Source: Candidatus Jordarchaeum sp. LHC_1308
Lineage (GTDB): Archaea > Asgardarchaeota > Jordiarchaeia > Jordiarchaeales > Freyrarchaeaceae
NCBI GenBank assembly: GCA_019057675.1
Contig: JAHLWX010000006.1
Location: 1-42,559 of the forward strand
Length of the DNA stretch: 42,559 nucleotides
Direction: 5' to 3'
Part shown: one piece after another, positions 1 through 42,559 of the stretch
Layout of the letters: the number at the start of each line of letters is the position of its first letter
Numbering within the stretch: the first letter of the stretch is position 1
Position numbers and translations under genes: made by a program
The notes under the pieces: model-generated
The model's database searches: none
What the model saw: the letters and a program-made list of their open reading frames with translations, nothing else
What the model was told of the DNA's origin: nothing

Positions 1-845
1 TTTCTTTCATCTATCGCTTTTTGAGCTTCAGCCACAATTTCCGGGTCATCCCAAAATGATGTCGCTAAAACTATTGCCCTCGCCCGCTCCATGGGATCAT
101 TCGACTTAAAAATTCCTGACCCGACAAATATTCCATCACAACCAAGTGACATCATTAGAGCAGCGTCAGCAGGAGTGGCTATACCGCCTGCAGCAAAATT
201 AACAACAGGTAGCCTTCCAAGCCTTCCAACCTCATAAACCAATTGGTATGAGACCCTAAACTCGCGAGCCAAAGCAATGATTTCCTGCCAGTCCTCCTCC
301 TCAACTACACTTTTTACTCTTCTTATTTCGTTCCTCACAAGTTTCATGTGGCGTACCGCCTCGGCGACATTGCCTGTCCCTGCTTCTCCCTTTGTTCTTA
401 TCATAGACGCTCCTTCTTCTATTCTTCGCAGCGCCTCGCCGAGATCCCTTGCACCATTCACGAAAGGAACCTTAAAATCCCACTTCCAAATATGTCTCTT
501 CTCATCAGTCGGAGTCAAAACTTCAGATTCATCTATTGCATCAACACCCAACTCCTCCAGCACCCTTGCCTCGTAAACATGTCCAATTCTACACTTAGCC
601 ATAACTGGTATCGAAACATGATCCATTATCTCCTCTATAACTTTCAAGCTAGCTGTCCTAGCAACGCCCCCCGCCTTTCTGACATCGTAAGGTAACTTGT
701 CGAGAGCCATCACAGCAACTGCTCCCGCCTCCTCAGCAATCTGTGCTTGTTCAACATTAGTAACGTCCATTATGACACCGTGTTTCTGCATTTTCATGAA
801 TCCTCTTTTAACGCAAATGGTTCCAATAGACGGATGCAATAACAT
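1..845 (-). CDS. pdxS: Pyridoxal 5'-phosphate synthase lyase subunit PdxS (3' end cut by window edge)
   Basis: Own reverse-strand translation: [63 protein letters not shown]...[37 protein letters not shown]. Absent from the ORF track because it runs off the edge. Confidence 0.95.
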
Positions 846-913
846 TCCCTCCTAATCGCAATTTAAGCTACATTTGTTATTAAAGTTATTTCTTTAATAT
901 TTTCCCTCTGAAA

Positions 914-923
914 CTTTAAATAT
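914..923 (+). promoter_or_regulatory. Probable archaeal TATA-box (ctttaaatat) upstream of the OYE-family gene
   Basis: AT-rich TATA-like element about 45-50 nt upstream of the ATG at 967. Confidence 0.4.
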
Positions 924-966
924 ATGTTCCCGGCAATAGACCACGACCGAAAGAAAAGGTGATATT

Positions 967-2967
967 ATGCCTTTCTCATGTGAGAAACTTCTAGAACCCA
1001 TAACGGTAAAGAGTGTGACGCTACGTAACCGAGTTGTAATGCCTGCAATGCATTTGGGTTACTGTGAAAATGGACATGTCACAAGAAGACTAATAGACTT
1101 CTACGTTGAAAGGGCAAAAAACCAAGTTGGTCTGATAATAGTAGGCGGATGTTACATAAACAAGTTTGCCATGGGCGCTCCATCAATGATAGGCATCTCC
1201 GACGATAAGTTCATTCCCGGACTAAAGGCGCTTACAATGGAGGTCAAGTCTCATGGAGCTAAAATAGCAGCTCAACTATACCACTCGGGGAGATATGCTT
1301 TCTCCATGCTCATAGGCGATAAGGCTCATGCCCCCTCATCAATAGCATCCAAGTTGACAAGGGAAATTCCGAAAAGAATGACATTGGAGGATATTGAGCA
1401 GACGATAGAAGACTATGGTGAGGCCGCGAGAAGAGCTAAGGAAGCTGGCTTTGATGCCGTCGAAATTCTTTCGTCCGCCGGATACCTAATAGGTCAGTTC
1501 CTTTCTCCACTGACTAACAGAAGAATAGACAAATATGGGGGAAATCTAAGGCAACGGATGACGTTTGCTCTTGAAGTCGTGGAGCACGTAAGAGAGAAAG
1601 TGGGCGTGAACTTCCCCGTTATTTTTAGGGTCAGCGGAGACGACTTCATGGAAGGAGGAAACGACTTTCACGAAATAAAGGTCTTTGCCGCTAAGCTTGA
1701 GGATGCAGGAGTAGACGTAATAAACGTCACCGGAGGGTGGCATGAAACCACAATCCCCCAGTTAACCATGAACGTCCCCAGAGGAGCATACGTTTACTTG
1801 GCTGAGAACATAAAGGATGCTGTCGAGATACCGGTAATAGCATGCAACAGGATAAATGATCCACTACTTGCTGAATACATTCTTAGACGAAAAAAAGCTG
1901 ATCTAGTTGGAATAGCCAGAGGTCTCCTAGCGGATCCAGAATTCGTCTTGAAGGTTGCTGAAGGACGATTTGACGAAATAAGGCCATGTATCGCTTGCAC
2001 TCAAGGGTGTTTCGACAACGTCTTCATGTTGCAACCCGTCACATGTCTTGTTAACCCCGCAGCCGGGAGGGAAAAAGAACTCGAGCTTAAACCAGTAGCA
2101 AAACCGAAGAAGGTTCTTATAGCCGGAGGCGGCCCCGCGGGAATGCAAGCGGCAATCATACTAAAGAAGAGGGGACATGACGTTGTAATCTATGAAAAAA
2201 CGGACAGGTTAGGCGGCCAACTACTGCTGGCAAGCGCCCCCAAGGAAAGAAGGGAGTTCAAAGCCTTTGTTGATTATCTTTGCAGACAAGTGGAAAAACT
2301 TAAAATAAAGGTGATTTTCAACACTGAAGTTACCCCGGAACTGGTTGAAAAGATAAAACCGGACGTTGTAATCGCTGCAACCGGGGCTAGGCCAATAAGA
2401 CCGAAGATTCCTGGAATAGAAAAGAAAAACGTAGTATACGCTCACGATGTGCTTGCTGGAAAAGTTTTTACCGGAGAAAAGGTGGTCATAGTCGGTGGTG
2501 GAGGAGTTGGATGCGAAACTGCCCTCTACCTTACCGATGATGGCTCACTAGATCCTGAAACGCTGGTTTTCCTCCTAGAGAGGAGGGCTATGTCGCCTGA
2601 AAGAGCTTTGAAGCTTTTAAGAAAGAGCAGAGATGTAGTAATAGTTGAAATGATGGACAGGATTGGAAGAGACATAGGGCTAACAACCAGGTGGACTATT
2701 AGGCAGAGCTTGGAACTAAGAAAAGTGCGAATCGTAACGAACGCTAGAGTGGACGAGATAACAGATGATGGCGTAGTGGTCAATAATGGAGAGCAATTCT
2801 TTGAGGCGGATACAGTAATAATAGCCGTAGGGGCAGAGCCAAACAACGAGCTTGTAAAGCAACTCAAAGGAAAAGTAGCTGAATTATACGCTGTGGGCGA
2901 CTGTGTGAATCCGAGGAAAGCGCTTGAAGCAGTCCGCGAATCGACAGAGATTGCCATGAAAATATAG
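967..2967 (+). CDS. NADH:flavin oxidoreductase / 2,4-dienoyl-CoA (enoate) reductase-like, OYE barrel plus FAD/NAD domain
   Basis: N-terminal OYE barrel (LRNRVVMPAMHLGY, GFDAVEILSSAGYLIGQFLSP), Fe-S motif CIACTQGC-x11-C, FAD motif VLIAGGGPAGMQAA and NAD motif VVIVGGGGVGCETA. Confidence 0.88.
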   Translation: MPFSCEKLLEPITVKSVTLRNRVVMPAMHLGYCENGHVTRRLIDFYVERAKNQVGLIIVGGCYINKFAMGAPSMIGISDDKFIPGLKALTMEVKSHGAKIAAQLYHSGRYAFSMLIGDKAHAPSSIASKLTREIPKRMTLEDIEQTIEDYGEAARRAKEAGFDAVEILSSAGYLIGQFLSPLTNRRIDKYGGNLRQRMTFALEVVEHVREKVGVNFPVIFRVSGDDFMEGGNDFHEIKVFAAKLEDAGVDVINVTGGWHETTIPQLTMNVPRGAYVYLAENIKDAVEIPVIACNRINDPLLAEYILRRKKADLVGIARGLLADPEFVLKVAEGRFDEIRPCIACTQGCFDNVFMLQPVTCLVNPAAGREKELELKPVAKPKKVLIAGGGPAGMQAAIILKKRGHDVVIYEKTDRLGGQLLLASAPKERREFKAFVDYLCRQVEKLKIKVIFNTEVTPELVEKIKPDVVIAATGARPIRPKIPGIEKKNVVYAHDVLAGKVFTGEKVVIVGGGGVGCETALYLTDDGSLDPETLVFLLERRAMSPERALKLLRKSRDVVIVEMMDRIGRDIGLTTRWTIRQSLELRKVRIVTNARVDEITDDGVVVNNGEQFFEADTVIIAVGAEPNNELVKQLKGKVAELYAVGDCVNPRKALEAVRESTEIAMKI

Positions 2968-3148
2968 TTTGCGGATTCACGCAACTTCCATTATCCTAAA
3001 TCTAACATTCATTTATTAACTTCGGAGGAAAAAGAAACTTTTAAAAACAAAAACTCCTATTAGTAGTGTCAGTTTGACTGTGTTTAAAAAAGTTTTTACT
3101 TAAATAAAATTTTTCTAGTATCTATGTTATACTTTCGCGAGGTGGCGG

Positions 3149-4231
3149 TTGTTGGGAAGGATCAAGGTAGCCATTGCTGGTCTTGGCAACTGTGCCTCTG
3201 CGCTAATTCAGGGGGTATACTACTATAAAAATGCCAAGAAAGAAGACAATATTCCTGGGCTTATGCATGTTGACTTTGGAGGCTACTACCCTCGAGACAT
3301 AGAGTTCGTATGTGCCTTCGATGTTAATAAAAATAAAATTGGGCAGGATATTAGTGAAGCAATCTTCGCTGAGCCTAACTGCGTCGTAAGGTTTGCGGAT
3401 GTTCCAAAATTAGGCGTAGAAGTGCTTCCTGGGCCTATATCCGACGGCGTAGCTCCTCATATGGTAGACGCATTCTACACATACGACAAAGATGGGATGG
3501 AAGCAGTTGACGTCGCATCGGCTCTTCAAGACTCCGGAGCGGAAATGCTGATAAATTTTATTCCGGTTGGCAGTTACGAAGCAACCAGAATATACGCGCA
3601 AGCAGCTATTGATGCTGGGTGTGCTTTTGTAAACTGCATTCCCGAGTTTATAGCGTCAGATTCGGAATGGGCTGACAAGTTTGAAAAAGCAGGATTGCCT
3701 ATAGCTGGAGACGACATTAAAAGCCAAATAGGGGCCACAATCCTACACAGGACACTAGTAGACTTACTAATAAACAGAGGAGTAAAGATAGAAGGTACCT
3801 ATCAGCTAAATATAGGCGGAGACACGGATTTCCTCAATATGACAGTCGAGGAAAGGCTGAAGACTAAGCGCATAAGCAAGACAGAGGCTGTAACCAGCCT
3901 TGTACCTTACGAGTTTCCAGTTAGAATAGGGCCGTCAGATTATGTTCCTTTTCTTGGAGATAAAAAAATCTGCTACATAAGAATTGATGGGAAAAAGTTT
4001 GGAGACAGGCCGGTAACAATAGATGTAAAGCTTGTGGTCGAAGACTCACCGAACAGTGCGGGAGTAGTCATAGATGTTATAAGAGCGGTTAAGCTTGCAC
4101 TAGACCGAGGCATCTCGGGACCATTGATAAGTATATCGTCTTATGCTTTCAAACATCCGCCAGTGCAGGTCCCAGACCACATAGCTCGCCAATGGGTGGA
4201 GGAATTCATAGAAATGAAGAGAGAACGTTGA
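3149..4231 (+). CDS. Myo-inositol-1-phosphate synthase
   Basis: KVAIAGLGNCASALIQGVYYYK, DFGGYYPRDIEFVCAFDVNKNKIG, GDDIKSQIGATILHRTL, NIGGDTDFLNM are hallmark INO1-family motifs. Confidence 0.9.
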   Translation: MLGRIKVAIAGLGNCASALIQGVYYYKNAKKEDNIPGLMHVDFGGYYPRDIEFVCAFDVNKNKIGQDISEAIFAEPNCVVRFADVPKLGVEVLPGPISDGVAPHMVDAFYTYDKDGMEAVDVASALQDSGAEMLINFIPVGSYEATRIYAQAAIDAGCAFVNCIPEFIASDSEWADKFEKAGLPIAGDDIKSQIGATILHRTLVDLLINRGVKIEGTYQLNIGGDTDFLNMTVEERLKTKRISKTEAVTSLVPYEFPVRIGPSDYVPFLGDKKICYIRIDGKKFGDRPVTIDVKLVVEDSPNSAGVVIDVIRAVKLALDRGISGPLISISSYAFKHPPVQVPDHIARQWVEEFIEMKRER

Positions 4232-4260
4232 GAACCGAATGAACTCCTACTAATTTTCAT

Positions 4261-5436
4261 CTATCTCAGTTTGCTATAAACTCTATTAGTTATTTCTTTA
4301 AGCTTCTCTACGCATTGTTCAGGAGTAGGTGCAGTGAGCTGAACGCTGCATATAGGAACCCCTTCGTCGACTACTGTCCCCGGCTTTGTTATGTCGTAAA
4401 TGTAAGGCATATCGCCTAAGTCAGGAATAACTGCTTTCTTTTTAGCGTATATTACTCCCTTTACAGCAAACCCCTTAATGTCGATTTTTCTTGGAAGATT
4501 TCCATGATATGCCTCGATGTGTTTTTCAACAATGTTCATTCCTGTTACCATGGATACACATTCCATTGTCCCCTGAAATCTCGGGTTAACCTCTATGAAA
4601 AATGGTTCTCCCTCCCTTAGTATGAAATCAATCCCGTTAGAACCAACGAGTCCTAAAAACTCGCATATTTCCTCAGCAACCTTACCTACGACTTTGCAAA
4701 CATTTTCCGACTCGTGAGGAACTATGTTCCCACAATAAATGAATTCTTTCCCCCCAAGCCAAGGCACTCCTATCAATTGTCTGTTGACTGTTAATGTAAC
4801 AGCTCTTTTACCATCACTCAAAACGGAAGCACTTATGTCCTCTCCTACAACGTACTCCTGAACGATGACCCTACCTTCCCCCCTACATAAGTTGAAGAAT
4901 TTTTTAACCTCCTCCTTATTACGGGCTAAATGCACTCCAAGTCCTCCTCCCCCCGCCTCCCGCCTCACTACAACAGGAAATCCCAATTCACGAGCGGCGA
5001 CAATAGCCTCCTCGCAATTTTCAACAGCAACTGTTTCCGGAACATTAATTTTCCTCGTTCTTAATGCCCTGTAAAGCTCTATTTTGTCTCTTGCCTTCCT
5101 GATCATGGAAGGTGTATTCCCAAGTATAGGTGCAACTTCCTGTATTCTTTCCAAGCAATCCCACTTGTCGTCAAGTCCGCTTCCGATAAGAACTCCATCG
5201 ATATCGTGCTTTTGAGCCATTTGATGGGATAACTGGACAGCTACTTTGGCAAAATCGGTATGAGACCCGGCATGCTCCCTTACCACAGCAACGTCATCAA
5301 CCCAACTGTAAATGTCGACATCCCCCCAGTAATCTACAGCAAAGACGCGAAACCCGCACATCCTCGCTTGAGCGGCTATAGGTCTCGCGTTAAAACCAAC
5401 AACAAGCAAGCTTTCCATCATTACACCACTATGCAT
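4261..5436 (-). CDS. ATP-grasp family carboligase-like protein
   Basis: ATP-grasp signatures GFPVVVRREAGGGGLGVHLA, VIVQEYVVGEDISASVLSDG, FFIEVNPRFQGTMECV. Confidence 0.8.
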   Translation of the reverse strand: MHSGVMMESLLVVGFNARPIAAQARMCGFRVFAVDYWGDVDIYSWVDDVAVVREHAGSHTDFAKVAVQLSHQMAQKHDIDGVLIGSGLDDKWDCLERIQEVAPILGNTPSMIRKARDKIELYRALRTRKINVPETVAVENCEEAIVAARELGFPVVVRREAGGGGLGVHLARNKEEVKKFFNLCRGEGRVIVQEYVVGEDISASVLSDGKRAVTLTVNRQLIGVPWLGGKEFIYCGNIVPHESENVCKVVGKVAEEICEFLGLVGSNGIDFILREGEPFFIEVNPRFQGTMECVSMVTGMNIVEKHIEAYHGNLPRKIDIKGFAVKGVIYAKKKAVIPDLGDMPYIYDITKPGTVVDEGVPICSVQLTAPTPEQCVEKLKEITNRVYSKLR

Positions 5437-5516
5437 TCACTAAAAACTAAGTACTAAATAACCTCTCTTGCTTCTTTTCTAATAGTTGAACATAAATAAG
5501 AGTGGGAATTATTTAA

Positions 5517-6251
5517 TCACTTATCAGTAAGTAGTTTTTCTACATTATCCACTATTTTTTTAACCTTCAAAAGGTACTCTCCTATCTTCCTTTCTTTACT
5601 TACTCCTACTGCTAGCACTCTACTTTGTGGGAGCTTATACAGTATTATGATGGAATCATCGCCTACTATAACGGAGTACTCGCTTTCATCCTCTTTAGCA
5701 AGCTTGTCGCAAACCATCGAAACAGCACTTAGCATCCCTGTTGACGTCACATAATCTAATGAAGGGTAGACATCTAGAGGCATACCTTCAATCGTTAAAA
5801 CGGCAGCCATAAACGCCTCCGGAATTTCCTTCTTAACCATATATAGTATGCTACCTTCCTCGTAACTCGTCGCCTCTTCTATGGCTGCCAACTGGATGGA
5901 AGCTGCCTTAACGCGAGACACTAGTGTTTCTATCCCCTCCAGCTCCACAGCATCTCTGTCGACAAAAACCGCCAAGTTCATTCGCATTCCAACAGGAACA
6001 CTAATTACAACGGTCGTCTTAGACTTCGTTAACACGTAATCCAATTCTTTCCTAGCGAAACCATGAAGAACTTGGGAAGACATGGACGAGAGTGATGCAA
6101 GGATAGGCGCAGCACTCTCCTCCACCTTGCCGACGCTCATCCTCGAGAATCCCTCTTTGGTTGTCAGGATCGCTCCCCTCATACCGGCGCCCTCAATAAG
6201 TCCATCTAAAATTTTTTTCATTTCCTTCTCAGAGTTCATATAAGTCACCAC
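5517..6251 (-). CDS. Tandem Roadblock/LC7 (profilin-like) domain protein
   Basis: Two consecutive alpha/beta repeats: GLIEGAGMRGAILTTKEGF...VVISVPVGMRMNLAVFVDRDA...VSRVKAASIQL and EIPEAFMAAVLTIEGMPLDVYPSLDYV...SIIILYKLPQSRVLAVGVSKERKIGEYLLKVKKIV. Confidence 0.6.
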   Translation of the reverse strand: MVTYMNSEKEMKKILDGLIEGAGMRGAILTTKEGFSRMSVGKVEESAAPILASLSSMSSQVLHGFARKELDYVLTKSKTTVVISVPVGMRMNLAVFVDRDAVELEGIETLVSRVKAASIQLAAIEEATSYEEGSILYMVKKEIPEAFMAAVLTIEGMPLDVYPSLDYVTSTGMLSAVSMVCDKLAKEDESEYSVIVGDDSIIILYKLPQSRVLAVGVSKERKIGEYLLKVKKIVDNVEKLLTDK

Positions 6252-6302
6252 TTTTTATTTGAGAAACAATAATAGTATCCCCTTGCCTCTTTTAATTTAC
6301 TG

Positions 6303-7037
6303 GTGATCCGCTTGGAAATAGTGTTTCTTGGTACTGCCGCCAGCATACCGACCCCGACCAGAAGTCTCCCATCAGTCTTAGTAGACGAAGAATTGCTGGT
6401 AGACTGCGGTGAGGGTGCTACTCAGAGACTTTTATCAGCAGGGTCTCTAGACACCATTAAACGCGTGATAATAACACATAGCCACCTAGACCACTCGGCT
6501 GGAATAGCCACTTTAATATGGACCTTATGGCTTCGTGGAAAAAGAAATCCTCTTATCGTCAGTGGTCCAAGTTATGTAAAAGACTTAGTGTTCTCCCTCT
6601 TGAAAGAGTTTGGAACACCTCTAGAAAGATTAACGTTTAGCATCGAATATAAAGAATCCTTTGAAGACGTGAAGTTCGCATCCACGGATCATCACCCTGA
6701 AACATTTGCCCTAAAAGTCGAGAAAGGAAACGCGAGGATATGTTACTCAAGTGACACGGCGCCATGCAACTCGGTGATTAACTTAGCACGTGGTTGCGAC
6801 GTTCTAATTCATGAAGCAACATTCCTCAACAATGAAAGACATCTTGCACATATGCTTAAACATAGCACAGCAGGAGACGCAGGAAGAATTGCAAGTGAAG
6901 CGCGGGTCAAAAAACTTGTGCTTTTCCACTGGCCTTGGACACTTGAAGGAAGAGAACACCTCTTAGTGAAGGAAGCTGAGGCTTTCTTTAATGGTGAAGT
7001 CATACTTGCACATGACCTTGAAACAATCTCGCTTTGA
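6303..7037 (+). CDS. Ribonuclease Z-like metallo-beta-lactamase
   Basis: GTAASIPTPTRSLPSVLV, LLVDCGEGATQRLL, ITHSHLDHSAGIATL, YSSDTAPC, LIHEATF, LVLFHW. Confidence 0.87.
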   Translation: MIRLEIVFLGTAASIPTPTRSLPSVLVDEELLVDCGEGATQRLLSAGSLDTIKRVIITHSHLDHSAGIATLIWTLWLRGKRNPLIVSGPSYVKDLVFSLLKEFGTPLERLTFSIEYKESFEDVKFASTDHHPETFALKVEKGNARICYSSDTAPCNSVINLARGCDVLIHEATFLNNERHLAHMLKHSTAGDAGRIASEARVKKLVLFHWPWTLEGREHLLVKEAEAFFNGEVILAHDLETISL

Positions 7038-7230
7038 TGCTTCCATTACTTAAGTTAAAACTATTTTAATGCTGTCTTAATTTTGTTAGCCTCCTCAATT
7101 TCCTATAAAAAATTTTAAATATTCTCTCATCTTTTTTCAGATTAAAAATACTTACCAGTTCCTGTCGTACGTTATTGAATATTAGCGGGATGAAGCATGG
7201 TGAATATGTTGTTTATTTCGCAAAAAATTA

Positions 7231-7252
7231 GCAAAAAAATTATTATTTTTGC
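7231..7252. promoter_or_regulatory. Inverted repeat GCAAAAA-N8-TTTTTGC upstream of the Lrp gene (possible operator)
   Basis: Read directly: gcaaaaaaattattatttttgc; located about 120 nt before an Lrp-family ORF. Confidence 0.35.
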
Positions 7253-7372
7253 AATAAATGGAATGTTTTTATCAGAAAAAATTAATAGAAGAAATTTAAT
7301 AAAGGATTCTTGACAAATTACAAATATTATATGTTGAAAAAATCACATAATTAAAGGAGGAATAAATGCGAT

Positions 7373-7867
7373 TTGAGGAGAAATAAAGTTAAGCTGGACT
7401 CGTTGGATAAGAAAATTCTTGAAGCAGTGTGTAAGGACGCACGAAAACCCCTCAGGAAAGTTGCTGAAGAGCTTGGTGTCTCAGAACCGACACTCTACAG
7501 CAGAGTCAGAAGTCTGCAGCGAAGAGGCGTTATCAAACAGTTCACCGTGAAGCTGGACATGGAGACCCTAGGATACATAACGAAAGGCTTTGTACTAATC
7601 AACATCAACCCTGCGAAGGAAGAGAAAATCATAAAGTTTTTGGCTGAAATACCTGAAGTAGTAGAAATCCACAGATTACTGGGGGACAACGACTTAATGG
7701 TTAAAGTCGTGTGCAAAGACGTATCCGAAATGCGCAGACTTGTACTCGAAAAAATAAGAGAGCTCGATGGTGTGGAGCTCGTTAAGGGTTTCTTAACAAT
7801 AAAAACAGACAAGGATTCGTACGATGAGCTGATCACAAAAATCAAGGAAAGTAGTGAAAACGCGTAG
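7373..7867 (+). CDS. Lrp/AsnC family transcriptional regulator
   Basis: KLDSLDKKILEAVCKDARKPLRKVAEELGVSEPTLYSRVRSLQRRGVIKQFTVKLD (HTH) plus RAM-type C-terminus. Confidence 0.9.
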   Translation: MRRNKVKLDSLDKKILEAVCKDARKPLRKVAEELGVSEPTLYSRVRSLQRRGVIKQFTVKLDMETLGYITKGFVLININPAKEEKIIKFLAEIPEVVEIHRLLGDNDLMVKVVCKDVSEMRRLVLEKIRELDGVELVKGFLTIKTDKDSYDELITKIKESSENA

Positions 7868-7930
7868 CCCTCACAGTTGAGACCAAAGAAATAAAAAGGA
7901 CAAACAACAAATCCAGAATTTAAGGCTAAA

Positions 7931-8380
7931 ATGGAATCAAGGAAGGAGGTTTTACGCTTGTCCTTTTCTAAGGATGAGCTGCTAGAGGCCCTAAAGGTCT
8001 TTACCCTCGACTTAATAGTTAAAACCTACAGTTTCCTCGATAACATTGGACGCGCAAAGGATTACTCGGAAATGATGGGGCAGTCACTTGCACTTCGCGT
8101 CCAAAAAGCTTTCGGGAAAGATAAAGTATCCGTAATAAACTATTTGAACCTCATTTTGAAGGCGCTGGGCCTTCCTCTCTTCCAGCAGGATGGAAAAAAG
8201 TATCGTTTTAATTGCTCCCCCGAATCATGCTCCTTAATGAGAGCTGCATCTGTGACACAATCAACTTTTAGCCACGTTTTTTGTGACTCGTTCCTTACAA
8301 GTTACCTTACTAGTTCCGGCTTCTCCGTGAAAAGTCAACTTCCATCAGAGAAAGAAAAAGGAAAAATTGAAGCAAAATAG
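7931..8380 (+). CDS. Hypothetical protein, possibly degenerate V4R-like
   Basis: Intact 149-aa ORF; the MMGQSLALRVQ and CDSFLTSYL segments loosely resemble the V4R-like protein at 23317-23781. Confidence 0.5.
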   Translation: MESRKEVLRLSFSKDELLEALKVFTLDLIVKTYSFLDNIGRAKDYSEMMGQSLALRVQKAFGKDKVSVINYLNLILKALGLPLFQQDGKKYRFNCSPESCSLMRAASVTQSTFSHVFCDSFLTSYLTSSGFSVKSQLPSEKEKGKIEAK

Positions 8381-8481
8381 CCATTAAAAATCGCCATAGT
8401 GTCAACATGTTCTGCATGACTTAAGCGGCAAATGTTTTTTATTTCTCATGTTTGAATGCTATCCTTGCCGAGTCATCATAG

Positions 8482-9267
8482 GTGATGCTGATGAGTCGCG
8501 GCCGTGTCTTTAACTACCTACTGAAGGTGCGTTCAGAGGAAGGCATTGTACACTTGACCCTTATTGATCCCGACCCTCTTAAACAGCCTCCAGAAGTTGC
8601 GGGGCAAATAGCCAAGCATGCTCATGACGCGGGCACGAACGCTATAATGGTAGGCGGGTCAACTGCTTTCGGGATCTTAGATGAAACCATTGAAAAAATA
8701 AAGGAAGCAACAGATTTGCCAGTGATACTTTTTCCAGGGAACGTTTCAGGGGTCTCCAAACTTGCCGACGCTATATTCTTCATGAGCGTTTTAAACTCGA
8801 GGAACCCTTACTTCATAACTAAAGCTCAAGCACTGGGTGCATTTGCAGTTAAACTTTACGGGCTAGAACCTATAGGGATGGCATACCTAGTTGTTGAACC
8901 TGGAGGAACAGTAGGATATATGAGTGAGGCCAACCTGCTGCCCAGAAACAAACCTCAGATAGCCGCTGCCTATGCGCTAGCCGCCCAGTATATGGGGTTC
9001 AGAGTGGTCTATCTTGAATCAGGGTCAGGAGCAAGTAGCCATGTTCCTAATGAGATGATCTCCATGGTCTCAAAAACAATAGACATACCCCTCATAGTAG
9101 GTGGGGGAATTAGAACGGAGAATGATGCAGTGGAGGTCGTTGAGGCAGGCGCAGACATGATAGTGCAAGGAACCATGATAGAAGAGACAGCACTAAGAGA
9201 CAAGGGGGAAACGCTTAAAAAAGTCATAAGGGCAGCAAAAAAAGCTGGAGAAAAAAGATCCTCCTAA
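8482..9267 (+). CDS. Geranylgeranylglyceryl phosphate synthase (GGGPS)
   Basis: HLTLIDPDPLKQPPEVAG, NAIMVGGSTAFG, VILFPGNVSGVSKLADAIFFMSVLNSRNPYFI, YLESGSGASSHVP, LIVGGGIRTENDA. Confidence 0.95.
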   Translation: MMLMSRGRVFNYLLKVRSEEGIVHLTLIDPDPLKQPPEVAGQIAKHAHDAGTNAIMVGGSTAFGILDETIEKIKEATDLPVILFPGNVSGVSKLADAIFFMSVLNSRNPYFITKAQALGAFAVKLYGLEPIGMAYLVVEPGGTVGYMSEANLLPRNKPQIAAAYALAAQYMGFRVVYLESGSGASSHVPNEMISMVSKTIDIPLIVGGGIRTENDAVEVVEAGADMIVQGTMIEETALRDKGETLKKVIRAAKKAGEKRSS

Positions 9268-9381
9268 AATAAAATTCTCAGCTTAAATTTTTGGTGGTGA
9301 TTTTGTTTCAGCGAGTTCCCGGGAAAGCTTTTAAAAAAGAACTTGTGTGGTGTAACCAAGATTTTCCAGTAGGGGATACCA

Positions 9382-10530
9382 TTGTCTGACGAGAAGTTGC
9401 TGAGGGAGCTGAGGAGCAGGGTTGATGATTTGGATGGGAAGATTATCGAGTTGCTTGCAGAGCGAATGAACCTTATCAGGGAAATAGCACGCGTTAAGTC
9501 CCGCCTTAAACTCAGCGTAAAAGACGTGCAAAGAGAAGCGGAAATAATGTCTCGGGTTGAGAAGATATCTAAAGAAAAAAATTTAGACTGGATCTTTACA
9601 CAGGACATCTTTATGAAGATAATCAAGAAAGGAAGAGAGATCGAGAGCGAGATCAGGAAAAACCTCCTCAGGGTCGTCTATCTTGGGCCAAGAGGCACGT
9701 TCACGGAGGAAGCTACAAGAAAGTTTTTCGGTGACGTTGACGCTGAACTCGTCCCCATAACGACAATTTCAGGAGTAATCTCCATGGTTGAGAAGGGGCA
9801 TGCCAACATGGGGGTTCTACCTATAGAAAACTCGGTGGAAGGCTCTGTAACGACGACTCTAGACCTCCTCGTCAGGAGTAATGTAAAACTTTGTGGCGAA
9901 ATAATTCTGCCCGTAGAACACAGCTTGGTAGGCAAAGAGAAAATAGACTTCAACGAAATAACGGCTGTTTACTCTCACCCTCAGGCTTTGGCGCAGTGTA
10001 GAAACTTCTTGGCTAGAAACTTGCCCCATGCTCGCCTCTATGAGACGAGCAGCACAGCGGAAGCCGCCAAGCTGGTAGCCATAAGTGACGCTCATGATGT
10101 TGCAGCCATAAGTAGTGTCACGGCGGCAGAACTCTACGGTCTACTGGTTCTTGCGAGGGGAATACAGGATGAGCAGACAAATGAGACCCGCTTTGCGGTT
10201 ATAGGCATGAAGGACATGCCGCCTACGGGCGAAGATAAAACATCTATAGCGATCTTCCTGCTCCAAGACAGGCCAGGGGCTTTATGTGAAGTCCTAGAAG
10301 AGTTCAAAGAACGGAACATTAACCTCACTAGGATAGAGTCTAGGCCTAGTAAGAAAATCCTGGGGGATTATATTTTCTTCATAGATCTTGAAGGACACAT
10401 AGAGCAACCTGAAGTTAAGGAATCCATCGAAAGAATAGGCATGAAGGCTGGCTTCGTGAAGATATTAGGTTCATTTCCCAAGGCGAGGAGGCAAAATAAT
10501 TGCTGGAAAAATGTGGGTGGACGGACTTAG
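9382..10530 (+). CDS. pheA: Bifunctional chorismate mutase / prephenate dehydratase with ACT domain
   Basis: N-terminal chorismate mutase helices (LRELRSRVDDLDGKIIELLAERM), PDT motifs YLGPRGTFTEEA, MGVLPIENSVEGSV, ACT motifs GALCEVLEEFKERNINLTRIESRPSK. TTG start. Confidence 0.93.
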   Translation: MSDEKLLRELRSRVDDLDGKIIELLAERMNLIREIARVKSRLKLSVKDVQREAEIMSRVEKISKEKNLDWIFTQDIFMKIIKKGREIESEIRKNLLRVVYLGPRGTFTEEATRKFFGDVDAELVPITTISGVISMVEKGHANMGVLPIENSVEGSVTTTLDLLVRSNVKLCGEIILPVEHSLVGKEKIDFNEITAVYSHPQALAQCRNFLARNLPHARLYETSSTAEAAKLVAISDAHDVAAISSVTAAELYGLLVLARGIQDEQTNETRFAVIGMKDMPPTGEDKTSIAIFLLQDRPGALCEVLEEFKERNINLTRIESRPSKKILGDYIFFIDLEGHIEQPEVKESIERIGMKAGFVKILGSFPKARRQNNCWKNVGGRT

Positions 10531-11594
10531 AGGATGTTGGCAGGCTGGCTGATAGAATAAGAAGACGGTCTTTCGGCGATACTATAACATTTTCAAAAAA
10601 CGTTTTCATTCCACTCGTGAATCTCTGCAGAAACAAGTGTGCCTACTGCGGCTTTAGAAGAGAACCTTGGGAAAGCGACGCCCGCCTTCTTCACCCCGAG
10701 GATGTCAAATCCATACTTCTACAAGGTAAAAGAGTCGGTTGTTCGGAGGCATTGTTTACCTTCGGGGAAAAACCTGAAGAAGTTTACCCCTCGGTGCAGC
10801 GAGAGCTTCAAAAAATGGGTTATAGCTCCATGGTGGAATATCTTTATGATATGTGCTTGGAAGCCCTCAGGTTAGGTCTCCTGCCTCATAGTAACCCAGG
10901 CGTGCTTACTGAAGAAGAAGTTAGAGCTCTCAGAGAGGTAAACGCAAGTATGGGGTTAATGCTTGAGAACGTGGGTAAAAGGTTGTGTGGTGCAGGCGGC
11001 CCTCACGAACGCAGCCCTGGAAAAAGGCCTAAGCTAAGGCTTGACACAATAGCCTACGCTGGAAAGTGGAGGGTTCCATTCACAACAGGCCTCCTAGTTG
11101 GGATAGGAGAGACATTAGACGAAATAGTTGCAAGCCTTCAAGCAATACGTTCCCTACACAAGAAGTATGGACACATTCAAGAAGTTATCATTCAGAATTT
11201 TACCCCGAAAAAGAACACTCCGATGAGTAGTTATCCTCCACCTAGCTTCAACTACTTCTCAAGGGTTGTAGCCTTAGCAAGAATTACGCTTCAAGATGAT
11301 ATTAGCTTGCAAATTCCGCCAAACTTAAACCCTGGAAAAATAGATTTTCTGATCCGTATGGGGGCTAACGATTTGGGAGGAATATCTCCCATAACGCCAG
11401 ACTACATTAATCCTCATGATCCATGGCCGAGTCTTGAAGTTCTCAAGAGAGCAGTTGCAAGTGTAGATGCAACCTTAAGAGAGAGGCTTCCCGTATACCC
11501 AAAGTATATTAAAAAGGGGTATCTCTCAGATATGGTAGCCGAAGTTGCTGTCTCGCTTTTCGATGAAGAGGGCTTTAGGAGGAGATATCCTTAA
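10500..11594 (+). CDS. cofG: 7,8-didemethyl-8-hydroxy-5-deazariboflavin synthase subunit CofG
   Basis: Radical SAM CRNKCAYCGFRREPWE; FTFGEKPEEVYP; SNPGVLTEEEV. TTG start, overlaps the pheA 3' end by 31 nt. Confidence 0.92.
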   Translation: MLEKCGWTDLEDVGRLADRIRRRSFGDTITFSKNVFIPLVNLCRNKCAYCGFRREPWESDARLLHPEDVKSILLQGKRVGCSEALFTFGEKPEEVYPSVQRELQKMGYSSMVEYLYDMCLEALRLGLLPHSNPGVLTEEEVRALREVNASMGLMLENVGKRLCGAGGPHERSPGKRPKLRLDTIAYAGKWRVPFTTGLLVGIGETLDEIVASLQAIRSLHKKYGHIQEVIIQNFTPKKNTPMSSYPPPSFNYFSRVVALARITLQDDISLQIPPNLNPGKIDFLIRMGANDLGGISPITPDYINPHDPWPSLEVLKRAVASVDATLRERLPVYPKYIKKGYLSDMVAEVAVSLFDEEGFRRRYP

Positions 11595-12712
11595 AGTTAC
11601 TAAACGTCATAGACGGCGAGGTAAGCTACGTACTTGATAGGGCCTTAGACGGTCACCTTATTACAGTTAGAGAAGCTGAAACTCTCTTTAATGTTACAGG
11701 TAAGGAACTCTTCGCGCTGATTTATGTCGCCGACGAACTAAGACGCCGTATAGTAGGAGACATTGTAACATACGTCATCAACAGGAACATAAATTTCACT
11801 AACATTTGTATAAATAACTGCCTTTTTTGCGCATTCAGCAGACCACCCAACTCCCCTGAAGGATACATTACCCCCCTAGAAACTCTGAAGAGGAAGGTCC
11901 AAGAAGCTGTTGAGCTTGGTGCAACAGAAGTATGCATACAAGGTGGTTTACACCCTGATGCAGACTTAGAATTCTATCTGAGCATTTTGAGATCCGTCAG
12001 AGAAGTTTCGGCCAGTATACACATTCACGCCTTCAGTCCCATGGAAGTGAAGCATGCTTCAGTCAACTCTGGCGTGACCGTGGAGGAGGTGCTTAAAGCA
12101 TTTAAGGAAACCGGGCTGAACTCGATGCCGGGAACAGCTGCCGAGATACTTGTCGATAAAGTTAGGCGTATAATATGTCCTCACAAAATTAAAGTTGCCG
12201 AATGGATGCGGATAATCAAAGCTGCTCATAGGCTCGGAATACCGACTTCAAGCACAATGATGTACGGTCACGTTGAAAGTGAAAGAGACAAAGCGATACA
12301 TATAGACATCCTCAGACGAATCCAAAAGTCAACGGGAGGCTTCACAGAGTTTGTTCCTTTAAGCTTTATTCACGAAAAAACAAACCTGTATAAAACAGGG
12401 CTATCTAGACCAGGAGCAACTGGGCTAGAAGATGTTAAAGTATACGCGGTTTCTAGGTTAATGCTGGGCGACTTAATAAGAAACTTACAGGTTTCATGGG
12501 TTAAGCTTGGAGTGAAGTTTGCCCAGTTCTGCTTGAACGCGGGCGCCAACGACTTGGGTGGAACGTTAATGGAAGAGAACATATCGAGAATAGCAGGCTC
12601 CACCAGTGGGGAGTATCTTCCGCCAAGTGAAATGGAACGGATAATAAGAGACTGCGGCAGAATACCCGCCCAAAGAACGACAACATATGAAATCATCAAA
12701 ATTAATGCGTAA
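11585..12712 (+). CDS. cofH: 5-amino-6-(D-ribitylamino)uracil--L-tyrosine 4-hydroxyphenyl transferase CofH (start uncertain, no ATG/GTG/TTG)
   Basis: Own translation extends the ORF-track call (11987) upstream: SLKLLNVIDGEVSYVLDRALDGHLITVREAETLF...NFTNICINNCLFCAFSRPPNSPEGYITPLETLKRKVQEAVELGATEVCIQGGLHPDADLEFY. The radical SAM CxxxCxxC lies upstream of the ORF-track start; the upstream in-frame stop is TAG 11576-11578. Confidence 0.85.
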   Translation: MSLKLLNVIDGEVSYVLDRALDGHLITVREAETLFNVTGKELFALIYVADELRRRIVGDIVTYVINRNINFTNICINNCLFCAFSRPPNSPEGYITPLETLKRKVQEAVELGATEVCIQGGLHPDADLEFYLSILRSVREVSASIHIHAFSPMEVKHASVNSGVTVEEVLKAFKETGLNSMPGTAAEILVDKVRRIICPHKIKVAEWMRIIKAAHRLGIPTSSTMMYGHVESERDKAIHIDILRRIQKSTGGFTEFVPLSFIHEKTNLYKTGLSRPGATGLEDVKVYAVSRLMLGDLIRNLQVSWVKLGVKFAQFCLNAGANDLGGTLMEENISRIAGSTSGEYLPPSEMERIIRDCGRIPAQRTTTYEIIKINA

Positions 12713-12714
12713 AA

Positions 12715-14673
12715 TCACTTCGTTTTCTCTCTGAAAAACTCTATCACGTTCATCTTTATCATGGAAAATTCCTTCTTCGTAATATATCCTTCCTTAAGAA
12801 GGGAGCTTAATCCATCATATACTTTTGGCTCTAGCTCCTTCTGCTTAAGAAGATTTATTTCTGCCAGAGCCTTTTTAACTTCTTCAGCGAACCAGTGCTC
12901 CCTTAAATGCTCCTCAAATCTCTTTTTCAGAAAACTTGCCATTGACTTCTCTACTACATCATCTATCTTTTTCTCCTCAGGCTTCTTGATAAGGCTCACG
13001 GGCGATATCAGTATTATTTGCGTATCTCCATTTTCATTTAACTCAGCTACATAAGTGGTCATATAGACGAGACTTGGTCTTTCAGGATTGAATCCATTAA
13101 TCATGGAACCAGTTAATGTAGCTATATCCGCCTCATGAGTTTTCAAGTGCCTCTCCAAGTAACTATAAATGTCCTTCAACTTTTCGCGATATTTTTCCTT
13201 AACTTTACTTATCGATGAAAGTCGTGCCTCCATTTCCCTCCTAACATCATTAACCTTTTTTTCCATGTCCGAAATCTTCTTTTCGATTTGTTGTTCAACA
13301 GACTGGTACCTTTTCTGTGCCTCACTAATAACTGAGCGTACCGCTCTCTCGGCATGCCTTACGTCCTCGTCGACAACTTTCATCTCGGACTTTAATCTTT
13401 CTAGTAACGAAACTAACTCCTCCAAAGAACCTAATTTGTCTATTTCCTCTCTCTCGCTTGGTTTAAGCGCGTTGGAAATGAAGTCAGCAACATTCATTAT
13501 AGATGATGAAAGTGAAGCCACGTGCTCCTTTACGCTTTCAACTTCCTTACTTGCTACCTGGCAAGCCCATTCTCCTACTTCCTTTTTTATCTGGCTCTTC
13601 TCCTCCTCAGCTCTCCTCCTCTCCTCATCAATCTCCTGCTCAAGTCTCTTAATCCTTTCTAAGTATTCCTTTTCTATCCTTGACTCTTCCTCTTCTAACC
13701 ATTTAATATGTGTCTCCGCTATTTTAACAACTTTTTCGCTTAACGCTTTCAACCTTTCAGCGTTTTCTCTAACGGCCTTAAAAACATTCAAAAACTTCTC
13801 CTTCACATTGTTGACTTCAACCTCATCAACAATAGGACTTAAAATGGTTGCATCTTTAACCTTAGAGGTTCGTGCATAAGCAAAAAATTTAACCAACTCT
13901 TGGGCATGCTCGTGTCCCACTAGGCTAGGTATAGAAAAGGTCTCATATGTACCCTTCTCCTTCAAATTTCGAGCAATTCTATCAATCGCCTTCAACGGGT
14001 CTTTTACTGAACTCATCTCCAGCTCCTCTTCCTTCAAATCCGGAGGCGAAAAACACTTTATTATAATTGGATCCCTAAACAAGCCATCCACTATCACGCA
14101 GCCCCTTACCTCAGCAGGAACAATCCAGAAAGGCCAAAGGATCTTGGCAACAGAGCGGACATACACTTTTCTTCTCTTAAGTAAACCAATCCTCTGACTT
14201 TTCATCCTCTCCAGCATTAAGAAAACCATGGCAAGAGAAATTTCATCGTTGCTCTCATCGCCTGAAATCAGGAACGGAGCACAAAAAACGTCCTTAACCA
14301 TAAGCCGAGAATTGTACTTGCTAATTAAAGGCTCCAAGTTTTTACCAAAAGAATCGATAACCCGCTCATTTAACTCGTCCTTGTAAGAATCAGGGAAAAG
14401 CGAAATAGCTTGGGAAAGGAAGCCTCTCGCTGTTTCTTCGTCGTCATCTAAGTCTACGGCAACAGCGAATATAAGGTCTCCCGCCACCTCGTATACGAAG
14501 ACGGTATCTTTCATCACCATGCTTTGTATTTCACCATGCCCTATCTCCCTCGCGAAGGAGAAGACTGCTGCAAGGAATCCAGAAAGAAGAGCCTCATCTA
14601 CTCTTTTTTCACCATAGCTTTTATGAAATACCGGGTTTCCTGACCTTTTAAACACGTAGAACTCCCTGATCAT
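12715..14673 (-). CDS. Longin-like N-terminal domain plus long coiled-coil protein, function unknown
   Basis: N-terminus MIREFYVFKRSGNPVFHKSYGEKRVDEALLSGFLAAVFSFAREIGHGEIQSMVMKDTVFVYE aligns by eye with the 22532-23041 product; heptad-rich region KWLEEEESRIEKEYLERIKRLEQEIDEERRRAEEEKSQIKKE. Confidence 0.7.
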   Translation of the reverse strand: MIREFYVFKRSGNPVFHKSYGEKRVDEALLSGFLAAVFSFAREIGHGEIQSMVMKDTVFVYEVAGDLIFAVAVDLDDDEETARGFLSQAISLFPDSYKDELNERVIDSFGKNLEPLISKYNSRLMVKDVFCAPFLISGDESNDEISLAMVFLMLERMKSQRIGLLKRRKVYVRSVAKILWPFWIVPAEVRGCVIVDGLFRDPIIIKCFSPPDLKEEELEMSSVKDPLKAIDRIARNLKEKGTYETFSIPSLVGHEHAQELVKFFAYARTSKVKDATILSPIVDEVEVNNVKEKFLNVFKAVRENAERLKALSEKVVKIAETHIKWLEEEESRIEKEYLERIKRLEQEIDEERRRAEEEKSQIKKEVGEWACQVASKEVESVKEHVASLSSSIMNVADFISNALKPSEREEIDKLGSLEELVSLLERLKSEMKVVDEDVRHAERAVRSVISEAQKRYQSVEQQIEKKISDMEKKVNDVRREMEARLSSISKVKEKYREKLKDIYSYLERHLKTHEADIATLTGSMINGFNPERPSLVYMTTYVAELNENGDTQIILISPVSLIKKPEEKKIDDVVEKSMASFLKKRFEEHLREHWFAEEVKKALAEINLLKQKELEPKVYDGLSSLLKEGYITKKEFSMIKMNVIEFFREKTK

Positions 14674-14799
14674 TGTTTCTCCCCACCAAACGATCTTTAG
14701 ACCTATCTGAAGCCGTAACCAATAAAATTAATTCTTCTCTGCGTCTTAAACATTGTTGAGTAGAGCTAAATTAATTGATGATCTTGCTGAACCCGAAAA

Positions 14800-14809
14800 C
14801 TTTTTATTT
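14800..14809 (+). promoter_or_regulatory. Probable TATA-box (ctttttattt) of the alba gene; SD aggagga at 14864-14870
   Basis: A purine-rich BRE-like stretch (cgaaaa) precedes the T-rich TATA element; strong SD precedes the ATG at 14878. Confidence 0.5.
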
Positions 14810-14877
14810 GTGTCGCTGTTATATCCAACGACCAAAAATTCATTGGCAACTCCAAAATTAGACAGGAGGAGTAAAAA

Positions 14878-15153
14878 ATGTCAGATGAAAACAGTATATA
14901 CGTGGGAAGTAAACCGGTAATGAACTATGTTTTAGCTTGCATAACCTTATTCCACAACGGGAAGGACGAGGTTGTCATAAAGGCTAGAGGAAGATCGATC
15001 AGTAGAGCGGTAGACGTAGCAGAGATCGTCAGAAACAGGTTCATGAGCGATGTCTATCCCAAGGAGATCAGAATAGGTACTGAGACGATAAACACGGAGA
15101 CTGGAAACCCAATCAACGTTTCAACCATCGAAATAGTGCTAGCTAAGAAATAA
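14878..15153 (+). CDS. alba: DNA/RNA-binding protein Alba
   Basis: [49 protein letters not shown] is the canonical Alba sequence. Confidence 0.96.
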
Positions 15154-15272
15154 ACACCATTTTCACCTTTAATTTATAGACTTTAATTTTTCCTTTTTCT
15201 TTGAGGAATTAATTTAATCCTTGCCTCTCTTCCCTCCCCTTCAAGGAGGGATAAATGACTCTTTGGTGATGT

Positions 15273-16631
15273 TTGTTGAGTGTTCATCCATGTGAGTACA
15301 GGTATTACACGCATGAAATGAAAAAGGTGTTCACGGAAGAGAATAAGCTTCAGAAATGGTTGGATGTTGAGGCTGCGCTCGCAAGGGCTCACGCTAAGTT
15401 GGGACGGATACCTTCAGAAGCCGCAGAGGAAATTTCTCATAAGGCTTCAGTTAAGTATGTGATGCTTGAAAGGGTTAAGGAAATCGAAAAGAAGATTGAT
15501 CACGATGTTATGGCTATGGTCAGGGCTCTATCAGAGGTTTGCGAAGGAGACGCTGGAAAGTATGTGCATTTAGGTGCAACCAGCTATGATATCGTTGACA
15601 CCGCTTGGGCGCTGATACTAAAGGATGCCACTAGAATAATCGAGAAGCGTCTCAAAGAGTTAAAGGACATATTACTTGACTTAGCAATGAAGCATAAAGA
15701 AACTATTTGCGTGGGGCGCACTCATGGTCAGCACGCCCTCCCGTTCACGTATGGGATGAAATTCGCCATATGGGCTAGCGAAGTTAACAGGCACTTAGAA
15801 AGGCTGAAAGAATGCGCCAGGAGAGTTATTGTGGGGAAAATGAGCGGGGCCGTTGGAACTATGGCTGGATTCGGCAAAGAAGGGTTTGAAATTCAGAGGC
15901 TTGTGATGGAAGAGTTGGGTATAGGCGAGGTTGAAATCGCTAATCAAATAGTTCCCCGCGATAACTATGCAGAATTGATCTTCCTTAACGCTCTCATAGC
16001 AACGACGCTTAACAGGATAGCTAAAGAGATAAGAAACCTTCAGAGAACGGAGATCGGAGAAGTCTTTGAGCCATTTGGCGCCAAGCAAGTTGGCTCCTCC
16101 ACCATGAGCCACAAAAGAAATCCCCACAGGTCAGAGAGGGTGTGTGGAATCTCAAGAGTTATAATGTCTCACGTTTTTCCAGCATTGGAAAACGTTGCTC
16201 TCCTAGAGCACGAACGTGACCTCACAAACTCCTCAGCCGAACGCATTATTCTTCCAGAATCATTCATACTCCTAGACTACATTCTCTCTGAAATCATCCA
16301 GATACTCAAAGGACTTGACTTCAATTACGAAAACATAGAAAAGAACTTGAATCTTACTAATGGACTCATAATGAGTGAAAATGTCATGCTGAACCTAGTC
16401 AGGAAGGGCTTAGGCAGACAAGAGGCGCATGAAATACTCAGGGAATTGTCACTAAAATGCGTTAGAGAAAAAATCCCGTTCAAGAAGGCGATACTTGAGC
16501 ACGAAATCCTGAAGAACATGGTCACGGAAGAGGAGCTTGAAGAATGGCTGGATCCCAAAAACTACATAGGAACAGCAATCGAGCAGGTTGAAAGAGTAGT
16601 AAATCGCCTTAGAAGCCAAGAAACTCCTTAA
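15273..16631 (+). CDS. purB: Adenylosuccinate lyase
   Basis: EYRYYTHEMKKVFTEENKLQKWLDVEAALARAHAKLG, HLGATSYDIVDTA, GRTHGQHALPFTYG, fumarase/ASL signature GSSTMSHKRNPHRSE. TTG start. Confidence 0.93.
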   Translation: MLSVHPCEYRYYTHEMKKVFTEENKLQKWLDVEAALARAHAKLGRIPSEAAEEISHKASVKYVMLERVKEIEKKIDHDVMAMVRALSEVCEGDAGKYVHLGATSYDIVDTAWALILKDATRIIEKRLKELKDILLDLAMKHKETICVGRTHGQHALPFTYGMKFAIWASEVNRHLERLKECARRVIVGKMSGAVGTMAGFGKEGFEIQRLVMEELGIGEVEIANQIVPRDNYAELIFLNALIATTLNRIAKEIRNLQRTEIGEVFEPFGAKQVGSSTMSHKRNPHRSERVCGISRVIMSHVFPALENVALLEHERDLTNSSAERIILPESFILLDYILSEIIQILKGLDFNYENIEKNLNLTNGLIMSENVMLNLVRKGLGRQEAHEILRELSLKCVREKIPFKKAILEHEILKNMVTEEELEEWLDPKNYIGTAIEQVERVVNRLRSQETP

Positions 16632-17856
16632 TCGTCCTCTGTTTAAATAACAACTCCAAGAGCTTGCTTTTCGTCCTCCAATACTCCCACTCAAGCTTAA
16701 GACTTTCCCTCACATATCTCAACGCCTCATCTATTCCCTCGAATACCTGCGGCTCACTCTTTAAGGCGGATCTAACCGTCTCCCTTATCACCCAAACACC
16801 CAGAGGCATAATGTATCCTGGCCTAACTTCACGGAACACTATTACAAGCGCCTGTTTCTTGACCCTTTCAAGATATTCTGCCACCGCTAAGCGCGCAGCA
16901 TAATAGGCGCCTGAGACATTGCTGGCATAATTCTTCCGCCCCCCATATCCTTCATAATCTCCTACCACGATTGGTCTCTTACCCTTAAGGAGCCAAGCAG
17001 TACCAGGGTACCATGCCTCAAGTTGCTCAAAGCTCCAAGCATGTGGAATCATCAGTATTACGAAGTGGTTGTCGAGGTAAGACTTCCTGAAAGCGAGAAC
17101 CTTATCTATCTCAGGATAAGTTTTAACCTTTGAAAGAATTTTTCGTGAGACAATGTCATCGGTCGCCGTTATCGCCCATCTAGTCGGAACAAGCCGCCTG
17201 TCCTTCTCCACCCCGAGCAAAGCAGCTGAAAATAAACGCGAAATATAACTCATAGGCATACCCTCAAGGTATAATTGTGCCACGCCCTCTGAGGCCTTAA
17301 GATCCGTGTCTCCTACAACTCTGTCAACTTTACGCGGGACTACTGGTTCCCCCACAACCTTAAGGATTTTTAACGGTGCAGTTGGACCCATGGGTTGCGA
17401 GTGGCTGTCAAACTCCACTCTGAAACGCGGCGTTTTCTCTAGGAAAAATTCCATGTCAACTGGCTTAAAGCTCATAGCCGCTTCCTGCGCCTCTAAGAGT
17501 GTACGTCCCCATCCTCCCTTTACATTTGCTCTAACCATTCCCCTGACAAGCAAGCTCCTGTAACCTAAGATCTCCTCGATGCCTTTTCCAAACCACTCCT
17601 CCACCTTATCAAAAATAATGGTGTCCTCTCCAGTAACTGGAGGCAGCATTGGGCCAGCAAACACTTGAGGATAACCGAAATGCCCCACAAAAAACGAAGG
17701 CGGAGAAGAGCCTGAAATATCCTGCTTTAGCACGGCATCCTTAACTGGAACAAAGTATTGTACCTTCATAAGAATAGGGCACCTAGGCTTACCGCAAAGA
17801 AGCCGTGAGCCTTTACATAAAACACAAGCCTCACGAGAAAGTTGAGGATTGACCAT
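16609..17856 (-). CDS. Nre-family DNA repair protein (NreA-like) with C-terminal PIP-like motif
   Basis: N-terminal Cys motif CVLCKGSRLLCGKPRCP, PPSFFVGHFGYPQVFAGPM, C-terminal QRTIKEFLGF (PCNA-interacting peptide-like). Confidence 0.85.
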   Translation of the reverse strand: MVNPQLSREACVLCKGSRLLCGKPRCPILMKVQYFVPVKDAVLKQDISGSSPPSFFVGHFGYPQVFAGPMLPPVTGEDTIIFDKVEEWFGKGIEEILGYRSLLVRGMVRANVKGGWGRTLLEAQEAAMSFKPVDMEFFLEKTPRFRVEFDSHSQPMGPTAPLKILKVVGEPVVPRKVDRVVGDTDLKASEGVAQLYLEGMPMSYISRLFSAALLGVEKDRRLVPTRWAITATDDIVSRKILSKVKTYPEIDKVLAFRKSYLDNHFVILMIPHAWSFEQLEAWYPGTAWLLKGKRPIVVGDYEGYGGRKNYASNVSGAYYAARLAVAEYLERVKKQALVIVFREVRPGYIMPLGVWVIRETVRSALKSEPQVFEGIDEALRYVRESLKLEWEYWRTKSKLLELLFKQRTIKEFLGF

Positions 17857-17987
17857 CTGAATCCCTATGAAAATAACCCTTTCCTAACAACAAATTAAAG
17901 TTTCTCAACAGAACTTTCAACACAATAAGTTTCAAAATGAAGGAAAGAAAAAAGGCTCTAAAATAAAAAGATGCCTAATCGGCGTTT

Positions 17988-18332
17988 TTATGCTCCGAGG
18001 GCGCCTTCCATGAGAATTGCTACAGCCGCTCCTATTATGGCGAGGAGACCGCCAAGAACCGCTAGAACTGCAAAGCTTAGCGAGGACATTAATACTACTG
18101 CCAGCAGTAGCTCAATGATCCCTAGAATTAAAGCTAAAATGGTGTTAATCTTGACCATTTTCCCCATGGTCATCATGATGCCGAAGATCAACACCAGCAA
18201 GCCGATGATCAAAAGAACCCAGCCCATCGCGCCGGCGCCACCTGTTAGTTGCGCAAGCATTTGAGCTCCTAGCAAAGGCGCTATTAACCCCAGTAGGCCG
18301 CCTATGAGGACGATTATGCCACCCAGCTTCAT
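17988..18332 (-). CDS. Small hydrophobic membrane protein (about 4 TM helices)
   Basis: Gly/Leu/Ile-rich hydrophobic segments throughout; ATG preceded by ggaggga on the minus strand. Confidence 0.7.
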   Translation of the reverse strand: MKLGGIIVLIGGLLGLIAPLLGAQMLAQLTGGAGAMGWVLLIIGLLVLIFGIMMTMGKMVKINTILALILGIIELLLAVVLMSSLSFAVLAVLGGLLAIIGAAVAILMEGALGA

Positions 18333-18522
18333 TCATTATTCCCTCCAAGTTTTTTCAGTCCTGAAAACTAGGTTATGATTTTTAAATATTTTTGTTCAAA
18401 AAATAATGGTTTACGATGAATGTCGAATTTAAAAACCATGATTTTCTACTATTTGGATTCGGATGTCGATAGGAGCTTACCTTTAAATTCCCTTTCCTCC
18501 TCCTTTTTTCAAGGAGGGAACC

Positions 18523-19290
18523 ATGTTGGCGTTTATGATAGACTCTCACGTTCATTCTGTTTTTAGGTCGTTTGAAGACTTTGAGGCCCTAAGTTTCACC
18601 GGGTTAACTGATGTCGTTTCTCTCGCATTTTATCCTGTTATTCCATCAGGTTCAACGACGCTGATAGATCACTTCAGGCACATTATTGAAGCCGAGCCAG
18701 TAAGGCTTAGCGGATCCTACATCCGAGTTCACCCAGCTATAGGTGTTCATCCAAGGTGCATTCCTCCAGACGTGCAGTCCGTGTTTAAGTACATGAAGAA
18801 AGTAGTTGATAACTGTGTTGCCGTCGGCGAGGTGGGCCTTGAATTGGCGACCAATATGGAATTGGAAGTCCTTAGAGAACAACTTAAGTTATCTAAAGAA
18901 AAAGACCTGCCGGCGATCATTCATACTCCAAGGAAAGAAAAAAGAATTATTACAGCTAAAATCATCGATGTGCTGAGGGAGATTGGATACTTCAATGTTG
19001 TGATAGATCACGTCAACTTTGAAAACATTGACTTAGTTGCAGACTTAGATGTTTACATAGGACTAACGGTCCAGCGTAGCAAGCTTAACCCAGAAGATCT
19101 GTTTAAAATAGTTGAAGAATATGTCATAAGTAACCCTGAAAAATTCATTCTTAACACCGACTTAGGCCGCGATCCCTCAGACCTTTTCTCACTGCCCAAG
19201 TCAATTCAGTTCTTACGTGTAAAGGGCGTTGACAAGGACGTAATCAGGCTTATCTCTGAAAAGAATGCGTCTTCCCTGTTCAGAATTTAA
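18523..19290 (+). CDS. TatD-related metal-dependent hydrolase
   Basis: MIDSHVHSVFR, IRVHPAIGVHPRCIP, AVGEVGLEL, LPAIIHTPR, VIDHVNFEN, LNTDLGRDP. Confidence 0.82.
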   Translation: MLAFMIDSHVHSVFRSFEDFEALSFTGLTDVVSLAFYPVIPSGSTTLIDHFRHIIEAEPVRLSGSYIRVHPAIGVHPRCIPPDVQSVFKYMKKVVDNCVAVGEVGLELATNMELEVLREQLKLSKEKDLPAIIHTPRKEKRIITAKIIDVLREIGYFNVVIDHVNFENIDLVADLDVYIGLTVQRSKLNPEDLFKIVEEYVISNPEKFILNTDLGRDPSDLFSLPKSIQFLRVKGVDKDVIRLISEKNASSLFRI

Positions 19291-19302
19291 TGGGGGGCTT
19301 AA

Positions 19303-20586
19303 ATGGAAGCTAAACCGTGCCGCATCAAAGACTTAAGCCTTCACGTCGGTAAGGATGTGGACGTCAAGGGATGGGTTCACTTAACGAGGCAGCACGGAAA
19401 GAACCTCCTCTTTGTAACGCTGAGGGATGGGACAGGTTTCACTCAAATAGTTGCAAGGCGTGGGATTTCCGGTTACAGTGACCTCGCAAACGCGCACAGA
19501 GAGACGTCGATACGCGTAATAGGTGAAGTAATCAGGGATGAAAGGTCGCCCTATGAATACGAAATCCGAGCTAAGCATGTAGAGATAGTTTCGCCGTCAA
19601 GTCCAACTATAGAGGAGGAGTATCAGCCGGATTCATCACCAGACATCCTTCTTAGTAAAAGACACCTTGTCATCAGGGGAGAAAAGACGTCCTCTATTCT
19701 GAAATACGTTGCTAAGGTGTTAAGGTACTTCAGGGAGTTCTGCGAGGAAAGGGGGCTTATTGAGGTCGTCCCTCCACTAATAACTCGTGCTGCATGCGAA
19801 GGTGGCGCCACGCTCTTTCCAGTCAAATACTTTGATGAGGTAGCTTACCTCACCCAGTCCTCCCAACTTTACCTGGAAGCAGCATTGCCAGCGTTGGGAA
19901 ACGTTTACTGCATTCAAAAATCTTTCAGGGCAGAAAAATCTAGGACTAGGCGCCACCTAACAGAGTACACCCATGCAGAAGTAGAGCTTGCATTTATAGA
20001 CTTTGACGAACTAATTGACTTTACAGAGGACTTTATAATTCACTTAGTCCAGAGAACCCTCGAAGAAGACGGGTGGATTCTCAGAAAGCTAGAGGTTGAC
20101 GACTTAAAGGTGCCTAAAAAACCGTTCAAACGCCTCACATACAACGAAGCAATCAAGAAGCTGCAAAACGAAGGTTTTCCAGTTAAAGAAGGAGACGAAA
20201 TAGAAGAATTCATGGAGCGGAAACTAGTCGACCAGCTCGGGGAGCCACTTTTCCTAACAGAGTTCCCTGCAAGCCAGAAGGCCTTCTATTTCAAGAGAAA
20301 AAACGATGACACAACACTGTCAATGGACTTACTTGTTCCACAAGTAGGAGAAATAATAGGAGGTGGAATGCGAGAAGATGATTATGAAAAATTACTTTCG
20401 AGGTTAAAGGAAATTAACGCTAACATTGAAGACTACCGCTGGTATCTCGACCTGAGAAAGTACGGCTCAGTACCTCATGGCGGCTTCGGGCTAGGCGTTG
20501 AACGGGCAGTAGAATGGATCCTCAAACTTCCACACATAAGGGAAGTTTGCCTTTTCCCCCGACTAATAAACAGGGTTACACCTTAG
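19303..20586 (+). CDS. asnS: Asparaginyl-tRNA synthetase (class IIb, archaeal type)
   Basis: OB-fold VKGWVHLTRQHGKNLLFVTLRDGTG; CEGGATLFPVKYFDEVAYLTQSSQLYLEAAL; FRAEKSRTRRHLTEYTHAEVELAF; motif 3 HGGFGLGVERAVEW. The QLYLEA variant favours AsnRS over AspRS. Confidence 0.82.
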   Translation: MEAKPCRIKDLSLHVGKDVDVKGWVHLTRQHGKNLLFVTLRDGTGFTQIVARRGISGYSDLANAHRETSIRVIGEVIRDERSPYEYEIRAKHVEIVSPSSPTIEEEYQPDSSPDILLSKRHLVIRGEKTSSILKYVAKVLRYFREFCEERGLIEVVPPLITRAACEGGATLFPVKYFDEVAYLTQSSQLYLEAALPALGNVYCIQKSFRAEKSRTRRHLTEYTHAEVELAFIDFDELIDFTEDFIIHLVQRTLEEDGWILRKLEVDDLKVPKKPFKRLTYNEAIKKLQNEGFPVKEGDEIEEFMERKLVDQLGEPLFLTEFPASQKAFYFKRKNDDTTLSMDLLVPQVGEIIGGGMREDDYEKLLSRLKEINANIEDYRWYLDLRKYGSVPHGGFGLGVERAVEWILKLPHIREVCLFPRLINRVTP

Positions 20587-21379
20587 ACATCTTAAAGTAG
20601 CACCCTGTTCCCTCAACAACTTCAGACACCAGCATTAAGTCAATTTTTGCAAGCGGAAACAGGAAAGGAAATATTAAGTAGTCCGGCACCTTAAATCTGC
20701 GGAGTATTTCTCTGATTTCCTCAGCGAACTCGCTGAAGAACTGGTTGTAATACCCTAACTTTTCAAGCTTCATTCCCGCCTTTCTTGCCAACCTCATCAC
20801 CATGCTGCGGTCATATCTCCTATGATGTCCGAGATGCAAATCGTCCTTTGTCATCTTACTCTCCCCTTCCCCCCGCAACAGGAACCTTACCCCCTCAGAC
20901 GTGGGAACGGTTCCAACCAAGCTCCCTCCTCGAACCAGCACTCGCTCTATTTCCCTCACCGTTTTAACATCATCCGGTATATGCTCGAAAACATCCAACC
21001 CTATTACTAGGTCAAAGCTGTTCTCTCTGAAGGGAAGCCTTTGGCCATCTCCCAGAACGAAATCGATCGGAATTTTATTTATCCTCGCAGACTTACACCC
21101 CTCCCAGAAGTCCTCATTAGGAACATCAAGAGCGACGACTCTAGCCCCTTCAGTCATAAGCGCCAAGCTCCAAACAGCCCACCCGCAGCCAACATCAAGC
21201 ACGGCAACGCCTGGCTTCAAGTCTAGGTTAGGTAGCACCCTACCAGCTCTCACGGCATCCAGGAGGTAAGGATGTCCAACCACCTTGTAGAATACCTCCC
21301 TAAACTTTACAATCAACTTGCTAGGGTTAGTGTGCCTGTGATACGACAGGTACCTGCCGATTAGTGGCTTCTTGAACAT
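20576..21379 (-). CDS. Class I SAM-dependent methyltransferase
   Basis: Motif I VAVLDVGCGWAVWSLAL; GDGQRLPFRENSFDLVIGLDVFEHIPDDVKTVREIERVLVRGGSLVGTVP. Confidence 0.85.
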   Translation of the reverse strand: MFKKPLIGRYLSYHRHTNPSKLIVKFREVFYKVVGHPYLLDAVRAGRVLPNLDLKPGVAVLDVGCGWAVWSLALMTEGARVVALDVPNEDFWEGCKSARINKIPIDFVLGDGQRLPFRENSFDLVIGLDVFEHIPDDVKTVREIERVLVRGGSLVGTVPTSEGVRFLLRGEGESKMTKDDLHLGHHRRYDRSMVMRLARKAGMKLEKLGYYNQFFSEFAEEIREILRRFKVPDYLIFPFLFPLAKIDLMLVSEVVEGTGCYFKMSKV

Positions 21380-21429
21380 GCCAACTCCCTCTTCTACTTA
21401 CCCTTAAACCCTTACTCACTTGGTATGAG

Positions 21430-22203
21430 CTACCTTTTAGAGGTTTCCCAGAGGAAGTTAAAGTAGCTGGTTGCTATCATTGCTAAACCCATGTGATCGG
21501 ACCATATACCCATAGAAAACCTGAACCCTCCTTCTGTCCGCGTTAAAAGGATAATCATGGCTTCCCTTCCATCCGCTATGACTCCCCCACCATACATGAT
21601 ATCCCTCACAGTGATGCAACCTTCCCCAAAAATACGCGTAAGCGCCTCAACCACCCCTTCACCCACGGTGGAAGCCATAAACCTCACATTAACTCCCATT
21701 GAACTCAGACGCACAAGCTCATCTTTAACCAGCTCAAAAACCTCCCCACTGATAAAAGGAAGGGCAATAAGCAGTTCTTTTCTGGCGCTTCCAACCATTT
21801 CACGGAACTTATCCAGTATGTTGCGCTCCCCATGAATAAGCCAAATGTTGGGCTGCTCAGCCCCCTCACTCCTCTCATAAATTGGCTGTAAAATTTCTAT
21901 AATCCTCTTCTCGTTCTCCTCCATCTCCCTCTGAAGCCTAAGCTTAACAAGCCTCATAGCCTCAGATGGCGGCCTAGCAGCGTAGAGCTTGGGTCTTCCA
22001 CCACGAACCTGAACCCACCCCTTCTCCTCTAACCCTTCTAAAACGTCATAAATCCTCGAGTAGGGAACACCACTTCTCCTACTGGCCTCCCTAGCCGTAA
22101 GCGCTCCCTCCATCACAAGAGTAAGGTAAACCTCCGATTCATATCCCGTTAGGCCAACTTTTTCAAGCGACCTTTTAACGTCCAATCCCCTCTTATGAAG
22201 CAA
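21430..22203 (-). CDS. TrmB-family transcriptional regulator
   Basis: LTGYESEVYLTLVMEGALTAREASRRSGVPYSRIYDVLEGLEEKGWVQVRGGRPKLYAARPPSEA (TrmB wHTH) plus C-terminal effector-domain-like region. Confidence 0.87.
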   Translation of the reverse strand: MLHKRGLDVKRSLEKVGLTGYESEVYLTLVMEGALTAREASRRSGVPYSRIYDVLEGLEEKGWVQVRGGRPKLYAARPPSEAMRLVKLRLQREMEENEKRIIEILQPIYERSEGAEQPNIWLIHGERNILDKFREMVGSARKELLIALPFISGEVFELVKDELVRLSSMGVNVRFMASTVGEGVVEALTRIFGEGCITVRDIMYGGGVIADGREAMIILLTRTEGGFRFSMGIWSDHMGLAMIATSYFNFLWETSKR

Positions 22204-22531
22204 CCCATCACCTCTCTTCCTAAAGGGTATCAGCTACTTTTATAATATGCGGCTCTGTAAATTCGCTTGCGACCGAGTCTTGTGGTATAGAATTACATAT
22301 GAAGTATATACCAATCATAGGAGTGTCAAACAATTCGGATAGCTAATATTGTTAATTTTTTCCATTCAGGATAATATTTTTATTATTACCCCATATAAAA
22401 TGGAATTATTTGAATTTTCTCCCTGCATTTTTGAGAAGAATTCATTAATACTAAAGAAAAACATATATTTTTGTTCTACATTTTTGGCATTTGGATATCG
22501 GCGTGGAAACTCTGCTGGTGGGGCGTCCACA

Positions 22532-23041
22532 ATGATAGTGAATGTTTACATAATGAATAAGAACGGCGTCTGCCTATGTAAACGTACATATAGCGAAATA
22601 ACGAGGTATCAAACAGACTCCGACGGCCTTCTTCTAACAGGTTTCATGAGCGCACTAATGTCGTTTACCGAGCAGATCGGAGAAGCAAAACTTGAAGTAA
22701 TAAGGACAGACAAGTATGTCTTCGTTTGCAATACAAGCGACCCTATAGCAGTCATAATTATAGCTACCGGAGAAAGAGAAGAAACAATAAAGGAAGTTGC
22801 TGCGGCCATCCTAAAACGTTTCAAATCCATCTATGAACACGAACTTGAAGAATGGGATGGCAATATAGAAAAGTTTCAAGCTTTCTCAAAAGAAATAGAT
22901 GAAATAATAAACTCTAGGCTGAAAAAGCAAAAAATGAAGGAACTTATACTGGATAACAACGCGGACGCAAAAAGGATTGCGGAGCTTATAATTTCCGAGA
23001 TCGATCAGCAACTTCAAAAAATAATAGCGAAAAGTATCTAA
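22532..23041 (+). CDS. Longin-like (profilin-fold) domain protein
   Basis: MIVNVYIMNKNGVCLCKRTYSE..DGLLLTGFMSALMSFTEQIGEAKLEVIRTDKYVFVCNTSDPIAVIIIATGE parallels the N-terminus of the 12715-14673 product. ATG at 22532 chosen over the 22349 start of the ORF track because the upstream extension looks non-coding. Confidence 0.65.
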   Translation: MIVNVYIMNKNGVCLCKRTYSEITRYQTDSDGLLLTGFMSALMSFTEQIGEAKLEVIRTDKYVFVCNTSDPIAVIIIATGEREETIKEVAAAILKRFKSIYEHELEEWDGNIEKFQAFSKEIDEIINSRLKKQKMKELILDNNADAKRIAELIISEIDQQLQKIIAKSI

Positions 23042-23295
23042 CCCGCCTTTTTCAGAAAAACCACTGTGATATTAGGAAACTCCTCTTTGATCACGTTGAC
23101 CACTTCGTTCAAATGCATTTCTCCCTCGCTCCGAAGAAGAATAAACATGTAATTCCACGCAGGAAAAAGAGAGACGACACACACAAACCTTCCACCGTAC
23201 CTAATGTAATACTCGTAGTAATGCCTTCTGACCTTGTACCCCCGTTTTTCGAGTTTTAGCGTAATTCTGCTAAGCTTATCAGACTCCCTTATCAT
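23038..23295 (-). CDS. Hypothetical 85-aa protein
   Basis: Compact alpha/beta-looking ORF in line with the Roadblock and V4R genes on the same strand; stop overlaps the longin gene stop by 4 nt. Confidence 0.6.
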   Translation of the reverse strand: MIRESDKLSRITLKLEKRGYKVRRHYYEYYIRYGGRFVCVVSLFPAWNYMFILLRSEGEMHLNEVVNVIKEEFPNITVVFLKKAG

Positions 23296-23316
23296 TCTTA
23301 CCCCTTATAATACCCA

Positions 23317-23781
23317 TCATGTTTTTCTTATCCTAAAAATGCACTTATCCGCCCCCTCACTCCTCAAATTTTCCGCTTCGACCTCAACATTGCCGAGAGC
23401 TTTACGGGCTGCTTCCTCTATCACACCATGAGTATAAGTACAGTAAAACTTACTTGCAATATCGAAGCCCAGTTTTTCAAACGGGCAAACAGTAAACATC
23501 ACTTTCATTTCTCCACCACTTCCCTCAAACGAGACGTTATTCGTTCCAATTACCGGAGCTATAACGTCTGTTGCTAAAAGCTCCACAATCCTCTCAAGTG
23601 TCCAAGAATTCACATTATACTTCTCCTTTAGTCTCGCCTCAACTCGCTCGCCTACAGACTCACCAATTAGTCTGAAAACAGTTCTAACAGTTTCCCTTCC
23701 AGCTATAGCGTCGAGCCTGCTCATCAAAAGCGCAAATACGCGAGTAATAAACCTGTGAAGTCTCTCCAAGTCCTCAGACAA
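23317..23781 (-). CDS. V4R-like (Bet3/TRAPP-clan) domain protein
   Basis: FRLIGESVGERV near the N-terminus and C-terminal SKFYCTYTHGVIEEAARKALGNVEVEAENLRSEGADKCIFRI match the V4R pattern (yC.f..G....a..G.v.v.e....G...C.F.i). Confidence 0.65.
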   Translation of the reverse strand: MSEDLERLHRFITRVFALLMSRLDAIAGRETVRTVFRLIGESVGERVEARLKEKYNVNSWTLERIVELLATDVIAPVIGTNNVSFEGSGGEMKVMFTVCPFEKLGFDIASKFYCTYTHGVIEEAARKALGNVEVEAENLRSEGADKCIFRIRKT

Positions 23782-23793
23782 AAATTCTACCCC

Positions 23794-24180
23794 CTAGTAA
23801 AGTAGTTTTTTGATTTCCTCTACTGCCTTACTCATTTCCCAAAAAACAAGACCCAAATTCGCGTCGCTTCTAGCTAAGACCGTCAAAAGATGAGCGTCGC
23901 CTATGCTCATAACTACAGTCTGTCCCTCACTACCAGTTATCAAAACTCGTTGAAGCATACCCTGATCAAGCTCAGCTACGGTTCTCTTACCGATACCCAA
24001 AGCGGCCACAGCCATTGCAGCCACAAGCCGAGGATCAGCAACGTCCGAAGGCAAGTCGGAAGCCATAAGCATGCCCTCACTTGTTACCACGGCACTACCA
24101 ACAACGTCAGAGGCCCGTCGCTCTAAATCCTTCAAAACGCCAACGAGCTTCTTTCTAACATCGTCAGCCACCAGAAACAC
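23794..24180 (-). CDS. Roadblock/LC7 domain protein (MglB-like)
   Basis: DVVGSAVVTSEGMLMASDLPSDVADPRLVAAMAVAALGIGKRTVAELDQGMLQRVLITGSEGQTVVMSIGDAHLLTVLARSDANLGLVFWEMSKAVEEI is a textbook Roadblock pattern. Confidence 0.88.
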   Translation of the reverse strand: MFLVADDVRKKLVGVLKDLERRASDVVGSAVVTSEGMLMASDLPSDVADPRLVAAMAVAALGIGKRTVAELDQGMLQRVLITGSEGQTVVMSIGDAHLLTVLARSDANLGLVFWEMSKAVEEIKKLLY

Positions 24181-24372
24181 CCCCAGCGAAATCCACCCGC
24201 AAGAACATTCTCAAGCTTCAAATTAAACTTTACGCACGAAAACAAAAATTAACTAGAACTTCACCTATTATCCAAAAAATCATTCAATCCAAGATGAGAT
24301 TTTTTCAAAATATTTTGAAAAAAGTAGTCACTTACATAAATTTATTATATTCCCATTCAAGAAATTATTGAG

Positions 24373-24529
24373 TGGTGGGCCCGGCGAGAGACCCGGCAGT
24401 GAACTTTCGGACTCGCTGGACAGCCCACAGCCGACCACTCGCGACCTCCCGGTTTCAAACCCGCCGCAAAGCGAGTTATCAGCCGGGCGCTTTAGTCGTT
24501 AAGCTCTAACCAGGCTGAGCTACGGGCCC
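24373..24529 (-). tRNA. tRNA-Ile(GAU) with several insertions (introns), encoded CCA
   Basis: Minus strand: GGGCCCG-TA-GCTC-AGCCTGGTTA-GAGC [14 nt] G-CCCGG-CTGATA [23 nt] A-CCGGG-AGGTC ... CTCGC-CGGGCCC-A-CCA. The 37/38 insertion ACTCGCTTTGCGGCGGGTTTGAA folds as a hairpin in the canonical intron position. The T-arm is also interrupted. Confidence 0.75.
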
Positions 24530-24726
24530 ACTCAGTTTGAGCATTTCCCACGGATTCTTTTATGGTTTTCGGTTTACTATCTGAAAGAGCATCTAGCGCT
24601 TTCTTCCAAACAATCTTCTCAACGCATTACTCCATTTCTAAACCTGTTGTGAAAGAGTAAATTTTATAACAAGTTCCACTTGATGTAGCTTCGAAACCAA
24701 AAGAAAAAAATAGGATGTGATGATTT

Positions 24727-26259
24727 ATGGTCGACGCATTTCCATGGTGGACTGAAGAACAAAAAGCATTCCAAAAAGAGTTGAGCGAATACGTCAGCAA
24801 AATCCTGCCTCAAGCTGAGGAAGCATATTGGGAACGCCGCTTCCCATGGGATCTCATCAAGGAGATAGGAAATAAAGGATACTTCGGCGCCGGGGTTCCG
24901 AAAGAATACGGAGGACGTGGCCTCGGAATCACGGGATGCTGCATAGCAGCAGAACAACTCGGCAGACTCTACTGCATAGGCCACATGTTCGTGACCTCAC
25001 ACATCGGCGGGTATCATCAAATACTTTATCATGGGACTGAAGAGCAGAAGAAGAAGTGGCTTTCCGGTCTGGCTAAGGGCGTGCTCGGCGCGGTCTGTAT
25101 AACTGAGCCGTACTATGGATCAGACGCTGCGGGAATAGAAACGGTAGCGGTTCGTGAGGGAGACGAATATGTTATAACCGGTAAGAAAAGATTTATCACA
25201 GCTGGCGGTGTTGCCAACAGATACCTTCTTTACGCAAGGACCAGTGATGATCCCGAAGATAAGCGGCGATACAGGCATCTTTCAGCCTTCGTCCTTGAGA
25301 AAGGCATGCCTGGTTTCTCTCTTGAGAAGATAAACGAACTTATAGGCTTCGAGAACGTTCCAAATGCATACCTTCACCTTGACCATGTTCGTGTGCCTGT
25401 AGAAAACAGAATAGGCAATGAAGGAGACGGCTGGAACATAATGATGGGTGGACTGAACTTCGAGAGAACTTTATGTGCCGCTGTCACCTTAGGAGGAATG
25501 GTCGAGGCACTGAGATGCATCTACAATTACCTCCAAAGAAGAGTACAGTTTGGCATGAGAACAATAGACCTCGTCAACAACCAGTTCGCAATTGCAGACA
25601 TGATCGCAGACTACAGGATCGCTCGACTCGTAACCTTCTACTCTGCTTACACGATGGATATTGGTCTTAACATGCCAGTGGAGGCAGCTGCAGCAAAGAT
25701 GTTTACATCAGATTCATCCCTGAGAATGGGAATCAACGGAGTCCAGATAATGGGCGGAGACGGCCTGACCAAATTCTACCCGGTTGAGAGGCTTGTAAGA
25801 GAATCAAAAATAGGGCAGATCATAGCCGGAACAAACGAGATAATGAAAGTTATCATATATAGATTGGGCCCACTTGCCATGTACGAAGACTTAATATACC
25901 CATGGAGATTCACGCTACACCCACGCCTCCAAGTCCCAATGCCAACATTCGAGAAATCACCATTCGCAGGACAAGAGGTCAATGAGGAAAATATGCTCAA
26001 GCTCTTCGCGTTAAACTACAGAATAAACCCGGGACTCTACTTGACAATAGAAGACATAGCGAAGGAGTTCGAAGCACCACAAGAAAAAATCCTAGAAGTC
26101 CTCCAAGCCATGGAGGCGAAGGGACTTGCGGCACTCTTCAAGGATCGCAGAGGAAGAATACTCATGGCAAGGCCAACATACAAGGCCATCATGGAAGCAG
26201 CACCCCCAGAATACTACAAGTGGTTCCCGAGTTGGTATCGGGACGAAGACAAGTTCTAA
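24727..26259 (+). CDS. Acyl-CoA dehydrogenase with C-terminal winged-helix-like extension
   Basis: ACITEPYYGSDAAGIETVA-type motif, GKKRFITAGGVANRYLLYART, GVQIMGGDGLTKFYPVERLVRESKIGQIIAGTNEIMKVII; about 100-residue C-terminal extension after the ACAD fold. Confidence 0.9.
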   Translation: MVDAFPWWTEEQKAFQKELSEYVSKILPQAEEAYWERRFPWDLIKEIGNKGYFGAGVPKEYGGRGLGITGCCIAAEQLGRLYCIGHMFVTSHIGGYHQILYHGTEEQKKKWLSGLAKGVLGAVCITEPYYGSDAAGIETVAVREGDEYVITGKKRFITAGGVANRYLLYARTSDDPEDKRRYRHLSAFVLEKGMPGFSLEKINELIGFENVPNAYLHLDHVRVPVENRIGNEGDGWNIMMGGLNFERTLCAAVTLGGMVEALRCIYNYLQRRVQFGMRTIDLVNNQFAIADMIADYRIARLVTFYSAYTMDIGLNMPVEAAAAKMFTSDSSLRMGINGVQIMGGDGLTKFYPVERLVRESKIGQIIAGTNEIMKVIIYRLGPLAMYEDLIYPWRFTLHPRLQVPMPTFEKSPFAGQEVNEENMLKLFALNYRINPGLYLTIEDIAKEFEAPQEKILEVLQAMEAKGLAALFKDRRGRILMARPTYKAIMEAAPPEYYKWFPSWYRDEDKF

Positions 26260-26328
26260 ATTCTTCTCTTTTCCCCATCTTTTCTCCTTATTATGCCATT
26301 TTATTATGCCATTTTAGAGGGTAGGTAT

Positions 26329-27189
26329 TTGAAGGTCATAGATGCTCACATTCACCTTATTCCTGAGAAAATCATTAGTAGTAGTGTTCTGAGTTTGACA
26401 CATCGCTTCTTTCAGGTTGACCCGAATTTTTACCTTCAAATTGCTCGGAACCCTGATAACCTAGTTGGTTACCTTGACAAGTATAACATTGACGCTGTCG
26501 CCGTGATGTCCTATCCCGCTCCAGACGTTATGGGATGGGGCGATGGGCTGGTTGATGCTGTAGGGGAGTTCACGAGCAACCATCCTGACAGGCTACTTTT
26601 CTTCTGCTCAGTTCATCCTAGGTTTGATGGCAATCCCAGAAGGAGATTAGAAGACCTTTATAGCAAGTATGAGGTGCGCGGAATAAAACTTCATCCAGTT
26701 CACCAGCTCTTCAAGCCGAACGCTTACTTGCCTGAAGAAGGAGGAATGCGCACGCTGGAAGAAATTTACCAGTTCGCTGTAGACTACAGGGTTCCTGTCC
26801 TTTTCCATACCGGGACAAGTGTGTTCCCAAGAGCCCGGAACAAGTACGGCGACCCGATCTTTCTGGATGATGTAGCCACCGATTACCCTAAACTAGAAAT
26901 AATAATGAGTCACGGTGGCCGCCCAATATGGATGAAAACAGCGGTCTTCCTGCTGAGAAGACATCCCAACATAACTCTTGACATCTCAGGCGTGCCGCCA
27001 AAGAAGCTGATAGACTACTTTCCAAACATAGAAAAATTTGCTGATAGAAGCATGTTCGGCTCTGACTGGCCAGGTCCAGGAGTGCCGACCATACACGGCA
27101 ACATAGATCAATTTTTAAAAACGGATCTTTCCGGCCAAGCAAAAGAAAAGATTCTCTATGAGACTGCATGTAAAAAGCTTAAGCTGTAG
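26329..27189 (+). CDS. Amidohydrolase family (TIM-barrel) hydrolase
   Basis: MKVIDAHIHLIPEK, RGIKLHPVHQLFKP, VPVLFHTGTS, IIMSHGGRPIW, MFGSDWPGPG. TTG at 26329 preferred over 26293 because a SD-like gagggtagg precedes it. Confidence 0.85.
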   Translation: MKVIDAHIHLIPEKIISSSVLSLTHRFFQVDPNFYLQIARNPDNLVGYLDKYNIDAVAVMSYPAPDVMGWGDGLVDAVGEFTSNHPDRLLFFCSVHPRFDGNPRRRLEDLYSKYEVRGIKLHPVHQLFKPNAYLPEEGGMRTLEEIYQFAVDYRVPVLFHTGTSVFPRARNKYGDPIFLDDVATDYPKLEIIMSHGGRPIWMKTAVFLLRRHPNITLDISGVPPKKLIDYFPNIEKFADRSMFGSDWPGPGVPTIHGNIDQFLKTDLSGQAKEKILYETACKKLKL

Positions 27190-27235
27190 CCTCTCTACAA
27201 AAAGTGCCTTCTTCAAGGGGACCATTCTGTCCGCT

Positions 27236-27883
27236 TTAAGGGTTAAAAGTAAAAAAGAAAGAAGTTTCACTGTGTTTCTTTTTTGGCATTGTTCTGTCAA
27301 GGAATCCGAAGACTCCTAGTGCTAGGAAAATAAATGATATAAACGTGATTACTAATGAGACAAGGGATCGCGACTCTATTATTAGTGATGAGACAAGGAA
27401 GCCCCAGATGATAAGCGTTGTGAGGTATAGTGCGAATCCCAGCGACATGCCGCTTTTATTTGCCCATGCCAAGTAGTAAAATAGGATCCTGGTCGGAATT
27501 CCAATTGCGCTCTCATACATGGAAAGCGTGATTAGCGGCATGTTGGTGAGTAATATTTCCGCCGGGTCAAGGAGTAGGTTTACCACTATGGCTGATTGCT
27601 GATTCGGACTTAAAAGTTCGGAAGTAGCTTTTAATGCTATAAACCAGGGGTTACCCATTCCCGACATATACATGTATGTTCTAACCAAGAACATCGTTAA
27701 TCTGTATGTTGCACTTCCAGATACATACTGGAAAGGTGCTACTAGTACTATTATTGCAGGTAGCAAGTATACTTGTTTGAATCCGAGCAGTACGACACCG
27801 ATCGTAGCTACAAGCCCCATCGTGACTAGGGCAAGTAGCGCCATTGTTTGGAGTAAGTCTAATGCGACAGCATCTATGACCAA
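27236..27883 (-). CDS. Polytopic membrane protein, unknown function
   Basis: Multiple hydrophobic segments (MALLALVTMGLVATIGVVLLGF, VYLLPAIIVLVAPFQYV, LYLTTLIIWGFLVSSLII, LVITFISFIFLALGVFGFL). Confidence 0.6.
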   Translation of the reverse strand: MVIDAVALDLLQTMALLALVTMGLVATIGVVLLGFKQVYLLPAIIVLVAPFQYVSGSATYRLTMFLVRTYMYMSGMGNPWFIALKATSELLSPNQQSAIVVNLLLDPAEILLTNMPLITLSMYESAIGIPTRILFYYLAWANKSGMSLGFALYLTTLIIWGFLVSSLIIESRSLVSLVITFISFIFLALGVFGFLDRTMPKKKHSETSFFFTFNP

Positions 27884-28119
27884 CAGGAAATTTTTATTAT
27901 TGATATTAGCGTCATGAAGACGAAATATGTGACAAAGAGTAGTGTAAGTTTCTCCCGCATATCAACGTATCTTCTTAGTGCGTTGCACTAAACAGGACGA
28001 TAGTACAATGGCATGCAGAACGTACATTACGGGCTCGTATATTCCCGTGTTTAATATGGATACTGGCAACTCTACCATATCCTCCTTTCTTTTCCTTAAC
28101 GTCATCGAATATGCTCTTT

Positions 28120-28480
28120 TTATCTTTTACATATTTTATTGATAATGCAGAACTCGGATAGTACATTTATTCTACCTCTAAGGTTTATCGAGGCTAGCCT
28201 CGATATGTGTGGATCCTGCATAACTATTACAACTCCGACTTTATCTGTCGCCTTCATTAAGAATGAGCTGCTATTATGCACTGTATCCCCCACGTGCATG
28301 TTTCTCAGAGGAAAGCCCCTGTAATACTCAAGGAACTCGGCGGGGATCTCCCCCTTTCTTGCCCCAAACTTTATTGTTAGCATCCACTATCGCAATAGCT
28401 AGAGGTTTCCATCTTCCCACATTCACTTCGACAAGCGAAAGCAGTTTATCTACGTCAACAACTTCCTTACTCCTGAAAAC
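28120..28480 (-). pseudogene. Frameshifted Roadblock-like gene remnant
   Basis: Two minus-strand frames join around 28383: EVFRSKEVVDVDKLLSLVEVNVGRWKPLAIAIVDANN then LTIKFGARKGEIPAEFLEYYRGFPLRNMHVGDTVHNSSSFLMKATDKVGVVIVMQDPHISRLASINLRGRI. Confidence 0.45.
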
Positions 28481-28742
28481 CTCTTAAGAGCTTTAGAGAC
28501 GCCCAATAAGATGATTACTTAAAATTAATTAATGTTTCTTTTCATTTCTATTTTTTTGACAATTTTTCTATTTCCTTATTAAACATACCTTCTTTTCGTC
28601 GGATAGTTGATGATTTCCCTAAAATAACCATGCGATTTATGCAGATATTTATAATTATAGGCTAGAATACATATCTATAAACTCCCCTTATTTTTGATTC
28701 TAGCATCTTCTGTCCTTAAACTTTGGTGTTTCACGTTCTGGG

Positions 28743-28919
28743 CTACGTTGTCTTTGACAGGCATCGTAACTCTCTCCCCTCAACAATTCGTTGAGGTCTC
28801 TTCGGGTGAACCTTCACCTGAAGGCTTAACACGGTCACAAGTCCCCATCCGTTATGAAACCACACTTCCAAAGCTAACCTGTTCTCACAGCCGCTAAAAA
28901 CCAGAATAAAGAGGACAAC
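28743..28919 (-). pseudogene. Possible IS605-type TnpB C-terminal relic
   Basis: Open minus-strand stretch FSGCENRLALEVWFHNGWGLVTVLSLQVKVHPKRPQRIVEGRELRCLSKTT* with small hairpins, no upstream body; resembles archaeal OrfB tails from memory only. Confidence 0.3.
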
Positions 28920-29122
28920 CTAACAAGTCCCCCAGATAAACACGGCTTTAAACTTACCAACAAATTGTAATTTTCTAATACTGAAGATATATCAGCTACG
29001 GCTTTTCATCATAATAAATCAACTGTTGCTTTTTCGGATAACTGTAAAACTTGTTTAAGGCTGTCCTTCAGAAAAACTTTAAAACTAATGGTTCTCCTTT
29101 TCCCTGATAAACTACTTTCAGA

Positions 29123-31591
29123 GTGGGTGCTGTTATGTCTGGCGGCAAGATTAAGGAGCCTCGCTGGGATGTTTCTAGGGAGTCAGAGATATGGGAACTT
29201 TGGCAAAGAGAAAAAACCTACCGCTTCAACGAGAATAGTGAGAAACCCTTTTTCACCATAGATAATCCTCCACCATATGTTAGTGGTAGGTGGCATATGG
29301 GTGGCGCCGTTCATTATGCGTCGATCGATTTCATAGCTCGTTTTATGCGTATGAAGGGATTCGAAGTTCTTTACAAGTTTGGGCTCGATAGGAATGGGCT
29401 TCCCGTAGAGGTTAGCGTTGAAAAAGAATACAGGATAAAGATGACTGAAACCCCTAGAGAAGCGTTTATCGCTAAGTGTAAGGAATATCTTGACAGGGTT
29501 GGTGACGACATCCTTAACGTCTGTAGGATTATGGGGTTTTCTAATAACTCCTTCGAGTGGGATGAAATATATAAAACGGATCAGGACGAATATAGAGCTC
29601 TCACACAGGCGACCTTTATCGAGTTATGGAAGAGAGGGTATATTTACGAGGACGAACGTCCGGTGAGCTGGTGTAGTGACTGCCAGACCGTTATTGCCGA
29701 AGCTGAGATCGAAAGGCGGGAAGAGGAAGCCGACCTCCACTATGTTAAGTTCAAAGTTAAGGAGACCGGAGAAGACTTGGTCATAGCCACGACTAGGCCT
29801 GAATTGATTTGTGCATGCAGCGCAGTGATAGTTAATCCCAACGACGACCGATATAAGCGTCTTCATGGCCTAACCGCGGTGACCCCCATCTACAGCAAGG
29901 CAGTCCCCATAATGCCTCACCCGGCGGCTAGGCCCGAATATGGTACGGGCGTAGTCATGGTTTGTTCTTACGGGGACGTGGTTGACCTAAGACTTTTCAG
30001 GGAGCTTTCCCTTACGCCAACTTTCGCCATAAACAAGGATGGTTTAATGACCGAGGCCGCCGGAAAGTATGCTGGCCTAAGCGTAAAAGATGCTAGGAGC
30101 GCAATTGTTGAGGATCTAAAAAAGATGAGTTTACTAGTTAAGTCTGAGAAGATTGTTCACAGTCAGCCAGTCTGCTGGAGAAGCAAGACTCCAATAGAGT
30201 ACGTTGCAATGAGGGAATATTACCTGAAAATGCTCGACTTCGTGCCTCGCCTTAAAGAGATCGCCGAGGAAGTTGAGTGGCATCCCCCATCAGCCAAGTA
30301 TCTCTGGATTAACTGGCTTAACTCTCTTACCATGGACTGGCCTATTTCAAGGAGACGTTATTATGGGACAGAAATACCCGTCTGGTACTGTAAGAAATGT
30401 GGTGCCCCAAACCTACCTGAACCAGGCAGATATTATAAGCCTTGGATAGAACAGCCTCCGTTCGACAAGTGCGCTAAGTGTGGTAGCTCAGAGGGTTTTA
30501 TTGGAGAGACGCGAACGTTTGATACTTGGATTGACTCCTCCATATCGCCATTGTTCATTTCTCTGTATCCTGGAAGCGTTAAGGAAAGCAACAAGCTCTT
30601 CTTTAGGAGAATTTCCTCTAGGCAATACCTCTGCGATCTGCGTCCTCAAGGTAAAGACATAGTGGGCACATGGCTAAACTATACCATGCTGAGGATTCTG
30701 CAGCTTCTGGATAAACCTGCCTTCAAACATGTCTGGATAAGTGGGCACGTCGTCGATAAAGATGGACGAAAAATGTCCAAGAGCCTCGGAAACATAATTT
30801 ATCCTGAACCTGTCGTCGCAAAGTATGGCGCCGACGCTGTTCGCCTCTACGCCAGCATGGTTGCATCGCTCGGCGATGACGTGCGTTTTGACGAGTCCAA
30901 AGTTGCAGGAGTAGCGCGCTTCTTGCAAAAGCTATGGAACATAGCCAGATTCATTTCAACTTTCCCAGAGCCGGCCGAAGGATTCAACTTAACAGAGACT
31001 GATAAGTGGATTCTCTCAGAGCTTAACAAGTTAATTCAAAAAGTTGATGAAAGCTATTCATCATTTGACTTCCACCCTGGAGCAGTTGAACTTTACAACT
31101 TCACGTGGAATGTTTTTGCAAGTCATTACATTGAAATGGTGAAAGCACGCGCCTATAACAGGAATGGCGCCTTCAGTGAGGGTGAACAGAAGGCTGCACA
31201 CTGGACGCTTCATTTCTGCCTAAAGACTATTTTAAAGCTCTTAGCTCCGATAACGCCCTTCATAACTGACGCCATCTGGAGACGATTGTACGGCAAGGAG
31301 AGCATACATAAAGAAAAATTCCCCGAAGCGAATCCTTCAATGATACTTAAAGAAGATTACACACAGCTGATCTTAGAGACAAACTCGGCTCTTTGGAAAG
31401 CTAAGAGAAATGCTGGTTTGTCGCTCAGAGCACCTCTTAAAGTAGTGGTCTTACCGAAAGAAATAGAAGCTTTCGCTATGGATCTGCGTGAAATGCACAA
31501 CATTGAGAAACTGCGCTTCTCGGATGAGCAAGGACAGGGATTTGAAGAATTCCAAGTGGGCGGAAAAAGAATTCTCGTAGCGTTAAACTAG
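29123..31591 (+). CDS. valS: Valyl-tRNA synthetase
   Basis: HIGH-region TIDNPPPYVSGRWHMGGAVHYASIDFIARFMRMKGFEVLYKFGLDRNGLP; editing domain VIATTRPELICACSAV; KMSKSLGN. Confidence 0.92.
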   Translation: MGAVMSGGKIKEPRWDVSRESEIWELWQREKTYRFNENSEKPFFTIDNPPPYVSGRWHMGGAVHYASIDFIARFMRMKGFEVLYKFGLDRNGLPVEVSVEKEYRIKMTETPREAFIAKCKEYLDRVGDDILNVCRIMGFSNNSFEWDEIYKTDQDEYRALTQATFIELWKRGYIYEDERPVSWCSDCQTVIAEAEIERREEEADLHYVKFKVKETGEDLVIATTRPELICACSAVIVNPNDDRYKRLHGLTAVTPIYSKAVPIMPHPAARPEYGTGVVMVCSYGDVVDLRLFRELSLTPTFAINKDGLMTEAAGKYAGLSVKDARSAIVEDLKKMSLLVKSEKIVHSQPVCWRSKTPIEYVAMREYYLKMLDFVPRLKEIAEEVEWHPPSAKYLWINWLNSLTMDWPISRRRYYGTEIPVWYCKKCGAPNLPEPGRYYKPWIEQPPFDKCAKCGSSEGFIGETRTFDTWIDSSISPLFISLYPGSVKESNKLFFRRISSRQYLCDLRPQGKDIVGTWLNYTMLRILQLLDKPAFKHVWISGHVVDKDGRKMSKSLGNIIYPEPVVAKYGADAVRLYASMVASLGDDVRFDESKVAGVARFLQKLWNIARFISTFPEPAEGFNLTETDKWILSELNKLIQKVDESYSSFDFHPGAVELYNFTWNVFASHYIEMVKARAYNRNGAFSEGEQKAAHWTLHFCLKTILKLLAPITPFITDAIWRRLYGKESIHKEKFPEANPSMILKEDYTQLILETNSALWKAKRNAGLSLRAPLKVVVLPKEIEAFAMDLREMHNIEKLRFSDEQGQGFEEFQVGGKRILVALN

Positions 31592-32898
31592 TACCTTAAG
31601 ATGGCGGCGATGCCTTTGAATGCTTGCTTTAATTGTTGCCCTTCCTCTGTTTCAACAGATATTACTTCGACCTTAGCTCCAGTCTGCTCACCAAGCTCGC
31701 CGAGCTCTTCTATTATTTCCTTGACCTCCTTTACGGCGAGAAGCGAGCTATTACAATTCGGACAACTTTTCTGCGCAACTTCACTATGGACTTGCACCAG
31801 CTCATCTTTTCTAGTGGTTTTCTCCTCCGTATAGTTACAGTTAGGGCACTGAATGATCACACGGACGACGTCTAGCCCCTCTGAGAGAAGGAGGACATCT
31901 ACCCTCCCTTGCATTAACGCTTCCCTAACTTCTCTCTCACCGTAAGTGACCTTTTCATCATCTTTTGCTAGAACCTCGAGAAACCTTTGGACTAAGCGTT
32001 TCTCCTCCGTATACCTGAGATTAGCGAAAAGTGATTCGGCCTTCCCGATGAGATCCTTTATTCCAGGCTCCCCAGTGTAGCTCGTGTCGAATACACCCAC
32101 TATTTTTTGCTTAACCCGGTAATCTAGATAATCCCCCTCGATAAACTTCTCCTTTGAAGGTCCTGGTCCTCCGACAACTATTCCTTTCAAATCGGGAACT
32201 GAAAGAAATATATTACTTGCATGCTCTCCTACTCTCTTGAAAAACTCGTGTCCTGCCTGCTCTATGAGTCTCTCAAACCTGCGCTGAGATTGTCCTCCGG
32301 CAGTATGTTTGCCCGGAATGCCCGACGTGAACTTCTTATGTACTTCAAGATGGGTTCCTTTAACCGTGGCAATGTGCGCCTCGGATTTGTCTAAAACTAT
32401 TATACCATATGTATCCTTTTCCTCCAGCATTTCCTTTAATGGATCCAAGTAAAACTTGCTGTCACAATGGTACTTGTATATCTTTATGGGCTCAGGTGGG
32501 ATCACCATCCAAAATTCGAGCTTTTCGGTTCCCTGACTATTATTAGTAGGTATCGCGCCGCTAAATATTACGAGCCCGTTAGGAGGTGGACGCGAGAAGT
32601 ACTTTAACTTCGCCATTATGCTTCTGAGGGCCTCCATTACGTTCTTTCTAGTCACCTTAGACTTGATGTTTGCCGCTGTGCCATACTCCTCCTTAAGGTA
32701 ATTCGTCACGTCACTTATACTGCGGTCTGGTGGAATGTAAAGGCTAATAAGCTCCGTATGGAATCCCTTTTTATTTTCCAGCTCCTCTATAAGCTTGCGT
32801 AACTTATACTTCTCAAACGACGTTCTCTCTTTAGCCTCAACCTCTTCACTCAAAGCATACACCTCGAAGCTAACCCATCTAAATTGTCTGCTCACCAA
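31588..32898 (-). CDS. prf1: Peptide chain release factor aRF1
   Basis: NIKS motif (AANIKSKVTRKNV), GGQ motif (GKHTAGGQSQRRFERLIEQAGHEFFKRVGEHA), C-terminal zinc CPNC / CPNC pair. Confidence 0.96.
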   Translation of the reverse strand: MVSRQFRWVSFEVYALSEEVEAKERTSFEKYKLRKLIEELENKKGFHTELISLYIPPDRSISDVTNYLKEEYGTAANIKSKVTRKNVMEALRSIMAKLKYFSRPPPNGLVIFSGAIPTNNSQGTEKLEFWMVIPPEPIKIYKYHCDSKFYLDPLKEMLEEKDTYGIIVLDKSEAHIATVKGTHLEVHKKFTSGIPGKHTAGGQSQRRFERLIEQAGHEFFKRVGEHASNIFLSVPDLKGIVVGGPGPSKEKFIEGDYLDYRVKQKIVGVFDTSYTGEPGIKDLIGKAESLFANLRYTEEKRLVQRFLEVLAKDDEKVTYGEREVREALMQGRVDVLLLSEGLDVVRVIIQCPNCNYTEEKTTRKDELVQVHSEVAQKSCPNCNSSLLAVKEVKEIIEELGELGEQTGAKVEVISVETEEGQQLKQAFKGIAAILRY

Positions 32899-32919
32899 AT
32901 GCTTGCAGCAACCAACCCC

Positions 32920-33339
32920 TTATTTCGAACAATCCTTTACTATGGTTTCCCACAACTTTTCTTCAAGAGTCTCAAGGGTATACTCCACTTTGATTATTTC
33001 AGGGTTTCCCAGAACCAAAGCCGAGACCCTACGTTTAGCTTCTCTTAAGTAGAGGCAAATAACGCGCTTACCCTTAACAAGAGCCTGCTGTATCTCGATT
33101 CCAACACCAGTAGAGGGTGTCGAAACTTCAGCCACCAGTATATCACATTCGTCGATATGCTTCATATCTCTTTCGAATATATTCTCTTCACTCATATTAC
33201 TTTCGGATTCACTACTTTCATCCAGCACGTGAGGAGTAATCACCTTGAACCCCTTTCTCTCCAGAGCTAGAAATATCCTCTCATAGATCTTTTTTTGCAT
33301 TCGTTCACCACGCATCGGAATAGCAAAGTAAATCTTCAT
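32920..33339 (-). CDS. Nucleoside 2-deoxyribosyltransferase-like protein
   Basis: MKIYFAIPMRG, FERDMKHIDECDILVAEVSTPSTGVGIEIQQALVKGKRVICLY. Confidence 0.75.
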   Translation of the reverse strand: MKIYFAIPMRGERMQKKIYERIFLALERKGFKVITPHVLDESSESESNMSEENIFERDMKHIDECDILVAEVSTPSTGVGIEIQQALVKGKRVICLYLREAKRRVSALVLGNPEIIKVEYTLETLEEKLWETIVKDCSK

Positions 33340-33350
33340 CTAACCCACCA

Positions 33351-33872
33351 TTAGAGAGTGGTAAACTTTTCCTCTCCCAGATATAAAAGCACATCTTTTC
33401 TCCTCTCGGCGAAGTTTTTCTCGGCATAGGCCTCTAAAACTCTCCCTATGAAGACCATGTGGTCTCCGGCCTCAATGGTTTTCTCTACTTTACACTCAAG
33501 GTGGGCGAGGCACTCTGTGATTATCGGCGCCCGCACCTTTTTCGCTGAAGCCGCGGTCAGCCCTGCCTCTCTAAACTTATCGAAGTTCCTGCCCGATATT
33601 GTTCCACAGAGGAGAACCTCCTTAACCAGTTCTGAGGATGGAATGTTAATCACAAACTCTCCGCTCTCCATGATCATCCTGTAAGACTCTCTCTGGAATC
33701 CGACGCTGATCGCTACCATTGGAGGAGTAAAGCTGACAGGCATAGACCAAGCGAGCGTGATTATGTTCCTTTTTCCCTTAGAATCGACACAACTAACCAA
33801 AACGACTGGTCTTGGATATAGCAGGGTGTGCACCTCACTCACGTTAACCTTCAAATCAATCACCCCCCTCAA
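33351..33872 (-). CDS. Flavin reductase-like (FMN-binding) protein
   Basis: YPRPVVLVSCVDSKGKRNIITLAWSMPVSFTPPMVAISVG...SYRMIMESGEFVINIPS...LAHLECKVEKTIEAGDHMVFIGRVLEAY. Confidence 0.87.
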   Translation of the reverse strand: MRGVIDLKVNVSEVHTLLYPRPVVLVSCVDSKGKRNIITLAWSMPVSFTPPMVAISVGFQRESYRMIMESGEFVINIPSSELVKEVLLCGTISGRNFDKFREAGLTAASAKKVRAPIITECLAHLECKVEKTIEAGDHMVFIGRVLEAYAEKNFAERRKDVLLYLGEEKFTTL

Positions 33873-33877
33873 TTTAG

Positions 33878-34957
33878 CTATCTTGTTATTTCAGCACTTC
33901 TCACTTTTTCATAAGTCTCTCTTGCCTTCTTGTCTTCTTCGAAGTGTCTTCTTATAGGATCCACTATGTCGTTAAGGTATCTTGCCGTTGCCTCCTTAAG
34001 GTCTAGGGGGTGTATTTCACCCTTGACGTACGCTTCTCTTAGCTCGTTATACGATGTGAACGTCAATGCGTTTTTACCCTTCCTCTCAACGGTCACCTCT
34101 CTGTACTTCTCAAAGACTATCTTCTCCATTAGGTCCATTATAGGGTTCCCCTCCGCCACTTTCGGTGGGCAGAAAGCGCCGCGGATTTTCCTCCATATTT
34201 CCTCCTTCGAATCATGAATGAATATGGCTGAATCTGGCACGCTTTTACTCATCTTGGAGCTTATCATGAAGTCTATTTTTTCATCCTCGTCGAACCCCCC
34301 TCTTTCTCCTGCCTTAAGTCCTAAGAGAAGCGGGTGATGCACGGCTACGGGCTTGCGCCTCCCAAGCAACGGGGCGACCTCCCTAGCAAGCATATTAACT
34401 TTCCTCTGATCTATCCCCAGCTGGCATATGTCCACTTCAAGCTGAAAAATATCAGCACACTGCATTACGGGATAGAACAGGAAGGCTGTCGGGTTTGAGG
34501 CGCTCTCCTTTCTTCCAGCGATGGTGAGAGCCCTCATAGTTCTACTCACGGTCACGTTCTTAGCTATCAATATAACTTTCTTCCAGTAGTCTGGGTTGTC
34601 AAAGTGATCTTTATGCCACACAATCTCTACCTTGCTGAAATCCACGCCAGCAGCCTTCCAAACCTCTATAAAGTATCTTCCAGCATCCCTTATCTTCTCC
34701 AGATCCCCCCCGAGCTTATTATTAATCCATGCAAAACTGTCAGCCAGCAGAATTTTGAACCTTATACCCGCCTTCATGAGCTTCTCGAGTATGATCGGTC
34801 TGTAGACCGCGACGGGAAGATGCGCTAACCCCGACGGCTCAAACCCGTCATACGCCACAGGCCTACTATTAACCTCAAAAAGTTCTCTCAATTCCGTCTC
34901 AGTCACTATCTCTGCACTGCAACTTCTAACTAGCTGTACTTTCTCCTCAATATCCAT
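33878..34957 (-). CDS. tyrS: Tyrosyl-tRNA synthetase (archaeal)
   Basis: YDGFEPSGLAHLP (HIGH region), YPVMQCADIFQLEVDICQLGIDQRKVNMLARE, SSKMSKSVPDSAIFI. Confidence 0.88.
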   Translation of the reverse strand: MDIEEKVQLVRSCSAEIVTETELRELFEVNSRPVAYDGFEPSGLAHLPVAVYRPIILEKLMKAGIRFKILLADSFAWINNKLGGDLEKIRDAGRYFIEVWKAAGVDFSKVEIVWHKDHFDNPDYWKKVILIAKNVTVSRTMRALTIAGRKESASNPTAFLFYPVMQCADIFQLEVDICQLGIDQRKVNMLAREVAPLLGRRKPVAVHHPLLLGLKAGERGGFDEDEKIDFMISSKMSKSVPDSAIFIHDSKEEIWRKIRGAFCPPKVAEGNPIMDLMEKIVFEKYREVTVERKGKNALTFTSYNELREAYVKGEIHPLDLKEATARYLNDIVDPIRRHFEEDKKARETYEKVRSAEITR

Positions 34958-34979
34958 ACATGCTCCCTCTTAAGGATGG

Positions 34980-36128
34980 ATGGGTTTAATTGTCAAAATA
35001 ACTTTTCCCATACTCTTAAATTGGAAATGGGAAAGAGAGCATTGTGGTGGTCAGATGAATTACTGGTGGGATTTGTCTGTTATAAACTGGCTTCAGGGAT
35101 CTTTTTGGACACCTTGGGGATTCATGAAATCACCTTCGTTGCTAGACGGCGCAATGTGGCTTATAACTCAATTTGGGACTGAGACTGTATGGATACTGGT
35201 AGTCTCCGTTCTTTTTTGGCTCGGATATCGGAGAGAAAGCCTCCTGCTAGGTGCTCTAATACTCGTCGAAGCCATGATAAATTTTTGGCTGAAGTACGCT
35301 ATTTTCAGGCTCAGACCAACAAAGTACGAGGCATTTGTATTCTACGAGTCTTCAGACCCGTCAATGCCTAGTGGACACGCTCAACTTGCAACGACAGCCA
35401 GCTTTTACACGGCCCGGGCTACTTGTCCACGCTTGGAAACCAGTAACCTGGCGAAAGAAAACGGTGGAGGCAGGCTTAGAAGAAAGTGTCTCGCCCTATA
35501 CCTATTAGCCCTTGCATTAACAGTTCTCGTCTCGCTGAGCAGGGTTTACCTAGGTGTTCACTGGCCTACTGACGTTATCGCCGGAAGCATTGTCGGCTTC
35601 ATTATATTCACAGCATATTCCATTATGGCTGAAAGGTTGTGGAATGCTATAGCGCCTCGTCTTCCTACGAGCACATTATACAACTGCGTCTTGATAATTT
35701 TGATTGGAGTTGCGTTCGGCGTCTTCATTCCTTCCTCTTGGAGAATAGGATGGTACGCTGGGGGATTCTTCACAGGGTTCTTCATAGGAGCAGTTCTTGA
35801 AGCCAGATTTCTGAATTTTGAAAAACCCAGAACGCTGAGGGAAGCTCTTGGAAGAATAATACTTGGTGGCCTAGTTCTCTCGGTTCTCGCAGTAGTATCT
35901 GACAAGGTTCTCTCGGGAACTTACGCCTTATTCGACTTATTGGAGTTGCTGTTGGACCTCTTTGTTGTTCCAAGCTTACTTTCGCCTTGGACGGGCATGA
36001 TAGCCAGTCTTATCCTAGAACCATACATGGGCCCGTTCTCCAACGTAATACAGTTCCCCCTATACACTCTAGTTGGGCTATGGGTGAGCTTGTTCGCGCC
36101 GTACGCGTTCAAGGCTCTCCGGCTCTAA
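34980..36128 (+). CDS. PAP2-family membrane phosphatase
   Basis: KYAIFRLRPTK, PSGHAQLATTASFY, SRVYLGVHWPTDVIAGSIVG plus many hydrophobic segments. Confidence 0.87.
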   Translation: MGLIVKITFPILLNWKWEREHCGGQMNYWWDLSVINWLQGSFWTPWGFMKSPSLLDGAMWLITQFGTETVWILVVSVLFWLGYRRESLLLGALILVEAMINFWLKYAIFRLRPTKYEAFVFYESSDPSMPSGHAQLATTASFYTARATCPRLETSNLAKENGGGRLRRKCLALYLLALALTVLVSLSRVYLGVHWPTDVIAGSIVGFIIFTAYSIMAERLWNAIAPRLPTSTLYNCVLIILIGVAFGVFIPSSWRIGWYAGGFFTGFFIGAVLEARFLNFEKPRTLREALGRIILGGLVLSVLAVVSDKVLSGTYALFDLLELLLDLFVVPSLLSPWTGMIASLILEPYMGPFSNVIQFPLYTLVGLWVSLFAPYAFKALRL

Positions 36129-37603
36129 GAGTTTTTCTCTTGGAGGAGAGCCCTCCCCTTCTTATTTTTACGTGCAAAATATTGAACCATTTTTGATAGA
36201 GCGTTCGCCGCTGTCTCTATAGTCGGATAGACGACTGCCCCTTTCTCTGTTGCCCTAGCGACGACTTCTATGTCTGTGGTGGCTGTGACCGCAACTACGG
36301 GCTTACCATACTTTTTAATCAGCTCAATCATGTACTTCATGCTTTCCTCGTCAGCCTTCGCAATCCATTCTTTGACAACGCTCCTACCATCTTTACCGAG
36401 AAGTAACCCTCCAAAGGCTCCTGCAAATGCTCCGCTACCAACAATAAACCCTAAAGCGACAACGATGTCGACGTTTGGGTCTCTTGCTATTGCGTCTAAG
36501 CAGGAGGGTTGTAAGCTTCTGTCGAAGGTTCCTACAAGGTCGACAGGATTACCCTTACTCCAGTAAGAAGGAAGAAGTGCGTTAAGCTTCTGTATCGTGT
36601 CCTCACTTAAGGGAACAACGTCTAGTCCCGCTTCCTCAAAGGCATCTGAGGCGACAACACCATACCCTCCCCCCCAAGTTAGTATACCAACCCTTTCTCC
36701 TTTAGGAGGCGGGAGGTTTACAAAACTCTTTGCTAAGTCAAGCATTTCATTAATAGTTGACGCCTCAGTAATTCCAGTCTGTCTGAATACCGCCCTTACC
36801 ACTTCATTGGGGGAAAACAGTGCTCCACTATGAGACTTGGCAGCTCTAATTCCCGCTTTTGTTCTCCCCGACTTATAGGCTATGACAGGCTTCTTTTCGG
36901 AAACCTCCTCTGCGACTCTCATAAACTTTCTCCCGCTTCTCACTCCTTCAAGATAAAGTAGGATAACTTTAACATTCGGGTCAGAGCCAAAGTAGTCAAG
37001 GTACTCGTAGCACTCTATGTCCGCTTCGTTTCCACTACTCACAAACTTGTCGAATCCTATCCCGACCGTAGAGCCGAAACCTAGAAGATTCGTCCCAATG
37101 TTACCGCTTTGACTTATCAGCGCCACTTCACCCTTACGCGGGAAGACCGGCGGCATCAAAGCACAAAGATCCACTGAGGCACTATAAACCCCCATAGTAT
37201 TTGGCCCAACCAGAAGTAAGCCCCCCTCCCTCGCCCTCCTCACGCACACCCCTTCAAACGCTTCGCCTTTCTCTCCTGTCTCTCTAAAACCGCCAGCTAT
37301 TGCTATCGCCGCCTTAACCCCTGCCTCAACACACTCCTCGATATGCTGAAGAACAGCCTCCGCCGGCCTAGCTATTACGGCTAAGTCGACTTCATCATTA
37401 ACACTTACAATATTCGGGTAAGCTCTAATACCGAGAATCTTCTCCTCGTTCGGATTTACAGGGTAAATTTTTCCCTTAAACCCATAGGAGATTATGTTCG
37501 CAAGAATAATGCAGCCCCACTTAGCAGGATTATTCGAAGCGCCTATCACAGCAAGGGAACGTGGCTCAAAAATAGGTTTAAGATTCCTACTTCCAGAGTC
37601 CAC
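36125..37603 (-). CDS. NDP-forming acyl-CoA synthetase, CoA-binding/ligase (alpha-like) subunit
   Basis: IFEPRSLAVIGASNNPAKWGCIILANIISYGFKGKIYPVNP, GPNTMGVYS, ALISQSGNIGTNLLGF, SHSGALF; ATP-grasp (beta) half absent. Confidence 0.88.
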   Translation of the reverse strand: MDSGSRNLKPIFEPRSLAVIGASNNPAKWGCIILANIISYGFKGKIYPVNPNEEKILGIRAYPNIVSVNDEVDLAVIARPAEAVLQHIEECVEAGVKAAIAIAGGFRETGEKGEAFEGVCVRRAREGGLLLVGPNTMGVYSASVDLCALMPPVFPRKGEVALISQSGNIGTNLLGFGSTVGIGFDKFVSSGNEADIECYEYLDYFGSDPNVKVILLYLEGVRSGRKFMRVAEEVSEKKPVIAYKSGRTKAGIRAAKSHSGALFSPNEVVRAVFRQTGITEASTINEMLDLAKSFVNLPPPKGERVGILTWGGGYGVVASDAFEEAGLDVVPLSEDTIQKLNALLPSYWSKGNPVDLVGTFDRSLQPSCLDAIARDPNVDIVVALGFIVGSGAFAGAFGGLLLGKDGRSVVKEWIAKADEESMKYMIELIKKYGKPVVAVTATTDIEVVARATEKGAVVYPTIETAANALSKMVQYFARKNKKGRALLQEKNS

Positions 37604-37788
37604 TAAACACCACCACCGGCCTTAAATAGATGAAAGAGCAATGACTAAAAAAACTTCTCGTCTACCTTTAAATCTCTGCAAGTAAAGGGAAGTGCTTACT
37701 TGGCCTCAAACTTCACAATCCTTACCTTTACCTTACCTTTAAATAGAACTTCTTAACAAAGTTAAGTTCAGAAAAATAATAAAAGCCT

Positions 37789-38172
37789 GTGATGCAAATG
37801 AGATTTCCCTGCGAGATTGTAATATGGTACCTCCTGCCAGCCATCAGGTCTGCTCTAGCCAAGGAGCTTGCAAACCTAGGTCTCTCCCAAAAAGATATCT
37901 CAGAAAAACTCGGTATTTCAGAGGCAGCAGTCTCCCAGTACATGAAAGGTAAGCGAGGCAGGAAAATAGACTTCACTACCGAGTTCTACGAAATGGTGCG
38001 TGAAGTCGCAAGGCACGTAGCTTCAAGCATCTCTTCCATAGAAGTTTACCGGAGAACCTGCAACTTATGCTTAGAACTTAGAAAGAGGGCATTCCTGTGC
38101 GACCTACACAAGAAACTGGATAATGTCCCCGAAGACTGCAATCTTTGCCCCTGCCTCTCAGAAGACTTGTGA
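37789..38172 (+). CDS. XRE-type HTH regulator with Cys-rich C-terminus
   Basis: LAKELANLGLSQKDISEKLGISEAAVSQYMKGKRG HTH; C-terminal CNLC...C...C...CNLCPC. Confidence 0.8.
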   Translation: MMQMRFPCEIVIWYLLPAIRSALAKELANLGLSQKDISEKLGISEAAVSQYMKGKRGRKIDFTTEFYEMVREVARHVASSISSIEVYRRTCNLCLELRKRAFLCDLHKKLDNVPEDCNLCPCLSEDL

Positions 38173-38350
38173 GTTCCCTCCAGCAACCGGAACCATGAGC
38201 AAAAAGTTTTGTTAAAAATATATAAGGCATTCTAATAGAGAAGCAACCATAGTCCTTCTGGCGGCTTTTCAAAACAAGCATCTTACCTAAAACTTTTTAT
38301 CCGTTTACCCTCCTTTATCGTAAAAGATGCTTTCTTAAGGGGGTTTACAG

Positions 38351-39079
38351 TTGGGGAGTGATAAAGGTAGTCCTCCTAACCTTCTTCTAAAGTTGGGTGC
38401 AAACATCTTTCTGGCTGGTATTCTGTCAATACCTTTCTCCGTGTTATCAGCCGTCCTAGCATACTACATATTGGTCGAAGCATTGCAGTTGCCTTTAGCG
38501 GTGGTCATCGGTCTAGCTCCAGTATACTACTTAATTGCAAAATGGTGTTTTAGGTTATTCTTCCTAGTCTTAGCTAGAGCTCAGTTGAAGCCAGTTGAAG
38601 AGGGGCACTTTGAAGCAGACTTCAGAAACAGTAACGTTAGGAACTGGCTGGTAAACATATCACTTGTGGATGCGGTCAAGTACTTCGTGGGCAACCCGCC
38701 CTTGGGGCAAACATTCCTTAGGCCGTCCCTCTACAAGTTCCTTGGAGCAAAGCTAGGCAAAACAGTCTCCTTAGACGATGTCACTGACCCATATCTTCTA
38801 GAAATGGAAGACGGCGCTGTTGCTGGTGGTCATTCTTTCATAGTAACTCATATCTCGAGGAACGGTGGGCTTTACCTCAAAAAAGTGAAGATCGGTCGTA
38901 ATGCGCTCATCGGAATACGCTCAACGATAATGCCAGGAGTTGAAGTTGGTGAGGGAGCGATTGTGGCGGCAGGCTCCTTGGTTCCAATGGACGCAAAGAT
39001 ACCGCCATACACCTTGTGGTCCGGTATTCCTGCAAGACAAGTAAAATCATTAAAAGAGGAAGCCAAAGACCAAACCTAG
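38351..39079 (+). CDS. Membrane-anchored left-handed beta-helix (hexapeptide) acyltransferase
   Basis: N-terminal hydrophobic helices; hexapeptide repeats VKIGRNALIGIRSTIMPGVEVGEGAIVAAGSLVPMDAKIPPYTLWSGIPARQVK. Confidence 0.8.
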   Translation: MGSDKGSPPNLLLKLGANIFLAGILSIPFSVLSAVLAYYILVEALQLPLAVVIGLAPVYYLIAKWCFRLFFLVLARAQLKPVEEGHFEADFRNSNVRNWLVNISLVDAVKYFVGNPPLGQTFLRPSLYKFLGAKLGKTVSLDDVTDPYLLEMEDGAVAGGHSFIVTHISRNGGLYLKKVKIGRNALIGIRSTIMPGVEVGEGAIVAAGSLVPMDAKIPPYTLWSGIPARQVKSLKEEAKDQT

Positions 39080-39094
39080 GCAGGTGTAGCTGGA

Positions 39095-39778
39095 ATGAAG
39101 CCGTTGAGGGTCATGGAAGGTGTCTTCTTGATTGGTGGCGCGGGGATTTCCCATGATGCTGATTGTTGCATCTACCTGGTCGATGCAGGCGGAAGCCTTG
39201 TGCTAATCGACTCTGGGGTTGGAGTTGACACTGAGAAAATAGTTAAAAACGTGAGGGACGCCGGCTACAATCCCAAAGACATAGAATATCTAATAGGCAC
39301 ACACAAACACATAGACCATATAGGCGGAAACCGCTTCTTCAAAGACTCCTTCAATTGCAAGGTTATAATGCATAAACTGGACGCTGAAGCCGTAGAGTCA
39401 GGGGATCAGCTCACGACGGGAGCACAGCTTTACGGCGTAAAACTTCGTCCATGCAAAGTCGACATGAAAATCAGCCAAACAACAAGCTTAACAGTCGGCC
39501 AGCTCACTTTCATGCTTCTACACACCCCAGGACATACGCCGGGAAGTATATCGGTCCTCCTAGAAAAGGAAGGTAAACGCATCCTCTTCGGCCAAGATGT
39601 TCACGGACCAATAGAGCCCTCATGGGGCTCCGACGTTAACCAGTACTGCAAATCAATGAAGCTTTTACTCTCCCTTAACGCTGACATACTGTGTGAAGGA
39701 CACTTCGGAATATACACATCCCCTGAAAAAGTCAAGGCATACATAGAAAGATACATGCAAATCTACGGGTGCAAGTAA
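39095..39778 (+). CDS. Metallo-beta-lactamase fold hydrolase (glyoxalase II-like)
   Basis: YLIGTHKHIDHIGGNRFF, LLHTPGHTPGSISVLLE, ILFGQDVHGP, LCEGHFG. Confidence 0.88.
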   Translation: MKPLRVMEGVFLIGGAGISHDADCCIYLVDAGGSLVLIDSGVGVDTEKIVKNVRDAGYNPKDIEYLIGTHKHIDHIGGNRFFKDSFNCKVIMHKLDAEAVESGDQLTTGAQLYGVKLRPCKVDMKISQTTSLTVGQLTFMLLHTPGHTPGSISVLLEKEGKRILFGQDVHGPIEPSWGSDVNQYCKSMKLLLSLNADILCEGHFGIYTSPEKVKAYIERYMQIYGCK

Positions 39779-39870
39779 ACTTCTCCTAATACTTTTTCTG
39801 GCAGAGTGCCTAGAAGAGTTTAGATGGAATATAAGGTTACTTTACGCATTATTGCCATCCGGCATGTAAG

Positions 39871-40056
39871 ATGGCTCCTATTTTTGAAGAACTAGAAAGG
39901 GAGGAATGGGATGGAAAGCCCAGGGGGCCAAGAAGCTTTTTAATGCAACTATAGATCTACAGGTTTTATGGTGATAGCATAAGGATTCCTAGGCCGAGGC
40001 GGTTCATAACTGTCAAGAAGTGTGGCAAATACCAGAAGAAGTTCATTGACGTATAG
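39871..40056 (+). pseudogene. Short coding relic interrupted by in-frame TAG
   Basis: One frame reads MAPIFEELEREEWDGKPRGPRSFLMQL*IYRFYGDSIRIPRPRRFITVKKCGKYQKKFIDV*. Confidence 0.3.
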
Positions 40057-40283
40057 AGATAGAACAATAAAATCGGTGAAATAACGGTAAAACACTGACA
40101 GGCTTGTCGTGTCATTTAAGGAAAGAAGTTGTCTTAACTAACTCAAGCGATTGGATGACTATAAGACATAAACGAGCCTGACGTTACATACGTATGCAAA
40201 TTCCTTATGCATTTTTAATTGAAAAATAACTTTTTACCAAAAATTTTTTCTAAGTCTTACTTACAATATCGGAGGGAAGGCGG

Positions 40284-42559
40284 TTGTTGAATGTTAGAAG
40301 CCCTGTCTTTACGCATTTCATTTCTCTCTTAGGCCTTCTCCTCGCGTTTTCTGCAGTTTTCAGCGTGCGTTTTCAAGTTGAATGGTTAACCCCCCTCGTC
40401 CTCTCGTCCTCCGCTCTACCTCTCTCCCTTCTACTACTACTCTTATCTATGGTTTTCTTTTCGTTTCCTCTATCGGTCAGTGGCCGAGATAGCCTCAACT
40501 ACATTCTCCCTGTGTCTACACAAGTGCTCTTATTATACATGATATCTCTGTCGGGGTACACTACGCTTATAAGGGTTCAGAGCTTCTCCCTGACCTTATG
40601 GGACGGGTACACGAGACAAGTTATGTGGATCCTGCCAGCACTCTTTTACTTTGTAAGTTGGCTTCGCTCCCTCAGAGGTTTCTCCTCTAAAAAGGAGTAC
40701 ATCCCCTTAGCCGTGGCTGCCTTCTTCACCCTTCTCCTATCACTCCACAAACCTGCTCCAGTCATAATCCTTGGTGCCGAATCGTACCTTTTTATGCTTC
40801 CTACAGGCACTACCCCCTCCACCCTAGTGGCCTCCCTTCTAGTTCTCTCCTGCATCCTTATAGGAGTCAGACCTCCAACGGGAAGCTTAAAGGGAAAAGT
40901 TGCCACCGTGCTGACTTTCACCCCCACCTTTCTCATCTTGGCTTCCGAGTCGCTGATTGCCGAAAGAGCCGCCTTGATTCTAGGGCAATACGACAACTTA
41001 ATCCACTCATTTTTCCCCCTACACTTCAATTTTTTTACCTGCCTTTCGCTTACCGCACTTCTAGGAGGAGTAGCTCTCTCCTCAAGTAAAAAAGTGGAGC
41101 AGGTTGTTTTCCTTTCCTGTATGGCCTTCACTCTCATCTACCCAGCATTATACAGGATGCTAGCCCAACCTCTCAGACCCATAGCTGTGGAGCCAGCCCC
41201 CCTTGTATGGCTCACCACAATTCTAGCCGCACTAATAGTCCTCCGCCCCCACCCATCCAAGGTCTTTCTAGCATTAATTTTCATCTTCCTTTTCTTTTTT
41301 CCAATCCAAGTTTCATCATACTCTCCTCCCCTAGCCTCGCTAGACGTCCACATAGACGTAGACGACAGAATAGACCCAGCTATACTGGAAACGAGTGGTA
41401 TACCAGGACCAATACACATAATACTACGCTTCCCCTTCCTCCCAGATAACGTGTTAGAGAAGTTAAGCGATACACCTCTCTTTGAAATATCATATCACAA
41501 TGATAGGCTCGCAGTCTATAGAGGATATGTAAACTTGGTCTACGGAGTATTAAACGCCTCAACTGACGACTGGAAGGAATTAGTTAGAAATCTGGTGAGA
41601 GAATTTAACTTAGAGTACGTTCTTCTTAATAGAAACCCGTCGGAGATACCGGTCTTCAGCCTTGACCCCGCAGTTTACTCGGTTGACGCTGATGTTCTTC
41701 ATGCCTTGAACATAACGGGGAGAAGAGTAACGGTCGCGGTCATAGACTCAGGGATAAACGACGCAGACCCAGAAATAACGGGCAAGAGTGAAGGGCGCAT
41801 AATATACCAAGTGAACTTCATAACTGGAGGGGAGGGCGACCCGCTACTGGTTGGAGACCTAACGCCAACAGATGGAAAGTACCATGGGACGTTTGTTGCG
41901 AGAACAATAGCTGGAACGAGGGGGATAGCTCCTCACGCCAACCTGATAGACCTTAAGGTTCAGTTAGAGATGGGCGAAATGTACTATGACACAACTCTGC
42001 GAATAGTCAAGGCAGTAGAGTGGTGTATAAAAAACAAGGATCGATTCAACATCTCAATCATAAACTTAAGTATGGGAAACAAGGAGGGAACAGGCGGCAT
42101 GATAGACGAAGTGGTAAACAAGGCGGTCTTAGCTGGAATAACTGTAATTGCTGCAGCTGGAACATACCTTAACCCAACCGAAATCCGTATTAACTCCATA
42201 TCCACGCCTGGAACAGCCAGCCTCGCTGTTACCGTGGGGGCGACGCAGAGCTATACCGAAGATGTTTGGGCTTACCTGCCAGCAAGCGCCATAGGACCAG
42301 GATGGATGACGCCCAAACCAGACATGGTGGCTCCGGGACCATATACTAGCGGGTCAACACCCGTAGTTGCGGGGGTGGCCGCCCTCCTATGCCAAGCCGC
42401 TGAAGAACTAAATATACCTCAGGGTCTCAGGAGCCTTGCTGTGAAATGCGCTCTATTACAGGGGGCGGCGCAAAACGACTTAGGAATGCCGGGATTTGAC
42501 CCCTTCTACGGATATGGAAAAGTTAATGCCCTTTCATCATACCTTGCATTAAGAAGCAT
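40284..42559 (+). CDS. Subtilisin-like serine protease (S8) with polytopic N-terminal membrane domain (3' end cut by window edge)
   Basis: Own translation from TTG 40284 (SD ggaggg): MLNVRSPVFTHFISLLGLLLAFSAVFSV... many TM segments ... VTVAVIDSGIND (Asp), YHGTFVARTIAG (His), INLSMG, TSGSTPVVAGVAALL (Ser). Missed by the ORF track because it has no stop in the window. Confidence 0.87.
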   Translation, partial: MLNVRSPVFTHFISLLGLLLAFSAVFSVRFQVEWLTPLVLSSSALPLSLLLLLLSMVFFSFPLSVSGRDSLNYILPVSTQVLLLYMISLSGYTTLIRVQSFSLTLWDGYTRQVMWILPALFYFVSWLRSLRGFSSKKEYIPLAVAAFFTLLLSLHKPAPVIILGAESYLFMLPTGTTPSTLVASLLVLSCILIGVRPPTGSLKGKVATVLTFTPTFLILASESLIAERAALILGQYDNLIHSFFPLHFNFFTCLSLTALLGGVALSSSKKVEQVVFLSCMAFTLIYPALYRMLAQPLRPIAVEPAPLVWLTTILAALIVLRPHPSKVFLALIFIFLFFFPIQVSSYSPPLASLDVHIDVDDRIDPAILETSGIPGPIHIILRFPFLPDNVLEKLSDTPLFEISYHNDRLAVYRGYVNLVYGVLNASTDDWKELVRNLVREFNLEYVLLNRNPSEIPVFSLDPAVYSVDADVLHALNITGRRVTVAVIDSGINDADPEITGKSEGRIIYQVNFITGGEGDPLLVGDLTPTDGKYHGTFVARTIAGTRGIAPHANLIDLKVQLEMGEMYYDTTLRIVKAVEWCIKNKDRFNISIINLSMGNKEGTGGMIDEVVNKAVLAGITVIAAAGTYLNPTEIRINSISTPGTASLAVTVGATQSYTEDVWAYLPASAIGPGWMTPKPDMVAPGPYTSGSTPVVAGVAALLCQAAEELNIPQGLRSLAVKCALLQGAAQNDLGMPGFDPFYGYGKVNALSSYLALRS

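Follow-up and report, generated by a model that had tools for sequence, protein, structure and literature searches.

A Jordarchaeia locus and a conserved Asgard gene cluster of roadblock, Bet3/V4R-like and longin proteins

Gene content of the Jordarchaeia locus

The window (the whole 42,559-nt stretch of DNA analyzed here) corresponds to contig C6 of a genome of 1.9 Mb and 84% completeness (G000; G001–G003 denote genomes of the same genus). The host is an Asgard archaeon whose nearest named relative is the Candidatus Jordarchaeia MAG QC4 (contig JAHAWR010000020.1); the Bet3-like proteins of the two are 80% identical. Freyarchaeia is an alternative name of Jordarchaeia (PMC11291895). A first-pass annotation had placed four small ORFs between positions 22532 and 24180, and all four are present at those coordinates and on the strands given. 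The features of the locus are as follows (RB, roadblock).

22532..23041, plus strand: longin-domain protein of 169 aa whose C-terminal tail is helical (Pfam Sybindin, AlphaFold2 topology, Foldseek, equal position in G002 and G003)
23038..23295, minus strand: orphan ORF, 85 aa, following the V4R-like gene after 21 nt and with an AAGGGG that resembles a Shine-Dalgarno sequence; no Pfam match
23317..23781, minus strand: Bet3/TRAPPC3-V4R superfamily protein, 154 aa, with a TTG start at 23781 (AlphaFold2, Foldseek, profile match, family alignment)
23789..23794, minus strand: GGGGG run resembling a Shine-Dalgarno sequence, abutting the RB stop codon and about 8 nt ahead of the TTG that starts the V4R-like gene
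23794..24171, minus strand: roadblock/LC7 protein, 125 aa, first gene of the RB-V4R pair (PF03259; orthologous position in G002 and G003)

The longin start at 22532 is an ATG that matches the homologues, and the frame is open back to 22349. The RB frame is open to 24180; homologues beginning MSEDVRKRL or MAEDVRKRL favor the second GTG, and 24171 rather than 24180 is the probable start. The RB and V4R-like genes lie on the minus strand with 12 nt between them. The longin gene is convergent with this pair, not co-directional, and meets the orphan tail to tail. Because it occupies the opposite strand, only the RB-V4R pair (plus the orphan) can be an operon in the window. The order longin > < V4R < RB is identical in G002 and G003, where the longins are 72% and 64% identical to that of the window. 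The flanking genes are conserved in these two genomes as well, so conservation within the genus is weak evidence. Neither an Rfam match nor a phage family match was obtained.

Elsewhere the genome encodes ten further V4R Pfam matches, and its longin matches number nine. As one would expect of Asgard archaea, 51 of 59 related genomes also contain longin matches. A genome-wide search for Ras-like GTPases, proposed in the first-pass annotation, returned 12 Ras-family matches, all at loci other than the RB-V4R pair of the window.

Two observations concern sequence near the locus. The segment at window positions 24378-24530 (minus strand) reads like a tRNA-Ile(GAU) gene (GGGCCCGTAGCTCAGCCTGGTTAGAGC ... 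CCCGGCTGATAA ... CGCCGGGCCCACCA) with about three inserts, in the D arm, the anticodon loop and the T loop; ARAGORN found no tRNA there, even when anticodon-loop introns were allowed. At 24727-26259 (plus strand) is an acyl-CoA dehydrogenase with a weak C-terminal match to a TrmB-like winged helix (1.2e-3, below the cut-off), which would be an unusual fusion if real.

Folds of the encoded proteins

The 154-aa protein had been read as V4R-like from its sequence. In Pfam hmmscan it matches MetOD1 (PF18546, 2.4e-6, cut-off met), with no V4R (PF02830) match over the cut-off; a TRAPP (PF04051) match was found neither by hmmscan nor by a genome search with that model. Because the Pfam V4R and TRAPP models both miss the protein, we replace the name V4R by Bet3/V4R superfamily. 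The fold call itself holds, although PF02830 and PF04051 are silent. The AlphaFold2 model is good (pLDDT 88.8, pTM 0.81) and has the Bet3 fold, a helical layer plus a four-stranded sheet. Its top 27 Foldseek matches are all Bet3/TRAPPC3 or TRAPP partners, with E-values from 4e-7 and TM-scores of about 0.7. The V4R domain of PoxR ranks after this Bet3 group (6e-4) at a similar TM-score of 0.67. When the family profile was compared with the PDB, the only matches below E 0.1 were two Thorarchaeota TRAPPC3 structures (7yh2, E 0.003; the other, 0.011).

Across the family alignment three cysteines, C99, C114 and C147, are invariant, and they align with three of the four in the Thor-TRAPPC3 motif, a four-cysteine zinc site. 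The palmitoylated cysteine of eukaryotic Bet3 is Cys68 in mouse Bet3. Because cysteines occur only at 99, 114 and 147, the V4R-like protein has no candidate palmitoylation site. Glycine pairs (GxxxG) in helices 2 and 5 are a Bet3 feature (PMC2253512). Here the first pair is invariant (G40, G44), and of the second the family has G119 alone, with serine in f2 genomes. Bet3-like proteins match the sensor-type domains MetOD1, ATC_hydrolase and FilR1 better than Pfam TRAPP, and for a Loki family member the ATC_hydrolase match is above the cut-off. Proteins of the Bet3/V4R superfamily accommodate hydrophobic ligands or acyl chains in cavities (PMC10933270, PMC2253512).

For the window longin, Pfam hmmscan gave a match to Sybindin, the TRAPP longin family (PF04099, 1.6e-6, 28.6 bits versus a gathering score of 25). 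Its AlphaFold2 model is weak (pLDDT 64) and has the longin topology b1-b2-a1-b3-b4-b5-a2-a3. The first Foldseek matches, save one poorly superposed COPI match, are Sec22b (3.4e-4), Bet5/TRAPPC1 (8.5e-4) and Sedlin (9.5e-4). The initial longin assignment holds. The third protein is, as annotated, a clear Roadblock/LC7 member (PF03259, 4e-10, 39.7 bits versus a gathering score of 23), and its profile matches solved roadblock proteins (7f8m, 1e-21; 9jue, 4e-21).

A gene cluster across Asgard archaea

A profile search identified strong matches to the Bet3-like family in 25 of 232 Asgard genomes; counting weak matches above about 1e-6 as well brings the tally to 47. When 85,488 species genomes were scanned with a pattern, an approach of limited sensitivity, only Asgard loci were recovered (Jord-, Loki- and Helarchaeota). 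The RB gene lies immediately upstream, on the same strand, of 25 of the 28 Bet3-like family genes (22 of 25 genomes, eight family-level lineages), typically at a spacing of -8 to +18 nt. Based on 38 RBs per Lokiarchaeon (PMC10933270) and 5,119 proteins (PMC9834061), the chance of such adjacency is below 1% per gene, so with 25 of 28 genes arranged in this way the RB–Bet3-like linkage is beyond chance. The accompanying binomial value makes no correction for shared ancestry. The neighborhood conservation that the first-pass annotation proposed to check thus extends far beyond the window. Exceptions are two f2 Jordarchaeia genomes and G188, where the Bet3-like gene has neither an RB nor a longin alongside.

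In all 19 non-Jordarchaeia genomes with an RB-V4R pair, the cluster also encodes a protein of about 248 aa that is a longin–RB fusion. The N-terminal half of this protein is of longin type (hhalign 99% to the family of the window longin), and an RB makes up the C-terminal half (95%). This is the form in which the longin occurs at Loki- and Helarchaeota loci, usually on the same strand and inverted once (G140). A further gene, encoding a protein family of about 138 aa with no known relatives, is present in 18 of the 19 clusters; in the nineteenth (G116) the contig ends there. Of the 232 genomes, precisely these 19 match the 138-aa profile strongly, G116 on another contig; beyond them there are only two weak matches at about 1e-6. 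The 138-aa family (L045 9292-9702, L087 5532-5981 and homologues) carries a conserved KGLPLVY-type motif. By eye the protein looks roadblock-like, but profile comparison gave nothing and we did not adopt that assignment; in most members its N-terminal amphipathic helix fell short of significance.

Gene order varies between RB-V4R-fusion-138 and RB-V4R-138-fusion, RB–V4R is duplicated in three genomes, and the flanks are lineage specific (PHP/DUF3604, EamA, epimerase, subtilase, CDP-alcohol transferase, GH57, bacterial PH). Because order varies and flanks differ by lineage, the cluster is not one frozen stretch of chromosome. No GTPase gene was found in or beside the clusters among the flanks examined, nor among the window neighbors, where its absence had already been remarked upon.

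Trees of about 120 columns bear on how the Jordarchaeia genes relate to this cluster. The longin-domain tree leaves the window longin unplaced; its union with the fusion longins is neither supported nor rejected (p-AU 0.27), and union with the paralogous longin of a second convergent pair is nearly rejected (p-AU 0.07). In the RB tree, the non-Jordarchaeia cluster RBs form one group (99/96), and adding the Jordarchaeia RBs to it is neither supported nor rejected (p-AU 0.205). The second convergent longin > < RB pair lies at G000:C5 22489-23403 (L140; also L141, L142, L143) and is shared, together with its flanks, by G000 and G001–G003, the four genomes of the genus. Given the longin and RB tree results, we did not adopt the idea that this pair and the window locus arose by duplication of a block.

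The 85-aa orphan is a patchy Jordarchaeia family. A homologue at the matching place in G002 carries an in-frame TGA, no match was found in G003 or G001, and relatives in four f2 genomes lie elsewhere, beside unrelated genes and not V4R. The orphan also showed no match to the 138-aa family, to RB or to longin. It is probably an incidental passenger, outside the conserved cluster. Of the module originally proposed, the association of Bet3/V4R-like, longin and RB genes therefore stands as a conserved module; in the window the longin gene occupies the opposite strand, and the orphan is not a member. We regard the window locus as a Jordarchaeia, simplified form of a conserved Asgard cluster, RB - Bet3/V4R-like - longin, with the kinship of the window longin to the fusion putative.

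The same folds also occur together at other loci. At G000:C80 a canonical V4R gene (6206-6757) comes immediately after a longin–RB fusion (5432-6205). The fusion and canonical V4R pair is present in G001 too, and in G002 the locus reads as three genes, the middle one RB and the last V4R. This second longin-RB/V4R locus of the genus comprises G000:C80 5432-6757 (L170), L171 2964-4301 and L185 413-1722. Longin–V4R fusions of 303-325 aa were identified in the family f4 genomes G040 and G051 (L198 1480-2391 and L199 1489-2466, both minus strand), and a Heimdall longin–TRAPPC3 fusion has been published (PMC10933270). These independent pairings support a functional connection of Bet3/V4R, longin and RB that extends past a single cluster. 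In a separate arrangement, G000:C35 15204-17413 holds an RB / RB / MglA-like GTPase / RB cluster, seen in the Jordarchaeia genomes searched.

Possible function and relation to eukaryotic complexes

In MglB, Ragulator and the TRAPP core, dimers of RB and longin domains are platforms for binding small GTPases. The corresponding domains of the cluster proteins could form such a dimeric GTPase-binding surface. A dimer of the Bet3/V4R-like protein, with its ligand-binding fold, internal cavities and cysteine site, may then couple a hydrophobic ligand or the state of a membrane to the GTPase switch. Partner GTPases would be supplied in trans, and the 12 Ras-family matches in the genome are candidates. 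We give about even chances to this proposal, in which the cluster products assemble into a small platform regulating one of the many cellular Ras-like GTPases. We favor it because of the folds, the linkage within the cluster, the independent pairings and the Ras-family genes in the genome. Against it stand the lack of a GTPase gene within or next to the clusters examined, the opposite strand of the window longin and its putative kinship to the fusion longins, and the Bet3-like genes of two f2 genomes and G188, which have no RB or longin neighbors. In MK-D1, GTPase genes are reported to be generally not in operons with longin, RB or TRAPPC3-like regulators.

Three other explanations were weighed. 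The window longin might be a chance neighbor, an unrelated one of the nine genome longins, leaving RB-V4R alone as the functional pair. Its strand and its unplaced position in the tree fit such a reading, as does the abundance of longins and RBs in Asgard genomes; against this, a longin domain is in the cluster at all 19 non-Jordarchaeia RB-V4R loci, once in the opposite orientation (G140), and we consider chance somewhat unlikely. A role outside GTPase control is possible because the Bet3-like proteins match MetOD1, ATC_hydrolase and FilR1 better than Pfam TRAPP. Specifically, the Bet3/V4R-like protein may bind a hydrophobic metabolite while RB, longin and the 138-aa protein act as scaffolds or adaptors for another effector, such as a kinase, transcription factor or transporter. 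Besides the MetOD1 match and the ATC_hydrolase match of the Loki member, V4R domains are thought to be hydrophobic-ligand binders (PMC2253512), and Thor-TRAPPC3 has internal cavities and is a proposed ligand binder (PMC10933270). The clusters are also without a GTPase gene. However, the best-known role of RB and longin domains is as GTPase platforms, and at the loci examined the cluster has no recurrent kinase or regulator as a neighbor; overall we judge a ligand-sensing unit acting without a GTPase to be unlikely.

The platform reading also has a strong form, a true proto-TRAPP. Such a complex would be a TRAPP-like GEF with the eukaryotic core geometry, in which Bet3-type dimers stand on either side of a longin dimer, and would activate a Rab-like GTPase at membranes. 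The genes are linked, Bet3/TRAPPC3 comes first in Foldseek for the V4R-like model, and the window longin matches Sybindin, Bet5 and Sedlin. We nevertheless regard it as improbable, given that there is no Pfam TRAPP match and no candidate for the Bet3 palmitoylation cysteine, that TM-scores to Bet3 and to PoxR V4R are similar, and that roadblock subunits are absent from the TRAPP core described in PMC10933270.

The preferred reading, a GTPase-regulating platform, can be set beside known systems. Longins, RBs and TRAPPC3-like proteins of Asgard archaea, and their likeness to TRAPP and Ragulator, have already been described, with crystal structures (Tran et al. 2024, PMC10933270; PDB 7yh2, 7yh3). 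These proteins have the same three folds and come from the same phylum as the window cluster. Thor-TRAPPC3 is a distant relative of the window Bet3-like family, by the profile match and the three aligned cysteines reported above; compared with the PMC10933270 proteins, the window Bet3-like protein belongs to a separate orthologous family, in an RB / Bet3-like / longin(-RB) / 138-aa cluster. Among Asgard archaea the folds were known before; the conserved gene cluster appears undescribed in the open-access (PMC) papers searched on Asgard TRAPP, longin, roadblock and V4R proteins.

The eukaryotic TRAPP core (Bet3/TRAPPC3, TRAPPC5/C6, the longins Bet5/Trs23, Sedlin) combines Bet3-type and longin-type subunits, types that the cluster also encodes, and TRAPP proteins are the best structural matches of the Bet3-like protein and among the best of the longin. 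Unlike that core, the cluster adds a roadblock protein and a longin-RB fusion and has neither the Pfam TRAPP match nor the palmitoylation candidate. Ragulator/LAMTOR and bacterial MglB share with the cluster RB a family that serves as a Ras-like GTPase platform. Unlike in an MglA/MglB-type operon, the cluster RB has no adjoining GTPase gene, and its genomic partners are the Bet3-like protein and the longin. Prokaryotic V4R sensors (PF02830; PoxR) and MetOD1, ATC_hydrolase and FilR1 have the same fold superfamily and conserved cysteines; unlike prokaryotic V4R sensors, the Bet3-like protein is missed by the V4R Pfam model and adjoins an RB gene in 22 of 25 genomes.

The Bet3/TRAPPC3-like, longin and roadblock folds are the ones that eukaryotes use to control membrane-traffic switches. 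A hybrid complex of Bet3-like, longin and roadblock proteins might activate a Rab-like GTPase at an archaeal membrane, and the TRAPP and Ragulator platforms of eukaryotes could derive from such a hybrid; we think this quite unlikely. Asgard archaea hold dozens of longins, roadblocks and TRAPPC3-like proteins, and the cluster ties specific ones together. A Bet3-like protein, an RB, a longin–RB fusion and a 138-aa partner make up a defined set across several family-level lineages. With this defined gene set, the question of a pre-eukaryotic TRAPP-like complex becomes directly testable.

Follow-up and report, generated by a model that had tools for sequence, protein, structure and literature searches.

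A tRNA-Ile(GAU) gene with four predicted BHB introns in Candidatus Jordarchaeum sp. LHC_1308

In the 42,559-nucleotide stretch analysed here (the window), the host genome LHC_1308 encodes a 157-nt pre-tRNA-Ile(GAU) at positions 24529..24373 of the minus strand, starting with GGGCCCGTAGCTCAGCC and ending with CGGGCCCACCA. With four inserts of 14, 23, 26 and 16 nt (79 nt) taken out, a 78-nt tRNA including an encoded CCA remains; the introns thus make up half of the gene (79/157 nt). These sizes and the 78-nt remainder are exactly those of the original prediction. As judged from sequence comparison, the locus is very probably a functional, probably single-copy tRNA-Ile(GAU) gene with four BHB introns, at 24/25, 37/38, 53/54 and 59/60. 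Throughout, "mature" denotes the sequence after computational removal of all four inserts, and all features lie on the minus strand.

Exons, introns and BHB motifs

A tRNA template comprising the acceptor, D, anticodon and T stems and the conserved bases was fitted to the gene with no junctions supplied; introns were allowed at nearly any position from 10 on and were scored by BHB pairing. The first scoring, without the inner helix, already gave four introns, but intron 2 lay two bases early. Once the inner intron helix was counted in the score, the fit gave exactly four introns, before positions 25, 38, 54 and 60. The same four junctions were found in G001 (Ca. Jordarchaeum JNZ_1113), a congener represented by a separate MAG. 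The score of 57.8 compares with a best control value of 39.4, and none of 200 controls, in which the interior was shuffled with the dinucleotide content kept constant, scored as high. No tRNA was called by ARAGORN or the Rfam tRNA model in the unspliced window. When all 16 subsets of insert removal were tried with ARAGORN, an uninterrupted tRNA-Ile(gat) was returned only with all four inserts out, in LHC_1308 and in G001 alike. The fully spliced sequence forms a cloverleaf with a GAU anticodon, and the orthologs concur. The blind fit, the G001 ortholog, the differing intron sets of the other orthologs and the shuffles together bear out the proposed minus-strand tRNA-Ile(GAU) with four insertions.

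Archaeal BHB introns have a 4-bp central helix (H) and two flanking 3-nt bulges, and are cut after the second bulge base. All predicted cuts in the LHC_1308 gene fall after base 2 of a 3-base bulge; H has 4/4 pairs in introns 1 and 4 and 3/4 pairs in introns 2 and 3, which are relaxed forms. Relaxed BHB motifs have been reported in archaea having α2β2 endonucleases (PMC4090602).

Exon 1 (24504..24529; tRNA positions 1–24, GGGCCCGTAGCTCAGCCTGGTTAGAG) is identical in G001 and in the congener G002 (Jordarchaeia QC4), and differs in a further congener, G003, at position 9 only. Intron 1 (24490..24503; 14 nt, CTTAACGACTAAAG) was placed by the blind fit at 24/25, with the fully paired H helix TTAG/CTAA and AG^C at both bulges. 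It is missing from G002 and G003, and in G001 it is 15 nt long with an altered loop. The original prediction had located this insert at 25/26; the insert itself is upheld, but 24/25 fits best, the options differing only within an AGC repeat.

Exon 2 (24477..24489; positions 25–37, CGCCCGGCTGATA) carries the anticodon GAT and is identical in G001 and, after splicing, in G002 and G003. Intron 2 (24454..24476; 23 nt) has a different loop in G001. Its canonical 37/38 position and its inner helix CTCGC/GCGGG, both proposed beforehand, were recovered by the blind fit with the inner helix; H is CTGA/TTTG with one U.U mismatch, and the bulges are TA^A and AA^A. If intron 2 were cut two bases earlier, as the first scoring preferred, the anticodon would become GAA (tRNA-Phe). 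However, this cut needs three G.U pairs and overlaps with the inner helix, and scoring with that helix as well as all syntenic orthologs give GAT, so that the probability of tRNA-Phe is practically negligible.

In the preferred tRNA-Ile(GAU), exon 3 (24438..24453; positions 38–53, ACCGGGAGGTCGCGAG) is identical in G001 and G003. Intron 3 (24412..24437; 26 nt) follows at 53/54 in the blind fit, with the inner helix GGTCGGC/GCTGTCC, the H helix CGCG/AGCG containing one G.A, and AG^T at both bulges; it terminates in a GCGAG copy. Covariation is seen in G001, where a compensatory C-G to U-A change is accompanied by a loop insertion of 2 nt. A BHB-like insert in the T-stem region had been expected, with a TCGC/GCGA helix and a GAG bulge. 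The insert was retained and refined to 53/54, but that helix register is out of step with the T-arm and was rejected, since the mature tRNA would then lack G53 and T54; CGCG/AGCG with AG^T on both sides fits.

Alternatively, the gene might contain only three introns, the 26-nt third insert being kept as a long variable arm and the second GCGAG copy serving as the T-stem. Indeed, this second copy pairs perfectly with CTCGC, and the third insert is itself a hairpin. Yet the orthologs have an ordinary 5–6-nt variable loop, ARAGORN rejects the three-intron form unless an intron is allowed, and 53/54 introns with the same helix (H CGCG/CGCG) are found again in the order's tRNA-Ala and tRNA-Lys genes. 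We consider a three-intron gene extremely unlikely.

With four introns, exon 4 (24406..24411; positions 54–59, TCCGAA) contains C55; it is identical in G001 and reads TTCGAA in G002 and G003. The fourth insert, originally sought near 58–60, was refined by the blind fit to 59/60. This intron 4 (24390..24405; 16 nt) has a fully paired H helix, TCCG/CGGG, the bulges AA^A and TC^T, and the T-stem GCGAG/CTCGC as outer helix; 59/60 introns are present also in LHC_1308 tRNA-Met, -Thr and -Arg. Exon 5 (24373..24389; positions 60–73 plus the encoded CCA, TCTCGCCGGGCCCACCA) is identical in G001, G002 and G003.

BHB folding had been proposed as a check. In minimum-energy folds of the LHC_1308 sequence the H helix appears for intron 4 only, as the lone intron left, and forcing the H helices of the other introns costs about 4–6 kcal/mol. 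Because the mature tRNA-Ile itself is not folded to a cloverleaf in the same free-energy model, such folding is neither proof nor disproof of the junctions.

Synteny, exon conservation and intron variation

The tRNA-Ile gene lies about 200–220 bp upstream of an acyl-CoA dehydrogenase gene in LHC_1308, G001, G002 and G003; the LHC_1308 dehydrogenase is 95% identical to that of G001 and 93% identical to that of G002. A BRE/TATA promoter-like element, CCGAAAACCATAAAAG (24557..24572), starts 43 bp ahead of the tRNA, and the element CCGAAAACCATAAAA is conserved 5′ of the syntenic tRNA-Ile in all four genomes. All four introns of LHC_1308 are present in G001. Between these two genomes the exons show 0/78 differences, versus 7/78 aligned positions substituted plus 5 gap columns in the introns (Fisher p = 0.014 against the exons), and the upstream flank has also diverged. 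This excess of intron over exon substitutions indicates purifying selection on the exons. Since the same four introns occur in G001 with identical exons and diverged introns, the alignments exclude an assembly error as the source of the four-intron structure and make pseudogene status improbable.

A pseudogene would be a decayed tRNA-Ile that gained insertions and lost U55, with a second, intact gene being the functional one. The presence of C55 agrees with decay, and with the LHC_1308 assembly only 84% complete, a further copy may have escaped it. Against this stand the 78/78 exon identity with G001 despite diverged introns and upstream flank, the promoter and synteny kept in four genomes, and the 95%-complete genome G003, in which the syntenic locus is the sole tRNA-Ile(GAU) among resolved hits. 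A second intact copy, regarded at the outset as a sign that this one would be a pseudogene, was not found in the LHC_1308 assembly. We therefore rate the pseudogene as highly unlikely and retain the functional four-intron gene. The original prediction had also allowed that its junctions were wrong or that the gene was unusual or defective; unusual it is, by virtue of C55, but the conserved exons make a defect unlikely.

The intron content of the locus varies among close relatives. None of the four introns occurs in G002 or G003 (0/4), each of which has a single tRNA-Ile intron, at 30/31. The mature tRNA-Ile of G003 differs from the four-fold spliced LHC_1308 sequence at positions 9 and 55 only, and that of G002 by U55 and one additional variable-loop base. 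In the sister-family orthologs G005 and G006 there is one tRNA-Ile intron, in the variable region. The intron set might have been swapped wholesale within the genus, one intron at 30/31 against four at other sites. With either one or four introns at a single syntenic locus, the congeners offer a natural series in which to study how introns are gained, lost and spread between tRNA genes. Within this genus, tRNA-Val and tRNA-Ile introns at 30/31 share the form A...GGCGA(T/A).

Proposed splicing route and position 55

Transcription from the conserved archaeal-type promoter would yield a precursor with four BHB introns, in which an (αβ)2 splicing endonuclease would cleave every 3-nt bulge between its second and third bases; RtcB would then ligate the exons, and the final product would be the 78-nt tRNA-Ile. 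Excision is likely to proceed in steps: the 27–31 strand of the anticodon stem is required by both intron 1 and intron 2, and the second GCGAG copy by both intron 3 and intron 4, so that within each pair the introns would compete for one strand.

Two endonuclease subunits, α and β, were found in G002–G007. The α subunit has the catalytic His in alignment to the Aeropyrum pernix enzyme (structures 3p1z and 3ajv, which we take to be the A. pernix splicing endonuclease), and the β subunit is without it. This Jordarchaeia pair, catalytic α plus His-less β, is of crenarchaeal type (loci G000:C82, G000 being LHC_1308, and G003:C1). In the LHC_1308 (84% complete) and G001 assemblies, β was found and α was not. 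No close ortholog of the genes that flank α in G003 was found in the LHC_1308 assembly, and in G001 these genes lie at contig edges, the expected α site falling in a contig gap; with the flanking genes themselves absent or at contig edges, the absence of α is best read as an assembly gap. The rtcB gene is present in all seven relatives (G001–G007) and was not found in the LHC_1308 assembly.

A separate observation concerns rtcB in four sister-family genomes (G007:C7, G005:C175, G006:C93 and G004:C464), where 30 nt containing an in-frame stop interrupt the gene. This insert splits a motif exactly between D and A (LPD/AHQGYGFPIGG, the slash marking the insert), and its removal restores the motif; its cut sites show the BHB pairing CCCG/CGGG, 4/4 in three genomes and 3/4 in one. 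The rtcB genes of G001 and G003 are without it. Judged by its sequence, the insert resembles a BHB intron of a pre-mRNA, lying in the transcript for the very ligase that its splicing would require, and autoregulation is possible; no published report of such an intron in rtcB was found.

A TTCRANY T-loop with a near-invariant U55 is usual in tRNA, though not strictly defining. The mature T-loop of the LHC_1308 tRNA-Ile is TCCGAAT, as in G001, and thus departs from TTCRANY, whereas the one-intron congeners have TTCGAAT (U55). C55 is the sole clearly unusual base of the 78-nt product. Already pointed out in the original prediction, it survives every junction choice tried and is conserved in G001. 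A simpler intron assignment with a normal TTCRANY loop had been named as grounds for abandoning the four-intron structure; hand enumeration of junction sets for U55 gave neither TTCGAAT nor any TTCRANY loop. Junctions yielding a TTCC T-loop were rejected, as they require an 8-nt loop and BHB pairing is absent; the TTCACT segment was rejected as the T-loop, being unconserved in G001. C55 sits within the H helix of intron 4, where it converts a G.U to a G-C pair, and we would guess that it may have been favoured by this intron for that reason. Either editing of C55 to U after splicing or its tolerance is conceivable. With its C55 and competing BHB motifs, the gene lends itself to in vitro tests of splicing order and T-loop requirements. 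In the Odinarchaeia-like genomes G010 and G019, the tRNA-Ile T-loop is TCCAAAT, also with C55, and there is no T-loop intron.

Intron-rich tRNA genes in the lineage and in other archaea

Other tRNA genes of LHC_1308 bear introns of the same classes as tRNA-Ile. According to the template fit, tRNA-Ala(CGC), tRNA-Pro(CGG) and tRNA-Arg(CCG) have three introns each; several further genes have one or two, and ARAGORN accepts every spliced product. In G007, an identical 31-nt intron occupies 53/54 of tRNA-Ala(GGC) and tRNA-Ala(UGC), and a similar one is found in tRNA-Lys(CUU) of G005; such identical or similar introns in different tRNA genes suggest, at the sequence level, spread between them. As to origin by exon duplication, 47 introns show a weak excess of exon-like repeats (sum 230 versus a null mean of 214, p = 0.004), driven by a few introns such as intron 4 of G001 (10 nt) and the 53/54 intron of G003 tRNA-Ala (10 nt), which is a hint of such an origin. 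Half intron, the LHC_1308 tRNA-Ile gene escapes both ARAGORN and Rfam, so tRNA numbers for genomes of this kind come out far too low: the Rfam tRNA model finds only 5–21 tRNAs per genome in this order. At G007:C13:4478-6342 there are about ten tRNA hits in 1.9 kb, most of them of an ordinary 71–75 nt, unlike the order's intron-rich tRNAs; the contig is possibly a virus, plasmid or contaminant.

In the literature consulted, at most three introns are given for an archaeal tRNA gene (PMC8450103, PMC4390854), and no four-intron archaeal tRNA was found in the open-access literature. Passages of a study of Atabey- and Freyarchaeia describe 228 tRNA introns in three genomes, 92–95% of tRNA genes being intron-bearing and more than half having several introns, frequently outside the canonical position (Nat Commun 2024, PMC11291895); they also give Jordarchaeia as the name used by another group for genomes similar to Freyarchaeia. 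Supplementary Data 4 of that article may already list four-intron genes. Because intron-rich tRNA genes are published for Atabey-/Freyarchaeia, the four-intron tRNA-Ile is an extreme case of a known type, above the stated limit yet not unexpected in its lineage. Calling four introns exceptional, as had been done, holds with respect to that limit of three; it is softened by this published richness and by the four-intron tRNA-Ala(GGC) of two relatives of the same order. Collectively, the reading that this is among the first described four-intron archaeal tRNA genes, that its intron set was exchanged, that competing folds order its splicing and that C55 is tolerated or edited seems to us possible, but somewhat short of an even chance as a whole.

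Three systems invite comparison. One, identified in this analysis, is tRNA-Ala(GGC) of the sister-family genomes G004 (G004:C490:13948-14135) and G007 (G007:C42:240001-240186), which also has four introns (33/34, 37/38, 53/54 and 59/60; two in the G005 ortholog and three in that of G003). Sites 37/38, 53/54 and 59/60 are common to both genes, but the remaining intron is at 33/34 rather than at 24/25 as in LHC_1308 tRNA-Ile, and the T-loop is a normal TTCGAAT. The multi-intron tRNA genes described in the passages on Atabeyarchaeia and Freyarchaeia (PMC11291895) belong to the same lineage as LHC_1308. The third comparison, with Thermoproteales, had been drawn from the outset, and multi-intron tRNAs are indeed established there, including the three-intron tRNA-Glu(UUC) of Pyrobaculum calidifontis and tRNA-Pro(UGG) of P. 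islandicum (PMC4390854, PMC8450103). As in LHC_1308, several small BHB introns lie at canonical and non-canonical positions; in Thermoproteales some have to be removed stepwise (PMC4390854, PMC8450103). Yet no more than three introns per gene are reported there, whereas the LHC_1308 gene has four and its host is an Asgard archaeon.
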